Below are positions 1 to 64,000 of a stretch of DNA of 64,000 nucleotides, piece by piece. The notes beneath the pieces are model-generated. The model was not told the origin of the DNA. It saw only the letters and a list, made by a program, of their open reading frames with translations, and made no database searches. A program made the position numbers and the translations under genes. How positions within the stretch are numbered: the first letter of the stretch is position 1; each line of letters starts with the position of its first letter. Location of the stretch: NCBI RefSeq assembly GCF_947581915.1, contig NZ_CANPWG010000038.1, forward strand, positions 1-64,000. The letters are read 5' to 3'. This stretch comes from Candidatus Palauibacter scopulicola (GTDB lineage: Bacteria > Gemmatimonadota > Gemmatimonadetes > Palauibacterales > Palauibacteraceae).

Positions 1-33
1 GCAACGCGTGACGGGCGCGGAAGAAGTCAGGCG

Positions 34-1179
34 ATGACGCCGCGCCGGAACCTTGTCCTCGCGATCGCCATCGCGGCCCTGACGTGTGTCGGGGTCGGCA
101 TCCACTGGACGGTGACGTCCTGGCCGACGCGGCCCCCGACGCTGCCTCCGCCGCCGCTCCCCACGCGGCCGCCGCAGCTTCCCGCGGGTGCTTCCGCCCA
201 GGAGTTGCTGGCCACCGCCATGCAGGTGCAGAGCGACAACGAGTCGATGCTCTTCGCCCTCCCGGGCGTGGTCGGCGTGGGGATCGGCTTTACGGACGCG
301 GGCTCACCGACGATCAAGGTCTTCGTCGACCCCGCCGCCTCCCCGGTATCCCGTGGCCTCCAGGGCATCCCGGAGGCGCTGGGTCTCTTCCCCGTCACCG
401 TCGAGCCGGCCGGCCCGTTCCGCGTGCTGCCGCCGGAGCCCGACGCCCCGGTTTCGGCGGACGAAGGGCCGGTGCCCACGGGGCGCTTCGACCGGCCGGT
501 GCCCATGGGCGTGTCCACGGGGCACACCCGCTCCACGGCGGGCACGATCGGCGCCGTCGTGACCGATGGCGAGCGCCGGTACGCCCTCAGCAACTGGCAT
601 GTGTTCGTGCCGGGCGGCGAGGGACAGGTGGGCGACGTGCTCCTGCAGCCGGGACCTGTCGATGGCGGCTCGGATCCGGGAGACGCGATCGGCACGCTGA
701 CGGCGTTCGAGCCGGTGGTCCTGTCGCCGTTCGCCACGAACCGGATCGATGCGGCGATCGCGCGCACGGACGAGGTGCTGCCGGAGACGCCGGTGGGGGG
801 GTATGGGTCGCCGCGCAGCTCGACGATGGCGGCGAAGCCGGGGCTGCAGGTCCAGAAGTACGGGCGGACGACGCGCCTCACAGTCGGGGAGGTGGAGGCG
901 GTCAACGCGTCGATCAACGTGACCTACGGGTCGGCCGGGTCGCAGGTGGGCCGCTTTGTCGGTCAGATCATGGTGTGCTGCAACTTCAGCAAGGGCGGCG
1001 ATTCCGGTTCCCTGATCGTGGCGCGCGACCTGGACCGCGACGGTAACGCGGGCCCGGACGACCGCAAACCGGTCGCCCTGCTCTTCGCCGGCGACGGCCG
1101 GCTCACGATCGCGAACCCGATCGACCTCGTGCTCGACCGCTTCGACGTGACGATCGTCGGCGAGGACGCCGGCCGCTGA
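34..1179 (+). CDS. Secreted or membrane-anchored trypsin-like serine protease
   Basis: Chymotrypsin-fold (S1-like) peptidase of 381 aa. A basic N-terminus and hydrophobic segment (about residues 5-25) act as signal or anchor, followed by a Pro-rich linker (about 32-50). The catalytic triad is readable: His189 in SNWHV, Asp239 in RIDAAIAR and Ser324 in GGDSGS. Two adjacent cysteines (about 315-316) precede the Ser loop. The protein should act outside the cytoplasmic membrane; the substrate is unknown. Family-level identification rests on the motifs and their order. The ATG is preceded by a purine-rich GAAGAAG. The gene lies at the window edge, so upstream partners are unseen; the next gene downstream appears unrelated. 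Confidence 0.8.
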   Translation: MTPRRNLVLAIAIAALTCVGVGIHWTVTSWPTRPPTLPPPPLPTRPPQLPAGASAQELLATAMQVQSDNESMLFALPGVVGVGIGFTDAGSPTIKVFVDPAASPVSRGLQGIPEALGLFPVTVEPAGPFRVLPPEPDAPVSADEGPVPTGRFDRPVPMGVSTGHTRSTAGTIGAVVTDGERRYALSNWHVFVPGGEGQVGDVLLQPGPVDGGSDPGDAIGTLTAFEPVVLSPFATNRIDAAIARTDEVLPETPVGGYGSPRSSTMAAKPGLQVQKYGRTTRLTVGEVEAVNASINVTYGSAGSQVGRFVGQIMVCCNFSKGGDSGSLIVARDLDRDGNAGPDDRKPVALLFAGDGRLTIANPIDLVLDRFDVTIVGEDAGR

Positions 1180-1222
1180 CGCCTGCTGGCCGCTGGCGCC
1201 CGGGGACGGCTAGCTTGACGTC

Positions 1223-1447
1223 ATGACACGCTTCCGGTCGCACTTCCTGCCGCGCACGCCGACGGGCCGCCGGCTCGTCATCCTCTTCCTGGTTCTGTTC
1301 GCGTTCACGCAGCCGCCGCTCGTGTACTGGATCGGCAACCGCGTCGAGCCGTGGATCGGCGGCCTGCCCTTCCTCTACGTGTACCTGCTCGTCGTTTATG
1401 TCCTCCTCATCGGCGTACTGATCCGGGTGCAGAGGCGGGGGCTCTGA
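1223..1447 (+). CDS. DUF3311-like small membrane protein
   Basis: 74-aa protein with two predicted membrane helices (about residues 17-36 and 47-68), an aromatic/Pro-rich turn and a basic C-terminus ending RRGL. Small DUF3311 proteins are commonly encoded immediately upstream of sodium:solute symporters, and such a symporter follows here, so it is probably a partner or small subunit of that transporter. The biochemical role is unknown for the family. The stop codon is separated from the symporter start by a duplicated stop/start junction, so the two are very likely translationally coupled. Confidence rests on size, topology and neighbourhood. Confidence 0.75.
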   Translation: MTRFRSHFLPRTPTGRRLVILFLVLFAFTQPPLVYWIGNRVEPWIGGLPFLYVYLLVVYVLLIGVLIRVQRRGL

Positions 1448-1475
1448 TGCGCCTGCTGAGGCGGGGGCTCTGATG
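1433..1475 (+). repeat. 17-bp direct repeat duplicating a stop/start junction
   Basis: The 17-bp sequence AGGCGGGGGCTCTGATG occurs at 1433-1449 and again at 1459-1475 (period 26). Each copy contains a TGATG in which a stop codon overlaps an ATG by one base. The first TGA ends the DUF3311 gene. Its overlapping ATG opens an 8-codon frame whose product ends RRGL like the preceding protein, and that frame's stop overlaps the symporter ATG at 1473. The pattern is directly visible; a local tandem duplication is the simplest origin. Confidence 0.85.
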
Positions 1476-2966
1476 GAGCCGTGGGTCGTTGCGACGGGTC
1501 TCATCTTCGTTTACCTGGTGGCGACGATCGTGCTGGGGGCGATCGCGAACCGGCGCATGTCCGTGGACCTGGAGGACTTTCTCCTCTACGGACGCAAGGC
1601 CGGGTTCATCGTCCTCTATCTCACCGTCGTCGCCACCTACCATTCAGCGTTCGCCTTCCTCGGTTCGGGCGGGTTCTTCTACACGCACGGGATCGGGTTC
1701 TGGGCGGCGGGCGCGTGGACCGTGCTCGTCGGCGCGATCACTTACGTGCTCGGGAGCCGGATCTGGGCGCTGGGGAAGACGTTCGGCTACATCACGCCGG
1801 CCGACCTGCTGGCGGACTTCTACGAGTCGGATGCGGTGCGGGTGGTGGCGGCGATCGTCTCCGTCCTGTTCACGATCCTCTACATCCAGGTCCAGGCGGT
1901 GGGGCTGGGCTACATCCTCTCGGTCGCGTCCGGGGACCGGATCTCGTTCGAACTGGGGACGCTGATCCTGCTCGTGGTCGCCGCGGGCTACCTCATCGCG
2001 GGGGGTCTGCGGGCGGTCTACTGGACGGACGTGATCCAGGGCGTGTGGATGTACGTCGCCGTGTGGGCGGGCGCGCTCGTGCTCGCCTTCGAACTGTTCG
2101 GCGGACCGCTCGAGCTGTGGAGGCAGGTGGCGGCGGAGCGACCCGACCTGCTGACGCTTCCGGGGCCGGAGGGGTTCTTCACGCCGGGGATGTGGTTCGG
2201 GATGATCGTCGTGCTTTCGTTCGGGATCGTTTTCCAGCCGCACCTCTTCATCCGCTACTACACCGCGGTCTCGGCTCGCACGATCAAGCTGCTGGGCGCG
2301 ACGACGCCGATCTATCTCATGACGCTCTACATCCCGGCGGCGCTCGTGGGCCTTGGCGGCGCGCTGGTGATGCCGGACATCGCGATTCCGGACCGGATCT
2401 TCCCCGAGATGCTCTTCGCGTACGCCCCGGCCTGGCTCACGGGCGCGATTCTGGCCGGCGCGACGGCGGCGGCGATGTCGACGCTCGACTCGATGTTGCA
2501 CGCGAACATGACGGTACTGACACGCGATGTGTATCAGCGCTACATCCGCACCGGCGCGAGCCAGAATCACTACATCCTCATCGGCCGGCTCATCGTCGTG
2601 GCCCTGCTCGCCGTCGGCTACTTCCTGTCCGTGAGCACGTTCGATTTCCTCGTGCAGCTCGTGGCCCTCTCGGGTTCCGGGGCTCTGCAGCTGATGCCGG
2701 CCGTCCTCGGGGTCTGCTTCCCCGGCCGGCACCTGACGACGAAGGCCGGGGTCATCGCGGGCATCGGGGCGGGGCTCGCGACGCTCTGCGTCACGCTCAT
2801 CATCTTCCCCCATCCCCTGGGCCTGCACGGCGGGGTGTGGGGACTGCTGGTGAACTTCGTCGTGACCTTCGTGGTGAGCCGGTTCACGCTCCCGCCGAGC
2901 GACGTGACCGTTTCGCGGATCCACGGCGCGGTCGAACGCTTCGTGTACGAGGGCGACCCCGCGTGA
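1473..2966 (+). CDS. Sodium:solute symporter family transporter
   Basis: 497-aa polytopic membrane protein of the SSS family (TC 2.A.21), which uses the sodium gradient to import small solutes. The N-terminal helix is followed by a cytoplasmic loop with DFLLYGRK, a family-typical feature, and about 13 hydrophobic segments follow. A conserved-looking stretch GATAAAMSTLDSMLHAN (around residue 330) matches the SSS signature region. Length is normal. The substrate cannot be read from sequence. The start is fixed by the overlap with the upstream mini-frame. The paired DUF3311-type small protein immediately upstream is the usual arrangement for this subfamily. Confidence 0.88.
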   Translation: MEPWVVATGLIFVYLVATIVLGAIANRRMSVDLEDFLLYGRKAGFIVLYLTVVATYHSAFAFLGSGGFFYTHGIGFWAAGAWTVLVGAITYVLGSRIWALGKTFGYITPADLLADFYESDAVRVVAAIVSVLFTILYIQVQAVGLGYILSVASGDRISFELGTLILLVVAAGYLIAGGLRAVYWTDVIQGVWMYVAVWAGALVLAFELFGGPLELWRQVAAERPDLLTLPGPEGFFTPGMWFGMIVVLSFGIVFQPHLFIRYYTAVSARTIKLLGATTPIYLMTLYIPAALVGLGGALVMPDIAIPDRIFPEMLFAYAPAWLTGAILAGATAAAMSTLDSMLHANMTVLTRDVYQRYIRTGASQNHYILIGRLIVVALLAVGYFLSVSTFDFLVQLVALSGSGALQLMPAVLGVCFPGRHLTTKAGVIAGIGAGLATLCVTLIIFPHPLGLHGGVWGLLVNFVVTFVVSRFTLPPSDVTVSRIHGAVERFVYEGDPA

Positions 2967-2993
2967 GCGCGGTCGCGGCTGGAGTCTGACACC

Positions 2994-3446
2994 GTGGGCA
3001 GGCTCCTGGGAGGCGTCGCTCTCCTGACGCTGGCGCTGTTCGTGGTCTGGGGGGCCGTTCGCTCGGGCGCGGACCCGCTCGCCCTGAGGACGCTCGTGGC
3101 ACTTTTCATCGCGGCCGGACTGCCCGCGGCGGGCGGCGGCCTGCTCCTGGCGCGCCACTTCGGGGTCGGACGCCGCATCGAACACCGGCGGGACCAACTC
3201 CGCCGCGACACCCTCGAGGCCGAAGTCCTGAAGATGGCGGGCCGCCACGGCGGGCGGCTGACGGCGGTCGAGGTCGCCGGGGAACTGGCGGTACCGACGA
3301 CGACGGCCGAGGAAATCCTGAACGAGCTGATGGCGCGGGAGATGGCCGAGATCGAGATCACGGACTCCGGCCTCCTCGTGTACGACTTCCACGACGTGCG
3401 GCGGCTCTCCGAGAAGGAGTCCGCGCGGGGGCTGCTGGAATCGTGA
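2994..3446 (+). CDS. Membrane protein with C-terminal winged-helix-like domain
   Basis: 150-aa protein starting with GTG. Two hydrophobic segments (about residues 5-22 and 32-53) are followed by a charged helix rich in Arg/Asp and a C-terminal region (about 75-130) resembling a small winged-helix fold (VLKMAGRHGGRLTA, then VPTTTAEEILNEL). Two-TM proteins with a cytoplasmic helix-turn-helix-like tail are seen in several phyla without assigned function. It is close behind the symporter (28 bp gap) and 16 bp before the next gene, so probably cotranscribed with both. No enzymatic motif is seen. Confidence 0.65.
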   Translation: MGRLLGGVALLTLALFVVWGAVRSGADPLALRTLVALFIAAGLPAAGGGLLLARHFGVGRRIEHRRDQLRRDTLEAEVLKMAGRHGGRLTAVEVAGELAVPTTTAEEILNELMAREMAEIEITDSGLLVYDFHDVRRLSEKESARGLLES

Positions 3447-3462
3447 GGACGGCGGCGCAACC

Positions 3463-4128
3463 GTGATCGAGACGCGCTGGCCGTGCCCCGTATGTCTCGG
3501 GACCACGATGGAGAAGACGTCTCTCGAGGCCGGGGCCGGAGACGCCGCCGGTCCGCTGACGCTCGACCATTGCGCCCGTTGCGGCGGCATGTGGTTCGAG
3601 TTGGGGGAGGTGCAGCGCCTCCGTTCCGAGCGGCCCGAGTCGCTGTGGGCGCGGATTCCGGCGCGGGAGGAGCGGCACCGGGCCCAGTGTCACGCGTGCC
3701 GCGCGTTCGTGGACCGCGACGTGCCGAAGTGCGCTGCGTGCGGGGCCAAGACCCGCCTGAACTGTCCCGCCTGCGACACCCGGATGCTGCAGGTCCGCCA
3801 ATCCTCGCTCACGCTCGATGTGTGCAAGCGGTGCAAGGGCGTGTGGTTCGACCACCACGAACTCGAGGCGATCTGGGAGTTGGAACGGGACCGGCTCGTC
3901 GCGCGGGGACGCGAAGGGGCCGTCGCGCGCACCGCGGACACCGGCGCGGACGTACTGTTCGAGACGCTCTTCTGGGCGCCGGACCTCGTCTTCGTGGGGG
4001 CGCACGTCGCCGGCCACGCCGCGGCGGCCGCTGCGGAAGCGGCCCCGGCGGCGCTCGACGCCGTGGGAGATGCGGCCGCGAGCGTGTTCGAGGCGATCCT
4101 CGAGATCGTGGGCGGCATCTTCGGCTGA
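3463..4128 (+). CDS. Protein with paired TFIIB-type zinc ribbons
   Basis: 221 aa with three CxxC zinc-knuckle regions. The first ribbon (residues 5-48) has CPVC and CARCGGMWFELGE. A middle part has CHAC, CAAC and CPAC. The last ribbon ends CKRCKGVWFDHHEL. The paired CGGMWF/CKGVWF signatures identify the zf-TFIIB (PF13453-type) family, small zinc-binding proteins of unknown function that often accompany membrane proteins. The C-terminal 50 residues are Ala-rich and hydrophobic and may insert in or associate with the membrane. GTG start, chosen because it directly precedes the first ribbon; 16-bp gap to the preceding gene suggests one operon. Confidence 0.75.
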   Translation: MIETRWPCPVCLGTTMEKTSLEAGAGDAAGPLTLDHCARCGGMWFELGEVQRLRSERPESLWARIPAREERHRAQCHACRAFVDRDVPKCAACGAKTRLNCPACDTRMLQVRQSSLTLDVCKRCKGVWFDHHELEAIWELERDRLVARGREGAVARTADTGADVLFETLFWAPDLVFVGAHVAGHAAAAAAEAAPAALDAVGDAAASVFEAILEIVGGIFG

Positions 4129-4173
4129 CGCTCCGACCGCGGGCTGTTTCTTTTTCTACTGGAGAACCGACGA

Positions 4174-4602
4174 ATGGAAATCGTGCTGGCCACACTCGCC
4201 GACGCCGCCAACACCTCGAGCGACGGCAAGCTCAACCTCATGGGCCTCTTCGACACACTCTTCGCCGGCGCCATGCCGGTGACCCACCCCTCCATGCAGC
4301 TCGTCCTCAGGATCCGGGCCGAGCCTTCAGAGACCGACCGGGAGCACGAACTCGAAATCCGGTGCATGGACGAGGACGGACAGGAACTGTTCAAGGTGAC
4401 GGGCGGGTTCTCGGTCCAGGCCCCGCCGGGGAAGGCGGCCACCTTCAATCACGTCGTCGGCATCAACAACCTGACGCTTCAGAAGTACGGCGGGTACACG
4501 TTCCCGATCTTCATCAACCGGGACCTGAAGCGGACGGTGGAACTCGACGTGATGAAGGCGGAGGGACCCGCCGGTCCGCCGGGGACTGAGGGGGGGAACT
4601 GA
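4174..4602 (+). CDS. DUF6941-like small protein
   Basis: 142-aa soluble protein with no signal peptide or membrane segment. The opening pattern (EIVLATLADAAN, then GKLNLMGLFDTL) and a beta-rich body with PGKAATFNH match a conserved family of unknown function annotated as DUF6941. The C-terminal tail (KAEGPAGPPG) is Gly/Pro-rich and probably disordered. ATG is preceded by TGGAGAACCGACGA, giving a good ribosome site. A pyrimidine-rich tract (4146-4157) lies in the short gap upstream. It converges on the minus-strand dehydrogenase gene, ending 12 bp from it. Confidence 0.65.
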   Translation: MEIVLATLADAANTSSDGKLNLMGLFDTLFAGAMPVTHPSMQLVLRIRAEPSETDREHELEIRCMDEDGQELFKVTGGFSVQAPPGKAATFNHVVGINNLTLQKYGGYTFPIFINRDLKRTVELDVMKAEGPAGPPGTEGGN

Positions 4603-4614
4603 GGGGCCGAGGGG

Positions 4615-6792
4615 TCAGCGGCCGTCCGGGGCGGGATCGGCGGCCGACTCCGCCTCCCACAGGCGCCGCTGCTCGCTCGTAAGGTAGTGCCGGATCGCGG
4701 TCGCGTCCTCCAGCGAGAGAAGGTCGCCGAAGCCGGCCATGCCGTTCGCGGCGAGCGCGCCGCCGAGCACCACGGCATCGAAGCTCTCCCAGGCGCCGCC
4801 ATCCATGCGCCGCAGATCGGGATAGGCGGAGAGGTGCTCGTCCGAGGCCCGGTGACAGATGCCGCAGTGGACCCCGAAGAGTTCCGCCCCGCGCCGGACC
4901 CTGGCCGCGTCGAGCGCGAGATCGGGCGGTTCCGGCGTCGTCGGCACGACCTGCGCGGGCGGTAGCGGCACATCCCCGCCGTCGAGCCTGAAGACGAGCA
5001 GCCGCCCGGCGCTGTCGTAGTCGTACGCCGCCGAGCCGAGCGGATAGGCGGCGCCCCGCGGCCCGCCGTAGCCCGCCATGACCGCGATGTACTGCACGCC
5101 GCCGACCTCGTACGTCATGGGCCCCGCCATCACGCCGGTGCCGAGATGGATGCTGTGGATGCGGGCGCCGGTGTCGGCCTGATGAAAGTCGAGCGTGCCC
5201 GCCGCCGTCCCCTGGATCACGAGGTTTCCGCCCGTCACGAGCGTGCCCCCGTTCCACATGCTGCCGCGCGGAACCCGCCACAGCTCGCGCCCCGCGACAG
5301 GGTCCCACGCGAGGAGAAACTCGTTGGGGCCGATGTCGGGGAGACCCTCGGCAAGGTGCGCGTACTCCTCGGGGAACGGAGGCCAGGAGGCCGCGAAGCC
5401 TTCGTAGGCGACCTCCGGCCGGTGGTCGAACGCATCCAGCGAACGCCACAGCATGGCCTGTTCGCGGGCGGGGATGTAGGCGATGCCCGTCTCGGGATTG
5501 AAGGACATCGGCTGCCAGTTGTGGCCGCCGGCGGAGGAGGGGAAGACGACGCGCGGTTCGTCGCGATAATCCGCGGCGGGGTTCGGGATCGGCCGGCCCG
5601 TCTCGAGATCGATCCCCTGCGCCCAGGTGACGGTCACGAAGTTCTCGGCCCGCAGGAGTTCGCCCGTGGCGCGGTCGAGCACGTAGAAGAAACCGTTCTT
5701 GGGGGCCTGGAGGAGGACATCCCGCGGACGGCCGTCGATCGCGACGGTGGCCAGGATGAGGTTCTGCGTCGCGGTGTAGTCCCAGATCTCGCCGGGCACG
5801 GTCTGGTAGTGCCAGACGAGGCGACCCGTCTTGGGGTCGATGGCGAGGATGGAGACGAGGTAGAGGTTGTCGCCCCCCGACGGGCTCCGGTGCCAGATCG
5901 GGTACGGGTAGGCGTTCCCCGTGCCCACGTAGAGAAGGTCGAGCCCGGGGTCGTACGCCATCTCGCCCCACACGGTGCCCCCGAGCCCGCCCTCCCAGGC
6001 CGAGTCCGGGTCCCACGTGGCGGCGGCCGCCTCCATCTCCGGGTGCTCGAAGCCGTCGTCCGGATCGCCCGGAACGGTGAAGAAGCGCCACGCCTCATCG
6101 CCGGTCTCGAGGTCGTAGGCCGTGATGTACCCGCGCACGCCGAAGTCGCCGCCCGCGTTGCCCAGGACGACGACGTCGCCGGCGATCTGCGGCGATCCGG
6201 TGCTCGTGTAGGAGAGGGACCGGTCGATGAACGTGTCGACGCGCCACACCTCCTCGCCCGTCGCCGCGTCGAGCGCCACCAGCCAGCCGTCGAAGGTGCC
6301 GATGTAGACGCGCCCCTCCCACACCTCGAGTCCGCGGTTGACGGGGCCGCAGCACCCCTTTCGCGTGGTGCTCGGGTCAACCTGAGGGTCGTAGCGCCAG
6401 ATCTCCTCGCCCGTCGCCGCGTCGAGCGCCGCAACGCTTCCCCACGGGCCCGGCGAGTACATCACGCCGTCGACGACCACGGGAGTGGCCTCGAGCCCCC
6501 AGTGCACGGAGCCGACGTGGGACCGCCACGGGTACTCCCACGCGAGGCCCACGGCGGCCGCGTTCATGACGTGAATGCGCCCGAGCGGCGAATACCGCGT
6601 TTCCCCGAAATCCCGGCCGGAGGTCAGCCACTCCGCCGGGACCGTGTCCGTCGCGAGCAGGCGGTCCCGGGTGACGTCGCCGGCCGCGTCGCGGGGCGAC
6701 GGTTCGCAGCCCACCAGCCCGCACGCCGCCAGTACGCCGACCGCGAAGAGTGCCCTGACCGGCGCGCCGGCGCCCGGATTGCCGCGAGCCAC
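4615..6792 (-). CDS. PQQ-dependent dehydrogenase lipoprotein with C-terminal cytochrome c domain
   Basis: 725-aa periplasmic quinohemoprotein. The N-terminus has a hydrophobic segment and lipobox LVGC (Cys29), so it is probably lipid-anchored. Next comes an eight-bladed quinoprotein propeller: repeated AxDAATGEEIWR-like blade motifs (around 125 and 185) and the vicinal disulfide pair Cys147-Cys148 (KGCCGP) typical of PQQ alcohol dehydrogenases. A C-terminal c-type cytochrome carries CGICH (about residue 645) and a likely Met axial ligand in GMAGF. Expected role: oxidation of an alcohol or similar substrate, passing electrons through heme to the respiratory chain. The substrate is not determinable. 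It lies 7 bp downstream of the TonB receptor on the same strand, so the two may be cotranscribed. Confidence 0.85.
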   Translation of the reverse strand: MARGNPGAGAPVRALFAVGVLAACGLVGCEPSPRDAAGDVTRDRLLATDTVPAEWLTSGRDFGETRYSPLGRIHVMNAAAVGLAWEYPWRSHVGSVHWGLEATPVVVDGVMYSPGPWGSVAALDAATGEEIWRYDPQVDPSTTRKGCCGPVNRGLEVWEGRVYIGTFDGWLVALDAATGEEVWRVDTFIDRSLSYTSTGSPQIAGDVVVLGNAGGDFGVRGYITAYDLETGDEAWRFFTVPGDPDDGFEHPEMEAAAATWDPDSAWEGGLGGTVWGEMAYDPGLDLLYVGTGNAYPYPIWHRSPSGGDNLYLVSILAIDPKTGRLVWHYQTVPGEIWDYTATQNLILATVAIDGRPRDVLLQAPKNGFFYVLDRATGELLRAENFVTVTWAQGIDLETGRPIPNPAADYRDEPRVVFPSSAGGHNWQPMSFNPETGIAYIPAREQAMLWRSLDAFDHRPEVAYEGFAASWPPFPEEYAHLAEGLPDIGPNEFLLAWDPVAGRELWRVPRGSMWNGGTLVTGGNLVIQGTAAGTLDFHQADTGARIHSIHLGTGVMAGPMTYEVGGVQYIAVMAGYGGPRGAAYPLGSAAYDYDSAGRLLVFRLDGGDVPLPPAQVVPTTPEPPDLALDAARVRRGAELFGVHCGICHRASDEHLSAYPDLRRMDGGAWESFDAVVLGGALAANGMAGFGDLLSLEDATAIRHYLTSEQRRLWEAESAADPAPDGR

Positions 6793-6799
6793 CGGTTTG

Positions 6800-9022
6800 C
6801 TAGAAACGCGGAGTTACGGTGAGGCGGAAGCTGCGGGTGGGTCCGGGACTCCGTTCCTGCACGTCCACGTAGGTCTTCTGGAACAGGTTCTCGATCTTCG
6901 CCTGCACGCGGGTCCCCAGGATCCGGGTGCGCACGCGCAGGTCGACGAGGTTGATGGCGCTGCGCTCGTCGAGCGGGAAGGCGAGCACCTGCTCCACCCG
7001 GCTACGGTGCCGGAAATCGACGGCGACCGCGCCCCTCCACCCGGTGGCCGTGGCCGTGAAGTTGTGGCGCGAACGATAGGGGAGCGCGCGCCCGGTCCGG
7101 TCATCCCTCGTGTCGAGGAAGGTGTAGTTCGCGTTGAGGTCCAGACGGGTCGGGATCACGCCGATTCGCAGACCCGCGTCGACGCCCCGCACCATGGCTT
7201 CGGCGACGTTGCGGAACTGAAACACGAACACGTTGTTGGGCGCCGGCGAAGGTTCGATGAGGTCCGTGTAGTCGCTCCAGAACAAGCCCGCATCGAGCCA
7301 TACGCGATCAGTGAGGGTCACGGTCGCCCCGACCTCTCTGGCCCATGCGGATTCCCCCCGCAGCTCGAGATTGGGGATGACGCGAAAGCCGAACTGGGTC
7401 GTCGACGTGAACTGCTCGGACACGCTCGGCGCCCGGTATCCGCGGCTGAGGGACCCCCGAAGGCTCAGCCGGTCGCTCGCCTCGTAGACGATCCCGAGTT
7501 TCGGATTGACGAACCGGTCCTCCATCGCCGACGTGGCCTTGTGGTAGTCGACGCGCAGGCCCAACGAGCCGCGAACCCGGTCCGAGAACGTGATCTCGTC
7601 CTGCGCGAACAGCGCGAGGTCCGTCACATCGGGCGACGGCTCCAGGAAGTTCGAGGTCACGCCGGTGAAGGCGCCTTCCGCCCCGATCGTCAGCGAATGC
7701 GACCGGTTGGGGAAGTACGACCACTGCACGTCGGTGCCGACCCGCGTCGAGCGGTGAAAGTCCTCGTTGTCGTGGAAATGGTTCTGGTTGCGCGCGTGGT
7801 AGACGTGCGGCCGCAGCTGCAGGCGCTGCTTCGGCGTGACGATCGGATTGGCCGTCACGCCCAGGACGACGTCGTCCGAGCGAATCCAGTCTCCGAGTTC
7901 GGCCGGGTCGACCTCCAGCGGCCGGTCCGGCGACAGCCAGGTGAAGAACTCCTCCTCTTCCTTTCGCGTCCAGTTGACGAAGATCTCCCAGGGATTGGAG
8001 GATTCCGCCGGGAAGACGGTCTTGAGCCGCATCCGCCAGCGTTCGAGCGCGCCGTTCTGCCGGAACCCGTCCGATTCCTCCCGGGCCAGGTAGAGGGTGG
8101 TACCGATGTCGCCGATGCGGCGTGAGTGCTGCAGGGCGATCCCTTCCCTGCTCAGGCGCTCGTCCGTGAACGAGTGCCGGGACGGCGTATCGAAGAGCCC
8201 CACGTAGCCGCGGACGATGGTCTCGGGCTCCGCCGGCGGGCGTTTCGTGATCACGTTCACGACGCCGCCCAGCGCGTTCGTCCCCCACAGCGTGGAATGA
8301 GGACCCTTCACGATCTCGATCTGGTCCACGTCCAGCACGGGCAGGCCGCTGAAATCGATGGACGCCCCCACGCCGGAGAGCACCCGGTGGCCATCGAGGA
8401 GCATGAGAACCCGGCTGCCGACGCCCCGCGCCAGGCCGGTAGCGCCCCGGATGTCCATCTGGCCGGAATTGAAGATCACGCCCTGCGCGAACGGAAGCGC
8501 CTCGTCGAGGGTCACGGCGTCGCGGTTGCCGAGTTCGTCGCCGCTCATCACGGCGACGCTCACGGGAGCCTCGCCGGTCCGGACGGCGGAGCGGCTCGCC
8601 GTCACGGTCAACTCGGGAACGTCGAACAGCCGGCGCTCGAGCAGGATGTCGAGGTCGCCCGACCGACCGGGCCGAAGTTCGCGTTCGGCGACGCGAAAGC
8701 CGTCCGCCACGACGACGAGGGTGAAGGTCCCGTTGGCGGGGGAGGCGATCCCGAAGCCGCCATCGGGCCGCGTCGTCGCGCTCAGCGGGGTGTCGCGGAT
8801 AAGCACGGTGGCCCCGGCGAGCGGTGCGCCCGTCTCCGCATCGAGGACGCGGCCGCGGACGATGGCGTCCTGGGCCTGGGCGGCGAGCGGTGCGCTCGCG
8901 TAGAAGGAGGCGAGCGCCGCCCGCGCGTAGAAGGAGGCGAGCACCGCGCGCATGTAGAAGAAGACGAGCGCGGCGCCTGCCGTGAGACTTCGTCGAATCC
9001 CGCCCGCTACTGCCGCTGCCAA
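6800..9022 (-). CDS. TonB-dependent outer-membrane receptor with N-terminal carboxypeptidase-regulatory-like domain
   Basis: 740 aa. After a signal region come a carboxypeptidase D regulatory-like beta-sandwich (VRGRVLDAETGAPLAGATV, about 54-130), a plug domain (about 140-260, with VLMLLDGHRVLSG and the WGTNALGGVVNVITK stretch typical of TonB plugs) and a 22-strand-type barrel ending in an aromatic residue (VTPRF). Role: energised uptake of a large or scarce ligand across the outer membrane; ligand unknown. The longest start is a TTG at 9022 that overlaps the upstream lipoprotein stop by 16 nt; an ATG at 8953 is an alternative giving a shorter signal. The signal region is built of 9-residue repeats (see the repeat at 8898-8978). 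Confidence 0.85.
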   Translation of the reverse strand: MAAAVAGGIRRSLTAGAALVFFYMRAVLASFYARAALASFYASAPLAAQAQDAIVRGRVLDAETGAPLAGATVLIRDTPLSATTRPDGGFGIASPANGTFTLVVVADGFRVAERELRPGRSGDLDILLERRLFDVPELTVTASRSAVRTGEAPVSVAVMSGDELGNRDAVTLDEALPFAQGVIFNSGQMDIRGATGLARGVGSRVLMLLDGHRVLSGVGASIDFSGLPVLDVDQIEIVKGPHSTLWGTNALGGVVNVITKRPPAEPETIVRGYVGLFDTPSRHSFTDERLSREGIALQHSRRIGDIGTTLYLAREESDGFRQNGALERWRMRLKTVFPAESSNPWEIFVNWTRKEEEEFFTWLSPDRPLEVDPAELGDWIRSDDVVLGVTANPIVTPKQRLQLRPHVYHARNQNHFHDNEDFHRSTRVGTDVQWSYFPNRSHSLTIGAEGAFTGVTSNFLEPSPDVTDLALFAQDEITFSDRVRGSLGLRVDYHKATSAMEDRFVNPKLGIVYEASDRLSLRGSLSRGYRAPSVSEQFTSTTQFGFRVIPNLELRGESAWAREVGATVTLTDRVWLDAGLFWSDYTDLIEPSPAPNNVFVFQFRNVAEAMVRGVDAGLRIGVIPTRLDLNANYTFLDTRDDRTGRALPYRSRHNFTATATGWRGAVAVDFRHRSRVEQVLAFPLDERSAINLVDLRVRTRILGTRVQAKIENLFQKTYVDVQERSPGPTRSFRLTVTPRF
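8898..8978 (-). repeat. Three 27-bp tandem repeats inside a signal-peptide region
   Basis: Three consecutive 27-bp units at 8898-8924, 8925-8951 and 8952-8978 encode the consecutive nonapeptides FFYMRAVLA, SFYARAALA and SFYASAPLA in the export signal of the TonB receptor. Units one and two are nearly identical in DNA (GCGTAGAAGGAGGCGAGC on the plus strand), while the third is more diverged. The period is an exact multiple of three, so copy number can change without frameshift. Confidence 0.85.
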
Positions 9023-9471
9023 ACTGTAGTCGCGGCGGCCGCCGGAGGCTCCGTCACGATGACGGAGAGAACGTTCCCCGCCAGCGTGTACGTGCCGATG
9101 TTCTGCTGCTCCTGCCCCGCAAACTCCCAGCTCCCGTCCGTCCGTAGCGTAAACGTCCCCTGGTCCGCGATTTCCGTTACCTCGCCGTTCAGCGGGTTCG
9201 TCACCGTGAGGGACATGGACATCGTGCCGGTTGCCGTCTCGCCCGATGCGGGGTTCTGCGACAGCATGGCTGTTCCGACCGCGATCGGCGGTCCGATCGT
9301 CGCCCCCCCAGTGATCGCGCCGGACAGGGATACGAGACTATAGGTCCCCGAGACGTCGGGGGGCCCGGCGGGGGCAGGCGGCTCCGGGTCCATCGTGTCG
9401 CCGCCGCCGCAGCCCGCGACAAGGGTCACGACGACCAGCGACACGCACAATCTCAGTAAGCGCTTCTTCAT
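9007..9471 (-). CDS. Small lipoprotein, lipocalin-like or beta-sandwich
   Basis: 154 aa. The N-terminal KKRLLRLC, hydrophobic stretch and VAGC lipobox (Cys21) mark a lipoprotein. A Pro-rich linker (DPEPPAPAGPPDVSG) precedes a beta-rich domain with GTYSLVSLSG and alternating Thr/Ser strands, resembling the small lipocalin-like domains found in many secreted lipoproteins. No catalytic residues are visible. It immediately precedes the TonB receptor, with a 16-nt overlap if the receptor starts at TTG, so it may be a surface partner of that receptor. Function unknown. Confidence 0.65.
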   Translation of the reverse strand: MKKRLLRLCVSLVVVTLVAGCGGGDTMDPEPPAPAGPPDVSGTYSLVSLSGAITGGATIGPPIAVGTAMLSQNPASGETATGTMSMSLTVTNPLNGEVTEIADQGTFTLRTDGSWEFAGQEQQNIGTYTLAGNVLSVIVTEPPAAAATTVWQRQ

Positions 9472-9567
9472 GAAACCTCCGTCAGTTCTGGATCAGGCGC
9501 CCCTGCGAAGACGCCGCTTCCTTCAAGATAGCCGTCCGGTTCGGAGTTGCCGAGACCACCGCTCCGT

Positions 9568-9855
9568 CTATCCGCCGTCCTCGCCATTGGTGGGCACCGG
9601 CGCGGAACTCGCTTCTCCCTCGCGCTCTTCGCGCTCCACGACGATCGAGCAGTTCGTGACGAGCGCGGCGATGGCGCCGATCGCCGCCCAGGCGGGCAGC
9701 ATCAACGTCCCCACGACGCCGATGGAGAGCGGAACCTCGATGAGTTCCTTTCCGTCCTCGTTCCGGATCGAGATGCGGCGAACGTTCCCCTCCCGGATGA
9801 TCTCCTTGATCTTCCGGACGAGGTTCTCGCCCGGCACCCTGTGTTCCTCGGTCAT
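9568..9855 (-). CDS. DUF4342 family protein
   Basis: 95-aa protein with an N-terminal amphipathic helix containing VRKIKEIIREGNVRRI, a short beta segment (RNEDGKELIEVPL) and a hydrophobic segment (about 45-68) matching the DUF4342 family, sometimes found with ubiquitin-like or UBA-type helices. The C-terminal tail is acidic and Pro/Gly-rich. The ATG at 9855 is preferred over a GTG six bases upstream because the AAGGGAGG ribosome site sits 5-6 nt before the ATG and would overlap the GTG. Function unknown. It is divergent from the following TPR lipoprotein gene. Confidence 0.75.
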   Translation of the reverse strand: MTEEHRVPGENLVRKIKEIIREGNVRRISIRNEDGKELIEVPLSIGVVGTLMLPAWAAIGAIAALVTNCSIVVEREEREGEASSAPVPTNGEDGG

Positions 9856-9997
9856 GTCCACCTCCCTTGCGGCGCCGCCGCGAGTCCGGCTTGATGGTGG
9901 GGCCCGGCCTGATGCCGGATCCCTGGCAGTCCGTCGTACGCTCGCGATCCGGTCCGGGTTTTGCGAGCCGCGCGGAAACCCTCTCGCGAGGAAAACG

Positions 9998-10963
9998 ATG
10001 AAACGCTATCGAATGGAACTCCGAACCCTCGTGCTCGCGCTCGCCCTTGCGGCCTGCGGGGAGGCGGCGGACGACGGCGAAGCCCCCGCCGCCGGGGCCG
10101 GACTCCCGGAGGGGGCGGAGGCGATCTCCCTCCTCGGCGAACCTCTCTATCCGTCCCCCGCTTCGGCGCAGCAGGCGCAGGACATCGAAGTGGCGCGTGC
10201 GGACTACGACGCGGATCCGGATGATGCGGACGCGATCATCTGGCTCGGCCGGCGCGTCGGGTACACGGGAGCCTATCGCGACGCGATCGAGATTTTCTCG
10301 GAGGGGATCGGGAAGCACCCGGACGACGCACGCATGTACCGTCATCGGGGACACCGCTGGATCAGCGTCCGGGAGTTCGACCGCGCCATCGAGGACCTGT
10401 CTCACGCCGCCGGCCTCGTGCGGGGCGAGGAGGACGAGGTCGAGCCGGACGGCCAGCCCAACGCCCGCGGCATCCCGACGAGCACGCTGCAGTCGAACAT
10501 CCACTACCACTTGGCGCTGGCCCGTTACCTGCAGGGCGACTTCGAGGGCGCGCTTCCGTCCTACGAGGCCTACATGGCCGTGACGACGAACCCGGACCAG
10601 CTCGTGGCCATCTCGCACTGGTGGTACATGGCGCTCCGCCGTCTGGGCCGCGACGCGGAGGCGGCGGCCGTCCTCGAACCGGTGACGGCGGATCTCGATG
10701 TCATCGAGAACACCAGCTATCACCGGCTCCTCCTCATGTACAAGGGGGAACTCGACGCCGACGAGCTGTGGGATCCCGAGAGCGGAGATCCGGCGGGCGT
10801 GGCGGTCGCCTACGGGGTCGCGACCTGGCACCTCTACAACGGCCGCGAGGCGCAGGCGGCGGAGATGTACCGCCGCATCCTCGAGGGTTCCGGCTGGGCG
10901 GGGTTCGGCTACATCGCGTCCGAGGCGGAGATCGCCCGCCTGGAGGCCGACGCCGGCGGCTGA
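9998..10963 (+). CDS. TPR-containing lipoprotein
   Basis: 321 aa. Lipoprotein signal with lipobox LAAC (Cys20). The mature protein holds tetratricopeptide-like helices: DPDDADAIIWLGRRVGYTGAY (about 70-95), then a repeat with PDDARMYRHRGHRWI and another near YHLALARYLQGDFEGAL (about 175-195). TPR lipoproteins usually scaffold protein contacts in the periplasm or outer membrane. The start was placed at the ATG with AGGA upstream because the open frame extends far 5' into noncoding sequence. A T-run after the stop (around 10975-10981), behind a short GCGG/CCGC stem, may be a weak terminator. Confidence 0.75.
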   Translation: MKRYRMELRTLVLALALAACGEAADDGEAPAAGAGLPEGAEAISLLGEPLYPSPASAQQAQDIEVARADYDADPDDADAIIWLGRRVGYTGAYRDAIEIFSEGIGKHPDDARMYRHRGHRWISVREFDRAIEDLSHAAGLVRGEEDEVEPDGQPNARGIPTSTLQSNIHYHLALARYLQGDFEGALPSYEAYMAVTTNPDQLVAISHWWYMALRRLGRDAEAAAVLEPVTADLDVIENTSYHRLLLMYKGELDADELWDPESGDPAGVAVAYGVATWHLYNGREAQAAEMYRRILEGSGWAGFGYIASEAEIARLEADAGG

Positions 10964-11072
10964 CCCGCTGCAACTTTTTTTCAACCAGCCTCGTTCCCGG
11001 AAAGAACGCGACGGGCCACGACGAACCGCAACCTTTCGGCGGCTCGACACGTCCTACTTCGCAAGGTGAGCA

Positions 11073-11100
11073 GCCCGTGGCAGCAGGGTTGACCACGGGC
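11073..11100. repeat. GCCCGTGG inverted repeat, copy A
   Basis: GCCCGTGG (11073-11080) and its exact complement CCACGGGC (11093-11100) flank a 12-nt loop containing CAGCAGGG. It sits in the 171-bp gap upstream of the DUF5916 gene. The same GCCCGTGG core recurs at 13.9, 16.66, 16.79 and 16.95 kb, which indicates a dispersed repeat family rather than an isolated hairpin. Confidence 0.7.
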
Positions 11101-11134
11101 CGCCGGGGTTCGGCTGACTTAAGGAAGGTTTACG

Positions 11135-13849
11135 TTGGGGTTTTCCTCGTTCTTGATAGATTCCGCCGGTCCGGTGCGCCGGCTGGCGGCGTTCGGGTTG
11201 CTGATGGGCCTGGCCGCGCCGCTCGCGGCGCAGGATTCCGCGACCGGCGGCGAGACATCCGCGCGGGGCGCCGCGGCGCCCGTGTTGCAGGCGATCCGGG
11301 CCACGGAGCCGCCGCAGATCGACGGACGGCTGGATGAACCCGCCTGGAGCGGGGCCCCGACTGCCCGCGACTTCGTGCAGTTCCGGCCCGACCCGGGCGA
11401 GCCCGCCAGCGAGCGCACCGAGGTCCGCATCCTCTACACGGACGACGCCGTCTACGTCGGCGCGCGGATGTACGACAGCGACCCCGCCGGGATCATCCGC
11501 CGGCTCGCCCGCCGCGACGAGCAGGTGACGACGGACATCTTTCACGTCGCGTTCGACAGCTACTTCGATCGCCGCACCGCGTTCCGTTTCGCCGTCAGCG
11601 TGGCGGGCGTCCAGAGCGACGGGCTGCTGTTCTCCGACACGCAGGCGGACGACGATTGGGACGCGGTGTGGGAAAGCGCGACGCGCACGGACGAGACCGG
11701 CTGGACCGCCGAAATGCGGATCCCTCTCTCGCAGCTCCGGTTCGCCGGATCCTCCGAGGACGGCGCCGGAAGCACGTGGGGCATCAACTTCCGGCGGGAG
11801 ATCGCCCGCCTGGAGGAGGCGAGCGTGTGGTCGCCCCTGCCCGAGGACGGCTCGCGGCTCGTCTCCGCGTTCGGCACGCTGCGCGACCTTCGGGACCTCC
11901 GGCCGCGCCGCAATCTCGAGGTACGGCCCTACGTCCTCTCTTCGGCGACGCGGGCGCCCGGCACCGCCGCCGATCCCTTCTACACCGCCACTGCCCTGCG
12001 TCAGACGGTGGGAGGCGATCTGAAGTACGGAATCACGGAGAACCTCACGCTCGACGTCACCGTCAACCCCGACTTCGGTCAGGTCGAAGCGGATCCGTCC
12101 GTCGTGAACCTCTCGGCGTTCGAGACGTTCTTTCCCGAGAAGCGGCCGTTCTTCCAGGAGGGATCCGACATCTTCGGCTTTTCCGTCGGCCCGGGCGACG
12201 ACCAGAACAACGAATCGCTCTTCTACAGCCGCCGCATCGGGCGGGCGCCCCAGGGGTCCGTGACGGGCCCGGCCGACTACCGCGACGTGCCGGCGGCGAC
12301 GAGCATACTCGGCGCGGCGAAGCTGTCCGGAAAGACGGCGAACGGGTGGTCCATCGGCTTCCTCGACGCGCTCACCTCGAGCGAGATGGCGCAGTTCTCC
12401 ACCCCGGGGGGGACGCTGGGCGAGCAGGTGGTCGAACCGGTGACGAACTACGCGGTGGGGCGGATCATCCGGGACTTCCGCGACGGGGAGAGCGCGGTCG
12501 GCCTCATCGCCACGGCCACGAACCGGCGCCTGGACTCCGGGGGGGCGCTCTCCTTCCTGGCGGACCAGGCGTACACGGGAGGGGTCGACTTCCGGCATCG
12601 GTTTGCCAACGGCAACTACGAGATCAGCGGCCATCTGATCGGGAGCACGGTGAGCGGGAGTCCGGAGGCGATCGAGCGCATCCAGCGTTCCTCCGTCCAC
12701 TACTTCCAGAGCCCGGACTCCAGGCACGGACTGGACCCCACCCGCACGCGTCTCTCGGGCAGCACGTCGACGGTCAGTTTCTCCAAGGTGGGAGGCGGCA
12801 ACTGGCGTTACGGACTGTTCGGTGAGAACCGGTCGCCCGGCTTCGAGGCGAACGACCTCGGATTCCAGCAGAACTCGGACTACCGGGTCGGAGCGATCTG
12901 GGTGAACTACGAGCAGTTCCGGCCGCAGGGGCCGTTTCGGAACTGGGGAGTGAACGCGGCCACGTGGTCCGGCTGGACGTTCCGCGGCGAACGGCAGTTC
13001 ACGGGCGGCAACGTGAACGGGAACTTCCAGCTCAAGAACTTCTGGCGCGGCTTCGCCGGGTTCAACCAGGAGTGGGCGGGACTCGCCACCACGGCGCTGC
13101 GCGGGGGTCCCACGCTCTACCAGCCGAGCCAGTGGAGCAGTTGGGGCGGGATGTTCACGGATTCCCGCAAGCCCGTTCAGCTCGGGGCCGTCTTCAACGC
13201 CGGAGGAGAGTACCACACCGCGACCGGCCGCTTCGGCCTGTCGCCGAACATCAGGCTCCAGCCATCGAGCCGCCTCCAGCTCAACATCGGTCCCAGCCTG
13301 CAGTGGAACGAGCAGGCGTGGCAGTTCGTCTCGCGACCGAGCGCGCCCGACGGAACACACTACGTGTTCGCGCGCCTCAGCCAGCAGACGGTCTCGATCA
13401 CGACGCGCCTGAACTACACGTTCAGCCCGGACCTTTCGCTTCAGTTCTACGCCCAGCCTTTCGTGAGCGCGGGGAGCTACGACCGTTTCATGGAGGTCGA
13501 TGATCCACGGGCGTCCGATTTCTCGGACCGCTTCCGAACGTACGGCGAGAACGAGATCCGGCGGTTGGAGGCGAACGGCTTCGGGCTCTACCAGGTCGAC
13601 GCCAACCGGGACGGGAGGGCGGATTTCGGCTTCGCGGATCCCGATTTCAACGTGAAGTCCTTCCGCTCCAACCTCGTCCTGCGCTGGCAGTATCGGCCCG
13701 GATCGACCGTGTTCCTCGTCTGGAGCCGAGACCAGCAGTCGTTCCGCAACGACGGTTCGTTCCGCCTCGGCGAGGATCTGACCGACCTCGCGCGGATTCC
13801 CTCCACCAATATCTTCCTCGTGAAGTTCGAGCACTGGCTCGGACTCTAG
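11135..13849 (+). CDS. DUF5916 outer-membrane protein with CBM9-like N-terminal domain
   Basis: 904 aa. After a signal peptide (GLAAPLAAQ cleavage region, about residue 33) comes a CBM9-like beta-sandwich (about 50-225: PQIDGRLDEPAW, then ILYTDDAVYVGARMYD), followed by a large barrel-like region (about 240-904) with the DUF5916 hallmark ETFFPEKRPFFQEGSDIF. Such proteins are frequent in Bacteroidota and Gemmatimonadota and are thought to be outer-membrane proteins; their ligand and reaction are unknown. The start is a TTG with a strong AAGGAAGG ribosome site 7 nt upstream; no ATG fits the signal peptide as well. A 7-bp hairpin (13858-13864 with 13875-13881) after the stop could end transcription. 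Confidence 0.82.
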   Translation: MGFSSFLIDSAGPVRRLAAFGLLMGLAAPLAAQDSATGGETSARGAAAPVLQAIRATEPPQIDGRLDEPAWSGAPTARDFVQFRPDPGEPASERTEVRILYTDDAVYVGARMYDSDPAGIIRRLARRDEQVTTDIFHVAFDSYFDRRTAFRFAVSVAGVQSDGLLFSDTQADDDWDAVWESATRTDETGWTAEMRIPLSQLRFAGSSEDGAGSTWGINFRREIARLEEASVWSPLPEDGSRLVSAFGTLRDLRDLRPRRNLEVRPYVLSSATRAPGTAADPFYTATALRQTVGGDLKYGITENLTLDVTVNPDFGQVEADPSVVNLSAFETFFPEKRPFFQEGSDIFGFSVGPGDDQNNESLFYSRRIGRAPQGSVTGPADYRDVPAATSILGAAKLSGKTANGWSIGFLDALTSSEMAQFSTPGGTLGEQVVEPVTNYAVGRIIRDFRDGESAVGLIATATNRRLDSGGALSFLADQAYTGGVDFRHRFANGNYEISGHLIGSTVSGSPEAIERIQRSSVHYFQSPDSRHGLDPTRTRLSGSTSTVSFSKVGGGNWRYGLFGENRSPGFEANDLGFQQNSDYRVGAIWVNYEQFRPQGPFRNWGVNAATWSGWTFRGERQFTGGNVNGNFQLKNFWRGFAGFNQEWAGLATTALRGGPTLYQPSQWSSWGGMFTDSRKPVQLGAVFNAGGEYHTATGRFGLSPNIRLQPSSRLQLNIGPSLQWNEQAWQFVSRPSAPDGTHYVFARLSQQTVSITTRLNYTFSPDLSLQFYAQPFVSAGSYDRFMEVDDPRASDFSDRFRTYGENEIRRLEANGFGLYQVDANRDGRADFGFADPDFNVKSFRSNLVLRWQYRPGSTVFLVWSRDQQSFRNDGSFRLGEDLTDLARIPSTNIFLVKFEHWLGL

Positions 13850-13897
13850 CTTCGTGGGGCGGGAGCGACGCCGTTCCCGCCACAGCCCGACGGCGGA

Positions 13898-13942
13898 CAG
13901 CCCGTGGCGAAACTCGAACGCAGCGGGGCTTTGCACGGGCTG
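13898..13942. repeat. GCCCGTGG inverted repeat, copy B
   Basis: CAGCCCGTG (13898-13906) pairs exactly with CACGGGCTG (13934-13942). The right half, read on the minus strand, runs GGCAGCCCGTGCAAAGCC and on through CCCGCTGCGTTCGAG. It matches the left end of the 171-bp element at 16788 over about 33 bp with two single-base gaps. The copy covers the region just upstream of the small membrane protein at 13961. Confidence 0.75.
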
Positions 13943-13960
13943 CCAGAGCAGCGAGAAGCG

Positions 13961-14197
13961 GTGACCGGTTACATCTTCGTGGCGCTTGCGGTGCTGGTGG
14001 CGGTGGTCGGCTGGCGCGTCCGGCGGCGGCTGCGCCGCGCGACCCGGAGCGGCGTGACGGACGAGATCGTGCGGCGCATCGAGACGGTGGGTCGCGTGGA
14101 CGCGGAGGATGTCGAACCGGTCGATCTCGAGCTGGCGAGGGCCGAGGAGGACGAATTCTGGGCCCAGACGTGGGACGAGCCCGAAGAGAACTGGTAG
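13961..14197 (+). CDS. Small membrane protein
   Basis: 78-aa protein with one N-terminal membrane helix (TGYIFVALAVLVAVVGW), a strongly basic stretch (RVRRRLRRATR) and an acidic C-terminal half rich in Glu/Asp and Trp. The GTG start at 13961 with GAGAAG just upstream is preferred: an ATG-type start 57 bases earlier would place repeat-element sequence in the protein's N-terminus and spoil the membrane segment. No family was recognised. It precedes the beta-propeller gene by 19 bp and is likely cotranscribed with it. Confidence 0.5.
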   Translation: MTGYIFVALAVLVAVVGWRVRRRLRRATRSGVTDEIVRRIETVGRVDAEDVEPVDLELARAEEDEFWAQTWDEPEENW

Positions 14198-14216
14198 GAG
14201 GACTGGCGGGGATTCG

Positions 14217-15416
14217 ATGATGAACACGGCACGGAACTCCGGTGCGACCCGCATCGGGCTGGCGGCGATTGCGCTGGCGGCAATCACGCTGTCGGCGGCG
14301 GTCCGCGTGGGAGAGGCGCAGGAGGCGCCGCGGGTTTCATTCGGGACGGCGAGCGCGACCTTCGAGGACGGACTCGGCTCGATGCGCGGCGCGCGAGAAC
14401 TCGAGGACGGGCGCGTGCTCATCGCGGACGGCTTCGGCGCCGCGGTCATCGCGTGGACGCCGGGGGGCGGCGCGGACACGCTGACGAACACGGGCCAGGG
14501 GCCGCAGGAGTATCGAACGCCGGATGGCCTCTTTCCCCTTCCGGACGGCGCGACGCTGCTCGTCGACCTCGGCAACGCCCGGCTCACCCGCATCGAGGCG
14601 GATCTCAGCTTCGGCGAGACGTGGCCCATCGCCCAGGGCGCGCCGAATACCGGGATGACGATGATGATCCCGGTGGGGACCGACCGCGAAGGCGGGATCT
14701 ACTTTCAGCGGCGGCTCGACGGGATGGCGGGCACGTCGGATTCGGCGGCGGTGGCGCGCTTCGATCCGGCGACGGGCGACATCTCCGAGGTCGGACGGGT
14801 GCGGCTGGCCGCGCAGACACGGGTCGAGTCGGGGGATGCCAACAACCGCAGCGTGAACATCCGGCCGGTGCCGTTCTCGAACCAGGATGCGTGGAACGTG
14901 GCCTGGGACGGCCGGGTGGCGGTCGCGCGCGCGGACGGCTACCGGCTGGAGTGGCTGGATCGCGCGGGCGGGGTCACGCGAGGGCCCGAGATTCCCTACG
15001 AACCGGTGCGGGTGCGGCGGGCGGACCAGAATGAGTGGATCGAGGGCCTCGGGGGCGGTCTGCGCGTCGAGGCCACGGATGACGGGAGTGGGATGCGGAT
15101 GTCCATGAGCCGCGCGCCTTCGGGCGCGGGCGACCTGGATCCCTCCGACTTCGAGTGGCCCGATGCGAAGCCGGTGATCCCGGCCGGGGCGGTCGCGGTC
15201 GATGCGGCGGGCCGGGCGTGGGTCCGGCGTCATGTGCCGGCGGGGGAAGCGCACCTGTACGACGTGTTCGATGGCGGCGGACAGCGCCTCGCGCAGGTGG
15301 AACTGCCCGAGGACCGGCGGCTCGTCGCCTTCGGAGCGGAAAGCGCCTACCTGGTCCACAGCGACGCACTCGGATTCGCCTGGCTCGAGAAGTACCCGCT
15401 GCCCGCGTTGCCCTAG
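14217..15416 (+). CDS. Exported beta-propeller protein
   Basis: 399 aa with a signal peptide (two adjacent ATG codons at 14217 and 14220; AAVRVGEAQE cleavage region). The mature part reads as a six-bladed beta-propeller: repeated hydrophobic-D-G/A-R-L patterns such as LEDGRVLIADGFG, LPDGATLLVDLGNARL and AAGRAWVRRHVP. Similar exported propellers in Gemmatimonadota are annotated as 6-bladed (NHL-like) proteins of unknown function. GGCGGGG lies 5-11 nt before the start. The stop codon shares a CTAG with the convergent DUF3179 gene, so no terminator separates the two. Confidence 0.7.
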   Translation: MMNTARNSGATRIGLAAIALAAITLSAAVRVGEAQEAPRVSFGTASATFEDGLGSMRGARELEDGRVLIADGFGAAVIAWTPGGGADTLTNTGQGPQEYRTPDGLFPLPDGATLLVDLGNARLTRIEADLSFGETWPIAQGAPNTGMTMMIPVGTDREGGIYFQRRLDGMAGTSDSAAVARFDPATGDISEVGRVRLAAQTRVESGDANNRSVNIRPVPFSNQDAWNVAWDGRVAVARADGYRLEWLDRAGGVTRGPEIPYEPVRVRRADQNEWIEGLGGGLRVEATDDGSGMRMSMSRAPSGAGDLDPSDFEWPDAKPVIPAGAVAVDAAGRAWVRRHVPAGEAHLYDVFDGGGQRLAQVELPEDRRLVAFGAESAYLVHSDALGFAWLEKYPLPALP

Positions 15417-16690
15417 CGGGGACGCCGCCTCACCAGATCCGGATCCGGAGGCGGCAGCGCCGCGTCGTCCGCCGGAACGAAGTCGGCGGAGCCGGTGAGG
15501 GGAATCGGGGCAACCCACACCTCCGTATCCGGCTGGAACGCCGCCCAGGCGAACCAGAACGCGTGGTACGCCTCGGGATGCGCTTCGAGGCTTTCTCCCT
15601 CCAGCGGTCCGTCCACGGCCTCGCCCGCAAAATTCCACACGCTCCCCGTCTCCACGTCCTGCCGACGACCATCGACAACCTCGAACGTGAGCGGCCGCCC
15701 GTTGGCGCGAGCGCGGTAGATCCTCGCGCTCTGAGCGGTCGAGTTCCAGAACGCCACGACAGGTTCTCCGCGCGCCACGGCGCTCGCGGCCCAAACGGAC
15801 GTGTTCTGACCCTCCTGGTCCCGGGCCGCGACTTCTCTCAGGTCCGCGATGGCGAACGCGATGCCGCCGGTTCCCGACGGGACGCCGACTATCCGCTCCT
15901 TCGGCCTGCGGCGGGGATCGATCGGGGCGGAGGTCGGATAGAAGAGTGAGGCGTTGTCCGGGTCCCGATAGTTCCCGTACGGATAGAGCGTGTAGAGGAA
16001 GTCGTGCCCCGTCGCGCGCGTCGCGATCCAGGTGTCCAGAAAGACCTGGAGCCAGGCCCCGTACACCATCAACTCGTACGGCACGCGTGTCAGGCTGCTG
16101 CCGTCGCTCGGGCCGCAGGTGGCGGAGCGCGTCAGTTGCGGGTAGAGCGTCCCGGAGCCGTCGTCCATTACGAGGTTGTTGTCGAGAACGTAGTTGGATA
16201 CCACGAAGTCGGGCGTATCGCTCGGTTCCGGATCGAAGACGCTGACCGACCCCGTAAGCGGCGAATAGGTGATCGTGAGTCGTTCTCCCGTCGCACTCGG
16301 GTCGGCCGGGTCGGATTCGGCCTGCAGGTTCAGAACTTCGTGGTACCAGAGGAGCTTCAGCGGGATGGCGAGGGGCTGCCCGTTGAATTCGAGCCCGATC
16401 ACCATGTCGCGGCGATTGACGTAACCGACGTGGGGGGCGATGAGCCGGGTGGCGACGTCGGGATTATTGAGCGCCGGGATACTCGAGCGCTCCGCGCCGG
16501 CGTCCGTGAAGTTCGCGAGGGGGAGCGAGCAATTCGAAAACGGGGGCGGCGGGCCGAAGCTCTCTCCGGAGCACGCGACGAGCCCCACCGCGGGCAGCGC
16601 GAGGGCGATTCGGAGCGCCCGACGCCGCAAGCCGATCCGTCGGGCGACACTACACTTGGCAGCCCGTGGGAAAACCCCTGTTGGACTCAT
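15413..16690 (-). CDS. DUF3179 lipoprotein
   Basis: About 425 aa. A lipoprotein signal with RRRALRIALALPAVG and lipobox LVAC is followed by a DUF3179 domain covering most of the protein (MVIGLEFNGQPLAIPLKLLWYHEV, then LTITYSPLTGSVSVF and a later FWFAWAAFQPDTEVW). DUF3179 proteins are exported, of unknown function, and widespread in environmental bacteria. The ATG at 16690 is the first plausible one, but the first ~12 codons run through repeat copy C. A TTG at 16630, giving a compact signal starting RRRALRIA, is an equally good start. The 3' end overlaps the propeller gene by 4 bp. Confidence 0.75.
   Translation of the reverse strand: MSPTGVFPRAAKCSVARRIGLRRRALRIALALPAVGLVACSGESFGPPPPFSNCSLPLANFTDAGAERSSIPALNNPDVATRLIAPHVGYVNRRDMVIGLEFNGQPLAIPLKLLWYHEVLNLQAESDPADPSATGERLTITYSPLTGSVSVFDPEPSDTPDFVVSNYVLDNNLVMDDGSGTLYPQLTRSATCGPSDGSSLTRVPYELMVYGAWLQVFLDTWIATRATGHDFLYTLYPYGNYRDPDNASLFYPTSAPIDPRRRPKERIVGVPSGTGGIAFAIADLREVAARDQEGQNTSVWAASAVARGEPVVAFWNSTAQSARIYRARANGRPLTFEVVDGRRQDVETGSVWNFAGEAVDGPLEGESLEAHPEAYHAFWFAWAAFQPDTEVWVAPIPLTGSADFVPADDAALPPPDPDLVRRRPR
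16659..16686. repeat. GCCCGTGG repeat, copy C (single arm)
   Basis: GGCAGCCCGTGGGAAAACCCC matches the terminal inverted repeat of the 171-bp element at 16788 (GGCAGCCCGTGGCAAAAGCCCC there) with two differences. No complementary arm is seen close by, so this looks like a solo end. It overlaps the longest possible N-terminus of the DUF3179 gene. Confidence 0.6.
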
Positions 16691-16787
16691 CCGGTGCCCC
16701 GCACGTGTCATCCTCCGTCGCCGTCCGACGCGAGAGCGCCCGACGGCTCTTCAGACGGAGAGACCGGCGAGGCCGCCAGCCGGCCTG

Positions 16788-16958
16788 GCAGCCCGTGGCA
16801 AAAGCCCCGCTGCGTTCGAGCGGCACTGCATCTCGCCTGAAACGCTCCGCTCTGCGTCGCTCCTCGGTCGCGTAGCGCTGCTATGCTCCCTCGTCGCTCC
16901 TTGTCAGGCGATCGCTTCACCGCTCTCGGCGCTGACGCGGGGTTTTTCCACGGGCTGC
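16788..16958. mobile_element. 171-bp element with 22-23-bp terminal inverted repeats (MITE-like), copy D
   Basis: The left end begins GCAGCCCGTGGCAAAAGCCC and continues CGC. The complement of the right end is GCAGCCCGTGGAAAAACCCC followed by GC, giving near-perfect inverted ends about 170 bp apart. Inside, TCGCCTGA (16832-16839 area) pairs with TCAGGCGA near 16908-16915, making a nested palindrome. It encodes no protein. It lies between the DUF3179 and small-peptide genes, and its right end stops at the TAG of the small peptide gene. Solo ends occur at 11.07, 13.9 and 16.66 kb. Mobility is inferred from structure only; no target duplication was identified. Confidence 0.6.
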
Positions 16959-17651
16959 TAGATGAACAAGGCCTCGTTTTCGGAATCGACTCCCTGGATG
17001 TCCGCCTTCTGCGCCCGCACATCCTTCTGGCCGACCTGACGCTGCCCGACGACGATCATCGCGATACTCGCGGCGAGCGCCAGCACGATCCTCAGCTTCT
17101 TCATGGCGTCCCCCCTCCTCCATCGTCCCTGCACCTAACGCCGCACCGAACGCCGGATCCGGACACAGATCGCTCCCATAGTATAAGGCCTTCCTGCCGT
17201 TTAACGAATTCTCTCGCCCAATGGTGACACGCCGGACGGAAGCGTCGGCTTCGATGACCCAGCGGTTGAGGGCATCCCTGGCCAGCGCGAGATCGGTCTC
17301 CGCAAGGACCGTGCCTTCCGCGCCCCGGGCCTCGAGCCGGACGAGGTCGGCGCGCACCCGAATGTTCACGCGGACGGAATCCCGGCGCGGCACCGTGTCG
17401 AGCACCACGCTTCCGGCTCCGGCCGCGGCGAACACGTACGCGTCGATGTCGAGCGGATTGACCAGCAGGATCCGGTATTCGCGGGTCGGACCCTCGCCCG
17501 GTAGCAGGGTGAGCCCGGCGTTGCCGCCAGACAGCACGGAATCGGGCGGGACCCCGGACGAATCCGGGGGATCGTCCGCGGGAGCGCACGCGGCCGCGAG
17601 GCAGGCAAGCGCGGAAAGCGCGGGGGCCGGCCGGAAAGCCCGCCGCTTCAG
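16917..17651 (-). CDS. Putative lipoprotein with unclear 3' end, probable CTG start
   Basis: The frame begins at CTG 17651, which overlaps the glpD stop by two bases. AAGGAGG lies 4 nt before it. The N-terminus, KRRAFRPAPALSALACLAAAC, is a convincing lipoprotein signal, followed by an acidic Pro-rich linker and a beta-rich domain (REYRILLVNPLDIDAYVF, then VLDTVPRRDSVRVNI and ALNRWVIEADASVRRVTIG). Only a GTG at 17537 offers a conventional start, and it would lose the signal. After about 17210 the reading looks noncoding and runs on to 16917 through the small peptide gene in another frame. The true end is probably near 17200. Function unknown. Confidence 0.5.
   Translation of the reverse strand: MKRRAFRPAPALSALACLAAACAPADDPPDSSGVPPDSVLSGGNAGLTLLPGEGPTREYRILLVNPLDIDAYVFAAAGAGSVVLDTVPRRDSVRVNIRVRADLVRLEARGAEGTVLAETDLALARDALNRWVIEADASVRRVTIGRENSLNGRKALYYGSDLCPDPAFGAALGAGTMEEGGRHEEAEDRAGARREYRDDRRRAASGRPEGCAGAEGGHPGSRFRKRGLVHLAARGKTPRQRRER
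16958..17104 (-). CDS. Short exported or membrane peptide (48 aa)
   Basis: A 48-codon gene: ATG at 17104, stop TAG at 16958-16960. The product has a KKLR N-terminus and a hydrophobic helix (IVLALAASIAMIVVG), followed by a polar tail of about 28 residues (QRQVGQKDVRAQ and on to SENEALFI). An excellent ribosome site, GGAGGAGGGGGG, lies 5 nt upstream of the ATG, which is the main evidence that it is real. The tail resembles a mature secreted or membrane-anchored peptide; no family was recognised. A TATACT -10-like hexamer lies upstream near 17178-17183 (minus strand). The stop codon abuts the inverted repeat end of the 171-bp element. Confidence 0.6.
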   Translation of the reverse strand: MKKLRIVLALAASIAMIVVGQRQVGQKDVRAQKADIQGVDSENEALFI

Positions 17652-19375
17652 TGGGCCTCCTTCGCGCGGGCCGCCAGTTCGCGGATCGCTCCGTCGTCCA
17701 CCGCCCGGAAGGCCAGCGCCCGTTTCACTTCCTCCATCCGTTGTTCCTCCGTCCAGTGCAGCTCCGGGGCCACGACTTCGGCGACGCGGCGCGCGGCCTC
17801 CGGCGTTCCGGAGCGCGTCTCGAGGCCGACCCGCATCCGTCGAAAGAGAATGTCCTCGACGTGCAGGGCCATCTCGCTCCGCACCGCATACACCGCTTCG
17901 GCGAGAAGGTGCGGCCGCTCGGCAACGACCCGCTCACCGAGCCGCGGGTTTCGTTCCACCAGGTCGAGCACCCGGTTCGCTCTCGTCCCGTACGCGCGCG
18001 TGAGCCGGTCGGCGGAGGCGCGCTCAAGCTCTTGCTCGCGGGCACGCGCCCGGATCCGGCCGCGGAGCGTGTCCAGATCCCGGAACCGCGCCCCGGGGAG
18101 CGGAACCTTGTCCGTGTCCACCTTCCGAAGCGCCTTCACGCCCGCCGGCGCGAGGAACGACTGCACGCGATCGACCGTCGTCTCGGCCATGTGCCGGTGA
18201 GAGGTCAGCTTTCCTCCGCTGAGGGTGAAGACGCCCGGGGGATGCTGATGGACCTCGAACTCCCTCGAGATGGCGCCCTCGTCGGCGCCGGCCGCGGGCG
18301 GCGCGACGAGCGGCCGCAGGCCGGCCCAGGCGCTGACCACATCCTCCGGTCCCAGCCTCGAGGCGGGGAGCAGGCGACGGGTGGCCTCGAGCAGGTAGGC
18401 GATGTCCCTCGGAGTGGCCGCGACCTCGTGCGGCGGGCCGTCGAAGAACTCGTCGGTGGTGCCGATGAGGGTCAGGTCCTCCCGCCACGGAAGGATGAAC
18501 ATCACACGGCCGTCCTGGGGCGCCTCGAAGATCAGAGCGCCGGAGTGCCCCACCCGTTCGCGCGCCACGTGGATGTGCGTCCCCCGCGAAGGACGGATGC
18601 GCACCGCGGGCGCCGCTTCCCCGCCCCGGGCGGGCCCCCGGGAGCCCGCGGTGACGCGGTCGAGCATCTGTTCGGCCCACACGCCGGTGGCGTTGACGAT
18701 CGCAAGCGCGTCGACCTCCACTTCCCTTCCGCTCTCCACGTCCCTGACCCGCGCCCGGTGGCCCGGCCAGTCGGAGGCGTCGACACGTACGACCTCGGCC
18801 CGGTTGACCGCGGTCGCGCCGGCCTCGACGGCCGCTACGACGGTGGTGAGGACGAGCCGCGCATCGTCGACCTGGGCGTCGAAATAGCGCGCGCCGCCGA
18901 GCAGCCCCTCGGCGCGCAGCTCCGGTTCACGGGCGAGCATCCCCTCGGCGTCGAGCATCTGATGGCGTTCGATGTTCCGGAACAGCGAGAGCGCGTCGTA
19001 GAGCCACAGCCCCGCGTCCAGCTTCCTCCGGCCGACGCGGCCGTCCCGGAAGATGGGAAAGTGGAACTCCAGCGGCCGGACGAGGTGGGTCGCGATCCGA
19101 AGCAGGGTCCGGCGTTCCTGGCTCGCCTCGAACACGAGGTCGAACTCGAAGTGCTCCAGGTAGCGCAGGCCGCCGTGGACGAGACGGGAAGAACGGCTGC
19201 TCGTGCCCGACGCGAAGTCCGCGGCTTCGACGAGAGCGGTGCGAAAACCGCGGCGGGCCGCGTCGCGCGCGACGGCCGCGCCGGAGATGCCGCCGCCGAT
19301 CACGAGGATGTCGAAGGCGGTCTCCGCGAGGCTCCGGAACCGCCCGGCGCGCCCCGGAGCCGCTGCCGGGTTCAC
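17648..19375 (-). CDS. glpD: Glycerol-3-phosphate dehydrogenase (FAD, quinone-linked)
   Basis: 575 aa. Oxidises sn-glycerol 3-phosphate to dihydroxyacetone phosphate and feeds electrons to the quinone pool at the membrane. The N-terminal FAD-binding Rossmann motif is ILVIGGGISGAAVARDAA (about 24-41), followed by SGTSSRSSRLVHGGLRYLE, a GlpD hallmark. A C-terminal helical domain (about 400-575) carries ATRRVAE-type and EMALHVEDILFRRMR motifs typical of the family. The start is a GTG at 19375 forming a GTGA overlap with the upstream dehydrogenase stop, so the two are translationally coupled; longer in-frame starts lie inside that gene. Slightly longer than the usual ~500-550 aa. Confidence 0.9.
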   Translation of the reverse strand: MNPAAAPGRAGRFRSLAETAFDILVIGGGISGAAVARDAARRGFRTALVEAADFASGTSSRSSRLVHGGLRYLEHFEFDLVFEASQERRTLLRIATHLVRPLEFHFPIFRDGRVGRRKLDAGLWLYDALSLFRNIERHQMLDAEGMLAREPELRAEGLLGGARYFDAQVDDARLVLTTVVAAVEAGATAVNRAEVVRVDASDWPGHRARVRDVESGREVEVDALAIVNATGVWAEQMLDRVTAGSRGPARGGEAAPAVRIRPSRGTHIHVARERVGHSGALIFEAPQDGRVMFILPWREDLTLIGTTDEFFDGPPHEVAATPRDIAYLLEATRRLLPASRLGPEDVVSAWAGLRPLVAPPAAGADEGAISREFEVHQHPPGVFTLSGGKLTSHRHMAETTVDRVQSFLAPAGVKALRKVDTDKVPLPGARFRDLDTLRGRIRARAREQELERASADRLTRAYGTRANRVLDLVERNPRLGERVVAERPHLLAEAVYAVRSEMALHVEDILFRRMRVGLETRSGTPEAARRVAEVVAPELHWTEEQRMEEVKRALAFRAVDDGAIRELAARAKEAH

Positions 19376-20406
19376 GGCTCGAGGACGAGCTTCCCGAAGA
19401 CGCCGCCCGCCTCCAGCCGCTCGTGGGCCTCGCGCGCCCGGTCCAGCGGCCACACGTCATCGACGACCGGCGTGAGTGTGCCGTCCAGCACGAGCCCCAT
19501 CACGGCCTCGAACTCGGCACGCGTCGCCATCGTCGTCCCCATGACCGACGTCTGACTCCAGAACAGGCGCGCGATGTTCAGCGTGCCCTGCGGTCCGGTC
19601 GTCGCACCGTACACGACCATCCTGCCCGCGCGCGCCAGTGCGCGCACGCAACCCTCCCACGTCGCCGCGCCCACGCTGTCGAGGACGAGGTCGACCCCGC
19701 GCTTCCCCGTCTCCATCCACACGCGCCGCGAGAAATCCTCCTCGAGACGATCGATGACGAGGTCCGCTCCGAGCGCCTCCACGCGCCGTACGTTCTCCGG
19801 GCCGCTCGTGACCGCGAATACCCGCGCCCCGTGGTGTTTCGCGATCTGGATCGCGGCGGTGGAGACGCCGCCCGACGCCCCGGTGACGAGGACCGTCTCT
19901 CCGGGCGCCAGCCGCCCCCGCGAGAGGAGTCCGCGCCACGCCGTCTGGTATACGAGCGGCGCCACGGCCGCGGTCGCGAACGGGAAGCCATCGGGCAGCC
20001 GGACCAGGTTGCGCGCCGGCACCGCTACCTGTTCCGCGAAGCCGCCGGGCACGTGCTCGCCGAGGATGCGGTACGTCGTGCAGAGGGGGTGCACCTCGCG
20101 GGCGCACCACTCGCAGTCGGTGTCGACGCACCAGAGGCCCGGGTTTACGGCGACCCGGTCGCCGGGGGCCCAGCCCTCCACGCCAGCCCCGGTCGCCGCG
20201 ATCTCGCCCGCCACGTCCGACCCTCCGATGTGCGGCATCGTCAGCGTGAGTCCCGGCAGACCGCGCCGCGTCCACAGGTCGAGGTGATTGAGGCCCGCCG
20301 CGCGCACGCGGATCAGCACCTCGCCGGGGCCCGCCGCCGGCTCGGGCAGGTCGCCGATGCGGATGACGTCGGGCCCCCCGTGTTGTTCGAAGTAGGCCGC
20401 TTTCAT
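19372..20406 (-). CDS. Zinc-type MDR family alcohol dehydrogenase / quinone oxidoreductase-like
   Basis: 344 aa. Medium-chain dehydrogenase/reductase: N-terminal GroES-like domain (PEPAAGPGEVLIRVRAAGLN), a four-cysteine structural zinc lobe (about residues 92-108, CVDTDC then CAREVHPLC) and an NAD(P) Rossmann fold with VLVTGASGGVSTAAIQIAK (about 165-185). The usual catalytic-zinc GHE is replaced by GGSD, so a catalytic zinc is doubtful and the protein may act like the quinone-oxidoreductase branch. Substrate unknown. The ATG at 20406 starts a standard MDR N-terminus. Coupled to glpD by a GTGA overlap; divergent from the suf operon. Confidence 0.82.
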   Translation of the reverse strand: MKAAYFEQHGGPDVIRIGDLPEPAAGPGEVLIRVRAAGLNHLDLWTRRGLPGLTLTMPHIGGSDVAGEIAATGAGVEGWAPGDRVAVNPGLWCVDTDCEWCAREVHPLCTTYRILGEHVPGGFAEQVAVPARNLVRLPDGFPFATAAVAPLVYQTAWRGLLSRGRLAPGETVLVTGASGGVSTAAIQIAKHHGARVFAVTSGPENVRRVEALGADLVIDRLEEDFSRRVWMETGKRGVDLVLDSVGAATWEGCVRALARAGRMVVYGATTGPQGTLNIARLFWSQTSVMGTTMATRAEFEAVMGLVLDGTLTPVVDDVWPLDRAREAHERLEAGGVFGKLVLEP

Positions 20407-20523
20407 GGCCGCCAACCTACGGTTGCGCCGAAGTGCGTGCAGCGGGCCGCCGATACTCGAAGCGGACGGAGACCGGCGGGCCGCGATCACGTCACCACGG
20501 TTGAGAACGGGTCTCAACGAGGC

Positions 20524-20552
20524 TTGATATGGGGCCGTGCGCCGCGTACTTT
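20524..20552 (+). promoter_or_regulatory. Candidate promoter of the suf operon
   Basis: TTGATA (20524-20529), a 17-bp spacer and TACTTT (20547-20552) form a sigma70-like promoter oriented toward sufC. The predicted start of transcription (about 20558-20560) falls at the edge of the Fur-like palindrome, the arrangement expected for repression. The hexamers are visible; promoter activity is inferred. Confidence 0.5.
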
Positions 20553-20558
20553 GTCCCG

Positions 20559-20575
20559 CCGATAATCGTTATCGG
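20559..20575. promoter_or_regulatory. fur box: Fur-box-like palindromic operator upstream of suf
   Basis: CCGATAATCGTTATCGG is a palindrome with perfect 7-bp arms (CCGATAA/TTATCGG) around TCG. It is strikingly AT-rich against its surroundings. Read as a 7-1-7 site (CGATAAT-C-GTTATCG) it closely resembles the classical Fur half-sites TGATAAT-C-ATTATCA. It lies 75 bp upstream of sufC and just after the candidate promoter. Iron-responsive control of Fe-S assembly is well established in other bacteria; the identity of the regulator here is inference. Confidence 0.55.
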
Positions 20576-20650
20576 TTCATCTTGAATTGAACGCTGTATT
20601 TCCAGGCCGGCGCCCCTGGGCGGCCGGCCTTTCGCACCAAGAGGACACGA

Positions 20651-21424
<774 letters not shown>

Positions 21425-21449
21425 CTCCGTAAGGGAAGGTGGAAGAACC

Positions 21450-22865
21450 ATGCCTCAGAACGAGACCATCGCCGGGCTCGGGCTCGACGAGTACAAGTAC
21501 GGCTTCGTCACGGAGGACAAGCCCGTCTTCAAGGCCGTCCCCGGCCTCTCCAGCGACATCGTCCGACAGATCTCGCATCACAAGGAGGAGCCGGACTGGA
21601 TGCTCGAGTTCCGACTGAAGGCGCTCGACGTCTACTACTCCAAGCCGATGCCGAAGTGGGGCGGGGATCTCTCGAAGCTCGAGGACACGCTCGACGAGAT
21701 CTACTTCTACCTCAAGCCGCAGGACCAGATGGAGCGGTCCTGGGACGATGTCCCGCAGGAGATCAAGGACACGTTCGAGAAGCTCGGGATCCCCGAGGCG
21801 GAGCGTAAGGCGCTCGCCGGAGTCGGAGCCCAGTACGAGTCCGAGATGGTCTACCACTCCCTGAAGGAACAGTGGGAGGAGCAGGGCGTGATCTTCGAGT
21901 CGATCGAGGATGGACTCGCGAAGCACCCGGAGCTGTTCCGGCAGTACTTCTCGACCGTCGTTCCGACGCACGACAACAAGTTCGCGGCGCTCAACTCGGC
22001 CGTGTGGTCGGGCGGATCGTTCGTCTACATCCCGAAGGGGGTGAAGGTGGAGATTCCGCTCCAGGCCTACTTCCGGGTCAACGCGGAGCGCATGGGCCAG
22101 TTCGAGCGCACCCTCATCATCTGCGAGGAGGGGGCCGAGGCCCACTACATCGAGGGCTGCACGGCGCCGGTCTACTCGACGGACTCGTTCCACTCCGGCG
22201 TCATCGAGATCGTGGTCAAGAAGGGCGCGCGCTTCCGCTACACCACGATCCAGAACTGGTCGAACAACATGTACAACCTCGTCACGCAGCGGGCGCTCGT
22301 GCACGAGGACGCGAAGATGGAGTGGCTCGACGGGAACCTGGGCTCGAAACTCACGATGAAGTATCCGTCGTGCTTCCTGGTCGGAGAGCGGGCGCACGGC
22401 GAGATCCTCTCCATCGCGTACGCGGGGGACGGCCAGCACCAGGACACGGGCGGCAAGGTGATCCACGCCGCCCCCAACACGACGTCCCAGATCACCTCGA
22501 AGTCCATCTCGAAGGGGCTCGGGCGCTCCTCGTACCGCGGACTGTGCAAGGTGTATGACGGCGCGGAAGGCGCGAAGTCCAACGTCGAGTGCGACGCGCT
22601 GCTGCTCGACGAGCAGTCTCGGACGGACACCTACCCCTACATCGAGATTGATGAGAACACGGCGTCGATCGGGCACGAGGCCACGGTATCGAAGGTGGGC
22701 GACGAGCAGCTCTTCTACTTGATGAGCCGTGGCCTGGACGAGGCGGAGGCGATGGCGATGATCGTGCGCGGCTTCATCGAGCCGGTGGCCAAGGAGCTGC
22801 CGCTCGAGTACGCGATCGAACTGAACCGGCTGATCGAACTGGAGATGGAAGGGTCGGTCGGATAG
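21450..22865 (+). CDS. sufB: Fe-S cluster assembly scaffold SufB
   Basis: 471 aa; cytoplasmic scaffold on which the nascent Fe-S cluster is built, with SufC and SufD. Family features: [11 protein letters not shown] near the start, [15 protein letters not shown]-type region (about 70), [16 protein letters not shown] (about 190), [18 protein letters not shown] (containing a conserved Cys, about 240) and a C-terminal [16 protein letters not shown]-like stretch shared with SufD. The beta-helix core is intact and the length normal. The ATG at 21450 follows GGAAGAACC; longer in-frame starts lie inside sufC. 25 bp gap after sufC. Confidence 0.95.
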
Positions 22866-22914
22866 CCGTCCGAACTCCCACTCCCGGACACGGACGACGA
22901 GGGATTCTCGGGAT

Positions 22915-24246
22915 ATGAGCACGATGACGGCCGGGCCGGCGCAGTCGACGCTGGCCACGGCGGATTTCGATATGCTTGCCGGCAGGCTGACGGAGCCGGA
23001 AGCGATCGCGGGGGCGCGGGCCGCCGCATGGGAACGGTTCACCGCCCTTCCCTGGCCGACGAAGAAGTCGGAGGAATGGCGGTACACGGACCTCACGAAG
23101 GTCGGTTTCGAGACGCTGACGCCGGTCGTCCCGGCGCCCGCCACGTCGGAAGCGCTGTCGGCGGATGTGCGCGAGGTGCTCGGGCGCTCCGGAGAGCGGG
23201 CGGGCGTCGTCGTGCTCCGCGAGGGGCGGGTCGCGCATCTCGAACTCGAACCCGAGGTGGCGCGGAGCGGCGTGGTCCTGTGCTCGATCCGGGACGCGGC
23301 GGACCGGCATCCGGAGGTGCTGAGGCGCGCGCTGTTCGAAGCGCAGCCGGGGCCCGCGGAGGAGAAGCTCTGGGCGCTGCACCTCGCCCTCCTGGGCGGC
23401 GGCTACTTCCTGCATGTGCCGCGCGGGGTTGAGATGCCGGCGCCGATCCACGCGTTCCACATCGTCGAGCGGGCGGGCACGCTCTCCTCGGCACATTCGT
23501 TCGTGTACGCGGAGTCGGGCGCGCGGGCCGCGGTGATCGACGAGTTCCTCTCCGACGATCTCGATGCGGAGACCGTCTCGCTGCACGGGGCGACGATCAC
23601 GGGGGAGGGGGGCGCGGGGATCGAGTACGTCGCGCTCCAGCGCTTCGGCCGGGGCGTGAAGCGGTTCTCGACGCAGCACGTCGCCGCGGGCCGCGACTCG
23701 CGGATCGTGACGTTCAACGTCACGCTGGGCGGCGACCTCTCGCGGGCGGACGTCACGAGCCGTCTCGACGGGCCCGGGAGCGACAGCGAGATGCTCGCGC
23801 TCTGGTTCGGCGACTCCGACCAGCACTTCGACCACCACACGCTGCAGCACCACGCGGCGCCGCACGCGCACAGCGATCTGCTGTTCAAGGGGGCGCTCAC
23901 GGACTCGGGGTCGAGCGTGTTCCGCGGGCTGATCCGGGTCGACAAGGGCGCCCAGCTCACGGACGCCTACCAGACGAACCGCAACCTGCTCCTGAGCGAG
24001 GGCTCTCATGCCTCCGCGCTTCCCAACCTGGAGATCGAGGCCGACGATGTGCGCTGCTCGCACGGGGCGACGATCGGGCAGGTGGAGGACGGGCAACTCT
24101 TCTACCTGATGAGCCGCGGCCTCACGCGGCGCCAGGCCGAGCGCCTGCTCGTGTTCGGGTTCTTCGACGAGGTTCTGGGCCGCCTTCCGATGGAGGGGGT
24201 GCGGGCGCGCGTACGCGAAGCGATCGAGGAGAAGATCGGGCTATGA
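22915..24246 (+). CDS. sufD: Fe-S cluster assembly protein SufD
   Basis: 443 aa; SufB paralogue and its scaffold partner. Shows PWPTKKSEEWRYTDLTK (about residues 44-60), the classic SufD N-terminal motif, a beta-helix core with HAPHAHSDLLFKGAL (about 315-328; conserved His) and the C-terminal [25 protein letters not shown]. The sequence is intact. The stop overlaps the start of the following Rieske gene (ATGA), so these are coupled. The 49-bp gap after sufB holds no obvious signal. Confidence 0.93.
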   Translation: MSTMTAGPAQSTLATADFDMLAGRLTEPEAIAGARAAAWERFTALPWPTKKSEEWRYTDLTKVGFETLTPVVPAPATSEALSADVREVLGRSGERAGVVVLREGRVAHLELEPEVARSGVVLCSIRDAADRHPEVLRRALFEAQPGPAEEKLWALHLALLGGGYFLHVPRGVEMPAPIHAFHIVERAGTLSSAHSFVYAESGARAAVIDEFLSDDLDAETVSLHGATITGEGGAGIEYVALQRFGRGVKRFSTQHVAAGRDSRIVTFNVTLGGDLSRADVTSRLDGPGSDSEMLALWFGDSDQHFDHHTLQHHAAPHAHSDLLFKGALTDSGSSVFRGLIRVDKGAQLTDAYQTNRNLLLSEGSHASALPNLEIEADDVRCSHGATIGQVEDGQLFYLMSRGLTRRQAERLLVFGFFDEVLGRLPMEGVRARVREAIEEKIGL

Positions 24247-24554
24247 GCCGATTCGTCACGGTGGCCAGGGTCGACGATGTACCGGAGAACGGGACGTGCG
24301 GGGTGATGGCCGAGGACCTGGCGATCGCCCTTATCCGGAGCGGGGGCGAGGTGTACGCGCTCGAGGACTGCTGCTCCCACGAGGAGTTCCCGCTCTCGGA
24401 CGGCGAGGTCGAGGCGGGCGAGATCACCTGCCTCCTCCACGGGGCGCGCTTCGATCTCGCGACTGGCGAGCCGAGGGCGCTCCCGGCGGTCATGCCGGTC
24501 CGGCGCTTCGACGTGCGGATCGACGGGGACGACATTCAGGTCGACCTCGCCTGA
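24243..24554 (+). CDS. Rieske [2Fe-2S] ferredoxin in the suf operon
   Basis: 103-aa soluble Rieske-type protein. Ligands are CSH (Cys44, His46) and CLLH (Cys63, His66) with the usual spacing of about 17 residues. No signal or membrane helix, so cytoplasmic. Stand-alone Rieske proteins of this type are often inserted between sufD and sufS; they are thought to supply electrons or to test cluster transfer, but the function is not settled. ATGA overlap with sufD shows coupling. Length agrees with NirD-like/biphenyl-dioxygenase-type ferredoxins. Confidence 0.9.
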   Translation: MSRFVTVARVDDVPENGTCGVMAEDLAIALIRSGGEVYALEDCCSHEEFPLSDGEVEAGEITCLLHGARFDLATGEPRALPAVMPVRRFDVRIDGDDIQVDLA

Positions 24555-24580
24555 ACGGCCCAGCCGAGGACCGGAGCCCG

Positions 24581-25921
24581 ATGGCGGAGACGGCAGGAAT
24601 GACGGATACGAAGCGCGCGACGGGCGTGCTTGCGTCCGACGGCCCCCCGGGGGCGGCCGATCGCCGCGATGCCGGTGGGGCTTCGGAGAATGGCGCCTGG
24701 GATCTCGCGGAGATCCGGGCCCAGTTCCCCATTCTCTCGCGGGAAGTCAACGGCCACCCTTTGGCCTATCTGGACAACGCGGCGAGCTCGCAGCAGCCGC
24801 TCCGCGTGCTGGACCGGGTCGAACGCTATCTGCGCCAGCAGCACGCGAACGTGCACCGCGGGGTGCACCAGCTCAGCGCGGAGGCGACGGAGGCCTACGA
24901 GGGCGCGCGCCGTTCGGTGGCGGCGCACGCGGGCACGACGGACCCGGCGGAGATCGTCTTCACGCGCGGCACGACGGAGGCGGTGAACCTCGTCGCGTCG
25001 AGTTGGGGGGACGCGTTCATCGGCGCGGGCGACGAGATCGTGCTCACGAAGATGGAGCACCACTCGAACCTCGTGCCGTGGCAACTTCTCGCGGGCCGTA
25101 CGGGGTGCGTTCTCCGCTTCGTCGACGTCACGGCCGGGGGCAGGCTCGATCTGGACGACTTCGACCGGCTCCTCGGGGAGCGGACCCGGCTCGTCGCCTG
25201 TACGCACGTCTCCAACAGCCTGGGGACCGTCAATCCGGTCCGGGAGATCGTGGACCGGGCCCACGCGGCCGGGGCGTTGACGCTCATCGACGGCGCGCAG
25301 GCCGCGCCCCACATGCTGACCGACGTCGCGAAGACCGGGTGCGACTTCTACGCGTTCAGCAGCCACAAGATGTGCGGCCCCACCGGCGTCGGGGCGCTGT
25401 GGGCCAGGCGCGAGCTGCTGGAGGAGATGCCTCCGTACCAGGGCGGGGGCGAGATGATCTCGGATGTACGGCTCGAGGGATCTTCCTGGGCGAAGGTGCC
25501 GCACAAGTTCGAGGCCGGAACGCCCAACATCTCGGGCGTCGTGGGCTTCGGCGAAGCCGCCCGCTTCCTCGCGGACCTCGGGTCGGAGGCGATCGCGTCG
25601 CACGAGGACACCCTGAAGCGAGCCGCGCTCGAGCGGCTCGACGAGATCGAAGGGCTTCGCCTGTACGGCCCCCGCGAGGAGCGGACGGCGGTCTTCTCCT
25701 TCACGTACGGCGACATCCATCCGCACGACCTCTCGACGATCCTCGACCAGCGCGGCATCGCGATCCGGGCGGGGCACCACTGCAACCAGCCGCTGATGGA
25801 CCACTACGGGCTCAGCGCCACGGCCCGGGCCAGTTTCTACTTCTACAACTCGCCGCGGGAAATCGACGCGCTGTGCGACGGCCTCGCCCTGGCAGCCGAA
25901 GTCTTCGGCGGACTGGCGTGA
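24581..25921 (+). CDS. sufS: Cysteine desulfurase SufS
   Basis: 446 aa PLP enzyme; removes sulfur from cysteine as a persulfide for Fe-S assembly. PLP lysine is Lys263 in FSSHKMCGPTGVG; the active Cys401 sits in RAGHHCNQPLM. Both are diagnostic of group II (SufS/CsdA) desulfurases. About 40 extra N-terminal residues, rich in Asp/Gly/Ala, precede the typical start (LAEIRAQFPILSREVNG) and may be disordered; a later ATG (24599) is possible. The desulfurase is followed immediately by its sulfur acceptor SufU (5 bp gap). Cytoplasmic. Confidence 0.94.
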   Translation: MAETAGMTDTKRATGVLASDGPPGAADRRDAGGASENGAWDLAEIRAQFPILSREVNGHPLAYLDNAASSQQPLRVLDRVERYLRQQHANVHRGVHQLSAEATEAYEGARRSVAAHAGTTDPAEIVFTRGTTEAVNLVASSWGDAFIGAGDEIVLTKMEHHSNLVPWQLLAGRTGCVLRFVDVTAGGRLDLDDFDRLLGERTRLVACTHVSNSLGTVNPVREIVDRAHAAGALTLIDGAQAAPHMLTDVAKTGCDFYAFSSHKMCGPTGVGALWARRELLEEMPPYQGGGEMISDVRLEGSSWAKVPHKFEAGTPNISGVVGFGEAARFLADLGSEAIASHEDTLKRAALERLDEIEGLRLYGPREERTAVFSFTYGDIHPHDLSTILDQRGIAIRAGHHCNQPLMDHYGLSATARASFYFYNSPREIDALCDGLALAAEVFGGLA

Positions 25922-25925
25922 ACCG

Positions 25926-26423
25926 ATGATCGAACCCCGTTCGGGAGCGTCCGGGACCATCGACCGGGAAATCCCCTCGTCGCTCAATCAGCTGTACCAG
26001 GAAGTCATCCTCGACCACTACCGGAAACCCCGGAACAAGGGACATCTGGAGGGGGCCACGCACGCGATCACGATGAACAACCCGCTCTGCGGCGACGTGA
26101 TCGAACTCATGTTGCGCGTGGAGGGAGGGAGCATCGCGGAGGCGCGCTTCCTGGGCCGCGGGTGCTCGATCAGCCTCGCGTCGGCGTCGATGCTCACGGG
26201 ACGCGTGAAGGGGAAGTCGCTCGACCAGGCGCTGGAACTCGCCGGGAAGTTCACTCATCTCCTGCACGGAAACGAGGCGCTGCTGTCGGACGACGACCTC
26301 GGCGATCTGCGCACGCTGGCGGGGGTTTCGAAGTTTCCGGTTCGCATCAAGTGCGCGCTGCTGGCGTGGAACTGTCTCGAGGAGCTGGGGGACGGGACGG
26401 ACGAGGACCGCGGCCCGGCGTGA
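25926..26423 (+). CDS. sufU: Zinc-dependent sulfur transferase SufU
   Basis: 165 aa. Accepts persulfide sulfur from SufS. The zinc ligand set is present: Cys55 and Asp57 (NPLCGD), Cys80 (GRGCSIS) and Cys143 (IKCALLAW). The insertion around TGRVKGKSLDQAL between the second and third cysteine separates SufU from IscU. The N-terminal LYQEVILDHYRKPRNKG is the standard motif; about 20 extra residues precede it. Ends in a GTGA overlap with rsgA, which links Fe-S assembly to the downstream genes. Confidence 0.94.
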   Translation: MIEPRSGASGTIDREIPSSLNQLYQEVILDHYRKPRNKGHLEGATHAITMNNPLCGDVIELMLRVEGGSIAEARFLGRGCSISLASASMLTGRVKGKSLDQALELAGKFTHLLHGNEALLSDDDLGDLRTLAGVSKFPVRIKCALLAWNCLEELGDGTDEDRGPA

Positions 26424-27331
26424 CACCCGGTGGCCCCTCCGCTGCCGTCGGCCGCGTGCTGCGGATCGCGGGCGGGGTCTATCACGTGGACGATTCCACA
26501 ACGGTGGTCCAGGCATCGCTTCGCGGGCGCCTGAAACGGACGGATTCGCGCATCGTTTCGGTCGGTGACCTCGTCGAACTGGAACGCGTCGGCGACGAGA
26601 TGCGGATCGTTCGGCTCCGCGCGCGAAGCGGCGCGCTCTCCCGGCACGGCGTCTCCAAACGGCGCGAGCAGGTGATCGTCGCGAACGTGGATCAGGTCGC
26701 CGTCGTCGTTTCGGTGACGGCGCCCGATCCCGATTTCCTCATGGTGGACCGACTGCTCGCGCTTGCGGCGCTGAGCGGCATCGACGCCTTCCTCATCGTG
26801 AACAAGACGGACCTCGCGGAGCCCGCGTCCGGAGACGGCCTCGGGCAGTACGCGGCGCTCGGCGTGGCGACGCTGCGGACGAGCGCCGAATCGAGGGCCG
26901 GACTGACGGCGCTTGCCGGACGCCTCGCGAGCCGGATCACCGTGCTCAGCGGGCAGTCGGGCGTGGGGAAGTCGAGCCTGTTGAACGCGCTCGTCCCCGA
27001 ACTCGACCTCCGCGTCGGCGAGATCAGCGAGCGGCGGGGACGAGGACGGCACACGACGGTGGCTTCGGCGCTCTATCGATATCCTGGCGGCGGCTACGTG
27101 GCGGACACGCCCGGCCTTCAGTACCTGGCGCTGTGGGGGCTGGATCCGGCGGAGCTTCCGGGGGGCTTCGTCGAGATCGCGCAAGCGGGGGAGGGCTGCC
27201 GGTTCGCGGACTGCCGACACCGGGTGGAGCCGGATTGCGCGGTGCGCGCGGCCGTGGAGGATGGGACGATCCGGCGCCGGCGGCTGGAGAGCTACCTGCG
27301 GCTCCTCGACGAAGCGGAGAAGGGTCGGTGA
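26420..27331 (+). CDS. rsgA: Ribosome small-subunit-dependent GTPase A
   Basis: 303 aa circularly permuted GTPase that helps late 30S maturation. An OB-fold N-terminus (VYHVDD, then GDLVELERVGDEM) precedes the GTPase motifs in permuted order: NKTD (G4), then the P-loop GQSGVGKSSLLN (G1), a switch region with GRGRHTT and DTPG (G3). A C-terminal zinc knuckle has CRFADCRH with a further Cys. The GTG start at 26420 overlaps the sufU stop (GTGA) and gives the normal length; longer frames run inside sufU. The stop overlaps the next gene the same way. Confidence 0.93.
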   Translation: MTPGGPSAAVGRVLRIAGGVYHVDDSTTVVQASLRGRLKRTDSRIVSVGDLVELERVGDEMRIVRLRARSGALSRHGVSKRREQVIVANVDQVAVVVSVTAPDPDFLMVDRLLALAALSGIDAFLIVNKTDLAEPASGDGLGQYAALGVATLRTSAESRAGLTALAGRLASRITVLSGQSGVGKSSLLNALVPELDLRVGEISERRGRGRHTTVASALYRYPGGGYVADTPGLQYLALWGLDPAELPGGFVEIAQAGEGCRFADCRHRVEPDCAVRAAVEDGTIRRRRLESYLRLLDEAEKGR

Positions 27332-27924
27332 GCGAAGGCTGGAGCCCGGGGCGGGTCGCGCGTCGGCTGGCGGCGGCGGGCCACACCGCCGTCGACGCCG
27401 GGGCGGCGGAGCGTCACGCGGCCGTGACCCTCGTGGTTCGTCCGCGGGGCCACGATCTGGAGGTGCTCTTCGTCCGGCGGGCGGAGGTGCCCGGCGATCC
27501 ATGGTCCGGCCACATGGCGCTTCCCGGCGGACACCGGGATGCGGCGGACCCGGATCTCCTGGAGACGGCGCGCCGCGAGTTGCGCGAGGAGGTCGGGCTC
27601 GATCTGCCGCGCGGCGGGTTCCTCGGGCGGCTCGACGACCTGCACCCGGTGACGCGCCGGATCCCGTCGATCCTCATCTCCCCCTTCGTCGCCTGGCACG
27701 GGGAGGACGTCCGCATCTCCACCAATGCCGAGGTGCAGTATCACGTGTGGGCCCCGCTCGGCGCGCTGCGCGACCCGTCTCTGCGCTCCGAGATCCGCTA
27801 CCCGGATGGTGGCCGGGAACACGCGTGGCCTTCCATTTTGTACGAGGGCGACGCCATTTGGGGGCTGACGCACCGCGTCGTCATGAACTTCCTCGACATC
27901 ATCACGGAGAGAACCAGCGAATGA
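27328..27924 (+). CDS. NUDIX hydrolase, CoA pyrophosphatase type
   Basis: 198 aa. Nudix fold with HMALPGGHRDAADPDLLETA followed by RRELREEVGL (about 68-97), resembling the NudL/CoA-pyrophosphatase subgroup (GG..D..D...TA.RE..EE.GL). The first acidic residue of the canonical box is Asp rather than Glu. Predicted to hydrolyse CoA or related nucleoside diphosphate derivatives in the cytoplasm. GTG start at 27328 overlaps the rsgA stop; the stop overlaps the osmC start by ATGA. Substrate assignment is by family only. Confidence 0.85.
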   Translation: MSEGWSPGRVARRLAAAGHTAVDAGAAERHAAVTLVVRPRGHDLEVLFVRRAEVPGDPWSGHMALPGGHRDAADPDLLETARRELREEVGLDLPRGGFLGRLDDLHPVTRRIPSILISPFVAWHGEDVRISTNAEVQYHVWAPLGALRDPSLRSEIRYPDGGREHAWPSILYEGDAIWGLTHRVVMNFLDIITERTSE

Positions 27925-28388
27925 GTGAAGTCGTCTACCGCTCGCACGTGAAGATCGTGCGGCAGAAGGGACCGTACCGGACGGCGGAGATCCCGGCCAC
28001 GGATGCACCGGTCGACTTCGGCGTCCATTCGGCGATCGCCGAGTACTACGGGGTCCGCGACCAACGCGATGTCGCCACGACCCTCGACTATGTCATCGCC
28101 GCAACCGGCGGCTGACTGGCCGGAACCTTCGGGGGCGCGCTGGAAGCGCGTGGCGTAAAGGCCGATGAGGGACGGTTGGTGGCGAACGTGGAGGGCGAGG
28201 TCGAGACGGACGACGGCGTGCTCGTGATCCGGCGGATCCGGGCTCGATATCGTCTTCAGGCGGACGAGGCGCATGCCGACGCCATCCGGCGCGCCTTCGA
28301 GGCCCACCCGCCGAAGTGTCCGGTCTACCGAACGCTCTCCGGCTGCATCGAGATCACGACGGAACTCGACATCGTACCCGTCGCCTAG
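27921..28388 (+). CDS. OsmC-like peroxidase read through an in-frame TGA: candidate selenoprotein (Sec65)
   Basis: One frame of 155 aa interrupted only by TGA at 28113-28115 (codon 65). Before it: VDFGVHSAIAEYYG and TLDYVIAATGG. After it, in the same frame: LAGTFGGALEARGVKADEGRL and then CPVYRTLSG. In OsmC-family thiol peroxidases the peroxidatic Cys occupies exactly this site (GG-Cys-LxGTFGGAL), with the resolving Cys in CPVYR, which is present. Selenocysteine there would give a Sec-type hydroperoxidase; Sec-containing OsmC-like proteins are known from metagenomes. The 5' end is coupled to the nudix gene (ATGA); the stop shares CTAG with the convergent M20 gene. A Cys-to-stop mutation is the alternative. 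See the hairpin entry. Confidence 0.78.
28113..28151 (+). promoter_or_regulatory. Candidate bacterial SECIS of osmC
   Basis: From the TGA (28113-28115), 25 nt downstream, the loop TGGAA (28141-28145) tops a 6-bp stem: GCGCGC (28135-28140) with GCGCGT (28146-28151), one G-U pair at the base. The apical loop has G at its second position, as in bacterial SECIS elements, and lies within the usual 16-37 nt from the Sec codon. In a region this GC-rich, hairpins are common, so this supports but does not prove recoding. Confidence 0.55.
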
Positions 28389-29758
28389 GCCAACGGGTCG
28401 GCGAGGCGGCCGTAGAGGTCGGCGAGGGCCGCGATCCCCTTTCGGTAGACGCCGAGATCGATCCACTCGTCCGGCGCGTGCATGTTGCTGCCGGGAAGCC
28501 CGAAGCCGATGAGGAGCGCGGGTGCGCCGAACGTCTCCTCGAATTCCTGCACGATGGGGATCGAACCGCCCTCGCGGATGTACGCGGGCGGGGCGCCGAA
28601 CCCCGACTCCAGCGCGGCGGAGGCGGCGTCGAAGACGGGATGTCCGGTGTCGGCCACCCACGGGGCGCCGCCATGCGAGCGCTTGATCTCGATCGTCACA
28701 CCCTCCGGCGCGAGTTCGCGGACGCGGGCCTCGAACGCGTCGACCACCTGCGCCGGATCCTGATCCGGAACCAGCCGCATCGACACCTTCGCCATCGCGT
28801 GCGAGGGGAGAACGGTCTTCGAGCCTTCGCCGGTGAAGCCGCTCAGGAGCCCGTTCACGTCGAGCGTGGGGCGATACCACAGCCGCTCCAGCGCCGAGAA
28901 CCCGGCTTCCCCGCCCAGGGCCGGCGCTCCGACGCCCGCCCGGAGCGTCTCTTCATCCATGGGGAGGCGTTCGAGATCGGCGCGTTCGCGGGGGCTGATG
29001 GGTCGGACCGCATCGTAATACCCGGGCACGGTGGCCCGGCCGTACTCGTCGCGGAGGCCGGCGAGGATGGCGGCGAGGGCGTTGGCGGGGTTCACGACCG
29101 CGCCGCCGTAGGTGCCGGAGTGGAGGTCGGACCGGGGGCCGTGGACGTTGATCTCGGTGTAGACGATGCCCCGCAGCCCGGTCGTGATGCACGGCAACTC
29201 GGGGGAGAACATCCCGGTGTCGCTGACGAGGATTGCGTCGCAGGCGAGCCGCTCGGCGTGCTCGTGGAGGAACGCGGCGAGGTGGCGGCTTCCCACCTCC
29301 TCTTCGCCCTCGATCACGAGCTTGAGGTTGACGGGGACCTCCGCCCCGGACGCGAGGCGCGTTTCGAGCGCCTTGATGTGCATGTGGACCTGCCCCTTGT
29401 CGTCGATCGAGCCGCGGGCGTACAGGCGGCCGTCGCGGACCGCCGGTTCGAAGGGCGGGCTCGTCCACAACTCGTCCGGCTCCGAGGGCTGCACATCGTA
29501 GTGTCCGTATACGAGCACGGTGGGGGCCCCCTCCGCGTGGATCCGTTCACCCACGACGATGGGGTGCCCGCCGGTTTCGATGACCTCGGCCTCGTCCATC
29601 CCCGCCGCGAGGAGATGCTCGGCGACCCAGTCGGCGCAGGCGCGGACGTCGCCCGCATGCTCGGGATCGGTGCTGATGCTGGGGATGCGGAGAAAGGCCT
29701 TGAGTTCGTCGTGGAACCTCGCGAGTTCGCGGTCGACGTGGGCGGCGAAATCGAACAT
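28385..29758 (-). CDS. M20 family metallopeptidase (dipeptidase-like)
   Basis: 457 aa. Two-zinc M20 peptidase: first metal site GHYDVQ (His/Asp), bridging Asp in RGSIDDKGQ, catalytic/metal Glu pair EGEEEVGS and the downstream ligands SDTGMF and GLPGSNMHAPDEW (His). Lid domain in the middle (about 205-320). Closest to the Xaa-His/cysteinylglycine-type dipeptidases, acting on small peptides in the cytoplasm; exact substrate unknown. The ATG at 29758 with GGGAG 4 nt upstream is chosen over a TTG 30 bases upstream. Convergent with osmC, sharing CTAG at the stops. Confidence 0.85.
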   Translation of the reverse strand: MFDFAAHVDRELARFHDELKAFLRIPSISTDPEHAGDVRACADWVAEHLLAAGMDEAEVIETGGHPIVVGERIHAEGAPTVLVYGHYDVQPSEPDELWTSPPFEPAVRDGRLYARGSIDDKGQVHMHIKALETRLASGAEVPVNLKLVIEGEEEVGSRHLAAFLHEHAERLACDAILVSDTGMFSPELPCITTGLRGIVYTEINVHGPRSDLHSGTYGGAVVNPANALAAILAGLRDEYGRATVPGYYDAVRPISPRERADLERLPMDEETLRAGVGAPALGGEAGFSALERLWYRPTLDVNGLLSGFTGEGSKTVLPSHAMAKVSMRLVPDQDPAQVVDAFEARVRELAPEGVTIEIKRSHGGAPWVADTGHPVFDAASAALESGFGAPPAYIREGGSIPIVQEFEETFGAPALLIGFGLPGSNMHAPDEWIDLGVYRKGIAALADLYGRLADPLA

Positions 29759-29875
29759 GTGACTCCCGGGCGGGTTGAGGGCGTCCAAGGCGCCGTGACG
29801 GCGGGCGCGCGCGATCCGATGATCGGCGTGATCGACTATACGGCGGAGGCGGGCGGCGGCAAGCGGCCCGGGTGG

Positions 29876-31010
29876 TCAGTCGAAACGCTGTTCGGTGACG
29901 ATCGCGCCGACCCGCGAGGAAGCGTCGAGGCCGAGGAGCCGGCGCAGGGCGGGGAGGCGGGCCAGGGCAAGGAGCGCTCCTGCGCCGGCGGCGCCGGACG
30001 GGCCCGCGATGATGCGGGCGCCCAGCCGACCGGACGCGAGCGCCTCGGCGCCGGTGGCCCATACGGGCTCGGGGAGCGCGACCGCCGCGTCGAGCAGTGG
30101 CGCCAGGTAGTCCCAGGCGATCGTCGACGCGACGCCGGCGGCGAGACCGCCCATCGCGGTGCGGAACGGCGGTTCCGCGATGCTCGCCCGACCGAGCCGC
30201 AGGCTCCGGCCGAAGCAGTCGGCCCGCCACGGCTCGACGGCGATGAAGCGCGGCCGCTCCTCGCCGCACCTCTGCGCGAAGTGGCCGCACACGCCGGTCG
30301 CGAGGCCGCCGACGCCCGCCTGCACGAAGAGGTGCGTGAGCGGCGCCGAGCCTGCCGCGGCAAGGTCGTCCAGCATCTCCGCGGCGAGGAGCGTGTAGCC
30401 CGCCATGATGCGCCGGGGCGTCTCCTCGTAGCCTTCGTACGCCGTGTCGGAGACGACGACCCAGCCGTTCCGCGCGGCCTCCCGGTCGGTGTGCCCGACC
30501 ACGCCGTCGTACTCGCCGGGTACGCGGACCACCGTCGCTCCGTGTCCCTCGATCGCGTGGGCCCGAGCGGGGATCGCGTCGTCAGGAAGGAAGATCACGC
30601 AGCGGCAGCCGAACTCGGCGCTTCCCCATGCGACGGATCGGCCGTGGTTCCCCGCGGAGGCGGTCGTGACCGTGATCTCCGCCGCCAGCGGATGCCCTGC
30701 CCGCAACTCCGCCGCCGTAGGCCGGGCTCCGCTCCGGCGCTCGATCTCGTCCTGAAGCGCGCGCAGGACCGCGAACGCCCCGCCGAGCGCCTTGAACGAG
30801 CCGAGCCCGAAGCGCGGCGATTCATCCTTGACCCGGACCGACTCCACCCCCAGCAACGCGGCGAGCCCCGGCAGTGTTACCATCGGCGTCGCGTCGTACC
30901 CATGCCAGTTGCGAATCACCTCCCGAGCGGCCGCGGTCTCGGACGGGTCGAGGATCCCTTCCGACGCCCCGCGCCGCAGTTGCGGTGAGCGGAGGGAAAG
31001 GCGGAGCGCC

Positions 31011-31012
<2 letters not shown>
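29876..31012 (-). CDS. PLP-dependent diaminopropionate ammonia-lyase-like enzyme
   Basis: 378 aa, fold type II PLP enzyme. The PLP lysine is in [15 protein letters not shown]; the phosphate loop is in [15 protein letters not shown]; the C-terminal part shows [11 protein letters not shown] and GPSGAAGAG. The order and motifs fit the diaminopropionate ammonia-lyase (DpaL) / threonine-synthase branch: it would deaminate 2,3-diaminopropionate (and perhaps serine) to pyruvate and ammonia. The ATG at 31012 fits GAGGG upstream; a farther ATG at 31069 would overlap the divergent gene by 59 bp. The ATGs of this gene and the opposite VOC gene fall in one CCATGG. Confidence 0.8.
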
Positions 31013-31412
<400 letters not shown>

Positions 31413-31432
31413 CCGCTCAGGGAATTGCTCGC

Positions 31433-32707
31433 GTGAAACTCTCCGCCTGTCTCGCTGCCGCGGCCTGCCTGGTGGCCGTACCCCTGCCCGCGCAGGAGGT
31501 GACGCCCATCGCCAACGGCAACGGCGCGCTTCGCGTCTTCTTCGACTGTGACGGCGGCCGCGGGATGTGCGACTTCGACTTCTACCGGCGCGAGATCCCG
31601 TACGTGAACTACACGCGCGACCGCGAGGACGCCCAGGTCCACGTCCTCATGTCCTCGGAGAGTACGGGCAGCGGGGGCCAGCGCTTCACGCTCGACTTCA
31701 TCGGGCGGGAGGAGTTCGCCGACGTCACGGATCGGCTCGAAGTCGTGACGCCGCCCAACCTCGCGTTGGAGCAGCGGCTGACGGACGTCGCCGGGACGCT
31801 TGAACTGGGACTGCTGCGCTACATCGCCCGCACCGACCAGGCCTCCAGCATCGATATCCGCTACGACGGAGCCGAGGACGGCGAGATCGCGGCCAGACCC
31901 GAGGATGACCCGTGGAATTTCTGGACCTTCCGGCTGCGGGCGAACGCCGATCTCGAGGTGGATGAGCGCACCGAAGAGTACGAACTCGAGACCGGCTTCT
32001 CGGCCGACCGGGTCACGGACGCCCTGAAGCTCGAGTTCTCCGTCGACGCGAGCTACAACCGGCGCTTGTTCGAGACCTCCGACACGACGTCCGTCACGAG
32101 TGTCCGGGAGAGCTGGGAAGCCGAGGGACTCAGCGTATGGAGCCTGTCGGATCACTGGTCGGCGGGGGCCGCGTACGAGGTGGGGCACTCCAGCTTCGCG
32201 AACGAAGACGTACAACTCCGGGTGGGGCCGGCCCTGGAGTACAACATCTTTCCCTACTCCGAGTCGACCCGGAGGCAGTTCAATTTTCTCTACACGATCG
32301 GCGTCCGGTATCACAACTACATCGAACAGACGGTTTTCCTCAAGGAAGAGGAGACGCTTCCCCACCACCGCTTCAGCGTCCGGCTCAGCGTCCGCCAGCC
32401 GTGGGGCGAATCGTACGGGTTTCTGACCTTCTCCCAGTTCCTCCACGATCCGTCGAAGAACCGGTTCACGGCCTTCGCGGGGGCCGATTTCCGGATCTTC
32501 CGCGGCCTGTCGCTACGGCTGAACGCGAACTATTCCCGCATCCGCGACCAGCTCAACGTGCCATCCGGCGACGCCACCACCGAGGAGGTCCTCCTCCGCC
32601 AGCGCGTCCTGCAGAGCGGCTTCGAGTACGGCGTGTCGGTGGGGTTCTCCTACACGTTCGGGTCGATCTACTCCAACGTCGTCAACCCCCGGCTGGACCG
32701 CTTCTAG
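31433..32707 (+). CDS. Exported beta-barrel-like protein of unknown function
   Basis: 424 aa. A GTG start with AGGGA upstream yields a signal peptide (VKLSACLAAAACLVAVPLPAQ). The mature N-terminus is cysteine-containing (FDCDGGRGMCDFDFYRRE); the next region contains the acidic AEDGEIAARPEDDP, and the last ~250 residues are amphipathic strands (LRVGPALEYNIFPYS, then TFAGADFRIFRGLSLRLN) typical of an outer-membrane barrel, ending in Phe. No known family was recognised; comparable proteins occur in Gemmatimonadota. A short gap to the VOC gene suggests cotranscription. Confidence 0.6.
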   Translation: MKLSACLAAAACLVAVPLPAQEVTPIANGNGALRVFFDCDGGRGMCDFDFYRREIPYVNYTRDREDAQVHVLMSSESTGSGGQRFTLDFIGREEFADVTDRLEVVTPPNLALEQRLTDVAGTLELGLLRYIARTDQASSIDIRYDGAEDGEIAARPEDDPWNFWTFRLRANADLEVDERTEEYELETGFSADRVTDALKLEFSVDASYNRRLFETSDTTSVTSVRESWEAEGLSVWSLSDHWSAGAAYEVGHSSFANEDVQLRVGPALEYNIFPYSESTRRQFNFLYTIGVRYHNYIEQTVFLKEEETLPHHRFSVRLSVRQPWGESYGFLTFSQFLHDPSKNRFTAFAGADFRIFRGLSLRLNANYSRIRDQLNVPSGDATTEEVLLRQRVLQSGFEYGVSVGFSYTFGSIYSNVVNPRLDRF

Positions 32708-32738
32708 CACACACCACCCAACCGGGAGAGCGGGGCGG

Positions 32739-32775
32739 CCGGTCTTCCCGGTCGGGTCCGGTCTTGCCGGCCGGG
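32739..32775. repeat. 18-bp tandem repeat, 2 copies, in an intergenic region
   Basis: CCGGTCTTCCCGGTCGGG (32739-32756) and CCGGTCTTGCCGGCCGGG (32758-32775) are 16/18 identical at a 19-bp period. Each unit is self-complementary enough to fold (CCGG arms). They lie just after the barrel gene and could help end its transcript; the second copy supplies the -35 hexamer of the candidate promoter that follows. No T-run is present, so the terminator role is weak. Confidence 0.45.
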
Positions 32776-32791
32776 CATCAATTCCTATGCT
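32764..32791 (+). promoter_or_regulatory. Candidate promoter for the small membrane protein gene
   Basis: TTGCCG (32764-32769), a 16-bp spacer and TATGCT (32786-32791) lie upstream of the ATG at 32907, leaving a leader of about 110 nt. The -10 region is one of few AT-rich spots in the gap. Inferred from hexamer similarity only. Confidence 0.35.
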
Positions 32792-32906
32792 TCAAGGCAG
32801 GGTGGCCGCCGCCCGGTGAGCCTCTTGCGCGCGCCGCGCGCGTCTGCCCGCGGGAGGAAGGGACGTGTGCGGGGGGGCTTCACCACCTTCAGGCGGAGGG
32901 AATGCC

Positions 32907-33314
32907 ATGAACACGAAGTGCCTCATCGCCTCGATCGCCGGCGCCGTCGTCCTTTTTGTGGGCGGCTACGTCCTGTACGAACTGCTCCTGGGTGGCTTCT
33001 TCGAAGCCAACATGGGCTCAGCCACCGGTGTCATTAAGGAGTCTCCCGATTTCCTCTGGATCGTCGTCGGCCAGCTCGCGGCCGGCGGAGTGCTCGCGAC
33101 CGCCCTGGGCTGGAAGGGCGCGACGGATGTCGCGGGCGGCGCCCAGGCGGGCGCCAAGCTCGGCGCCCTCATTGCCGCGGCCTTCGGGTTCGTGGCGCTG
33201 GGCGCGATGAACACCTCGACCCTCACCTCGGTCGTCGTCGACGTCGTCGTCACGGCCGTACTGTGGGGCGCCGCCGGCGCAGTCGTCGGCATGATGCTCG
33301 GACGCGGCGATTAG
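32907..33314 (+). CDS. Small integral membrane protein
   Basis: 135 aa with four hydrophobic helices (about 7-27, 45-62, 75-95 and 105-128), Gly/Ala-rich, no catalytic motif. The pattern (GGVLATALGWKGATDVAGG between helices 2 and 3) is that of small uncharacterised membrane proteins seen across Gemmatimonadota. The ATG at 32907 has GGAGGGAATGCC upstream, better than an in-frame ATG 42 bases earlier, which would add a Pro/Gly-rich tail before the helix. Function unknown. Confidence 0.6.
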   Translation: MNTKCLIASIAGAVVLFVGGYVLYELLLGGFFEANMGSATGVIKESPDFLWIVVGQLAAGGVLATALGWKGATDVAGGAQAGAKLGALIAAAFGFVALGAMNTSTLTSVVVDVVVTAVLWGAAGAVVGMMLGRGD

Positions 33315-33503
33315 CAACGACGCCAGTTCGCTGACCGACCAGGCTTGACCCCTTTCGGCGGGGGTTCGGTCGCCCGGACCGGCTCCCGCCGATCGGGTGC
33401 GCCTCCGCGCCCCGCGGGGCGGCCATCTGGACAGGCCGCCCCGACCTCCTTCACGTTCTCCGTCTCTCATCTCGTTCCGATCACGACAGCCACGAGTCTT
33501 GCC

Positions 33504-36071
33504 ATGAACTCCGCAACCCGTGCCGGTTCACGCCTTTTCCTCCCGCTGGCGGCCGCAGTGCTGCTCGCCGCGCCGCTCGCCGCCCAGGAAACGGGCGACG
33601 GCCCGGCGAACTACCGCCTCGCGGCGCGCTTCGCGCCGTACAAGATCCAGGACCTCGTCTACTCGACCTCGGTCGATCCGCAGTGGATCGAGGGCTCCGA
33701 GTCGTTCTGGTACGAATGGGAGACCTCGGACGGCTCCTTCTACTACATCGTGGACCCGGTGGCGGGGACGAAGCGGCAGATCTTCGACAACCACCGGATC
33801 GCGGCCGAGCTGACCCGCATCACGCGCGATCCGTGGGACGGCCAGCACCTCCCGATCCGCGCGATCAAGTTCATCGACGCGAACACGCTCCAGTTCGAGG
33901 TCGAGTCCTCGCAGGACGAGGAGGAGGACGAGACCGAGTCCGGGATGGAGGAACTGGACGAGGAGGAGGAAGAAGGAGAACGGCAGCGCCGGCGAGCCAG
34001 GAAGAAGGTGTTCCACTTCGAGTACGACGTGAACACGCGGGTGCTGCGCGAACTCGAGGACTGGGAAGCGCCCGACAACCACCCGTCCTGGGCCAGCGTG
34101 TCGCCGGACGGACAGACGGTGATCTTCGCGCGTCACTACAACCTCCACATGATGAGCGGGGACGACTACCAGCGATTCCTCGAGGCGCGGCGCGGGAAGA
34201 GCGGTGACGAGGCGGACGAAGCGGAGGAGGGGATCGAGGTCGAGGAGACGCAGCTCACGACGGACGGAGTGGAGCACTACAGCTACGCGGTGTTCGAGCG
34301 GGGGGACACGGACATCGAGCGTGAGGAGAGCGCGGACGAGCGGAAGCGGGTGTCGGTCTCGTGGTCCCATGACTCCCGCCGCTTCTCGCTGATCCGCCGC
34401 GACCGGCGCGAGGTGGGGAACCTCTGGGTCATCCACATGGTCGGCAACAAGCGGCCCGAGCTCGAGTCCTACAAGTACGACATGCCGGGCGAGGAGACGG
34501 TGAGCCAGCCCGAGCTTCTCATCTACGACCTCCAAGACCGGAGCATGGTCGAGGTCGCGATGCCGGAGGCATGGAAGGACCACCGCCTCTTCACGACGTC
34601 CGCGCGCCAGTTCCGCTATCCGGACAGCGAGGAACCGTTCCGCTCGCTCTGGCTCTCTCCGACATCGGACGAGCTCCATTTCGTGAGGCAGAGCCGCAAT
34701 CAGCACCGCGTCGACGTGCTGGTGGCGGACGCGGCGACCGGCGCCGCGCGCGTGCTGTTCGAGGAGCGGCTCAACACCTACGTGGAGTTCCAGCGGCTCG
34801 AACTTCTCGAGTCGGGCGACATGCTGTGGTGGTCGGAGCGGGACGGCTGGGCCCACCTCTACCGGTTCGGGCCGGACGGAACGCTGCGCAACCGCCTCAC
34901 CGAGGGTCCGTGGTCGGTGCGCCAGGTGGTCGGGATCGATGAGGCGGCCGGTGTGGTCTACTTCCAGGCCAATGCGCGCGAGGAGGGCGAGGATCCCTAC
35001 TACCAGCACCTGTACCGGGTGAACCTCGACGGCTCCGGGCTCACGCTCCTCAACCCCGGGGATTTCGACCACCGGGCCGAGATGGGGGAGTCGAACCGCT
35101 TCTTCGTCAGCAACTATTCGCGCGTCAACACCACGCCGGCTTCCGCGCTCCACGCCGCCAACGGCCGCCGGATCATGGACCTCGAGACCGCCGACTTCTC
35201 GAAGCTGGAGGAGGCGGGGTACGGATTCCCCGAGCCCTACACGGTGAAGGCGGACGACGGGGTGACCGACCTGTACGGCGTGATCTACAAGCCGTTCGAC
35301 TTCGATCCGGAGAAGACGTACCCGATCGTCGCCTACGTGTACCCCGGGCCGCAGACGGAGGCCGTGGCGAAGGCGTTCTCGACGGCGCGCTACGAGACGG
35401 CGTTGGCCCAGTTCGGGATGATCGTGATCACGGTGGGGAACCGCGGCGGCCACCCGGCGCGCTCGAAGTGGTATCACAACTACGGGTACGGGAACCTCCG
35501 CGACTACGGGCTGGCGGACAAGAAGACCGCGATCGAGCAACTCGCGGACCGGCACGACTTCATCGACATCGACCGCGTGGGCATCTACGGGCACTCCGGG
35601 GGCGGGTTCATGTCGACGGCGGCGATGCTCGTCTACCCGGATTTCTTCAAGGTCGCGGTCTCATCCTCCGGGAACCACAACAACGACGTCTACAACCAGA
35701 ACTGGTCCGAGAAGCACCACGGCGTGCGTGAGGTCGTGGACGACAGCGGGAACGTGACGTTCGAGTACGAGATCGAGCGCAACTCGGACCTCGCCGCGAA
35801 CCTGAAGGGGCACCTGCTGCTCACGACGGGGGACATCGACAACAACGTCCACCACGCCGGCACGCACCGCATGGCGGAGGCGCTGATCCGGGCCAACAAG
35901 CGCTTCGACTACTTCGTCTTCCCCGGCCAGCGGCACGGCTACGGGGACATGAGCGACTACTGGTTCTGGCTGCGCGCGGAGTACTTCGTGAAGCACCTCC
36001 TGGGCGATACGCGCTGGAGCGTCGACATGACGCAGTTGAACGTCGAACGGGAGCAGACGGGCGGCCGCTGA
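33504..36071 (+). CDS. Secreted S9 family prolyl oligopeptidase (DPP-IV-like)
   Basis: 855 aa. Signal peptide (FLPLAAAVLLAAPLAAQ), then a DPP-IV-type beta-propeller (about 40-560) and an alpha/beta-hydrolase peptidase domain (about 590-855). The catalytic Ser lies in YGHSGGGF; Asp (TGDIDNNVH) and His (GQRHGYG) complete the triad. Likely releases N-terminal dipeptides from peptides in the periplasm or outside. The propeller carries a very acidic stretch (ESSQDEEEDETESGMEEL, then EEEEEGE) followed by a basic RQRRRARKK, an unusual low-complexity insert around residues 132-172. Start at the ATG of a clear signal peptide. Probably monocistronic. Confidence 0.88.
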   Translation: MNSATRAGSRLFLPLAAAVLLAAPLAAQETGDGPANYRLAARFAPYKIQDLVYSTSVDPQWIEGSESFWYEWETSDGSFYYIVDPVAGTKRQIFDNHRIAAELTRITRDPWDGQHLPIRAIKFIDANTLQFEVESSQDEEEDETESGMEELDEEEEEGERQRRRARKKVFHFEYDVNTRVLRELEDWEAPDNHPSWASVSPDGQTVIFARHYNLHMMSGDDYQRFLEARRGKSGDEADEAEEGIEVEETQLTTDGVEHYSYAVFERGDTDIEREESADERKRVSVSWSHDSRRFSLIRRDRREVGNLWVIHMVGNKRPELESYKYDMPGEETVSQPELLIYDLQDRSMVEVAMPEAWKDHRLFTTSARQFRYPDSEEPFRSLWLSPTSDELHFVRQSRNQHRVDVLVADAATGAARVLFEERLNTYVEFQRLELLESGDMLWWSERDGWAHLYRFGPDGTLRNRLTEGPWSVRQVVGIDEAAGVVYFQANAREEGEDPYYQHLYRVNLDGSGLTLLNPGDFDHRAEMGESNRFFVSNYSRVNTTPASALHAANGRRIMDLETADFSKLEEAGYGFPEPYTVKADDGVTDLYGVIYKPFDFDPEKTYPIVAYVYPGPQTEAVAKAFSTARYETALAQFGMIVITVGNRGGHPARSKWYHNYGYGNLRDYGLADKKTAIEQLADRHDFIDIDRVGIYGHSGGGFMSTAAMLVYPDFFKVAVSSSGNHNNDVYNQNWSEKHHGVREVVDDSGNVTFEYEIERNSDLAANLKGHLLLTTGDIDNNVHHAGTHRMAEALIRANKRFDYFVFPGQRHGYGDMSDYWFWLRAEYFVKHLLGDTRWSVDMTQLNVEREQTGGR

Positions 36072-36125
36072 TCCGGCCGCCCGCCGCTCCCCCCTGCCCG
36101 GCCCGGGAGGCCGGCAGCCTGATGG

Positions 36126-38879
36126 CTAGGGGACGAGCTTGTTGGCGAAGTCGCCGCCCCGGATGATCGTCAGCCTCGTCGGGTCGATGTGGCGCCGCAT
36201 CGCGGCCACGACGTCGCCCGCGGTCAGCCCCTCGATCACGGCCTCCTGCTCCGCGTCGAAGGAGAGCGGCCGGTCGAGGAACATTGCGTTCGCCAGCATG
36301 ATCGCGATGACCGCGTCGTTCGCGCGGCCGTTCTGCTGCTGGTCCAGGTAGCCCCGCTTGGCGGCCTCGAACTCCTCCTCCGAGAAACCGTCCGCGAGGG
36401 TGGTCTCCAGAACCTCCTCGAACGAGGCGACCACCTTGTCCGCGTTCTCGGGGGCGAAGATAGCGAAGGCCGCGAACTGCGCGTTGTCGTCGATCGGCGG
36501 CGCGCCATAGTTCGACCCCACGCCGTACGACAGGCCTTCCTCCCCCCGGATCCTGCTGAACAGCCGCGAATTCATGCCGCCGCCCAGGATGTGGTTACCG
36601 AGGAGCAGCGCCGGATAGTCGGGGTGATCGTCGCGCATCTGAATCGCGAGTCCGGCGAACATCATGGCGTTCGCCTTGTCCGGCGTCTCGATGTCGAGGG
36701 CGACCGCGGGCACCTCACGGTACTGCGCCGGCACACGCACGTACGGTTCGCTCGCCGTCCAGTCGCCGAACAGTTCCTCGATCAGCGGGCGAATTTCCGC
36801 AGGATCGAAGTCGCCGACCACGGACATGGTGCCGCCGTGGGCTCCGTAGAAGCCCTCCCAGAAGGCGCGCGCCTCGTCCACCGTCGCGGCTTCGAGGCGC
36901 TCGATCTGCTCCTCGAAGGTCGGTGAGTAGCGGGGATGGTCCGCCGTATAGTCGCCGAAGTGACGCTGGAAGGCCTGCACGACCAGGGCCTGCGGTTCCG
37001 ACATCTGCGATTCGATGCCGGCGAGCCGCTCTTCGCGGAGCAACTCGAACTCGGCCGCGTCGAAGGCCGGCTCCTGGAGGATCTCCGCACCCAGGCGCAG
37101 CACCGCCGGCAGGTTCTCCCTGACCGTCGTGAACGACCCGCCGCCGGAGAGAGCACTCCCGCTGACCCCGCCCTGGGCCTTGAGCCGGTCCAGTTCGTCG
37201 GAGATCTCCTGGCGCGAGCGGTTCGCCGTCCCGCGCATCAACATCGAACCCGCGAGGGAGCCGGCGGTCGCCTTCCCCATGAGGGCGCTCTCCGTGCCGT
37301 ATCGCAGCGTGAAGCGCACGCTGACGGCGTCACCGCGGTTCTCCTTCGGGAGAAAGGCGACCCTGAGCCCATTGGGCAGTTCGAACCGCTCCGCCCGGGC
37401 CTCGATGTTCTCGATCGTGGGCTCGAAAGCCTCGCCCTCGGCCACCGCCTCCCGCCCCGTGTACGAAGCCACCAGCGCAGCGACGTCGGGGGGCGCGGGG
37501 ATTTCGGCGCGGGCCGGCGTCTCATCCGCCGGGTAGAAGTACCCGATGGTCCGATTCGACGGCTTGAGGTAGGCCTGCGCGACCTGGTGGACCGCGTCGG
37601 GCGTCACCCGCTCCAGGCGGTCCCGGTGCAGGAAGAAGAGGCGCCAGTCGCCCATCGATGCCCACTCGCTGAGCTGAAGGGCGATCCCCTGGGGATTGTT
37701 GAACGAGAGTTCGATGCGCGAGAGAAAGTCCGTCTTCGCCCTGTCGACCTCCTCCTCCGTGGGAGGATCTTCGGTGAGCGCCTGGATCGTGGCGAGCATG
37801 ACGTCGGCGGCTTCGTCGAGCGAGTCGCCCTCGCGCACCTCCGTGCCGGCGAACAGGATGCCCGGCTCGCGCAACTGGAAGTTGCCGGCGAACGCGTTCG
37901 CGGCCAGGCCCGGCTCGACGAGCGCCTGGTAGAGCCGTCCGGCGGGACGCGCGGAGAGGATGTGCGTCATCACGTCGACGGCGGCGAAGTGCTCGTGCGA
38001 GCCCGGCGGCATGTGATAGGCCGCCATCGCGAACTGGACATCGCCGACGCGCCGCAGGGTGACGGTGCGCTCGCCGTCCTGCGCGGGCTCGGCCGTGTAC
38101 GTCTCGAACAGCTGGTTCGCCCCCGTGCGATCCGGCCGCGGGAGGGGACCGAACTTCTCGGCCACGAGTTCGAGCGCCCGGTCCGGATCGAAGCGCCCGG
38201 CGACGACCAGGATCGCGTTGTCCGGCTGGTAGTACTTCCGGTAGAACGCCTGCAGCCGGTCGATGGGCACGTTTTCGATGTCCGCGCGCGCGCCGATCGT
38301 GGAGTTGCCGTAGTTGTGCCAGTCGTAGGCGGCGGACAGGACTCGCTTCTGGAGCACGCCCTGCGGGCTGTTCTCACCCGCCTCCCACTCGTTCCGGACG
38401 ACGGTCATCTCGGAATCGAGATCCTCCTGGGCGATGAACGAGTTCACCATGCGGTCGGCTTCGAGGCCGAGCGCCCACTCGAGGTTGTCGTCGCTGGCCG
38501 GAAACGTCTCGAAGTAGTTCGTGCGGTCGAACCACGTCGTGCCGTTCGGGAAGGCGCCCCGCTCGTCCAGTTCCTTCGGGATGTCCGGGTGGTTCGGAGT
38601 CCCCTTGAACACCAGGTGCTCGAGGAGGTGGGCCATGCCCGTTTCGCCGTACCCTTCGTGTCTCGAGCCGACGAGGTAGGTGATGTTCACCGTGATGCGC
38701 TGGTTGCTCTGGTCGGGGAAGAGCAGGAAACGCAGCCCGTTCTCGAGCCGATACTCCGTAATCCCCTCGACGCTGGCGACCTCGGTGACGCCGGCGGGAA
38801 GCTGGGCCTCGACCGTAACCGGTACGGCCAGCGCGGACGCGAATCCCGCCACTGCCGCGAAGATGCCTGTCTTTCTCAT
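36126..38879 (-). CDS. M16 family zinc peptidase (two fused halves)
   Basis: 917 aa, exported (signal AGFASALAVPVTVEAQ). N-terminal half holds the inverted zinc motif His84-Leu-Leu-Glu87-His88 (HLLEH) and the third ligand region EMTVVRNEWEAGENSP; the C-terminal half is a second M16 domain without HxxEH (it contains GGGMNSRLFSRIRGEEGLSYG), as in pitrilysin/PqqL-like enzymes. Likely degrades peptides in the periplasm. The ATG at 38879 with GGAG six nt upstream is chosen; another ATG lies 12 bases upstream. It follows icd on the same strand after an 83-bp gap. Confidence 0.88.
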   Translation of the reverse strand: MRKTGIFAAVAGFASALAVPVTVEAQLPAGVTEVASVEGITEYRLENGLRFLLFPDQSNQRITVNITYLVGSRHEGYGETGMAHLLEHLVFKGTPNHPDIPKELDERGAFPNGTTWFDRTNYFETFPASDDNLEWALGLEADRMVNSFIAQEDLDSEMTVVRNEWEAGENSPQGVLQKRVLSAAYDWHNYGNSTIGARADIENVPIDRLQAFYRKYYQPDNAILVVAGRFDPDRALELVAEKFGPLPRPDRTGANQLFETYTAEPAQDGERTVTLRRVGDVQFAMAAYHMPPGSHEHFAAVDVMTHILSARPAGRLYQALVEPGLAANAFAGNFQLREPGILFAGTEVREGDSLDEAADVMLATIQALTEDPPTEEEVDRAKTDFLSRIELSFNNPQGIALQLSEWASMGDWRLFFLHRDRLERVTPDAVHQVAQAYLKPSNRTIGYFYPADETPARAEIPAPPDVAALVASYTGREAVAEGEAFEPTIENIEARAERFELPNGLRVAFLPKENRGDAVSVRFTLRYGTESALMGKATAGSLAGSMLMRGTANRSRQEISDELDRLKAQGGVSGSALSGGGSFTTVRENLPAVLRLGAEILQEPAFDAAEFELLREERLAGIESQMSEPQALVVQAFQRHFGDYTADHPRYSPTFEEQIERLEAATVDEARAFWEGFYGAHGGTMSVVGDFDPAEIRPLIEELFGDWTASEPYVRVPAQYREVPAVALDIETPDKANAMMFAGLAIQMRDDHPDYPALLLGNHILGGGMNSRLFSRIRGEEGLSYGVGSNYGAPPIDDNAQFAAFAIFAPENADKVVASFEEVLETTLADGFSEEEFEAAKRGYLDQQQNGRANDAVIAIMLANAMFLDRPLSFDAEQEAVIEGLTAGDVVAAMRRHIDPTRLTIIRGGDFANKLVP

Positions 38880-38962
38880 CTCTTTCTCCATCGGATACAA
38901 CGACTGCCGGGACCGGACCTCCCGATCCCCGATCTCCCGGCGAACGACGGGTGCCGGGTCTG

Positions 38963-40216
38963 TCACATGTTGTCGATCATGGCCTGACCGAACTCGCTGC
39001 ACTTGAGGAGCGTCGCGCCTTCCATCAGGCGCTCGAAGTCGTACGTCACACGCTTCTCGCTTATGGTCGCGCTCAGGGAGGATACGATAAGGTCGGCGGC
39101 TTCGTTCCACCCCAGGTGCCGCAGCATCATCTCCCCGGACAGGATGACGGATCCCGGGTTCACCTTGTCCTGCCCCGCGTACTTCGGCGCGGTGCCGTGC
39201 GTCGCCTCGAAGATCGCGTGGCCCGTCTCGTAGTTGATGTTCGCGCCGGGGGCGATGCCGATCCCCCCCACCTGCGCGGCGAGCGCGTCCGAGATGTAGT
39301 CTCCGTTCAGGTTCATCGTCGCGATCACGTCGTACTCCGAGGGGCGCGTGAGGATCTGCTGCAGGAACGCGTCGGCGATCACGTCCTTGAGGACGATCCC
39401 GTCCGAGGTCTCGCACCAGGGGCCGCCGCCGAACTCGCGCGCCCCGAACTCGTCCTTCGCGAGTTCGTAGCCCCAGTCGCGGAAGCCGCCCTCGGTGAAC
39501 TTCATGATGTTCCCCTTGTGGACGAGGGTAACGCTCCCACAACCCCGGTCGCGCGCGTATCGGATCGCGGCGCGCACGAGCCGCTGCGTCCCTTCCCGCG
39601 AGATCGGCTTCACCCCGAAGGAACTGGTCTCCGGGAAACGGATCGTCGACACGCCCATCTCGTCGTGCAGGAAGGCGCGCAGGCGGCGGGCCTCCTCGCT
39701 CCCGGCCTCCCACTCGATGCCGGCGTAGATGTCCTCGGTGTTCTCGCGGAAGATCGTCATGTCCACGAGGTCCGGCTGGCGAACCGGCGACGGGACGCCC
39801 TCGAACCAGCGTACCGGCCGAACGCACGCGAACAGGTCGAGTTGCTGGCGCAGCGCCACGTTGAGCGACCGGATCCCTCCGCCCACAGGCGTCGTGAGGG
39901 GGCCCTTGATCGCGACGCGGTGATGCCGGATGGCGCGGAGGGTGTCAGCGGGGAGCCAGTCCCCGGTACGATCGAACGCCTTCTGGCCCGCGAGCACCTC
40001 GAACCACTCGATCCGCCGCTCATCGCCGTAGGCCTTCTCGACGGCCGCTTCGAAGACCGCGCTCGCGGCCCGCCAGATGTCGGGGCCGATCCCATCGCCT
40101 TCGATGAAAGGGATGATCGGACGGTCGGGCACGCCGAGGCGGTCGCCGGCCATGCGGATCGCTTCCCCGCCGGATGGCGGGCGCAGGTTGTCATATGCGG
40201 GAGATGCGTCGGACAT
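38963..40216 (-). CDS. icd: Isocitrate dehydrogenase (NADP-type)
   Basis: 417 aa. Oxidative decarboxylation of isocitrate to 2-oxoglutarate in the TCA cycle. Motifs: [12 protein letters not shown] (about 37-48), substrate loop with [13 protein letters not shown], catalytic [20 protein letters not shown] (Lys, Asp-coordinating region) and [17 protein letters not shown], then [11 protein letters not shown] for the coenzyme; the Lys/Tyr that select NADP in E. coli Icd ([12 protein letters not shown]) are present. Length equals E. coli Icd. The ATG is 40216. A long (about 100 nt) leader holds a 14-bp-arm palindrome that may regulate it. Confidence 0.95.
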
Positions 40217-40314
40217 GGGGTTTCTCGAACGGTTTCAGGGTCCTTCGCCCGCCGGGGGACCGGTGGGCGGCGGGAGGGGAGAGTACGCCCGCCCTTCACC
40301 GATGACAAACCATG

Positions 40315-40351
40315 CGGTTCGTATACAGACGCATGTACTGTATACGAACCG
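40315..40351. promoter_or_regulatory. 37-bp perfect palindrome with embedded promoter elements upstream of icd
   Basis: CGGTTCGTATACAG (40315-40328) and its exact complement CTGTATACGAACCG (40338-40351) enclose a 9-bp centre. The arms are AT-rich (GTATAC) in a GC-rich background. By symmetry each strand carries TTCGTA and TATACG separated by 17 bp; on the minus strand (40348-40343 and 40325-40320) this points toward icd about 100 nt away. There is no T-run, so it is not a typical terminator. Most likely an operator for a dimeric regulator overlapping the icd promoter. Confidence 0.6.
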
Positions 40352-40438
40352 GGCGCGTTCGAGACCTCACGTGAAATCTCACGGCAGCGCCGCACGGGAG
40401 CCGAACGGGGCGGCTCCCGTACGATACCGCGTTGCCGG

Positions 40439-41461
40439 TCAGTGACTTATGGGTACGACCTGAAGACCCAGCACGAAGGTCAGGTCGGTTTCGAGCTGTG
40501 GACCCTCGAGGTCGCGAACGAGGGGCAGGAGCACTTCGCCCGCGACCCGAAAGGCCTTCGCCTGGGGAATATACAGGTTGAAGCTCACGCCCCCCTCGAC
40601 CACGGTGCCCGCGCGGAGGTCGGTGCGGGCCGTGGGGACCATCTGCGGGTTCACGCTGGGCGCGGCGTCCATTCCGTCGATGTTCCCGGTCCGGGTCGCA
40701 ACGAGCCGCAGGCCGACCGCAACGTTGCGCCCCAGCGCCCGCGCCCACCAGGCGGTCCCCTGCACCTTGTCGCCGAGCGCCCAGTCGCGGTCGTTCCTGC
40801 CGGTGCGCATCACGGCGTTCCCCTGGGCGCCCCAGGACCAGTCGCCGGCCTGGCCCAGCCACGTGAGGCCGGGGCGCAGGTCGAGCGTACCGGACCCGAT
40901 CTGCATCGGGTAGGGGAGCTGCACTTCCATCCCCTGACTGATGGGCAGGACGCCCCTCTCCTCGATCGACCCGGTCGGCAGGCCGACCACGGCGTTCAGG
41001 TGGAGCGACTGGTTCGCCCAGTCGGCCAGGCCGATCATCGCGCCCACCTTGACGTCGCCCATGCCGCTGGATTCGGTCGTGAACGATCCGCCATGGCGCG
41101 TGATATGGTCCATCGAACTCGACACGAAGGGGAGCATGGCCATGAACGTGATGCGATCGGACGGCGCGAACATGGCCCCGAACATGTGCATCGTCATGGG
41201 CATGCGGGTCGGCGTGATCATGAACCCCCCGCCCGGGGAAACGATGTCCGCATCGGCGATGGGATCCGTGCCGATACGGCTCCCCTCCATGGTCATCGTC
41301 ATGTAGCGGTAGGAGAGCATCACCTCGCCCGCCTCGTGGCGGTGGTCGCCCATGACTCCGATGGGGGCGTGGCTGTCCGCGCGCGAGGCGTTCCACTGCG
41401 CGGCGACGGGTGCGGCAAGGGCCAGCAGCGCGAATGCGCCGAGTATCGTGCTTTTCTTCAA
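40439..41461 (-). CDS. Methionine-rich outer-membrane beta-barrel (transporter-like)
   Basis: 340 aa. Start is TTG 41461 with AGGAG 7 nt upstream, giving a signal peptide (KKSTILGAFALLALAAPVAAQ). The mature protein is beta-rich and shows the pattern of metal/phenol-type outer-membrane 'transporter' barrels (FAPSDRITFMAMLPF, then DVKVGAMIGL and NAVVGLPTGS). It is unusually rich in Met and His: YMTMTMEGS, TRMPMTMHMFGAMF and SSMDHITRHGG suggest copper or another soft metal near the barrel. Downstream of the His-rich gene; 158-bp gap between them. Confidence 0.7.
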   Translation of the reverse strand: MKKSTILGAFALLALAAPVAAQWNASRADSHAPIGVMGDHRHEAGEVMLSYRYMTMTMEGSRIGTDPIADADIVSPGGGFMITPTRMPMTMHMFGAMFAPSDRITFMAMLPFVSSSMDHITRHGGSFTTESSGMGDVKVGAMIGLADWANQSLHLNAVVGLPTGSIEERGVLPISQGMEVQLPYPMQIGSGTLDLRPGLTWLGQAGDWSWGAQGNAVMRTGRNDRDWALGDKVQGTAWWARALGRNVAVGLRLVATRTGNIDGMDAAPSVNPQMVPTARTDLRAGTVVEGGVSFNLYIPQAKAFRVAGEVLLPLVRDLEGPQLETDLTFVLGLQVVPISH

Positions 41462-41619
41462 GGTTCGACTCCTCGTTCGACAGGGAATGCGCCGCCGATC
41501 GATGCACGCGGCCAACGGGCGCCGCGATCGATTCGGCAACGGGCACGAGCGCGCGCGGCGGCCTTCGCGGCCGACGCGGTTCACGCCCTGGACGACTTGT
41601 AGCAGCTAGCGTCGAGGAG

Positions 41620-42105
41620 TCAGGCGGGGGGTGGTTGAGCGAACGGTCTGAGATAGGCGGTCGGGTCGGGGGCCGGCCTGGAGTCGGGTCGCTCTCTGCG
41701 CGGTGATCGGCTTTCCGACGTGGGCTGAGCGGCCCGTACGGCGGACGCCACGTGTGCCGGACCGGAGCAGGTGAGGCAGATGCCGAGGCAGTCGCAGGGT
41801 CCGTCCGAATGGGGATGCGCCGGCGCGGCGCCCGAGCCTTCGGCGTGAGCGGACTCCGCGTGGCGGTCCGCCCGGCCGGCCTCCGCATGCGTCCCGTGGT
41901 CCGCATGCATCCCGTGGTGCGCGGCGGCCTGGGTCGTCCCCGACTCGTCACCGTGCGCCGCTTGATGCTTCGGACAGGGCTGAACGACCGCGCCCGGGCC
42001 GATCCCGAGGAGGAAGGCCGCGATGACGGCGTACGTATCCATTCGGACGCGTACTCGCCCTCTACCCACGATGCGGCTCCGCTGTCCCGGACGGTTTCGA
42101 GCCAT
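41620..42105 (-). CDS. Histidine-rich, cysteine-containing membrane or exported protein
   Basis: 161 aa from ATG 42105 (140 aa from an alternative ATG at 42042). One hydrophobic segment (TYAVIAAFLLGIGPGAVV, about 24-41) is followed by a His-rich region (KHQAAHGD, AAHHGMHADHGTHAEAG, HPHSDG), a cysteine cluster CDCLGICLTC and a basic tail. This composition points to binding of copper, zinc or nickel in the periplasm; no family was recognised. It lies 42 bp after the PDZ gene and before the Met-rich barrel, so all three may be cotranscribed. Function by composition only. Confidence 0.5.
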   Translation of the reverse strand: MARNRPGQRSRIVGRGRVRVRMDTYAVIAAFLLGIGPGAVVQPCPKHQAAHGDESGTTQAAAHHGMHADHGTHAEAGRADRHAESAHAEGSGAAPAHPHSDGPCDCLGICLTCSGPAHVASAVRAAQPTSESRSPRRERPDSRPAPDPTAYLRPFAQPPPA

Positions 42106-42147
42106 GCGGAAACCTAATGTGGCGCCGCGGAGATTCGCGAGCCGGAG

Positions 42148-43254
42148 TCAGCGCCGGGGCCAGACTCCGCTTATCTCTTCGCTCCCCCGAACCCATACCA
42201 CCCCGAGACCCTCGTTCCCTTCCGATTCCAGCGCGGCGACGAGATCCTCGACATCGCGTATCGGCCGGCCGCCCGCTCTCACGAGGAGATCTCCCGGCCC
42301 GAGCCCGAGCCGGTCGGTGACCGTCCCCCCGGCGACCCGGAGCACGAGGAGGCCGTCGAGGCCGGGCCGGTCGGAAAAGTCGCGCACGGGCTCGAACTCG
42401 GCCCCGGCGAACGTGCGCTGGAAGCGGACGGCGAGTTCCGTTTCCTCCAGTGCCAGTTGGGCGATGCGAATCGCGCGGCGCCGGAACTCCGCCGGCGAGA
42501 GGCGGGCCCGCACCGCCCCGACGCGCTCCAGCGCGCCCGCGAAGTTGCGATACGCCGATTCCGATTCCCGCTGCAGATCGCTCAGCACTTCCCGGCGGAC
42601 GGCCGGCAACTCCGAGACCGGCCGGTCGCGCACCGGAAGCACGTTGAGACGACCGTCGACGACCCGCACGGCGGAGGGTTCCACGGCGACGCCGACATCC
42701 TCCGTATTGCGGACGGTGAGCGCGAAGCCGGGGCGGTCGCCCTCCGCCGGATCCGTCAGCCAGAGGACGAACGTGTTCCGCTGCGGAGTACCGGCGGTCG
42801 CCACCACCGTCCGGCGGCCCACCATCGGAACAGCGTCCGCGTCCGGCGGCCGGACGTCGGGAATGATCTCGAAGGTATGGCGCAATCCGTCCCGGTTCAC
42901 TTCCAGTCGAACGGGAACGCTCGCTCGGATGGACGCGAGCCGGTCGGGCAGGTTGGCCAGAGTGAGTTCCACGCCGTCCATCGCCGCGAGCCGGTCGCCG
43001 GCGCGGAGCCCCGCGCGCTCCGCCGGACCGTCTTCCTGCATCTCGCGAATCCGGAGGACAAGCGTGCAGTTCTTCCAGTCTTCCGAAGTCTCCCAGCCGC
43101 AGTTGAAGCGTTCCTCGACCCGCACCCCGATCCAGCCAGCGGATTCCGCCGTCCCGGCCTCCTGCGCGGCGGCGACGAGGGCGGCGAACGGCAGGGCGGC
43201 CAGGGCGAGGGACGAAGCCAGCGGCGTGCGCGGCCGCGCGAGGAGCCGGGTCAC
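42148..43254 (-). CDS. Periplasmic two-PDZ-domain protein
   Basis: 368 aa; GTG start at 43254 overlaps the anti-sigma stop (GTGA). A signal peptide (PLASSLALAALPFAALVAAAQ) leads into a first PDZ domain (about 45-145: GWIGVRVEE, GDRLAAMDGVEL) and a second C-terminal PDZ (about 290-360: VTDRLGLGPGDLLVRAGGRPI). No serine-protease triad is seen, so it is a binding rather than a DegS/DegP-like protease. Its place right after a sigma/anti-sigma pair suggests a periplasmic sensor or a partner of the anti-sigma factor. Confidence 0.75.
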   Translation of the reverse strand: MTRLLARPRTPLASSLALAALPFAALVAAAQEAGTAESAGWIGVRVEERFNCGWETSEDWKNCTLVLRIREMQEDGPAERAGLRAGDRLAAMDGVELTLANLPDRLASIRASVPVRLEVNRDGLRHTFEIIPDVRPPDADAVPMVGRRTVVATAGTPQRNTFVLWLTDPAEGDRPGFALTVRNTEDVGVAVEPSAVRVVDGRLNVLPVRDRPVSELPAVRREVLSDLQRESESAYRNFAGALERVGAVRARLSPAEFRRRAIRIAQLALEETELAVRFQRTFAGAEFEPVRDFSDRPGLDGLLVLRVAGGTVTDRLGLGPGDLLVRAGGRPIRDVEDLVAALESEGNEGLGVVWVRGSEEISGVWPRR

Positions 43255-43949
43255 CAGGTTCGCGTCCCGCGCGCGCGGCCCAGGTCCTCCGCGAGCCGAT
43301 CGCGCGTCTCCACGAGTTCCAGCAGATAGGCGCTGGCGAACGGATCGTCGGGACTCGTCTCGAGGCCGTCGCGCAGTGCCCGAATATACCCCTCCAGCGT
43401 CGCCAGCCTCTGCGCCATCTCCAGGGGATCCCGCTCCTCCGGCCCGCCTGCAGAAGCGGGGTTCACCCCTCCCTCTCCGACCTGTCTGAGCGGCGACCGC
43501 AGCGATTCCATCCGGTTGAGCCCGTCCACGAGGGCGCGACCGTCGTCGGTGGAGACGACGGCCGGGAGATCCGCGAGATCCGCGGCCGACGAGTTCGCGG
43601 ACGGCCCGCCCGTGAACTGGAGGCCGGCGACCACGCCGCCGGCGAACAAGACGAGCGCGGCGGCGGCCTGGAGCGGTCCCCGGACGAAGAGACGGCCGGC
43701 GAAGCCTCCTCCGGTCCGGCGGACGCCGGCACGCGTCTCGCCGGTATCGAGCGCGGCTTCGATGGCGGCCCACTGTCCGGCCGGCGCCTTCTCATCCGGA
43801 AGCGCGGACAGCGCCATGCGCATCCGGCTCAACCTCTCGAACTCCGCCTGGCAGTCCCTGCACGTCTCGAGGTGGGCCCGGCAGTCCCGGTCCGCCCACG
43901 GCTCGTCGAGCAGCGCCGAGATTCGCTCGGCATCCATGTGGTTCGCCAT
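43251..43949 (-). CDS. Zinc-finger anti-sigma factor
   Basis: 232 aa. The N-terminal ~40 residues carry a zf-HC2/anti-sigma zinc finger: AHLETCRDCQ (His-x3-Cys-x2-Cys). A central hydrophobic segment (LQAAAALVLFAGGVVAGLQF, about 95-114) makes it a single-pass membrane protein with a periplasmic C-terminus that ends in a coiled-coil-like stretch (YLLELVETRDRLAEDL). It directly follows the sigma gene (14 bp) and would sequester that ECF sigma factor. The ATG at 43949 gives an N-terminus at the zinc finger. Confidence 0.85.
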   Translation of the reverse strand: MANHMDAERISALLDEPWADRDCRAHLETCRDCQAEFERLSRMRMALSALPDEKAPAGQWAAIEAALDTGETRAGVRRTGGGFAGRLFVRGPLQAAAALVLFAGGVVAGLQFTGGPSANSSAADLADLPAVVSTDDGRALVDGLNRMESLRSPLRQVGEGGVNPASAGGPEERDPLEMAQRLATLEGYIRALRDGLETSPDDPFASAYLLELVETRDRLAEDLGRARGTRTW

Positions 43950-43963
43950 CTCTTCCAACCCTC

Positions 43964-44575
43964 TCAGAGGCGCGCTTCGCCCCGCGCACCGCCGTCCCCG
44001 GAATCCTCCGGAGCGATGAGCTTCCGCATGCGCGCCCGCGCCTTGTGCAACTGCGACTTCGAGGTGCCGGGCGAACACCCCAGAGCCTCGGCGATGTCGT
44101 TGTGCGTCCACCCTTCCACGTCGTGCAGCACGAGGACCCTCCGGTACCCCGGCGGCAACTGGTCCAGCGCCTTCGTCAAAACCCGCCGCGTCACGATCAC
44201 GTCGTCGTGCGCCCGCACGACGCGCGGAAGCTCGGCGGCGGATTCCACCGGACGCCGCTTCGACGACCGGCGCAGCCGGTTGAGCGCCACGTTCGTCGCC
44301 AACCGGTAGAGCCACGTGCCGAAGGCCGCGTCACCCCGGAAGAGGTGGAGCTTCTCGAACGCGCGGATCCACGCTTCCTGGGAGAGGTCCTCCGCGAGGT
44401 GATCGTCGCCGACGAGGCGGCGGATCACGGTGTAGACGCGCCGCGCGTGGAGTTCGTACAACTCCCCCATCGCGGATCGCTCTCCCGCCTTGGCACAGGC
44501 GATCAGGTCGCGTTCTTCCACGTCATCCCTCTGAAGGTCACCTTCCGGATCCACCGCTTCTGATGCGCGGTTCAA
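43964..44575 (-). CDS. ECF (RpoE-like) sigma factor
   Basis: 203 aa from TTG 44575 (196 from GTG 44554). Region 2 is ELYELHARRVYTVIRRLVGD followed by DLSQEAWIRAFEKLHLFRGD, then WLYRLATNVALNRLRR; region 4 is LDQLPPGYRRVLVLHDVEG and a helix-turn-helix with HNDIAEALGCSPGTSKSQLHKAR. This is a standard group IV sigma factor. The TTG start overlaps the PAP2 stop (TTGA), placing it in the same transcript as the sphingolipid genes; the GTG is an alternative. Its promoter target may include this operon (autoregulation is common in the family, not shown here). Confidence 0.88.
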   Translation of the reverse strand: MNRASEAVDPEGDLQRDDVEERDLIACAKAGERSAMGELYELHARRVYTVIRRLVGDDHLAEDLSQEAWIRAFEKLHLFRGDAAFGTWLYRLATNVALNRLRRSSKRRPVESAAELPRVVRAHDDVIVTRRVLTKALDQLPPGYRRVLVLHDVEGWTHNDIAEALGCSPGTSKSQLHKARARMRKLIAPEDSGDGGARGEARL

Positions 44576-45459
44576 CCCGCGGGTTGCCCGCCTTCGGCAG
44601 CCCGGGCGCCGCGGGCCCCGGCGTCGGCCGCGCGCAGTACGGCGCAGACCAGCAGCCCGAGCAGGATGCCCGCGAGGGCGTCGACCGCATAGTGGAAGCG
44701 ACCGTAGACCGTCCCCGCAGTCAACGCGAGTTCCGGGATGAGGAGGAGCCAGAACCAGCGCCGATCCTCGCGCCCGGCGGCCAGGACCCCGGCCAGGGAG
44801 GCGGCGATGTGGGAACTGGGGAAGGCCGTGCCCTTCGACGAGCCGGCCTCCAGGATCCCGTGCACGATCCCGAACAGCGTCCCCTCGCCGATCTCGCCGC
44901 CGATCTGCGCGAACTCGTATCGGGGACCGGCGACCGGGAAGAACATGAAGATGAGATAGGAGACGAAGAAGGCGGCGGCCACGGCGAGGGCGGTGCGCTG
45001 CATGGCCTCGAGCCCCCGCGTCGCGAACACGCCCAGGATGGCGGCGGGGATGATGGCGTAGTAGGCGAAGTAGCCCAGGTGCAACACCTCGGAGAAGGGG
45101 AGCCAGGGGAGCGACGCGCTGAGGCCGATGCTCGGCTGTCCGCCGAACAAGGCGGCATCCCACGCCTGCACTGTCGCGTCGAAGTACCGCTGCGTGAGAA
45201 AGCGGTTGAGGACCGCGAGTTCCGCATACAGGAGGGGCGTGAGCAGCACCGCGTACGCCCCCCTCGCGATCGCGGCGACGCCGGCGCGGGGGCGCCAGGC
45301 CGCAAGTCGCGTGATCCCGAAGACGGCGATCGCGTGGGCCGCCGCGATGCCTGCGCCGGACAGGCCGCCGAACGCCACCGCAATGAGGCCCGTGCAACCG
45401 AAGTAGCCGATGGCGACGCGATCGACGGGCAGGAGCCCTCCGCCGCGGCCGCCGCTCAC
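44572..45459 (-). CDS. PAP2-superfamily (Aur1-like) phosphotransferase/phosphatase
   Basis: 295 aa, about six membrane helices. Start GTG 45459 overlaps the reductase stop (GTGA). PAP2 motifs: AFPSSHIAASLAG and TVYGRFHYAVDALAG (His and Asp in the last motif), with YYAIIPA and a DAALFGG motif typical of the PAP2_3/inositol-phosphorylceramide-synthase-like branch. In Bacteroidota and fungi related proteins put a phospho-headgroup on ceramide. Its position in a ceramide-type operon favours that role, but a simple lipid phosphatase cannot be ruled out. Confidence 0.7.
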   Translation of the reverse strand: MSGGRGGGLLPVDRVAIGYFGCTGLIAVAFGGLSGAGIAAAHAIAVFGITRLAAWRPRAGVAAIARGAYAVLLTPLLYAELAVLNRFLTQRYFDATVQAWDAALFGGQPSIGLSASLPWLPFSEVLHLGYFAYYAIIPAAILGVFATRGLEAMQRTALAVAAAFFVSYLIFMFFPVAGPRYEFAQIGGEIGEGTLFGIVHGILEAGSSKGTAFPSSHIAASLAGVLAAGREDRRWFWLLLIPELALTAGTVYGRFHYAVDALAGILLGLLVCAVLRAADAGARGARAAEGGQPAG

Positions 45460-46409
45460 AGCCAGCCCTTTCGGCGATACCACTCGGCGGTGCGCGCGAG
45501 CCCGTCTTCGATGCCGACCCTCGGACGCCAGGGGTCGAGAACCCTTCGGCTCGACTCGATGTCGCATGTCCAGGCGTACACGGACAGATCCCGCGCCTGT
45601 CGCCGGTCGAAGGCGGGGGCCTTCCCCGTCAGGCGGGCGGCGGGTTCCGACAGGGCCCCGGCGGCGAGAAAGAGCGCGGGCGGCAGCCGCAGCACGCGCC
45701 CCGGGCGGTCCACGGCGGCCATCAGCGCGCGCGCCAGCGCGCCCCAGGAATGGCGTTCCGCCCCGGCGATGGGGAGCGGGAGCGGCGCCGGCTCCGCGTC
45801 GAGGGCGGCGAGGACGGCCGAGACGACATCGGCGACGTACACCGGCTGCAGGGGTGCGTGGCTGCGCGGAATCACGGTCCAACCTCGCGCCGCCAGCCGG
45901 AAGAGCGGCAACAGGTCGGCGTCGCGCGGGCCGTAGACGCCCCCCGGCCTGAGCACGGCGACCTCCATCGACCCGGGGACGGAGGCGAGCGCCGCCTCCG
46001 CTTCGGCTTTCGACCGACCGTACGGGCTCACGGGTCCGGCCGCGCCATCCGGACCGCGGGCGGCGAGGCTGCTGATGAAGACGAACCGCCGGACTCCCGC
46101 TTCCGCCGCCGCGTCCGCGAGCCTCCGCGTGCCGACCGCGTTCACGGCCATGAACTCCGACTCGTTACGCGCCCGCGTGAGGGCGCCGCAATGCACGACG
46201 GCGGCGCAACCCGCGAGTGCCGCGGCCGCTCCTGGTCCGCCCTCCACCCCGAGGTCGAGTTCGGTCTTCCTCAACTCGAGGCGATCGAGCCGCCGCGTGT
46301 CGCTCGTTCGCCGCACGCTCGCGGTGACCCGGTGGCCGGCCGCGACGAGGGTCTCGGCGAGATGGCCGCCGAGGAACCCGCTTCCCCCCGTCAGGAAGAC
46401 CGATGCCAC
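45456..46409 (-). CDS. NAD(P)-dependent epimerase/reductase, CerR-like
   Basis: 317 aa extended SDR. Glycine motif LTGGSGFLGGH near the N-terminus, catalytic Ser (FISSLAA) and Tyr-x3-Lys in PYGRSK. C-terminal LPPALFLAAGALSEP and YAWTCDIESSRRVLDP resemble the 3-beta-HSD-like epimerases associated with bacterial ceramide synthesis, where CerR reduces the keto group. GTG start at 46409 overlaps the upstream stop by one base (TAGTG); no own ribosome site is visible, so translation depends on coupling. Assignment to ceramide reduction is contextual. Confidence 0.7.
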   Translation of the reverse strand: MASVFLTGGSGFLGGHLAETLVAAGHRVTASVRRTSDTRRLDRLELRKTELDLGVEGGPGAAAALAGCAAVVHCGALTRARNESEFMAVNAVGTRRLADAAAEAGVRRFVFISSLAARGPDGAAGPVSPYGRSKAEAEAALASVPGSMEVAVLRPGGVYGPRDADLLPLFRLAARGWTVIPRSHAPLQPVYVADVVSAVLAALDAEPAPLPLPIAGAERHSWGALARALMAAVDRPGRVLRLPPALFLAAGALSEPAARLTGKAPAFDRRQARDLSVYAWTCDIESSRRVLDPWRPRVGIEDGLARTAEWYRRKGWL

Positions 46410-47539
46410 TAAAGGGCCGCTTCGTACAGCCGGTAGGTCCGGTAGATCCTGCCGCCGAGACGCTCGATGGCCTGGTTCATCTTCTGGTTGTCCTCGAGGA
46501 TCCACGACTGTTCGGCGGACGTCATCCCTGCGGCGATCCCCTTTCTGAACAGCCAGAGGTAGAGGAGGACATCGACGGCCTTTCCGCGCCACTCCTCGGC
46601 AAGCCCCAGGATGATCACGCGCATGCACGTGATTCTCCGCCTGTAGATGAGCGCCTTCAGAATCCCGAAGGGGAAGAGTCGGCCGTTCATCCGGCGCAGC
46701 ACCTGGTTGAAGTCGGGGAGGGCAAGGGCGAAGCCGGCGGTCTCGCCCTCCGGCGTCTCGGCGAAGAGCGCGAGTTCGGGGTCGAGTATGGGCTTGAGTT
46801 CGGCCGCCATGTGATCCATCTCGGCCTCGGTCATGGGGACGAAACCCCAGTTCTTCTCCCACGCCGCGTTGTACAGGCGCTGGACGCGGCCGAGTTCTTC
46901 GTCGAAGCGCGACATGTCCAGAGTCTTGATCCGGATGCCGTACCTGCGGGTCGCGACCTTTTCGGCGCGGAAGAGGTGCGGCGGCCAGTCGCCCTTCTTC
47001 ATGAGCCAGGCGAAGAGATCCTTGACCTTCCGCAGCCCCGCGGCCTCCAGCAGCGCGGGATAGTACGGGGGGTTGTAGGCCATGAGGACGACGGGCGGCC
47101 CGGGATCTCCGTCGATGAGCAGGCCGCAGGTCTCGTTGGTCGAGAAGCTCGTGGGACCCCGCATCGCGGTAAGGCCGCGTTCCCGCAGCCAGGCCCGGAC
47201 CGCGTCGAGCAGCGCCCCGGCCACCTCCGGGTCGTCTACGGACTCGAACCAGCCGAAGAATCCGACGGACTCGTCGTGCGTCCGCTCGTGGTTCCGGTTC
47301 CGGATCGCGCAGATTCGGCCCACGGCCCGGCCGTCGCGCAACGCGAGGTAGGGCTGGATTTCCGAGTGCAGGTGGAACGGGTGTTTCGTCGGATCGAAGG
47401 CCGCCCGTACGTCTCGCCTGAGCGGGGGCACCCAGTCGGGATCGCCCCGGTAGATGGACCACGGCAGGTCGATGAAGCGCTTGAGATCGGCGCGGCTCTC
47501 GACGGGGACGACGCGCACGGAGGAGGCAAGACTCGTCAT
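46409..47539 (-). CDS. GNAT-like acyltransferase, candidate bacterial ceramide synthase
   Basis: 376 aa. Large protein with a GNAT-like N-terminal part (VRVVPVESRADLKRFIDLPW, then EIQPYLALRDGRAVGRICAI) and a C-terminal acyltransferase-like half (IYRRRITCMRVIILGLAEEW, where Arg/Gly-rich residues could hold an acyl thioester). Proteins of this family accompany serine palmitoyltransferase and CerR-type genes in several bacteria, and a GNAT-fold enzyme is the ceramide synthase in Caulobacter. It follows spt by 16 bp here. Direct sequence relation to the Caulobacter enzyme was not tested. Confidence 0.6.
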   Translation of the reverse strand: MTSLASSVRVVPVESRADLKRFIDLPWSIYRGDPDWVPPLRRDVRAAFDPTKHPFHLHSEIQPYLALRDGRAVGRICAIRNRNHERTHDESVGFFGWFESVDDPEVAGALLDAVRAWLRERGLTAMRGPTSFSTNETCGLLIDGDPGPPVVLMAYNPPYYPALLEAAGLRKVKDLFAWLMKKGDWPPHLFRAEKVATRRYGIRIKTLDMSRFDEELGRVQRLYNAAWEKNWGFVPMTEAEMDHMAAELKPILDPELALFAETPEGETAGFALALPDFNQVLRRMNGRLFPFGILKALIYRRRITCMRVIILGLAEEWRGKAVDVLLYLWLFRKGIAAGMTSAEQSWILEDNQKMNQAIERLGGRIYRTYRLYEAAL

Positions 47540-47555
47540 GGTGGGAGGCGCCGGT

Positions 47556-48758
47556 TCAGACGACGCCGAGCTCCTTCCCCACGCGCTCCACCTGTTCGAG
47601 CACGAAGTCGAGGTCGTCGTCCGAGTGCGTGGCCATGTAGCTCGTGCGCAGGCGGCAGCTCCCCTCGGGAACCGCGGGGGGGACGACCGGGTTCGTGAAG
47701 ACGCCCGCTTCGAACAGGGCCCGCCAGAACACGAAGGTCTTCTCCATGGGCCCGATGAGAATGGGGACGATCGGGGTCTCGGTCGGCCCGATGTCGAACC
47801 CGATCGACTTGAAGCCCTCCATCATCCTGTGCGTGTTCTTCCAGAGCTGCTCCCGGCGCTCCGGCTCCTCGCGGATGATTTCGAGCGCCTTCAGCACGGT
47901 GGCGGCGGAGGCGGGAGGCATGCTCGCGCTGAACATGAGGGCGCGGGCGTTGTGCTGGAGGTAGTCGATGACGTCGGCGCGGCCCGCCACGAAGCCGCCG
48001 ATCGAGGCGAAGGACTTGGAGAACGTGCCGAGGATCAGGTCCACCTCATCGGTGAGCCCCCAGTGCTCGGCGGTCCCGGCCCCGGTCTCGCCCAGCACGC
48101 CCACGGCATGCGCGTCGTCCACCAGGATGGCCGCGTCGTACTCTCGCCTCAGTTCGACCAGCGTGGGCAGATCGGCGATGTCGCCTTCCATGCTGTACAC
48201 GCCGTCCACCGCGATGAGCTTGCCGCGCGAGGGCCCCTCGGCCTCGAGCATGCGGCGCAGCGTCGCGAAGTCGTTGTGGTTGAAGCGGCGCGTGCGGCCG
48301 AGCCCCAGGCGTACGCCATCCTGCAGGCTGGCGTGGTCCAGCTTGTCGATGTAGACCGTGTCCGCGCGACCGATCAACGCGCCCAGCGTGCCCAGATTCG
48401 TCTGGTAGCCGGTTGAGAACACGAGCGCGGCCTCCATGCCGGTGAAGTCGGCGAGTTCGGCCTCGAGTTGCTCATGGAGATCGAGGTTGCCGTTGAGGAA
48501 GCGGCTGCCCGTATTGCCGCTGCCGAACTTGTCGAGGGCCTCGCGGGCCGCCTCGAGGACCCGCGGATCGTGCGTGAGTCCCATGTAGTTGTTGGAGCCC
48601 ACCATGATCTTGCGGGCGCCGTCGATGACGACCCACGTGTCGTGAGAGGCCTCGATGGGCATGAAGTACGGGTAGAGACCGGACTCGCGGAGGTTGTGCA
48701 CGGTCGCTAGTTCACGACACTTGGCAAGGATCGAAGGCGGCTGGACGCGGCTTTTCAT
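47556..48758 (-). CDS. spt: Serine palmitoyltransferase-like enzyme (alpha-oxoamine synthase)
   Basis: 400 aa PLP enzyme. PLP lysine Lys248 in GTFSKSFASIGG; stacking His in DHASLQDG; DDAHAVG. The N-terminal ESGLYPYFMPIEAS is the distinctive signature of bacterial serine palmitoyltransferases (close to the GLYPYFRPIES form of Bacteroidota), rather than of BioF, KBL or HemA. It condenses serine with an acyl thioester to form 3-ketosphinganine, the first step of sphingolipid synthesis. The ATG at 48758 gives the usual length; a GTG at 48803 would add 15 residues. First gene of the long minus-strand chain. Confidence 0.85.
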   Translation of the reverse strand: MKSRVQPPSILAKCRELATVHNLRESGLYPYFMPIEASHDTWVVIDGARKIMVGSNNYMGLTHDPRVLEAAREALDKFGSGNTGSRFLNGNLDLHEQLEAELADFTGMEAALVFSTGYQTNLGTLGALIGRADTVYIDKLDHASLQDGVRLGLGRTRRFNHNDFATLRRMLEAEGPSRGKLIAVDGVYSMEGDIADLPTLVELRREYDAAILVDDAHAVGVLGETGAGTAEHWGLTDEVDLILGTFSKSFASIGGFVAGRADVIDYLQHNARALMFSASMPPASAATVLKALEIIREEPERREQLWKNTHRMMEGFKSIGFDIGPTETPIVPILIGPMEKTFVFWRALFEAGVFTNPVVPPAVPEGSCRLRTSYMATHSDDDLDFVLEQVERVGKELGVV

Positions 48759-48896
48759 TGAGCCCGACCGGGACACCGCAGCTTGAGATGTAGGTTTCTG
48801 CACGAATCGAAGCTAAGCGCGAATCGGGACGCCCGGCAAGAAAAAACGGCCCTGGCGGCTCGGTGAAATCGATGACCTTCCATGGGGAGGAGCAAC

Positions 48897-50369
48897 GTGG
48901 TTCGAGACCGGACGTTCGACATCGTCGCCATCGGCGGAGGGACCGCGGGTCTCGTGACGGCGGCCGGCAGCGTGGGGCTGGGTGCGAGCGTGGCCCTGAT
49001 CGAGCGCGACCGGCTTGGAGGCGACTGTCTGTGGACGGGATGCGTGCCTTCCAAGGCGCTCATCGGCTCGGCCCGGGTGGCGCGGCACGTTCGCGACGCG
49101 GGCTCGTTCGGCCTCGGGATCCCGCGGCAGGAGATCGAAGCCACCGGCGTACTCTCGAGCGTCCGCGATGTCCGCGCGCAGATCGAGCCGCACGACGATC
49201 CGGAGCGTTTCCGCGCCATGGGCGTCGACGTGGTCGAGGGGGCGGCGCGCTTCGTTTCTCCGCATGAAGTGGAGGTGGACGGCCGGCGCCTCCGCGCGCG
49301 GCGCTTCGTGATCGCCACCGGCTCCAGAGCCGCGGTGCCCCCGATCCCGGGACTCGAGGAGGCGGGCTACTTCACGCACGCCGAGGCGTTCGACCGGGAC
49401 ACGATCCCCTCTTCGCTCGCGGTGGTCGGCGGCGGGCCGATCGGCGTCGAACTCGCCCAGGCGTATCGCCGTCTCGGGGCCGAGGTCACGGTCGTCGAAC
49501 TGCTCGACCGGCTCATGGTGCGCGAGGAGCCCGAACTCGCCGACCTGCTGACGAGCCGGCTGCGGGAAGAGGGTATCCGTATCCGGACGGGCCGGATCGT
49601 GACGCGTGTCGACCGCATGGGAGACCGGCGGCGCGTCACGATCGCGCCCCCCGCGGTCGCGGAGCAGGGAGGGAGCGCGGACGAGCGGGTCGAGACATTC
49701 GAAGTCGACGAGGTCCTCGTCGCGGCGGGACGGGCGCCCAACACGCAGGAGCTGGGACTGGACGCCGCGGGGGTCGAGACAGACGGAGGCTGGGTCACCG
49801 TCGACTCCAGACTCCGCACCTCCCGCAAACACATCTTCGCGGCCGGCGATGTGACCGGCGGGTTCCTGTTCACGCACGTCGCCGACCACGAAGCGCGCAC
49901 GGTGGTCCAGAACGCGCTTTTTCCGGTCCGCGCAAATATCGACTACAGCGTGATCCCCTGGTGCACCTACACCGACCCCGAACTCGCGCACGTCGGCCTC
50001 ACGGAAGCCGAGGCGCGCGACCGGCACGGGGACTCGGTGTCCGCCCACGTCTACGACATCGCGAACCTCGACCGGGCGATCGCCGAGCGCGCCGCCATGG
50101 GCCGGGTGAAGATCGTCGTGGGAAAGGGGGGCCGGATTCTCGGCGGACACATCCTGGCGCCCGACGCGGGGACGATGATCGCGGAGATCTCGCTCGCCAT
50201 GAAGGCGGGGGTGAAGCTCGGGACGCTCGCGTCGCTGGTCCATCCGTACCCGACGATGAGCGAGGGCGTGAAGCGTACCGCCGACGCGTACCGCCGGTCG
50301 ACGCTGACGGGATGGAGGAAGTCGGCCGTCGACCTCGCGCTCCGGATCGGGCGCGCGCTGCCGCCCTGA
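48897..50369 (+). CDS. Flavin-dependent disulfide oxidoreductase (mercuric reductase-like / dihydrolipoamide dehydrogenase family)
   Basis: 490 aa class I pyridine-nucleotide disulfide oxidoreductase. FAD motif DIVAIGGGTAGL; redox pair Cys44-x4-Cys49 (GGDCLWTGCVPSK); NAD(P) motif VVGGGPIGVELAQ; C-terminal dimer interface with HPYPTMSEG containing the catalytic His. The CLWTGCVPSK form and a hydrophobic C-terminal tail (GWRKSAVDLALRIGR) resemble the membrane-associated mercuric-reductase-like group; no HMA domain or vicinal C-terminal cysteines, so mercury reduction is doubtful. The GTG at 48897 is preferred to an ATG at 48882 because GGGGAGGAG lies between the two, 4 nt before the GTG. Confidence 0.82.
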   Translation: MVRDRTFDIVAIGGGTAGLVTAAGSVGLGASVALIERDRLGGDCLWTGCVPSKALIGSARVARHVRDAGSFGLGIPRQEIEATGVLSSVRDVRAQIEPHDDPERFRAMGVDVVEGAARFVSPHEVEVDGRRLRARRFVIATGSRAAVPPIPGLEEAGYFTHAEAFDRDTIPSSLAVVGGGPIGVELAQAYRRLGAEVTVVELLDRLMVREEPELADLLTSRLREEGIRIRTGRIVTRVDRMGDRRRVTIAPPAVAEQGGSADERVETFEVDEVLVAAGRAPNTQELGLDAAGVETDGGWVTVDSRLRTSRKHIFAAGDVTGGFLFTHVADHEARTVVQNALFPVRANIDYSVIPWCTYTDPELAHVGLTEAEARDRHGDSVSAHVYDIANLDRAIAERAAMGRVKIVVGKGGRILGGHILAPDAGTMIAEISLAMKAGVKLGTLASLVHPYPTMSEGVKRTADAYRRSTLTGWRKSAVDLALRIGRALPP

Positions 50370-50375
50370 GAATCG

Positions 50376-50394
50376 GCCCCCCGCGGGAGGGGGC
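50376..50394. terminator. Possible bidirectional terminator hairpin
   Basis: GCCCCC (50376-50381) and GGGGGC (50389-50394) pair perfectly around a 7-nt loop between the convergent flavoenzyme and fdhD genes. No T-run follows on either strand, so efficiency is doubtful; the location between convergent genes is the reason for reporting it. Confidence 0.35.
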
Positions 50395-50409
50395 AGCGGG
50401 TCCGGGTCC

Positions 50410-51246
50410 TCAGCCGACGCGGTGACGCCCGGTGTAGATGTTGAATCCCGTCGGCTTCGCGAAGCCGATCAGCGTCATCCCGAACTCTTCGGCCACGTCG
50501 ACGGCGAGGCTCGAGGGGGCGCCCACGGCGGCGACGATCGGGATTCCGGCGGCGAGCGCCTTCTGCATGATCTCGAAGGAAGCCCGGCCGCTCACGGCCA
50601 GCACCGTATCGCCCAGGGGCAGGGCTTCGTGGAGGAATCGGTCGCCGATCACCTTGTCGAGCGCGTTGTGGCGTCCGATGTCTTCGCGCAGGAGACGCAG
50701 TTCACCCGCCGTGTCGAACAGGCCGGCCGCGTGCAGCCCGCCCGTCCGCTCGAACACCGGCTGGCGGCGGCGAAGCGCTCCCGGGAGGGTGCGCACGACC
50801 TCGGCCGCGACGGTCGGACCCTCGGCCGGCACCGGAGCGCAGCCGCGAATCTCGATCGCCTCGAGGGAGGCTTTGCCGCAGACGCCGCAACTCGATGTCG
50901 TATAGAAGTTGCGGGTCAGCTCCGCCGGGTCGAAGCGGGCCGTCTCGCTCAGGTGCGCCGTGACGATGTTGTATTCCTGCGGCTCCACGTCGACGCAGTA
51001 CCGCAGGTCGGCGATATCCGACCGCTGTCCCAGAAGCCCCTCCGAGAAGAGGAACCCGGCCGTGAGGTCGAAGTCGTCCCCGGGCGTGCGCATCGTCACG
51101 GCCACCTGGTGCTCGCCTCCGCCCGCGGGCGCGATCCGGATCTCGAGCGGCTCTTCGACCGCGACGGCGTCGCGCCGCCTTCGGCTCGTGGATTCGGACA
51201 CGCGCTCGATGTCGATGCGGGCGGTGTTCCTTCGGGGCGTAATCAT
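50410..51246 (-). CDS. fdhD: Formate dehydrogenase accessory sulfurtransferase FdhD
   Basis: 278 aa. Transfers sulfur to the molybdenum cofactor so that formate dehydrogenase is active. The conserved SSCGVCGK motif gives Cys120 and Cys123, the sulfur-carrying pair; EDIGRHNALDKVIG and SGRASFEIMQKAL are further family motifs, and PRRNTARI with a preserved core start is normal. Divergent from the formate dehydrogenase genes, so the two share a 118-bp regulatory gap. Presence of FdhD fits a Sec- or Cys-type Mo/W formate dehydrogenase downstream. Confidence 0.93.
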   Translation of the reverse strand: MITPRRNTARIDIERVSESTSRRRRDAVAVEEPLEIRIAPAGGGEHQVAVTMRTPGDDFDLTAGFLFSEGLLGQRSDIADLRYCVDVEPQEYNIVTAHLSETARFDPAELTRNFYTTSSCGVCGKASLEAIEIRGCAPVPAEGPTVAAEVVRTLPGALRRRQPVFERTGGLHAAGLFDTAGELRLLREDIGRHNALDKVIGDRFLHEALPLGDTVLAVSGRASFEIMQKALAAGIPIVAAVGAPSSLAVDVAEEFGMTLIGFAKPTGFNIYTGRHRVG

Positions 51247-51364
51247 GGGCCGAAATTACGTTGTCGACCGCCTGGTGTAGCAAGCGCTCCGTCGACCGTC
51301 GCGCCTGCCGTCGAGGCGGCACGGTCGTTTGCCGCTATTCGCGTCTGCGGGTAACTATGACGGC

Positions 51365-53029
51365 ATGAACACGCCCTCGGACGGGGAACTCCTCGCGAAA
51401 TGGCGGGAGGAGCCCGCTCCTCTGCTCCCCCTGCTGCACGAGTTCCACGAGAGGGACGGACACCTCTCGGAGAACGCCCTGCGCGCCATCTCCGACGACC
51501 TGCGGATCCCGATCGCGGACCTCTTCGGTACGGTGACGTTCTACCACCATTTCTCACGGGATCCCGGAGGGTATGCGCACGCCCGCATCTGCACGGGACC
51601 CATCTGTGCCTTGCAGGGGGCCGACGAACTGCTGGCCGCGATGCCGAACGCGCATGCGATGCCCTGCCCGGGGCGTTGCGACGAGCCGATTCCGGTCCTC
51701 GACCGGGACCGCGTCCTCTGCGGAACCACGGTCGCGGAACTCGTTTCCCGACCCTCTCCTCTCCCTCCCGCTCCACACCCGGACATCGAGGAATGCGTCT
51801 TCGCGCACATCCGGACTCCCGGACGCGCGACGTTCGCGGGCTATCGGGCGACGGGCGGGTATTCGGGTCTCGACAAGGCCCTCCGCGGGCGGCCCGGCGC
51901 GCTGCTCGATGCCATCGACGCGAGCGGCCTCGCCGGGCGTGGCGGCGCCGGCTTCCCCACCGGACGGAAGTGGCGGGCGGTGGCCGAGGCCGCCGGGGAG
52001 CCGAAGACCATCGTGTGCAACGCCGACGAGGGGGAGCCGGGCTGCTTCAAGGACCGGGCGCTGATGGACTACGACCCGCACGCGGTGATCGAAGGGATGA
52101 TCGCCGCCGGCTTCGCGACGGGCGCCACGCGGGGGTTCATCTACCTTCGCTACGAGTACCCGGATACGATGCGCATCCTGGAGACGGCCCTCGAAGAAGC
52201 CCGCGGCGCCGGGCTGCTGGGGCCCGACGCCCTGGGGCCCGGACAACCGTTCGACCTTTGGGTGCGCCGCGGCGCGGGCGCCTACATCTGCGGCGAGGAG
52301 ACGTCTCTTCTCAACAGCCTGGAGGGCAAGCATCCGTTCCCGCGCAACCGGCCGCCCTTCCCGGTGACGCACGGGTACGAGGACCTTCCCACGGTCGTGA
52401 ACAACGTCGAAACGCTGGCCTCCGTGCCTCATATCCTCGTGCACGGCGCCGACTGGTACCGCGGGCTCGGGATCGGCGACCACGCGGGCACGAAGGTGAT
52501 CTCGCTCTCCGGGGACATCACGCGCCCCGGCAACTACGAAGTACCGATGGGCTTCCCCCTGCTGACGCTGATCGACGACTGCGCCGGCGGCGTGCCGGGC
52601 GGACGGAAGATCCAGGCGGTGACGATGGCGGGGCTCTCGGGCGGCTTCCTGGCCGGCGAGGCGCTCGACGTCACGCTGGACGAACCCGACATCCGCTCGA
52701 AGGGGTCTTTCCTGGGTGCGGGCGGCATCATGGTGTTCGACGACTCGCGGGACATGATCGCGGTCGCGCATTCCGCCATGGAGTTCTTCGCCGAGGAATC
52801 CTGCGGCAAGTGCTTCCCCTGCCGCATCGGCACGCAGCGCCTGACGGAGCGCCTGCACGGCGACGGCCCGCCCGACATCGGCGCCTGGATCGACGAGGTG
52901 CACGATCTGGGCGACACGATGATGCAGACGAGCGCCTGCGGCCTCGGGCAGGCGGCCCCCCTCATCACGGAGAGCCTGATCCGCTACTTCCCGGATCGCG
53001 TCTCCCGGCACGTCACCGAATCTCGCTAA
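51365..53029 (+). CDS. NAD-linked formate dehydrogenase diaphorase subunit, NuoE-NuoF fusion
   Basis: 554 aa. N-terminal thioredoxin-like [2Fe-2S] domain (about 1-130) with Cys76, Cys81, Cys101 and Cys105 (CTGPIC, CPGRC), then a NuoF-like domain: FMN motif GRGGAGFPTGRKW (about 190), NADH-binding ADEGEPGCFKDR, YICGEETSL and a C-terminal [4Fe-4S] set in SCGKCFPCRIGT. In soluble NAD-dependent formate dehydrogenases these are usually two proteins (FdsG and FdsB); here they are fused. It passes electrons from the catalytic subunit to NAD+. The ATG at 51365 gives a natural start; 108 bp precede the catalytic subunit. Confidence 0.88.
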   Translation: MNTPSDGELLAKWREEPAPLLPLLHEFHERDGHLSENALRAISDDLRIPIADLFGTVTFYHHFSRDPGGYAHARICTGPICALQGADELLAAMPNAHAMPCPGRCDEPIPVLDRDRVLCGTTVAELVSRPSPLPPAPHPDIEECVFAHIRTPGRATFAGYRATGGYSGLDKALRGRPGALLDAIDASGLAGRGGAGFPTGRKWRAVAEAAGEPKTIVCNADEGEPGCFKDRALMDYDPHAVIEGMIAAGFATGATRGFIYLRYEYPDTMRILETALEEARGAGLLGPDALGPGQPFDLWVRRGAGAYICGEETSLLNSLEGKHPFPRNRPPFPVTHGYEDLPTVVNNVETLASVPHILVHGADWYRGLGIGDHAGTKVISLSGDITRPGNYEVPMGFPLLTLIDDCAGGVPGGRKIQAVTMAGLSGGFLAGEALDVTLDEPDIRSKGSFLGAGGIMVFDDSRDMIAVAHSAMEFFAEESCGKCFPCRIGTQRLTERLHGDGPPDIGAWIDEVHDLGDTMMQTSACGLGQAAPLITESLIRYFPDRVSRHVTESR

Positions 53030-53137
53030 CCGCCCGTTGGGAGGGCGCCCGGATTTGTCGCAGCGGGCGCGCCGCGTCATGTTAGTGGGCCCGGCAGTTT
53101 CCAGCGGTGCGGGGTTCTCGCGCCCCCGGAGGTGGGT

Positions 53138-55861
53138 TTGAGCGACAATTCGGGCAACGGCACGGGCTTCGATTTCGAGATCACGCTCGACGGCGAGAAG
53201 GTCGGCGTCCGTCGGGGCGAGAGCCTGTACGAGGTCTCCGAGCGGCACCGCAAGGAGATCCCGACGCTGTGCTACGATCCGCGCCTGGAAGCCTTCGGCG
53301 GCTGCCGTCTCTGCATCGTGGAACTCGACGGCGCCCGCAACCCGGTCGCCTCCTGCACCATGCGGGCGGAGCCCGGGATGCGGATCACGACCCGTTCGGC
53401 GCGGCTCGACATGCACCGCAGGGTGCTGATGGAGATGGTCGCCTCCGAGAACCGCGACACGGATGTCGACCCGCTCTCCGGCTACGCTTCGCAGGAGATG
53501 GCGGTCCTGCTTGACCGTTACGAGGCACGGACGGGCCGCTTTGCCGGGGCCAGGTCCGGCCGCAGCCGGCCGGACGACGACAACCCCTTCATCCTCCGCG
53601 ACTACGAGAACTGCATCTCCTGCTACCGTTGCGTGCGGGTCTGCGCGGAGCAGGAGGGCGACTACGCGATCTCGGTCATGAACCGGGGGTTCGAGACGCA
53701 GATCACGACAGAGTTCGAAGGCCTGCTGGGGGACTCCGCGTGCACGTTCTGCGGGCAGTGCATCCAGACCTGCCCGACCGGCGCCCTCGCCGACATCAAG
53801 GCGCTCGCGAACGCCGACGTGCCGGGCGAGACCGAGAAGACGCGAACCGTCTGCCCCTACTGCGGCGTCGGGTGTGCCGTCGACCTGATGTCTCGGGGCG
53901 ACAAGCTGATCGGCGTCCAGCCGGCGATGGATGGGCCCGCCAACGAGGGCGCGCTCTGCGTCAAGGGGCAGTTCGCGTTCGACTTCGTGCAGCACCCCGA
54001 CCGACTGGCCTATCCGATGGTGCGGGGCGAGGACGGCGAACTCCACGAAACCGACTGGGACACGGCCCTCGACCGCGCGGCGGCCGGGTTCACGGCGGCG
54101 GTGGAGAATCACGGCAGGCATTCCGTGTACGGCGTCGCCTCCGGGCGTGCGCCGCACGAAGCGGCCTACATGATGCAGCGGTTCATCCGAGGCGCGTTCG
54201 GTACGAACCAGATCGACAACTGTAGCCGTGCCTGACACGCCCCCACGGTCGCCGGTCTGGCGGCCTCTATCGGACGGGGGGCGATGTCGAATCCACTCGC
54301 GGACATGGACAAGCCCGATGTGATCTTCTGCATCGGGACCAACATGACCGAGTGCCATCCCGTCGCGGCCACCCGCATCAAGCGCGCGGTGGCCCGGGGC
54401 GCGAAGCTCATCGTCGCCGATCCGAGGCGGATCGCGCTGGCCGAGATGGCCGACATCTACCTGCCGTTGAGGGTGGGGTCGGACGTCGCCCTCTTGCTCG
54501 GCATGGCCCACACGATCGTCCGCGAAGGGCTGATGGATGAAGATTTCGTGGCCGCCCGCACGACGGAGGGCCAGGACTTCGTCGAGCACGTCCTGGAGTA
54601 CCCGCCGGAATGGGCCGAATCGATCACCGGGGTGGACGCGAAGCTGATCGCGGAGGCGGCCCGCTGGTATGCGAAGGCGGAACGCGGAGCGATCTACTAC
54701 ACGCTGGGGATCACGGAGCACATCTGCGGCGTGGACAACGTGCAGAGCCTCTGCAATCTCGCCCTCATGACCGGCAACGTCGGCCGCGAGGGCACCGGGA
54801 TCAACCCGATGCGCGGCCAGAACAACATCCAGGGCGCGGGCGACTCCGGAGCGCTGCCGAACAACTATCCCGGCTTCCAGGACGTGCTCGACCCGGCGTA
54901 CCAGGCGAAGTTCGCCGCCGCCTACGGCCGGGAGGTGGACCTCGAACTGGGGCCCACGAAGGTCACGGCGCTCGAGATGTGCGGCGACCGGATCCGCGCC
55001 ATGATCATCAATGGCGAGAACACCGTCGTCACGGACCCCGACCGGGAGCATTGCGAGCACGCGCTCCGGAGCCTCGACCACCTCGTCGTGATCGACATCT
55101 TCCTCACCGAGACGGCGCAGTTGGCGGACGTCGTCCTCCCCGCCACCTCGTGGGCGGAGACGGACGGCGTGTGCTCGAATACGGAGCGGCGCGTCCAGCG
55201 CCTGCGGAAGGCCGTGGACCCGCCGGGCGAGGCGAGACCCGACTGGTGGTGCGTGTCCCGCATCGCGCAGCGCATGGGGCTGAAGGGTTTCGAGTTCGAG
55301 TCGGCCAAGCAGGTGTTCAACGAACTCTGCTCGCTCTCGCCGATCTATGCCGGCCTGGACTGGGATGTGATCGAGCACGGCGAGTACCACTGGCCGGTGC
55401 CGCACCGGGGTCACCCCGGCACCCCCATCCTGCACCAGGGCGAGTTCGAGAACGGGCGCGGGATCTTCCAGATGATCCGGTACCGGGACCCGGCGGAGAC
55501 GATTTCGGAGGAATACCCGATCTGGCTTACGACCGGACGCCGCCTGCCTGCCTATCACACCAGAACGCAGACCGGGCGTGCGGCGGGGATCGAGTACCTC
55601 CTGTCGGAAGAGCGTCTCGAGATGCACCCGGCCGACGTGTCGAAATGGGGTCTCGAGGACGGCGGCTGGGCCATGATGTCGAGCCCGCGCGGCCAGGTCC
55701 GGATCAAGGTCGAGGCGAACGACCGATCTCCGCCCGGAACCGTGTTCGCGTCATTCAGCTTCAACGACGTGCCGGTGAACTTCCTCACCGGAGGCGGCTA
55801 CGACCCGATCACGCACACGGCCGAGCTGAAGGTCTGCCCCGTGAGGGTGGAACCCGTCTAG
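53138..55861 (+). CDS. fdhA: Formate dehydrogenase catalytic subunit read through in-frame TGA (Sec366)
   Basis: 907 aa read as a single frame through TGA 54233-54235. N-terminal NuoG-like part: [2Fe-2S] Cys45, 56, 59, 73; two [4Fe-4S] ferredoxin motifs (159/162/165/169 and 202/205/208/212). Mo-domain [4Fe-4S] Cys239, 242, 246, 274. At codon 366, DNCSRA-(TGA)-HAPTVAGLAASIGRGAMSN matches the Sec/Cys loop of formate dehydrogenases (compare ARVU-HGPSVAG of E. coli FdhF), so the TGA is almost certainly Sec. The rest (GTNMTECHP, GQNNIQGAGDSGALPN) is intact. Oxidises formate to CO2. TTG start 53138 has GGAGG 5 nt upstream; an internal ATG after the TGA (54284) would lose most of the enzyme. Confidence 0.9.
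54233..54264 (+). promoter_or_regulatory. SECIS element of fdhA, fdhF-like
   Basis: Eighteen nt after the TGA (54233-54235), the 5-nt loop GGTCT (54254-54258) tops a 6-bp stem GTCGCC (54248-54253) / GGCGGC (54259-54264) with one G-U pair. From memory of the E. coli fdhF SECIS, both its apical loop (GGUCU) and the 18-nt spacing from UGA are the same. This is strong evidence for SelB-dependent recoding. Confidence 0.8.
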
Positions 55862-55891
55862 CAGCCGTCCGGCCGTCAGGGAATTCGCCGG

Positions 55892-57922
55892 CTACCGGGA
55901 GCTGGCGGCCCCGCGGATCCACGCCTGGTCTCCGTACGCGACGATTCTCCCTTCGATCGCCGAAGCCACGCACGTCAGCGGACTTGCCAGGTACACCTGC
56001 CCCGGCCCGCTGCGGCCGGGGAAGTTCCGATTGATGGAGCTGATCGTGACCTGCTCCTTCGTCGTCGAGACGCCCGGCCCCGCGTTGATGCAGGCTCCGC
56101 AGCCGGGCGCGAGGACGTCGAATCCCGCATCCCGGAGCGCCCGGTCGTGGCCCTGTTCCCGGCTCCACGCCTCCACGTCGATGGACCCGTACTGGGCATA
56201 GGCGCGGACGGACGCGGGCACGCGCTTCCCCGCCGCCACCGCCTCCCGCGCCACCGCGGCATACATCTCGAAGTCCGCCCGCTTCGCCCCGGTGCAGGAC
56301 CCGACGAACACGGTGTCCAGACTCACGGCCCCTTCGAGGGCCGAGACGGGCACGCCGTTTCCGGGATCGCCCGGGGTTGCGACCATCGGTTCGATGCCGC
56401 CCGCGTCCATCTCGATCGTCGCCGCGTAGGCCGCCCCCGCGTCGCTGTACAGTCCGTCGCACAGCCCCCGGATCTCGTCCACCGCCACGCCGCGCCGGCC
56501 GGCGATCCACGCCACCGTCTTCGCGTCCGGGGCGATGATGCCGGTGAAGCCTCCGACCTCGGCCGCCATGTTCGTCAGCGTCGCGCGTTCATCGATGGAC
56601 AGCGCCTCCACGGCCTCTCCCGTGAATTCGATGATGCGTCCGATGGCTTCGCCGTTCTTGACCGTCGGGTGACGCAGCAGTTCGAGGATGAGGTCTTTCG
56701 CCACGACGCCGGGGGGCGGCTCGCCCGTGATTTTCACCCGAATCGACTCCGGCACTTCCAGCCGGACGTCGCGGGTCGCCCAGGCGTTGACGATCGCGGA
56801 CGTACCCACGCCGAAGGCGACGCATCCCAGCGCACCGGAATGGGGTGTGTGTGAATCGCTGCCGATGATGATCTGGCCGGGGAGGGCGTAGCGGTCCTGC
56901 ACCATGATATGGCAGATCCCCTCGCTCCCGGTGCGGTCGGGCAGTTCGCCGTGCAGGCGCACGCCCTTCGCGGCCGCGAACTCCCGCTGGCGGTCGTGCA
57001 GCGCATGGGCCGCGTCGAGCAGGCCGGCCGCCTTCCTCTCTTCCGTGATGACTTCGTCGAGGAACGCGAGGTGGTCCCGGAAGAAGACGATGGACTCGGT
57101 ATGGTTCAGCCCCGCATCGCCCGCGAAGTCCTCCCAGAACGTCGACGCCATGGGGGTCACGTATTCGTGGGAGAAGCGAAGGTCGGCGCGCAGGAAGCCG
57201 GTGTCGCCCGGTTTCACGGCCGGAACGCCCAACGCGCCGGAGGCCGCGTCGGTGACCCAGTGCCGGGCGATGATCTTCTCCGCGATCGTCTGCGGGCGGT
57301 CCGCCGGGGTCGTGATGGCGGGGAGAGTGACGAGTCCCTTCAGCCTCGCCACGGCGTAGTCGAGCAGCCCGCCGTACTCGATGATGTCGCGCTGAATGCG
57401 CCCCGCGTCTCCGATGAACGCGTCGAGCGGGATCTCCTCCCCGCTACGGATCTTCTCGATGAGGGAGAAATCCGTCGATGCGAGGAGGCCGATGTTCGCG
57501 CAATTCTCCCCGTAGATACGCTCGATGTTCTCCCCGATGACGACGCGGAGGCCCGCAGCGCGCTCGGCATACGGCGAAGCCTCCCGGCTGGATCCTTTCC
57601 CGCGCCTCTTCCCGGACACGGAGCAGACGAAGCCGCCCTCCCGGATGTCGTTGCGGCCGACCGGTCGCTCGTCGCCGCACAGGAGGCCCACGTACGGATA
57701 TTCCCCCAGCTTCTCGTCGAAGTGGTAGCAGACCCAGCCGGGCGTGATCTCATCGGTCGAAATGTCGTCGCGCAGAGGGATCGACGGATCCCAGTCGAGG
57801 TCCTCCCCCGCGAGTTGGCGGCGGATGAGGTCCGGATCCTCGGTAAGAAAGAGGATACGGCCCTTGAAGCGCACGGTCGGCGGGCGCCTGGCCACCTCGG
57901 TCTCGAGCAGATGTTCCAGCAT
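55892..57922 (-). CDS. Aconitase-family hydratase with N-terminal swivel domain
   Basis: 676 aa. The swivel (LeuD-like) domain comes first (about 45-165: DEITPGWVCYHF, then GKRRGKGSSREASPYAERAA), followed by the three catalytic Fe-S domains, the order of AcnB rather than of AcnA, but without AcnB's HEAT-like N-terminus. [4Fe-4S] ligands: Cys in FVGSCTGAKR and the pair in APGCGACINAG; substrate region GSDSHTPHSGALG. Could be an aconitate hydratase of the TCA cycle (icd also in window) or a homologous (iso)propylmalate-type isomerase. The ATG at 57922 fits. Convergent with fdhA. Confidence 0.8.
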   Translation of the reverse strand: MLEHLLETEVARRPPTVRFKGRILFLTEDPDLIRRQLAGEDLDWDPSIPLRDDISTDEITPGWVCYHFDEKLGEYPYVGLLCGDERPVGRNDIREGGFVCSVSGKRRGKGSSREASPYAERAAGLRVVIGENIERIYGENCANIGLLASTDFSLIEKIRSGEEIPLDAFIGDAGRIQRDIIEYGGLLDYAVARLKGLVTLPAITTPADRPQTIAEKIIARHWVTDAASGALGVPAVKPGDTGFLRADLRFSHEYVTPMASTFWEDFAGDAGLNHTESIVFFRDHLAFLDEVITEERKAAGLLDAAHALHDRQREFAAAKGVRLHGELPDRTGSEGICHIMVQDRYALPGQIIIGSDSHTPHSGALGCVAFGVGTSAIVNAWATRDVRLEVPESIRVKITGEPPPGVVAKDLILELLRHPTVKNGEAIGRIIEFTGEAVEALSIDERATLTNMAAEVGGFTGIIAPDAKTVAWIAGRRGVAVDEIRGLCDGLYSDAGAAYAATIEMDAGGIEPMVATPGDPGNGVPVSALEGAVSLDTVFVGSCTGAKRADFEMYAAVAREAVAAGKRVPASVRAYAQYGSIDVEAWSREQGHDRALRDAGFDVLAPGCGACINAGPGVSTTKEQVTISSINRNFPGRSGPGQVYLASPLTCVASAIEGRIVAYGDQAWIRGAASSR

Positions 57923-58050
57923 GTTGTACTCCCGCCCTGACCGGGCCAGAAGATCGGGGTGACATTGGTCTCGCCTCGGACGACGGCTACGATGTCATCC
58001 GGGGGATGTTCAGGTGAAGCGCGCCCCGGCGCCAGTCGGGAGGTGAAGTG

Positions 58051-58962
58051 ATGCAGCGGGTCCTCGTCGCGGGTGGAACAGGCTTTCTGGGGCGTGCCTT
58101 CGTCCGGGGGCTGCACGGTCGCGGGGCGCGGGTTGCCGTGCTGACCCGGAACCCCGCCGGTGCCGGGAGCCTCGGGCTCCCGGCGGAATACGTCGAAGGG
58201 GATGTGCGGCGGCCCGCGGCCCTCGCACGGGCGATGGACGCGGTGGACGCGGCCATCCTCTCCGTCCAGTTCCCGGGCTATCCGGTGGAGGCGCCCGCCC
58301 GCGGCCGGACGTTCATGGAGGTCGACGCCCGCGGCACCGCCGCCCTGGTGGAGGCCGCGGTGGAGGCGGGAGTAGGCAAGCTGGTCTACCTGTCCGGGGT
58401 CGGGGCCGATCCGGGCTCCGCGCGCACCTGGTATCGCGCCAAGGGGCTGGCGGAGGCATCGGTCCGGGAATCGGGCCTCGCCCACGTCATCGTTCGGCCC
58501 TCCTGGGTGTACGGCCCCGAAGACCGGAGCCTGAACCGCTTCATCGCGCTCATTCGCGCGATTCCGTTCGTCTTTCCCCAGCTTGGGGACGGCTCCGGGC
58601 GGATCACCCCGATACATGTGGATGACCTGGCGGACCTCGTATGCGAGGCGACGCTGGGTGCGGCGGGAGACGGGCTCACTCTGGAGGCGGGTGGCCCGGA
58701 TGTCCTGTCGCTGGACGACGTCGTCCGGACGGCCATGACGGCGCTCGGACGTCGCCGGGCGATTCTCCACATCCCGGAAGGTCTCGTCAAGCTCGCCGCG
58801 GCCTGCGTGGAGCGTCTCCCCGGCCAGATCCTGTCGCGCGACGCCGTGGACTTCGCAACCCAGGATGGAATCGCCGATTCCGACCTGGCCCGCGGCCGTT
58901 TCCCGGCGTTTCGCCCGCGCGACCTCGCGACGGGATTGGCGGCGTACGTCTCCCGCGCCTGA
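58051..58962 (+). CDS. NDUFA9-like SDR family NAD(P)-binding protein
   Basis: 303 aa atypical SDR: VLVAGGTGFLGRAFVRG at the N-terminus (TGxxGxxG), then an SDR core with YLSGVGADPGSARTWYRAKGLAE, where the usual YxxxK becomes YRAK. Such proteins act as NAD(P)-binding chaperones or reductases (NDUFA9 / complex I type, or atypical epimerases). The ATG at 58051, seven nt after GGAGG, is preferred to a GTG three bases earlier. Divergent from the aconitase gene. No membrane segment; the substrate is unknown. Confidence 0.7.
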   Translation: MQRVLVAGGTGFLGRAFVRGLHGRGARVAVLTRNPAGAGSLGLPAEYVEGDVRRPAALARAMDAVDAAILSVQFPGYPVEAPARGRTFMEVDARGTAALVEAAVEAGVGKLVYLSGVGADPGSARTWYRAKGLAEASVRESGLAHVIVRPSWVYGPEDRSLNRFIALIRAIPFVFPQLGDGSGRITPIHVDDLADLVCEATLGAAGDGLTLEAGGPDVLSLDDVVRTAMTALGRRRAILHIPEGLVKLAAACVERLPGQILSRDAVDFATQDGIADSDLARGRFPAFRPRDLATGLAAYVSRA

Positions 58963-59206
58963 GCCGCGGATCTTCGCATGCCCGGGAGCCTGTTCGGCCT
59001 CCCCGGAACGAGGTTTCCGTACGCACCGGAGCCCGCTTTGTATCTCTTGCATGTTATTCGACATCGGGCTTAGCTTGCTTCGATTTTTCCGGCGCCATCG
59101 GAGGCCGGGTGCCGCTGGTTGCAGTTGGATGTTCGTGCGTGGTTTGCGTGGCGAATCGGACAGCCCGCGCGTTCCTCGGCAGCCTCATAACTCGCAGGAG
59201 GTCGAT
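58963..59206 (+). other. 244-bp intergenic region upstream of the barrel gene
   Basis: No coding frame is convincing. A possible promoter is TTGCAT (about 59047) with TAGCTT about 18 bp downstream, leaving a leader of about 130 nt before the ATG at 59207. The leader contains a T-run (GATTTTTCC, about 59092) and G-rich stretches, but no riboswitch-like fold was recognised. The ribosome site CAGGAGG is clear. Confidence 0.35.
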
Positions 59207-59878
59207 ATGAAGGATGTGTTCAGAAAGCTGGTGTTGGCGGTTGGCGCGATGGCGGCGTTCGCTTTTCTGCCGATCCGGGCCGAGGCCCAGAGTCCCTACT
59301 CTCCGATGTTCTGGTCGTTCGAGGGCGGCGTCGGGATGGCGATCCCGATGGGCGAGATCGCCGATGCGGCCGAGGCGGGTCCGTCCTTCTCGGGCGCGGC
59401 ATCCTACTTCCTGCAGCCGCGTCTGGCGCTGCGGGTAGAGGGCGCTCTCGACATGCTCGGCACGAAGGGGGCGATCGACCCGAACTTCCAGATCTTCCAT
59501 CTGACGGGCGGGATCGAGTATCACCTCACAGACCCGATGGGGAATGCCACCGTCGCGGTCGATTTCGGCCTGGGCGCCTCGACGCTCGATTCGGACGCGT
59601 TCCTGCTGCAGAACCACCCGAGTCCGGGACTCCATACGGTCGCTCTCGTGAACGGGTCGTATTTTTCCGGCAACGCCGGAATCAAGGCGGGGCTCAACTT
59701 CGCTCGCCATGCGGAGACGGACGTCCCGATGGTCACGCTCTTCGCCCAACTCGACCTCCGCTACATCATGACGGACGAGGAAGAGACGCATGTGTACGGC
59801 GAACTCAACAACGTGCACGGGTTCAGCTCCATAATGGAGATCCCGCTCTCGGTTGGCCTCCGGGTCAACTTCCCATAA
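59207..59878 (+). CDS. Outer-membrane beta-barrel protein (OmpW/opacity-like)
   Basis: 223 aa; signal peptide (LVLAVGAMAAFAFLPIRAEAQ). An eight-stranded-type barrel: FWSFEGGVGMAIPMGEIADAA near the N-terminus, alternating hydrophobic strands (LALRVEGALDML, TVAVDFGLGAS) and a C-terminal strand ending FP (SVGLRVNFP). CAGGAGG lies five nt before the ATG. Followed after 25 bp by the OmpA-family lipoprotein, so probably one operon closed by the terminator at 60580. Ligand unknown. Confidence 0.75.
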   Translation: MKDVFRKLVLAVGAMAAFAFLPIRAEAQSPYSPMFWSFEGGVGMAIPMGEIADAAEAGPSFSGAASYFLQPRLALRVEGALDMLGTKGAIDPNFQIFHLTGGIEYHLTDPMGNATVAVDFGLGASTLDSDAFLLQNHPSPGLHTVALVNGSYFSGNAGIKAGLNFARHAETDVPMVTLFAQLDLRYIMTDEEETHVYGELNNVHGFSSIMEIPLSVGLRVNFP

Positions 59879-59903
59879 GCCGGAAAAAGGAGGAATAGCC
59901 AGG

Positions 59904-60542
59904 ATGCGCCAGAACAGGGTGTGGGTGTCGATGGTTGTGGTGGGTCTAGCCTTCCTGTCTGCGGGCTGCATGCAGCTCGTGCGCCAGTGGGAACTCGATC
60001 GCGTCATGGAGCCCGTGGACGGCCAGCTTGCGGATCACGAGGCCCGCATCGCCGCGAATACGGCTGCGGTAGAGGCGCTTCAGGGCGATATCGATGAGCT
60101 GCGGAGCGGGCTCGATCGTCTGCGGCAGGAGTTCGGAGGCCACGTCAGCGACGACGACATGCACGGGGCGGGACTCGCTGTTTCCCTTCCGGTGCACTTC
60201 GACTTCAACAGCTCCGAGGTGCGGGCCGTCGACCGCCCGATTCTGGACGCGTTCGCGGCCACCATCCTGGGATCCTTCCCTCAGGCCCGGGTCACCGTGG
60301 AAGGCTCCGCCGACAGCGCCGGATCCGAAGCGTACAACATGAGGTTGTCCCAGGCGCGCGCCGAGAGCGTGAGGGACTACCTCGTGCAGACCGCGGGGAT
60401 GAACGCCGACAACATCGGCGTTGTGGCGATGGGTGAGTCGCGCCTCGTGAACCAGGACACCGGGGTGCAGGATCGCCAGACCGGGATCGAGAACCGTCGT
60501 GCGACGTTCGTCGTCGAGTGGGCCGGACCGGGCTCGAACTAG
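59904..60542 (+). CDS. OmpA-family peptidoglycan-binding lipoprotein
   Basis: 212 aa. Lipoprotein signal with lipobox SAGC (Cys21), a coiled-coil-like linker with heptads (DHEARIAANTAAVEALQGDI to DRLRQEFG, about 40-80) and a C-terminal OmpA/MotB domain (about 95-205) with HFDFNSSEV, the VEGSADSAGS loop (Asp present; Arg in a later NRRATFVVE) that binds diaminopimelate. Anchors the outer membrane to the cell wall. AAGGAGG upstream. It is the last gene before a strong terminator. Confidence 0.88.
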   Translation: MRQNRVWVSMVVVGLAFLSAGCMQLVRQWELDRVMEPVDGQLADHEARIAANTAAVEALQGDIDELRSGLDRLRQEFGGHVSDDDMHGAGLAVSLPVHFDFNSSEVRAVDRPILDAFAATILGSFPQARVTVEGSADSAGSEAYNMRLSQARAESVRDYLVQTAGMNADNIGVVAMGESRLVNQDTGVQDRQTGIENRRATFVVEWAGPGSN

Positions 60543-60579
60543 TGTTTTGAGTTGCGCTTGATGGCCAGGTTGGAGCCAG

Positions 60580-60610
60580 GCTCCCGGGTTTCGGCCCGGG
60601 AGCTTTTTTT
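60580..60610 (+). terminator. Rho-independent terminator
   Basis: GCTCCCGGG (60580-60588) and CCCGGGAGC (60595-60603) form a perfect 9-bp stem with loop TTTCGG, followed by seven T (60604-60610). It closes the barrel/OmpA operon. The ygfZ ATG comes only 12 nt after the T-run. Confidence 0.9.
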
Positions 60611-60622
60611 GCCGTCGACTTG

Positions 60623-61708
60623 ATGCCGGAGGGGTCCGGGTCCGAAGGGTATCGTGCCGCCGTCGAGCGTGTCGCGTTGTTCTCGAACGTCCCGCGGGCG
60701 GTCGTCGCCGTATCGGGTACCGCGGCGCTGCGCGTCGTGAACGGCCTCGCCTCGAACGATGTGAAGGATGTGCCGTTCGGGCGGGGCGTCTATTCCTTTC
60801 TCCTGGATCGCCGCGGACGCGTGGTCGTCGATCTGCGGATCCTGCCCGTGGCGGGATTCGAGCGCGACGCCGCAGACCCGGGAGTGCAAGCCTTTTGGCT
60901 GGACGTGCCGGGCGATGCCCTGCCCGCCCTGATGAATCACCTCCGGAAGTACGTGCCTCCAATGTTTGCCGGGCACGGCGAGACGAGCGTTGCCGTGCAT
61001 ACGCTCATCGGACCGCTGGCCGCCGAGACGCTCGAACACTGGGGTTCGGCTGCGGGAATCTCGTTTACGCGGCAGCCGGGCGAACTGGCTCCGCTCGAAG
61101 CGACAACCGTACGTAGTGACGGCGCGACGGCCCTCCTGGTCCGCCGGGAGGAGATCGAGGGGGCCGGGTTCGACCTGTATGTCGACCCCGCCGGCCGATC
61201 ACGTGCTGAGGACCGGCCTTTACGGCAGTTGGAGGGCGCCGTCGCACGGGCAGGTGGAGCCGCCGCCGTCCGCGGAGACTGGGAGATCCTGCGGTTGGAG
61301 CGAGGGCTGCCGGTCTTCGGCGCCGAACTGGGCACGGAGCGATTGGCCCAGGAGGCGGGCCAGGATGACCGGGCGATCAGCTTTGCCAAGGGGTGCTTCA
61401 CGGGCCAGGAGGTCGTCGCGCGCATCCATTACCGGGGCCATGTGAACCGCCACCTGCGCGGGTTTCGCTGGACCCGGGACACCCTCCACGAGGCACGCGA
61501 CCTCGTGGGCGCCGAACTTCGAACGTCCTCTGGCACCGGTGGCGCGAAGCCGGTTGGTGTCATCACCTCCGCCGCTCATTCTCCACGTTTCGGACCCATC
61601 GGCCTGGGCTACGTTCGGCGAGAGGTGGCCCTCGCCGCGGTGCTGGAGTCAACCGACCATCCGGGTGTCGCGCTGCACGTCACGGAACTTCCCTTTACAC
61701 ATAAGTAA
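60623..61708 (+). CDS. ygfZ: YgfZ/GcvT-like folate-dependent Fe-S protein
   Basis: 361 aa of the GcvT/YgfZ family. The YgfZ signature KGCFTGQEVVARIHYRG (about residues 252-268) contains the conserved Cys. YgfZ uses folate and helps repair or maintain Fe-S enzymes under oxidative stress, fitting the suf genes and Fe-S enzymes elsewhere in the window. The ATG at 60623 gives a normal N-terminus, but no ribosome site is seen and the upstream terminator ends 13 nt before it, so how it is transcribed is unclear. A TTG three bases upstream is an alternative. Confidence 0.85.
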   Translation: MPEGSGSEGYRAAVERVALFSNVPRAVVAVSGTAALRVVNGLASNDVKDVPFGRGVYSFLLDRRGRVVVDLRILPVAGFERDAADPGVQAFWLDVPGDALPALMNHLRKYVPPMFAGHGETSVAVHTLIGPLAAETLEHWGSAAGISFTRQPGELAPLEATTVRSDGATALLVRREEIEGAGFDLYVDPAGRSRAEDRPLRQLEGAVARAGGAAAVRGDWEILRLERGLPVFGAELGTERLAQEAGQDDRAISFAKGCFTGQEVVARIHYRGHVNRHLRGFRWTRDTLHEARDLVGAELRTSSGTGGAKPVGVITSAAHSPRFGPIGLGYVRREVALAAVLESTDHPGVALHVTELPFTHK

Positions 61709-61726
61709 AGGACAGCCGCCGAGACG

Positions 61727-61756
61727 TTGCTGATGCGGACGGCACGCGGTTATTCT
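61727..61756 (+). promoter_or_regulatory. Promoter for a probably leaderless E1-beta mRNA
   Basis: TTGCTG (61727-61732), an 18-bp spacer and TATTCT (61751-61756). The -10 ends seven nt before the GTG start at 61764, where transcription would begin. No purine-rich ribosome site precedes the GTG (TTTGCGCC), so a leaderless transcript is the simplest reading. Confidence 0.5.
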
Positions 61757-61763
61757 TTGCGCC

Positions 61764-62738
61764 GTGGCTACCTATCTCGAAGCGATTCGACAGGCGATCC
61801 GTGAGGAGATGCGGGCGGACGCCAACGTCTTCATCATGGGCGAGGACATTGGCGCCTACGGCGGCGCCTTCAGGATTACGGAGGGGCTGCTCGCGGAATT
61901 CGGAGAAGATCGCGTCATCGACACTCCGATCAGCGAGGCGGCCATCGTGGGCGCGGCGATCGGGGCGGCGCAGATGGGCCTGAAGCCCGTGTGCGAGATG
62001 CAGTTCATCGACTTCATCGCACCGGCCTTCAACGTGATCGTCAACTTCGCCGCCAAGGTCCGCTACCGTACGGGAGCGGGAGCCGCGCTGGTGATTCGGG
62101 GACCCTGCGGCGCCGGCGTGCGCGCGGGACCCTTTCACTCGCAGAACGTCGAGTCGTATTTCGCCAACGTGCCCGGCCTCAAGCTGGTGGCTCCGGCCAC
62201 GGTGAGAGATGCGAAGGGGCTGCTCAAGGCCGCGATTCGGGACCCGGACCCGGTCCTCTTCTTCGAGCACAAGTACCTGTATCGAAGACTCCGTGAAGAA
62301 CTTGAGGAAGGCGAGGAGTTCCTGACGCCGCTGGGAAAGGCCCGCACGCATCGTGGAGGAACGGACCTCACGCTGGTCACGTATGGCGCCATGGTCCATA
62401 CTGCGCAGGAGGCTGCGGAACAGCTGGCGGAGGAGGATGGCGCCGAGATTGAGATCATCGATCTGAGGACGCTGCAACCGCTCGATGGCGCCGCGATCCT
62501 CGAGAGCGTGAAGAAGACGGGGAGGCTTCTCGTCCTGCACGAAGCGCCGCGGTTCGGCGGCTTCGGCGGCGAGGTGGCAGCGTTGGTTTGCGAGCGCGCG
62601 TTCGAGTGGCTCGACGCTCCGATTCGGCGGGTGGCCGCACTCGACACGCCGGTGCCGTACGCGGCCGAGCTGGAGGAGGCGCATCTACCCCAGGTGGCGG
62701 ACATCGTCTCGATGGCCCGCCTGCAACTGAGTTACTGA
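61764..62738 (+). CDS. 2-oxoacid dehydrogenase E1 component, beta subunit
   Basis: 324 aa thiamine-diphosphate enzyme subunit. Motifs: VFIMGEDIGAYGGAF (about 22-36), TPISEAAIVGAAIGAAQMG (about 55-73) and the C-terminal transketolase domain with LVTYGAMVHTAQEAAEQL, IEIIDLRTLQPLD and FGGFGGEVAALV. It is the beta subunit of a pyruvate- or branched-chain 2-oxoacid dehydrogenase. The alpha subunit is not adjacent: ygfZ is upstream and E2 downstream. GTG start, probably leaderless. Cytoplasmic complex. Confidence 0.92.
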   Translation: MATYLEAIRQAIREEMRADANVFIMGEDIGAYGGAFRITEGLLAEFGEDRVIDTPISEAAIVGAAIGAAQMGLKPVCEMQFIDFIAPAFNVIVNFAAKVRYRTGAGAALVIRGPCGAGVRAGPFHSQNVESYFANVPGLKLVAPATVRDAKGLLKAAIRDPDPVLFFEHKYLYRRLREELEEGEEFLTPLGKARTHRGGTDLTLVTYGAMVHTAQEAAEQLAEEDGAEIEIIDLRTLQPLDGAAILESVKKTGRLLVLHEAPRFGGFGGEVAALVCERAFEWLDAPIRRVAALDTPVPYAAELEEAHLPQVADIVSMARLQLSY

Positions 62739-62771
62739 ACCCACGCGGCTGTACGCCGGGGAAGAACACCT

Positions 62772-64000
62772 ATGTCCAAAGTGGATGTCATCATGCCGCA
62801 GATGGGGGAGTCCATCGCGGAGGGGACGCTGACGCGCTGGCTCAAGAATGTCGGGGATGCGGTCGAGCGTGACGAGGATCTGTTCGAGATATCCACGGAC
62901 AAGGTGGACGCCGACATTCCGTCGCCGGCGGCGGGCGTGCTTGCCGAAGTTCTCGTGCAGGACGGAGAGACGGTCGAGATCGACACGGTCGTCGCCCGCA
63001 TCGAGACGGATGCCACGGTCGCGGCACCCGCCGCACCTTCGGCCCCGCCGGCCGATCCGCCGCTGGATGCGAGGGCCGTAGAGCCCGTGGCGTCCACTGC
63101 GGTGGCGGCAGTTCCGATGGGACCGGCGGCGGACGCCACGCCCGCGTCTCCTTCTCCGGCGGCCGGGGGGGCGCCCGCCAGTCGGGATGAGCGGCTGAGG
63201 ACTCGATCGACCCCGCTCGTGCGGAAGATCGCCGCGGAACACGGCGTCGACATCCACCAGGTGCCCGGGACGGGCACCTCCGGCCGCGTGACCCGGGATG
63301 ACATTCTGGCGTTCATCTCGGCCGGAGGGCCGGAGGCGGCCCCCGCTCCCACGGCCGTGCCCGCCCCCTCGCCAGCGCCCACCCCCGTTGCGGCGCCCGC
63401 CGCGGTCCCGTCGCCGGTCCCGGCCTCCGACGTGAAGGCCCCGGAGCCAGCGCTCCCCGAGACAGCGGCGCCCGGGCCGGCGGCGCCGGGCACGCTTCGG
63501 ATCCCGATTCACGGGGCCACGCTGGACGTCCGGCTCGGCTCCGTGCCGATCCGCGACCGCGACCGCGTCGAGGAGATGAGCAGGGTCCGCCTGCGGACGA
63601 TGGAACACATGCTCATGTCCAAGCGCGTCTCGGCGCACGTGACATCGGTGATCGAGGTGGACTTCGAACGGGTCGTTCAACTGAGGCGCTCGCTCAAATC
63701 CCGCTTCGCCGATCAGGGCGTGAAGCTCACCTACGGCCCCTTCATCTATCGCGCCGTGATCGAGGCCCTGGGCGAATACCCGGTCCTCAACTCGTCGGTC
63801 GACGGATCGCGAATCGTGTACCACGGCAACATCAATCTCGGGATCGCGGTGGCGATCAACGATGGCCGCGAGCTCATCGTGCCCGTCCTCAAGGACGCGG
63901 ATCAACTCAGCCTGCTGGGACTCGCGCAACGCTCGAACGAACTCGCCGGGAAGGCTCGCGGCAGGGCGCTCGACTTTGACGACATCCAGGGGGGGACGTT
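62772..64000 (+). CDS. Dihydrolipoamide acyltransferase (E2), cut by window end
   Basis: At least 409 codons; the 3' end is beyond the window. Lipoyl domain (1-75) with the lipoyl lysine Lys44 in EISTDKVDADIPSP; an Ala/Pro-rich linker (80-140); a peripheral subunit-binding domain (TPLVRKIAAEHGVDIHQVPG, then GRVTRDDILAFI); a second Ala/Pro linker; and the start of the acyltransferase domain (VRLRTMEHMLMSKRVSAHVT, then INDGRELIVPVLKDAD). Carries the acyl group from E1 to CoA. Follows E1-beta after 33 bp. The catalytic HxxxD would lie beyond position 64000. Confidence 0.93.
   Translation, partial: MSKVDVIMPQMGESIAEGTLTRWLKNVGDAVERDEDLFEISTDKVDADIPSPAAGVLAEVLVQDGETVEIDTVVARIETDATVAAPAAPSAPPADPPLDARAVEPVASTAVAAVPMGPAADATPASPSPAAGGAPASRDERLRTRSTPLVRKIAAEHGVDIHQVPGTGTSGRVTRDDILAFISAGGPEAAPAPTAVPAPSPAPTPVAAPAAVPSPVPASDVKAPEPALPETAAPGPAAPGTLRIPIHGATLDVRLGSVPIRDRDRVEEMSRVRLRTMEHMLMSKRVSAHVTSVIEVDFERVVQLRRSLKSRFADQGVKLTYGPFIYRAVIEALGEYPVLNSSVDGSRIVYHGNINLGIAVAINDGRELIVPVLKDADQLSLLGLAQRSNELAGKARGRALDFDDIQGGT

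What the first reader, a model, noticed from the sequence alone, without database searches (positions are those of the whole stretch)
27921..28388. OsmC-like peroxidase with in-frame TGA at the peroxidatic Cys: probable selenoprotein
Reading through a single TGA (28113-28115, codon 65) joins two halves of one OsmC domain in the same frame. The TGA is exactly where the family's first catalytic Cys sits (GG-x-LAGTFGGAL); the second Cys (CPVYR) is intact. A 6-bp hairpin with a TGGAA loop lies 25 nt downstream, in the bacterial SECIS distance range, and the upstream gene is coupled by ATGA. Sec-OsmC proteins are rarely described.
Basis: partly seen in the sequence, partly recalled or inferred. Interest (0 to 1): 0.85.

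Follow-up and report, generated by a model that had tools for sequence, protein, structure and literature searches.

The report
Selenium-containing OsmC-type redox enzyme gene
A gene from a marine Gemmatimonadota bacterium uses the stop codon TGA to insert the rare amino acid selenocysteine at the active site of an OsmC-type redox enzyme; OsmC selenoproteins have been catalogued since 2005, but this branch seems to use selenium in every intact copy found, across at least six phyla.

Summary
The observation and its interpretation both hold. ORF 27921-28388 reads through one TGA (28113-28115, codon 65) and encodes an OsmC-fold protein with Sec at the first redox position and Cys133 at the second. 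The genome (Ca. Palauibacter-like, Gemmatimonadota) has tRNA-Sec, SelA, SelB and SelD. The hairpin is not significant in this sequence alone, but comparative evidence is strong: 92 of 100 distinct homologues keep all six stem pairs, with compensatory Val(GTG)/Ala(GCA) and Ala(GCA)/Val(GTG) swaps and mostly a GGA apical loop. Every strong homologue listed that covers the column has TGA there (Gemmatimonadota, Acidobacteriota, and 80 of 80 named loci that also include Actinomycetota, Chloroflexota, Nitrospirota, KSB1); no Cys form was found at good score. The kind is known: 'OsmC-like protein' selenoproteins have been listed since 2005 (PMC1088965, PMC2398784, PMC9312934, PMC13188914). What may be new: this clade falls far below NCBIfam's OsmC-selenoprotein cut-off (13.5 bits against 95), has T at +4 rather than the published UxxT, and appears to be Sec-only. 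Its function, selenol-based peroxide or thiol redox chemistry resolved by Cys133, is inferred from the family.

The parts
27921..28388 (+). Sec-OsmC gene (155 aa with Sec65), TAG stop
28113..28115 (+). in-frame TGA read as selenocysteine (codon 65), first OsmC redox position
28135..28151 (+). SECIS-like hairpin: 5' arm 28135-28140, loop TGGAA 28141-28145, 3' arm 28146-28151 (loop U-A can pair, leaving GGA)
28317..28319 (+). codon for Cys133 (CPVYR), probable resolving Cys; invariant in 36 aligned rows
27133..27924 (+). upstream NUDIX hydrolase ORF, overlapping the OsmC start by ATGA; this neighbourhood was found only in the genus

Best explanation
The gene encodes a genuine selenoprotein of the OsmC/Ohr fold. 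SelB with Sec-tRNA recognises the hairpin just downstream of the UGA and inserts Sec at residue 65, the position of the first (reactive) Cys of OsmC/Ohr. The likely chemistry, inferred from the family, is that the Sec65 selenolate reduces an organic hydroperoxide or similar oxidant, the selenenic acid is resolved by Cys133 as a selenenylsulfide, and a cellular dithiol (dihydrolipoamide or a thioredoxin-like donor) regenerates it. Shown here by computation: the frame, fold, machinery, conserved TGA and covarying hairpin. Inferred: Sec insertion itself, substrate and reductant.
For: tRNA-Sec 79.7 bits with TCA anticodon; SelB 370, SelA 485, SelD 366 bits, the SelD gene itself with one in-frame TGA. 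A TGA inside every strong match listed in the class (136 genomes with a strong match), always at the same residue where aligned; 80 of 80 best named loci down to 50% identity including the isolate Haloechinothrix halophila; all strong Acidobacteriota hits except one fragment that lacks the column. SelB over cut-off in 8 of 8 host genomes tested. SelA in 128 of 136 genomes with the gene against 156 of 258 without (odds ratio 10.5, p 4e-14, not corrected for kinship). Stem: 576 of 600 pairs form against 559 +/- 1.5 (max 565 of 2000) when codons are reshuffled within amino acid and column. Val73 GTG is always with Ala76 GCA, and Ala73 GCA always with Val76 GTG. The own SelD gene also has a GGA apical loop. 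Model pLDDT 92; best PDB matches are OsmC and Ohr. The profile aligns residue 65 with the OsmC Cys (1ukk) and C133 with the second Cys.
Against: No protein evidence. The hairpin of this one sequence is not significant by energy and Rfam has no match. Eight of 136 genomes with the gene lack a detected SelA, plausibly gaps in MAGs but not checked. Eight of 100 distinct segments break the standard stem; six of these have another candidate hairpin by a simple scan and two have none.
Confidence: 0.95

Rival explanations
1. Pseudogene or sequencing error: the TGA is a nonsense mutation in a Cys-OsmC (TGC/TGT to TGA).
For: A one-base change from a Cys codon would give TGA; the window comes from a metagenome-assembled genome by its nearest relatives.
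Against: The same TGA is found in over a hundred assemblies and at least six phyla with the rest of the ORF intact, including an isolate genome.
Confidence: 0.01
2. TGA is a recoded sense codon (for example Trp) or is read by plain readthrough, without Sec.
For: The ORF is open whatever residue TGA is read as.
Against: The neighbouring NUDIX gene uses TGA as a normal stop (27922-27924); Sec machinery is present; the stem covaries; the position is a redox Cys.
Confidence: 0.02
3. A Sec-containing OsmC whose main job is not hydroperoxide reduction but other thiol or selenol chemistry (for example persulfide, disulfide or electrophile handling). This is a rival on function only; it agrees that the protein contains Sec.
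For: Only about 10-18% identity to the solved OsmC/Ohr structures; long branch to all Cys-OsmC sampled (2.54 changes per column); the catalytic Arg/Glu of Ohr were not mapped here.
Against: Both redox positions are kept and the closest folds are OsmC and Ohr.
Confidence: 0.3

Closest known systems
OsmC-like protein selenoprotein family (Sargasso Sea 2005, PMC1088965; GOS 2008, PMC2398784; reviews PMC9312934, PMC13188914)
   Same: OsmC domain (PF02566/COG1765) with Sec in the redox motif and a bacterial SECIS; predicted from sequence.
   Different: Published motif UxxT; here T is at +4 (U-x-x-G-T). The published sequences were not in hand, so whether it is the same subfamily is unresolved.
NCBIfam NF041052 OsmC-related (seleno)protein
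   Same: OsmC domain; a family whose name allows Sec members.
   Different: Window protein scores 13.5 bits (cut-off 95), its paralogue 18.3; the one over-cut-off member found has a Cys and motif SCLMNQ.
OsmC / Ohr hydroperoxide reductases (1nye, 1ukk, 6ebg)
   Same: Fold and two redox positions.
   Different: Sec in place of the first Cys; about 12-18% identity to these three; no Cys form found in the clade.

Membership tests
Bacterial selenoprotein | in-frame UGA conserved at a redox Cys position | tested here: met
Bacterial selenoprotein | SECIS hairpin just downstream of UGA with G in the apical loop | tested here: met
   (comparative); single-sequence energy not significant
Bacterial selenoprotein | SelA, SelB, SelD and tRNA-Sec in the genome | tested here: met
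Bacterial selenoprotein | Sec detected in the protein | not testable with these tools
   needs 75Se labelling or mass spectrometry
OsmC/Ohr superfamily (PF02566) | profile match over the curated cut-off and OsmC fold | tested here: met
OsmC/Ohr superfamily (PF02566) | two redox-active positions, the second in a CP motif | tested here: met
   residue 65 and C133 invariant
OsmC/Ohr hydroperoxide reductase | catalytic Arg and Glu near the reactive Cys, and peroxidase activity | not tested
   R20 is invariant but was not mapped onto the Ohr site; activity needs an experiment
NCBIfam NF041052 OsmC_like_Se | score over 95 bits | tested here: not met
   13.5 bits; none of 150 genomes of the phylum over cut-off
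Published OsmC-like selenoproteins (UxxT) | T three residues after Sec | tested here: inconclusive
   T at +4 here; published sequences not available to align

The most novel reading that the evidence does not exclude
A separate, deeply branching OsmC subfamily that exists only as a selenoprotein: no Cys form survives in at least six phyla, so automatic annotation is liable to cut the gene in two or miss it, and its activity may depend strictly on selenium.
Probability: 0.55. Interest if true: 0.55.

Novelty: new member of a known kind. Interest (0 to 1): 0.42.

Why it matters
Many selenoprotein families have numerous Cys counterparts (for example in the GOS table, PMC2398784). A widespread OsmC branch with none found, in Gemmatimonadota, Acidobacteriota and others, would suggest a redox task for which sulfur is not good enough, in groups whose selenium use is little described. 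It also supplies an aligned, covarying SECIS set that can be used to annotate these genes correctly.

Tried and rejected
Single-sequence folding of the hairpin and Rfam gave nothing significant. phmmer against PDB with the single protein gave no hit; the profile gave weak hits only, the structure clear ones. No copies in viral contigs or plasmids. Gene neighbourhood (SufS-SufU-RsgA-NUDIX-OsmC) was found only in the genus, so it says little about function. Pseudogene and plain readthrough were considered and rejected.

Full report
Observation. The frame from ATG 27921 to TAG 28386-28388 contains exactly one TGA, at 28113-28115, codon 65. Read through, it gives a 155-aa protein with an OsmC domain over Pfam's cut-off (46.2 bits). 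The start overlaps the stop of the upstream NUDIX gene as ATGA.

Machinery. The genome in which the window lies (3.6 Mb, 96% complete) has a tRNA-Sec gene with TCA anticodon, SelB, SelA and SelD, each over its curated cut-off. The SelD gene has an in-frame TGA of its own. Its nearest named relatives are Candidatus Palauibacter and other Gemmatimonadota MAGs.

Conservation. Of 394 genomes of the class, 150 have a match and 136 a strong one; every listed strong match has a TGA inside. In the aligned sample the TGA is always at the same residue, in the motif U-[LM]-x-G-T. A scan of 84,980 genomes with the family alignment kept the 80 best relatives, from Gemmatimonadota, Acidobacteriota, Actinomycetota (including the isolate Haloechinothrix halophila), Chloroflexota, Nitrospirota and KSB1; all 80 have TGA and none Cys or any other codon, although one of the two scan patterns asked for a Cys codon. 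Among 297 Acidobacteriota genomes all strong hits that reach the column have one TGA; the strongest hit without it is a fragment that does not reach the column. A few hits carry a second stop, mostly where the alignment seems to run to the natural end; one with two TGAs (G164) was not examined.

SECIS. In 100 distinct downstream segments, the six-pair stem 20-25/31-36 nt after the TGA is complete in 92. Where residue 73 is Val (GTG), codon 76 is always GCA; where residue 73 is Ala as GCA, residue 76 is Val (GTG): pairing is kept through changes on both sides. The GTG/GCA form occurs in both subclades A and B, the GCA/GTG form in B. Reshuffling codons within each column and amino acid gives 559 +/- 1.5 pairs against 576 observed, above all 2000 shuffles. 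That control keeps the protein but not kinship. The loop is UGGAR in most, so that GGA sits 27-29 nt after the TGA; the own-genome SelD hairpin also ends in GGA. In a few members the standard stem is lost, and another hairpin with a G-containing loop can be drawn about 7-9 nt closer to the TGA (L079, L081, L082; L205, L207). In this sequence alone the hairpin is not significant.

Co-occurrence. SelB is over cut-off in 8 of 8 host genomes tested from several phyla. In the class, SelA is found in 128 of 136 genomes with the gene and 156 of 258 without.

Fold and place. The AlphaFold model (pLDDT 92, 36 rows) matches OsmC and Ohr structures best. A profile alignment puts residue 65 on the first OsmC Cys and Cys133 on the second. 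A tree of OsmC groups puts the window clade A with the paralogous clade B (one B member, L051, is in the same genome) in one group with 100/99 support and a long stem; all its members are Sec. B nests within A in this tree, with modest support at several forks. A separate OsmC group (here called C) mixes Sec and Cys members, with a Cys gene (L105) sister to a Sec gene (L119); the Sec members have a TCGCGC-TGTAY-GCGCGA hairpin, and in the Cys sister the loop G is lost (TCTAT). That pair is a single case, but it shows what one would expect when a SECIS is no longer needed.

Known or new. OsmC-like selenoproteins with motif UxxT were predicted from Sargasso Sea data in 2005 and are in later catalogues, and NCBIfam has an OsmC (seleno)protein model. 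The window protein scores far below that model's cut-off, as does its paralogue, and no genome of 150 in the phylum passes it. I could not align the published sequences, so whether the catalogued family is this clade is open. The Palauibacterales genome paper does not mention selenoproteins or OsmC.

Verdict. A real selenoprotein gene by all computational tests; a new member of a known kind. The Sec-only pattern and the taxonomic breadth are the interesting parts. The enzymatic role is inferred.

Noticed in passing
L051 (G000:C21:137424-137870, minus): Second, 33% identical Sec-OsmC paralogue (clade B, U-M-L-G-T-L-N-G) in the same genome, with its own compensating stem (GCA/GTG).
   Followed up: yes
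L018 (G000:C30:54584-55510, minus): SelD of this genome is itself a predicted selenoprotein (GAGUACK), with a GGA-loop hairpin after its TGA.
   Followed up: partly
L113-L119 and L105: Another OsmC group (GAUTSMTIALYAR) mixes Sec and Cys members; the Cys sister L105 has lost the loop G of the hairpin, a natural Sec/Cys exchange.
   Followed up: partly
L079, L081, L082; L205, L207: In these members the usual SECIS stem is lost and a different hairpin with a G-containing loop can be drawn about 7-9 nt closer to the TGA, possibly a register-shifted SECIS.
   Followed up: partly
window 21363-27924: SUF cluster (SufB, SufD, Rieske-type, SufS, SufU by appearance), RsgA and NUDIX precede the OsmC gene; the order was found within the genus only.
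   Followed up: partly
G164:C32:25495-25980: A homologue reported with two in-frame TGAs and 65% identity, not examined.
   Followed up: no

Follow-up and report, generated by a model that had tools for sequence, protein, structure and literature searches.

We think it fairly probable that an envelope-stress sigma factor module in Candidatus Palauibacter scopulicola is expressed from its own ECF-type promoter, downstream of a sphingolipid operon with a separate promoter, and is regulated when a secreted PDZ protein captures the C-terminal tail of the anti-sigma factor. Within the window, by which we mean the whole 64,000-nucleotide stretch of DNA that was analyzed, seven genes on the minus strand follow one another in a single direction: spt, GNAT, SDR, PAP2, ECF sigma, anti-sigma and PDZ (Table 1). 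We observe a conserved gene content and synteny, two promoters that are conserved as sequence sites, and an association between an aromatic anti-sigma tail and a neighboring PDZ gene. The close named matches to the window genome are Ca. Palauibacter rhopaloidicola and Ca. P. denitrificans. Palauibacterales is an order of marine and sponge-associated bacteria. Its description has been published (PMC10469786).

Table 1. Features of the sphingolipid and sigma factor locus, in window coordinates.
Feature	Position	Strand	Remarks
Sigma70-type promoter of sphingolipid operon, TTGCCG-N18-TAGCTT	48810..48839	-	pattern search upstream of spt
spt, serine palmitoyltransferase	47556..48758	-	ATG start (GTG-started form reaches 48803)
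GNAT-type acyltransferase, bCerS-like	46409..47539	-	weak PF13480/PF00583; adjoins spt
NAD-dependent SDR/epimerase, CerR-like	45456..46409	-	PF01370 94 bits
PAP2_3 family membrane protein	44572..45459	-	PF14378 50 bits
ECF-type sigma promoter GCAACC-N16-CATCAGA	44559..44587	-	-35 within PAP2 3' end
ECF sigma factor, regions 2 and 4	43964..44521	-	GTG start; PF04542, PF08281
Zinc-type (ZAS) membrane anti-sigma factor	43251..43949	-	HLETCRDC at 43851-43874; hydrophobic segment ~43611-43676
Anti-sigma C-terminal tail RTW, proposed PDZ ligand	43254..43262	-	aromatic end kept in unfused PDZ-linked orthologs
Secreted double-PDZ protein without protease domain	42148..43254	-	PDZ1, PDZ2 match DegP/DegQ/AlgW/DegS PDZ domains
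PDZ1 carboxylate-loop-like motif GWIGV	43123..43137	-	present in most orthologs

Sphingolipid genes and their linkage to the sigma factor

Judged by score, the spt of the window is a genuine serine palmitoyltransferase. It reaches 528 bits against the NCBIfam model of this enzyme, which is the top score among the alpha-oxoamine synthases, yet lies below the model's cutoff of 640 bits. Among PDB structures the best match is again serine palmitoyltransferase (449 bits, against about 305 for the best chain of another kind), and for both models and structures the serine palmitoyltransferases score above BioF/Kbl. The in-frame GTG at 48803 almost coincides with the predicted transcription start. 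Class and position suggest a bCerS-like role for the GNAT protein and a CerR-like role for the SDR, and the GNAT gene adjoins spt in all spt-carrying loci of the order. The PAP2_3 protein is likely to be a sphingolipid head-group transferase or phosphatase of the AUR1-like superfamily; its match to the NCBIfam phosphoinositol-dihydroceramide synthase is weak (E 0.028).

We took sigma orthologs from 100 related genomes and examined the surrounding DNA for 40 of them. As the earlier note had proposed, this allowed a synteny survey of spt-linked ECF loci. In 25 other genomes of the order, drawn from both sampled families, the full seven-gene order is present in 22 loci, and the linkage is beyond chance. 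Two of the remaining loci are interrupted by contig ends and only one of the 25 (G037) is a true exception, with spt-GNAT at another place and SDR and PAP2 still adjoining sigma. Across the order the block stays intact while its proteins diverge to about 25–50% identity, and the genes that flank it differ from genus to genus on both sides. Presence and absence point the same way: four of the 43 genomes of the order are without both GNAT and sigma, two fragmented genomes have GNAT with sigma undetected, and none has sigma without GNAT. On this sequence evidence the sphingolipid/sigma linkage is ancient and extends over the whole order.

In the rest of the class the triad of sigma, anti-sigma and PDZ genes is kept, with no sphingolipid genes nearby. 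Many genomes of the class carry the spt-GNAT-SDR(-PAP2) cluster away from the triad. Because both exist apart elsewhere in the class, it seems that two independent modules were joined in Palauibacterales. In other families of the class the genes that the earlier note had described as a single chain thus do not lie together. Outside the order (L028–L042) the triad often has a divergent thrC on one side and a convergent MacB/MacA/TolC-like cluster on the other, in several families.

Two promoters

The sigma factor is about 185 amino acids long and consists of regions 2 and 4 only, with a short linker. Its conserved start codon is the GTG at 44521-44519 (VEERDLI...), preceded by AGAGG, which is most likely the true start and leaves 50 bp between the end of PAP2 and sigma. 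In one genus this gap widens to about 450 bp. The TTGA overlap of PAP2 and sigma described earlier does exist as letters (44572-44575), but the TTG that produces it is missing in the close congeners examined (L003–L006). The other two junctions are as described before, with 14 bp (43950-43963) between the stop of sigma and the ATG of anti-sigma, and a GTGA overlap of the anti-sigma stop with the GTG of the PDZ gene (43251-43254).

In most orthologs an ECF-type site, GCAACC-N16-(CGTC/CATC/TATC)NAA, precedes the start of sigma by 53–70 nt. In the window it occupies the 3' end of PAP2 and the gap between PAP2 and sigma. The AAC / CGTC-type promoter that characterizes the ECF class is hence present at sigma as conserved sequence. 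A matrix whose training loci came solely from outside the order finds this promoter upstream of sigma at all 26 loci from the order, and upstream of spt at none of 20. The site is presumably autoregulatory. The reverse holds for the sigma70-type pattern TTGNNN-N16-19-TANNNT, which is found upstream of spt in all 20 loci of the order (shuffled sequences would give 0.4) and upstream of sigma in 0 of 26. Across the order the spt promoter reads TTGCCG-N17/18-TAGCTT, the second family having mostly TAGAAT or TAATAT; the genus of the window has TTAGCTT.

A single transcript joined by a TTGA overlap is therefore rejected, by the conservation of the start codon and by the separate conserved promoters before sigma and spt. 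Both outcomes that the earlier note had named as counting against its view were seen, unlinked genes in other families and a promoter between PAP2 and sigma. Since none of 20 loci has the ECF promoter ahead of spt, direct control of spt by the ECF sigma factor has no support either. A search of the minus strand between PAP2 and sigma showed nothing resembling a terminator, so that read-through from the sphingolipid operon into the regulator is possible. An apparent ECF site before the SDR gene was discarded; it occurs in near-identical congeners only and lies within the coding sequence of GNAT.

Beyond its own operon the sigma factor may have other targets. Strict promoter matches were set aside as a way to its regulon: in one genome (G026, family f1) a strict genome-wide search returned the sigma promoter as the sole site. 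With one mismatch allowed, family f2 has 29 sites compared to 13 in a reversed control. Judged by eye, they lie ahead of genes for MacB/FtsX-type permeases, secreted enzymes and barrel-like proteins, an observation that is suggestive only. In three loci from two genera of f2 (L169, L179, L181) a one-mismatch ECF promoter lies closely upstream of MacB/FtsX-type permease genes.

The anti-sigma tail and the PDZ protein

The anti-sigma factor has the H-x3-C-x2-C motif and the single hydrophobic segment (a transmembrane helix) of a ZAS protein. Its profile match to RsiW is weak (E 0.0014), and a structure search gave no significant match. Together with the ECF sigma factor and the secreted double-PDZ protein it makes up a membrane regulator of the envelope-stress type, as had been noted before. 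Some members elsewhere in the class lack the zinc ligands HxxxCxxC, for instance those of one family (L101–L105), in which the aromatic tail and the PDZ neighbor are kept.

Outside the genus the anti-sigma factors have about 23–38% overall identity to the window protein, and their periplasmic part is poorly conserved except at its very end. All 50 unfused PDZ-linked loci encode an anti-sigma factor with an aromatic residue at the last or last but one position. Tails seen in the alignment include RTW, VVEW, SVEY, LEYR, VLWR, DNWF, DDWY and similar ends, and models place the tail beyond the last helix as a flexible or disordered segment. As a control we used 40 other ECF loci of the same genomes, which were picked by sigma similarity alone with their neighbors unknown. 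The aromatic tail is present in eight of eight control loci with a PDZ gene and in none of 32 without (Fisher p 1.3e-8, a value that ignores kinship). PDZ-linked anti-sigma factors appear to form one clade. Hence, the pairing of tail and neighbor could reflect common descent in addition to a shared function. A natural fusion speaks for the pairing: in one minus-strand locus (L009 of G013) PDZ2 is fused in frame to the transmembrane part of the anti-sigma factor, and the aromatic tail is lost together with PDZ1 and the periplasmic helices.

The PDZ protein consists of a secretion-type N-terminus, PDZ1, a middle region and PDZ2, with about 35–40 residues ahead of PDZ1. The GWIGV motif of PDZ1 resembles a carboxylate loop, and the groove motif of PDZ1 is better than that of PDZ2. 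Pfam contains no match to a protease domain, and PDB sequence matches are limited to the PDZ domains. We also considered the middle region as a degenerate protease, but it yields a low-confidence helical/beta model and no protease match. The protein does not belong to the HtrA/Deg family, lacking a trypsin-like domain with a catalytic triad, nor to RseB/MucB, since it has PDZ domains and not the RseB fold. By analogy, it may nevertheless work like RseB. The suggestion that it senses rather than cuts is thus supported, and we can be more specific: it probably grips a protein end, the likeliest candidate being the aromatic C-terminus of the anti-sigma factor itself.

From these observations we infer a mechanism of binding, competition, proteolysis and read-through. 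The periplasmic PDZ protein would bind the aromatic tail and shield the anti-sigma factor from site-1 proteolysis, as RseB and MucB do for RseA and MucA. Competitors for the PDZ groove would be free aromatic C-termini, for example those on outer-membrane proteins that have not been assembled. In the window genome, at least 11 TonB receptors end in F or Y. Once the PDZ protein is displaced, the anti-sigma factor would be cut and the sigma factor would transcribe its own operon as well as envelope genes. In Palauibacterales, read-through from the sphingolipid operon may additionally make sensor levels follow the production of sphingolipids.

Other observations count against tail capture. In some tails the aromatic residue is followed by R, H or N, which is unusual among PDZ ligands. 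The fusion of L009 retains PDZ2 and drops PDZ1 despite the better groove motif of PDZ1. Finally, there is no predicted sigma site upstream of spt.

Alternative readings and known systems

Why the sphingolipid genes and the sigma module are adjacent in this order can be explained in several ways: a shared envelope function, dosage through read-through or passive linkage are all possible. One could argue for a single operon in which sphingolipid genes and regulator are co-transcribed and the sigma factor senses or controls sphingolipid status. The seven-gene order that is kept amid changing flanks, the joint absence of GNAT and sigma and the lack of a terminator-like site would all fit. We consider this unlikely, however, given that spt and sigma have separate conserved promoters, that the gap between PAP2 and sigma can reach about 450 bp, that the modules are apart in the rest of the class and that the ECF site is absent at spt. 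A plausible account, to which we give slightly less than an even chance, is that the triad landed by the sphingolipid operon in the ancestor of the order and stayed there without functional coupling. The triads of other families, which sit between thrC and the MacA/MacB/TolC-like cluster without sphingolipid neighbors, speak for such a passenger, as does the locus of G037. What speaks against it is that both flanks were repeatedly rearranged while the block held over about 50% protein divergence. This account bears on the linkage and is compatible with tail capture.

The sign of the PDZ effect is a separate matter. The PDZ protein could be an adaptor that delivers the anti-sigma factor to a site-1 or site-2 protease, a positive role instead of a guarding one. 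The association between tail and PDZ gene fits an adaptor too, and the PDZ domains of DegS and RseP are known to act on anti-sigma factors during proteolysis (PMC8103513). The precedent of RseB and MucB favors a guard, and sequence alone cannot separate the two signs; we regard the adaptor as rather improbable and prefer the RseB-like guard by analogy. The most far-reaching version combines everything: a protease-free PDZ receptor reads a tail with which the anti-sigma factor mimics outer-membrane proteins, and in Palauibacterales the switch is linked with the synthesis of sphingolipids, which would let the cell sense their supply along with the assembly of the outer membrane. We are very doubtful that all of this holds.

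Several known systems come close to this one. The MucD gene belongs to the AlgU-MucA-MucB cluster of Pseudomonas aeruginosa. This system (with AlgW) has a sigma factor, an anti-sigma factor and a PDZ protein clustered as in Palauibacter, but MucD and AlgW are HtrA proteases, whereas the Palauibacter protein has no protease domain. The sigmaE-RseA-RseB system of Escherichia coli, with DegS and RseP, shares an ECF sigma factor, a membrane anti-sigma factor, a periplasmic partner and, as proposed here, a PDZ domain for aromatic C-termini. The difference is that the Palauibacter PDZ protein, without a protease domain, stands where RseB stands, and that its proposed ligand is the native C-terminus of the anti-sigma factor. 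The PDZ domains of DegS and AlgW bind YxF (YQF) or WVF C-termini and thereby sense unassembled outer-membrane proteins (PMC8545111). Anti-sigma factors of the RsiW, RsrA and ChrR type share H-x3-C-x2-C and an N-terminal helical domain; the Palauibacter type differs by its periplasmic helical domain and conserved aromatic C-terminus. Ceramide clusters with spt, bCerS and CerR, known from Caulobacter and Black Sea MAGs (PMC11334938), contain spt, GNAT and SDR, often clustered, whereas in Palauibacterales the cluster extends to PAP2 and then adjoins an ECF module. The main text of the Black Sea survey mentions neither Gemmatimonadota nor sigma factors.

The basic parts (ECF sigma, ZAS and PDZ) are of known kinds; what appears to be new is the aromatic tail on PDZ-linked anti-sigma factors. 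In the literature searched, which covered few subscription papers, we found no description of an ECF module beside sphingolipid genes, of a non-proteolytic PDZ partner of an anti-sigma factor or of a link between sphingolipid production and envelope state. If the interaction between tail and PDZ domain is real, the sensor would be a simple one, in which the inhibitor bears a copy of the signal and a protease-free PDZ protein senses competition. It would also define an envelope-stress pathway for the poorly studied phylum Gemmatimonadota. The order-wide linkage offers a concrete site to ask how sphingolipid production ties to the state of the envelope, and the probable grip of a protease-free PDZ protein on the aromatic tail suggests a possible way of sensing envelope damage.

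Two more genes follow the PDZ gene on its 3' side in the same direction, encoding a His/Cys-rich secreted protein directly next to it (41620-42105, minus strand) and a second exported protein (40439-41584, minus strand). They were seen within the genus and not beyond it, and possibly function in metal handling. Elsewhere in the window, genes of the NAD-dependent formate dehydrogenase type (NuoE/F-like and an iron-sulfur subunit) occupy 51329-54235 on the plus strand, and an FdhD-like gene lies on the other strand.
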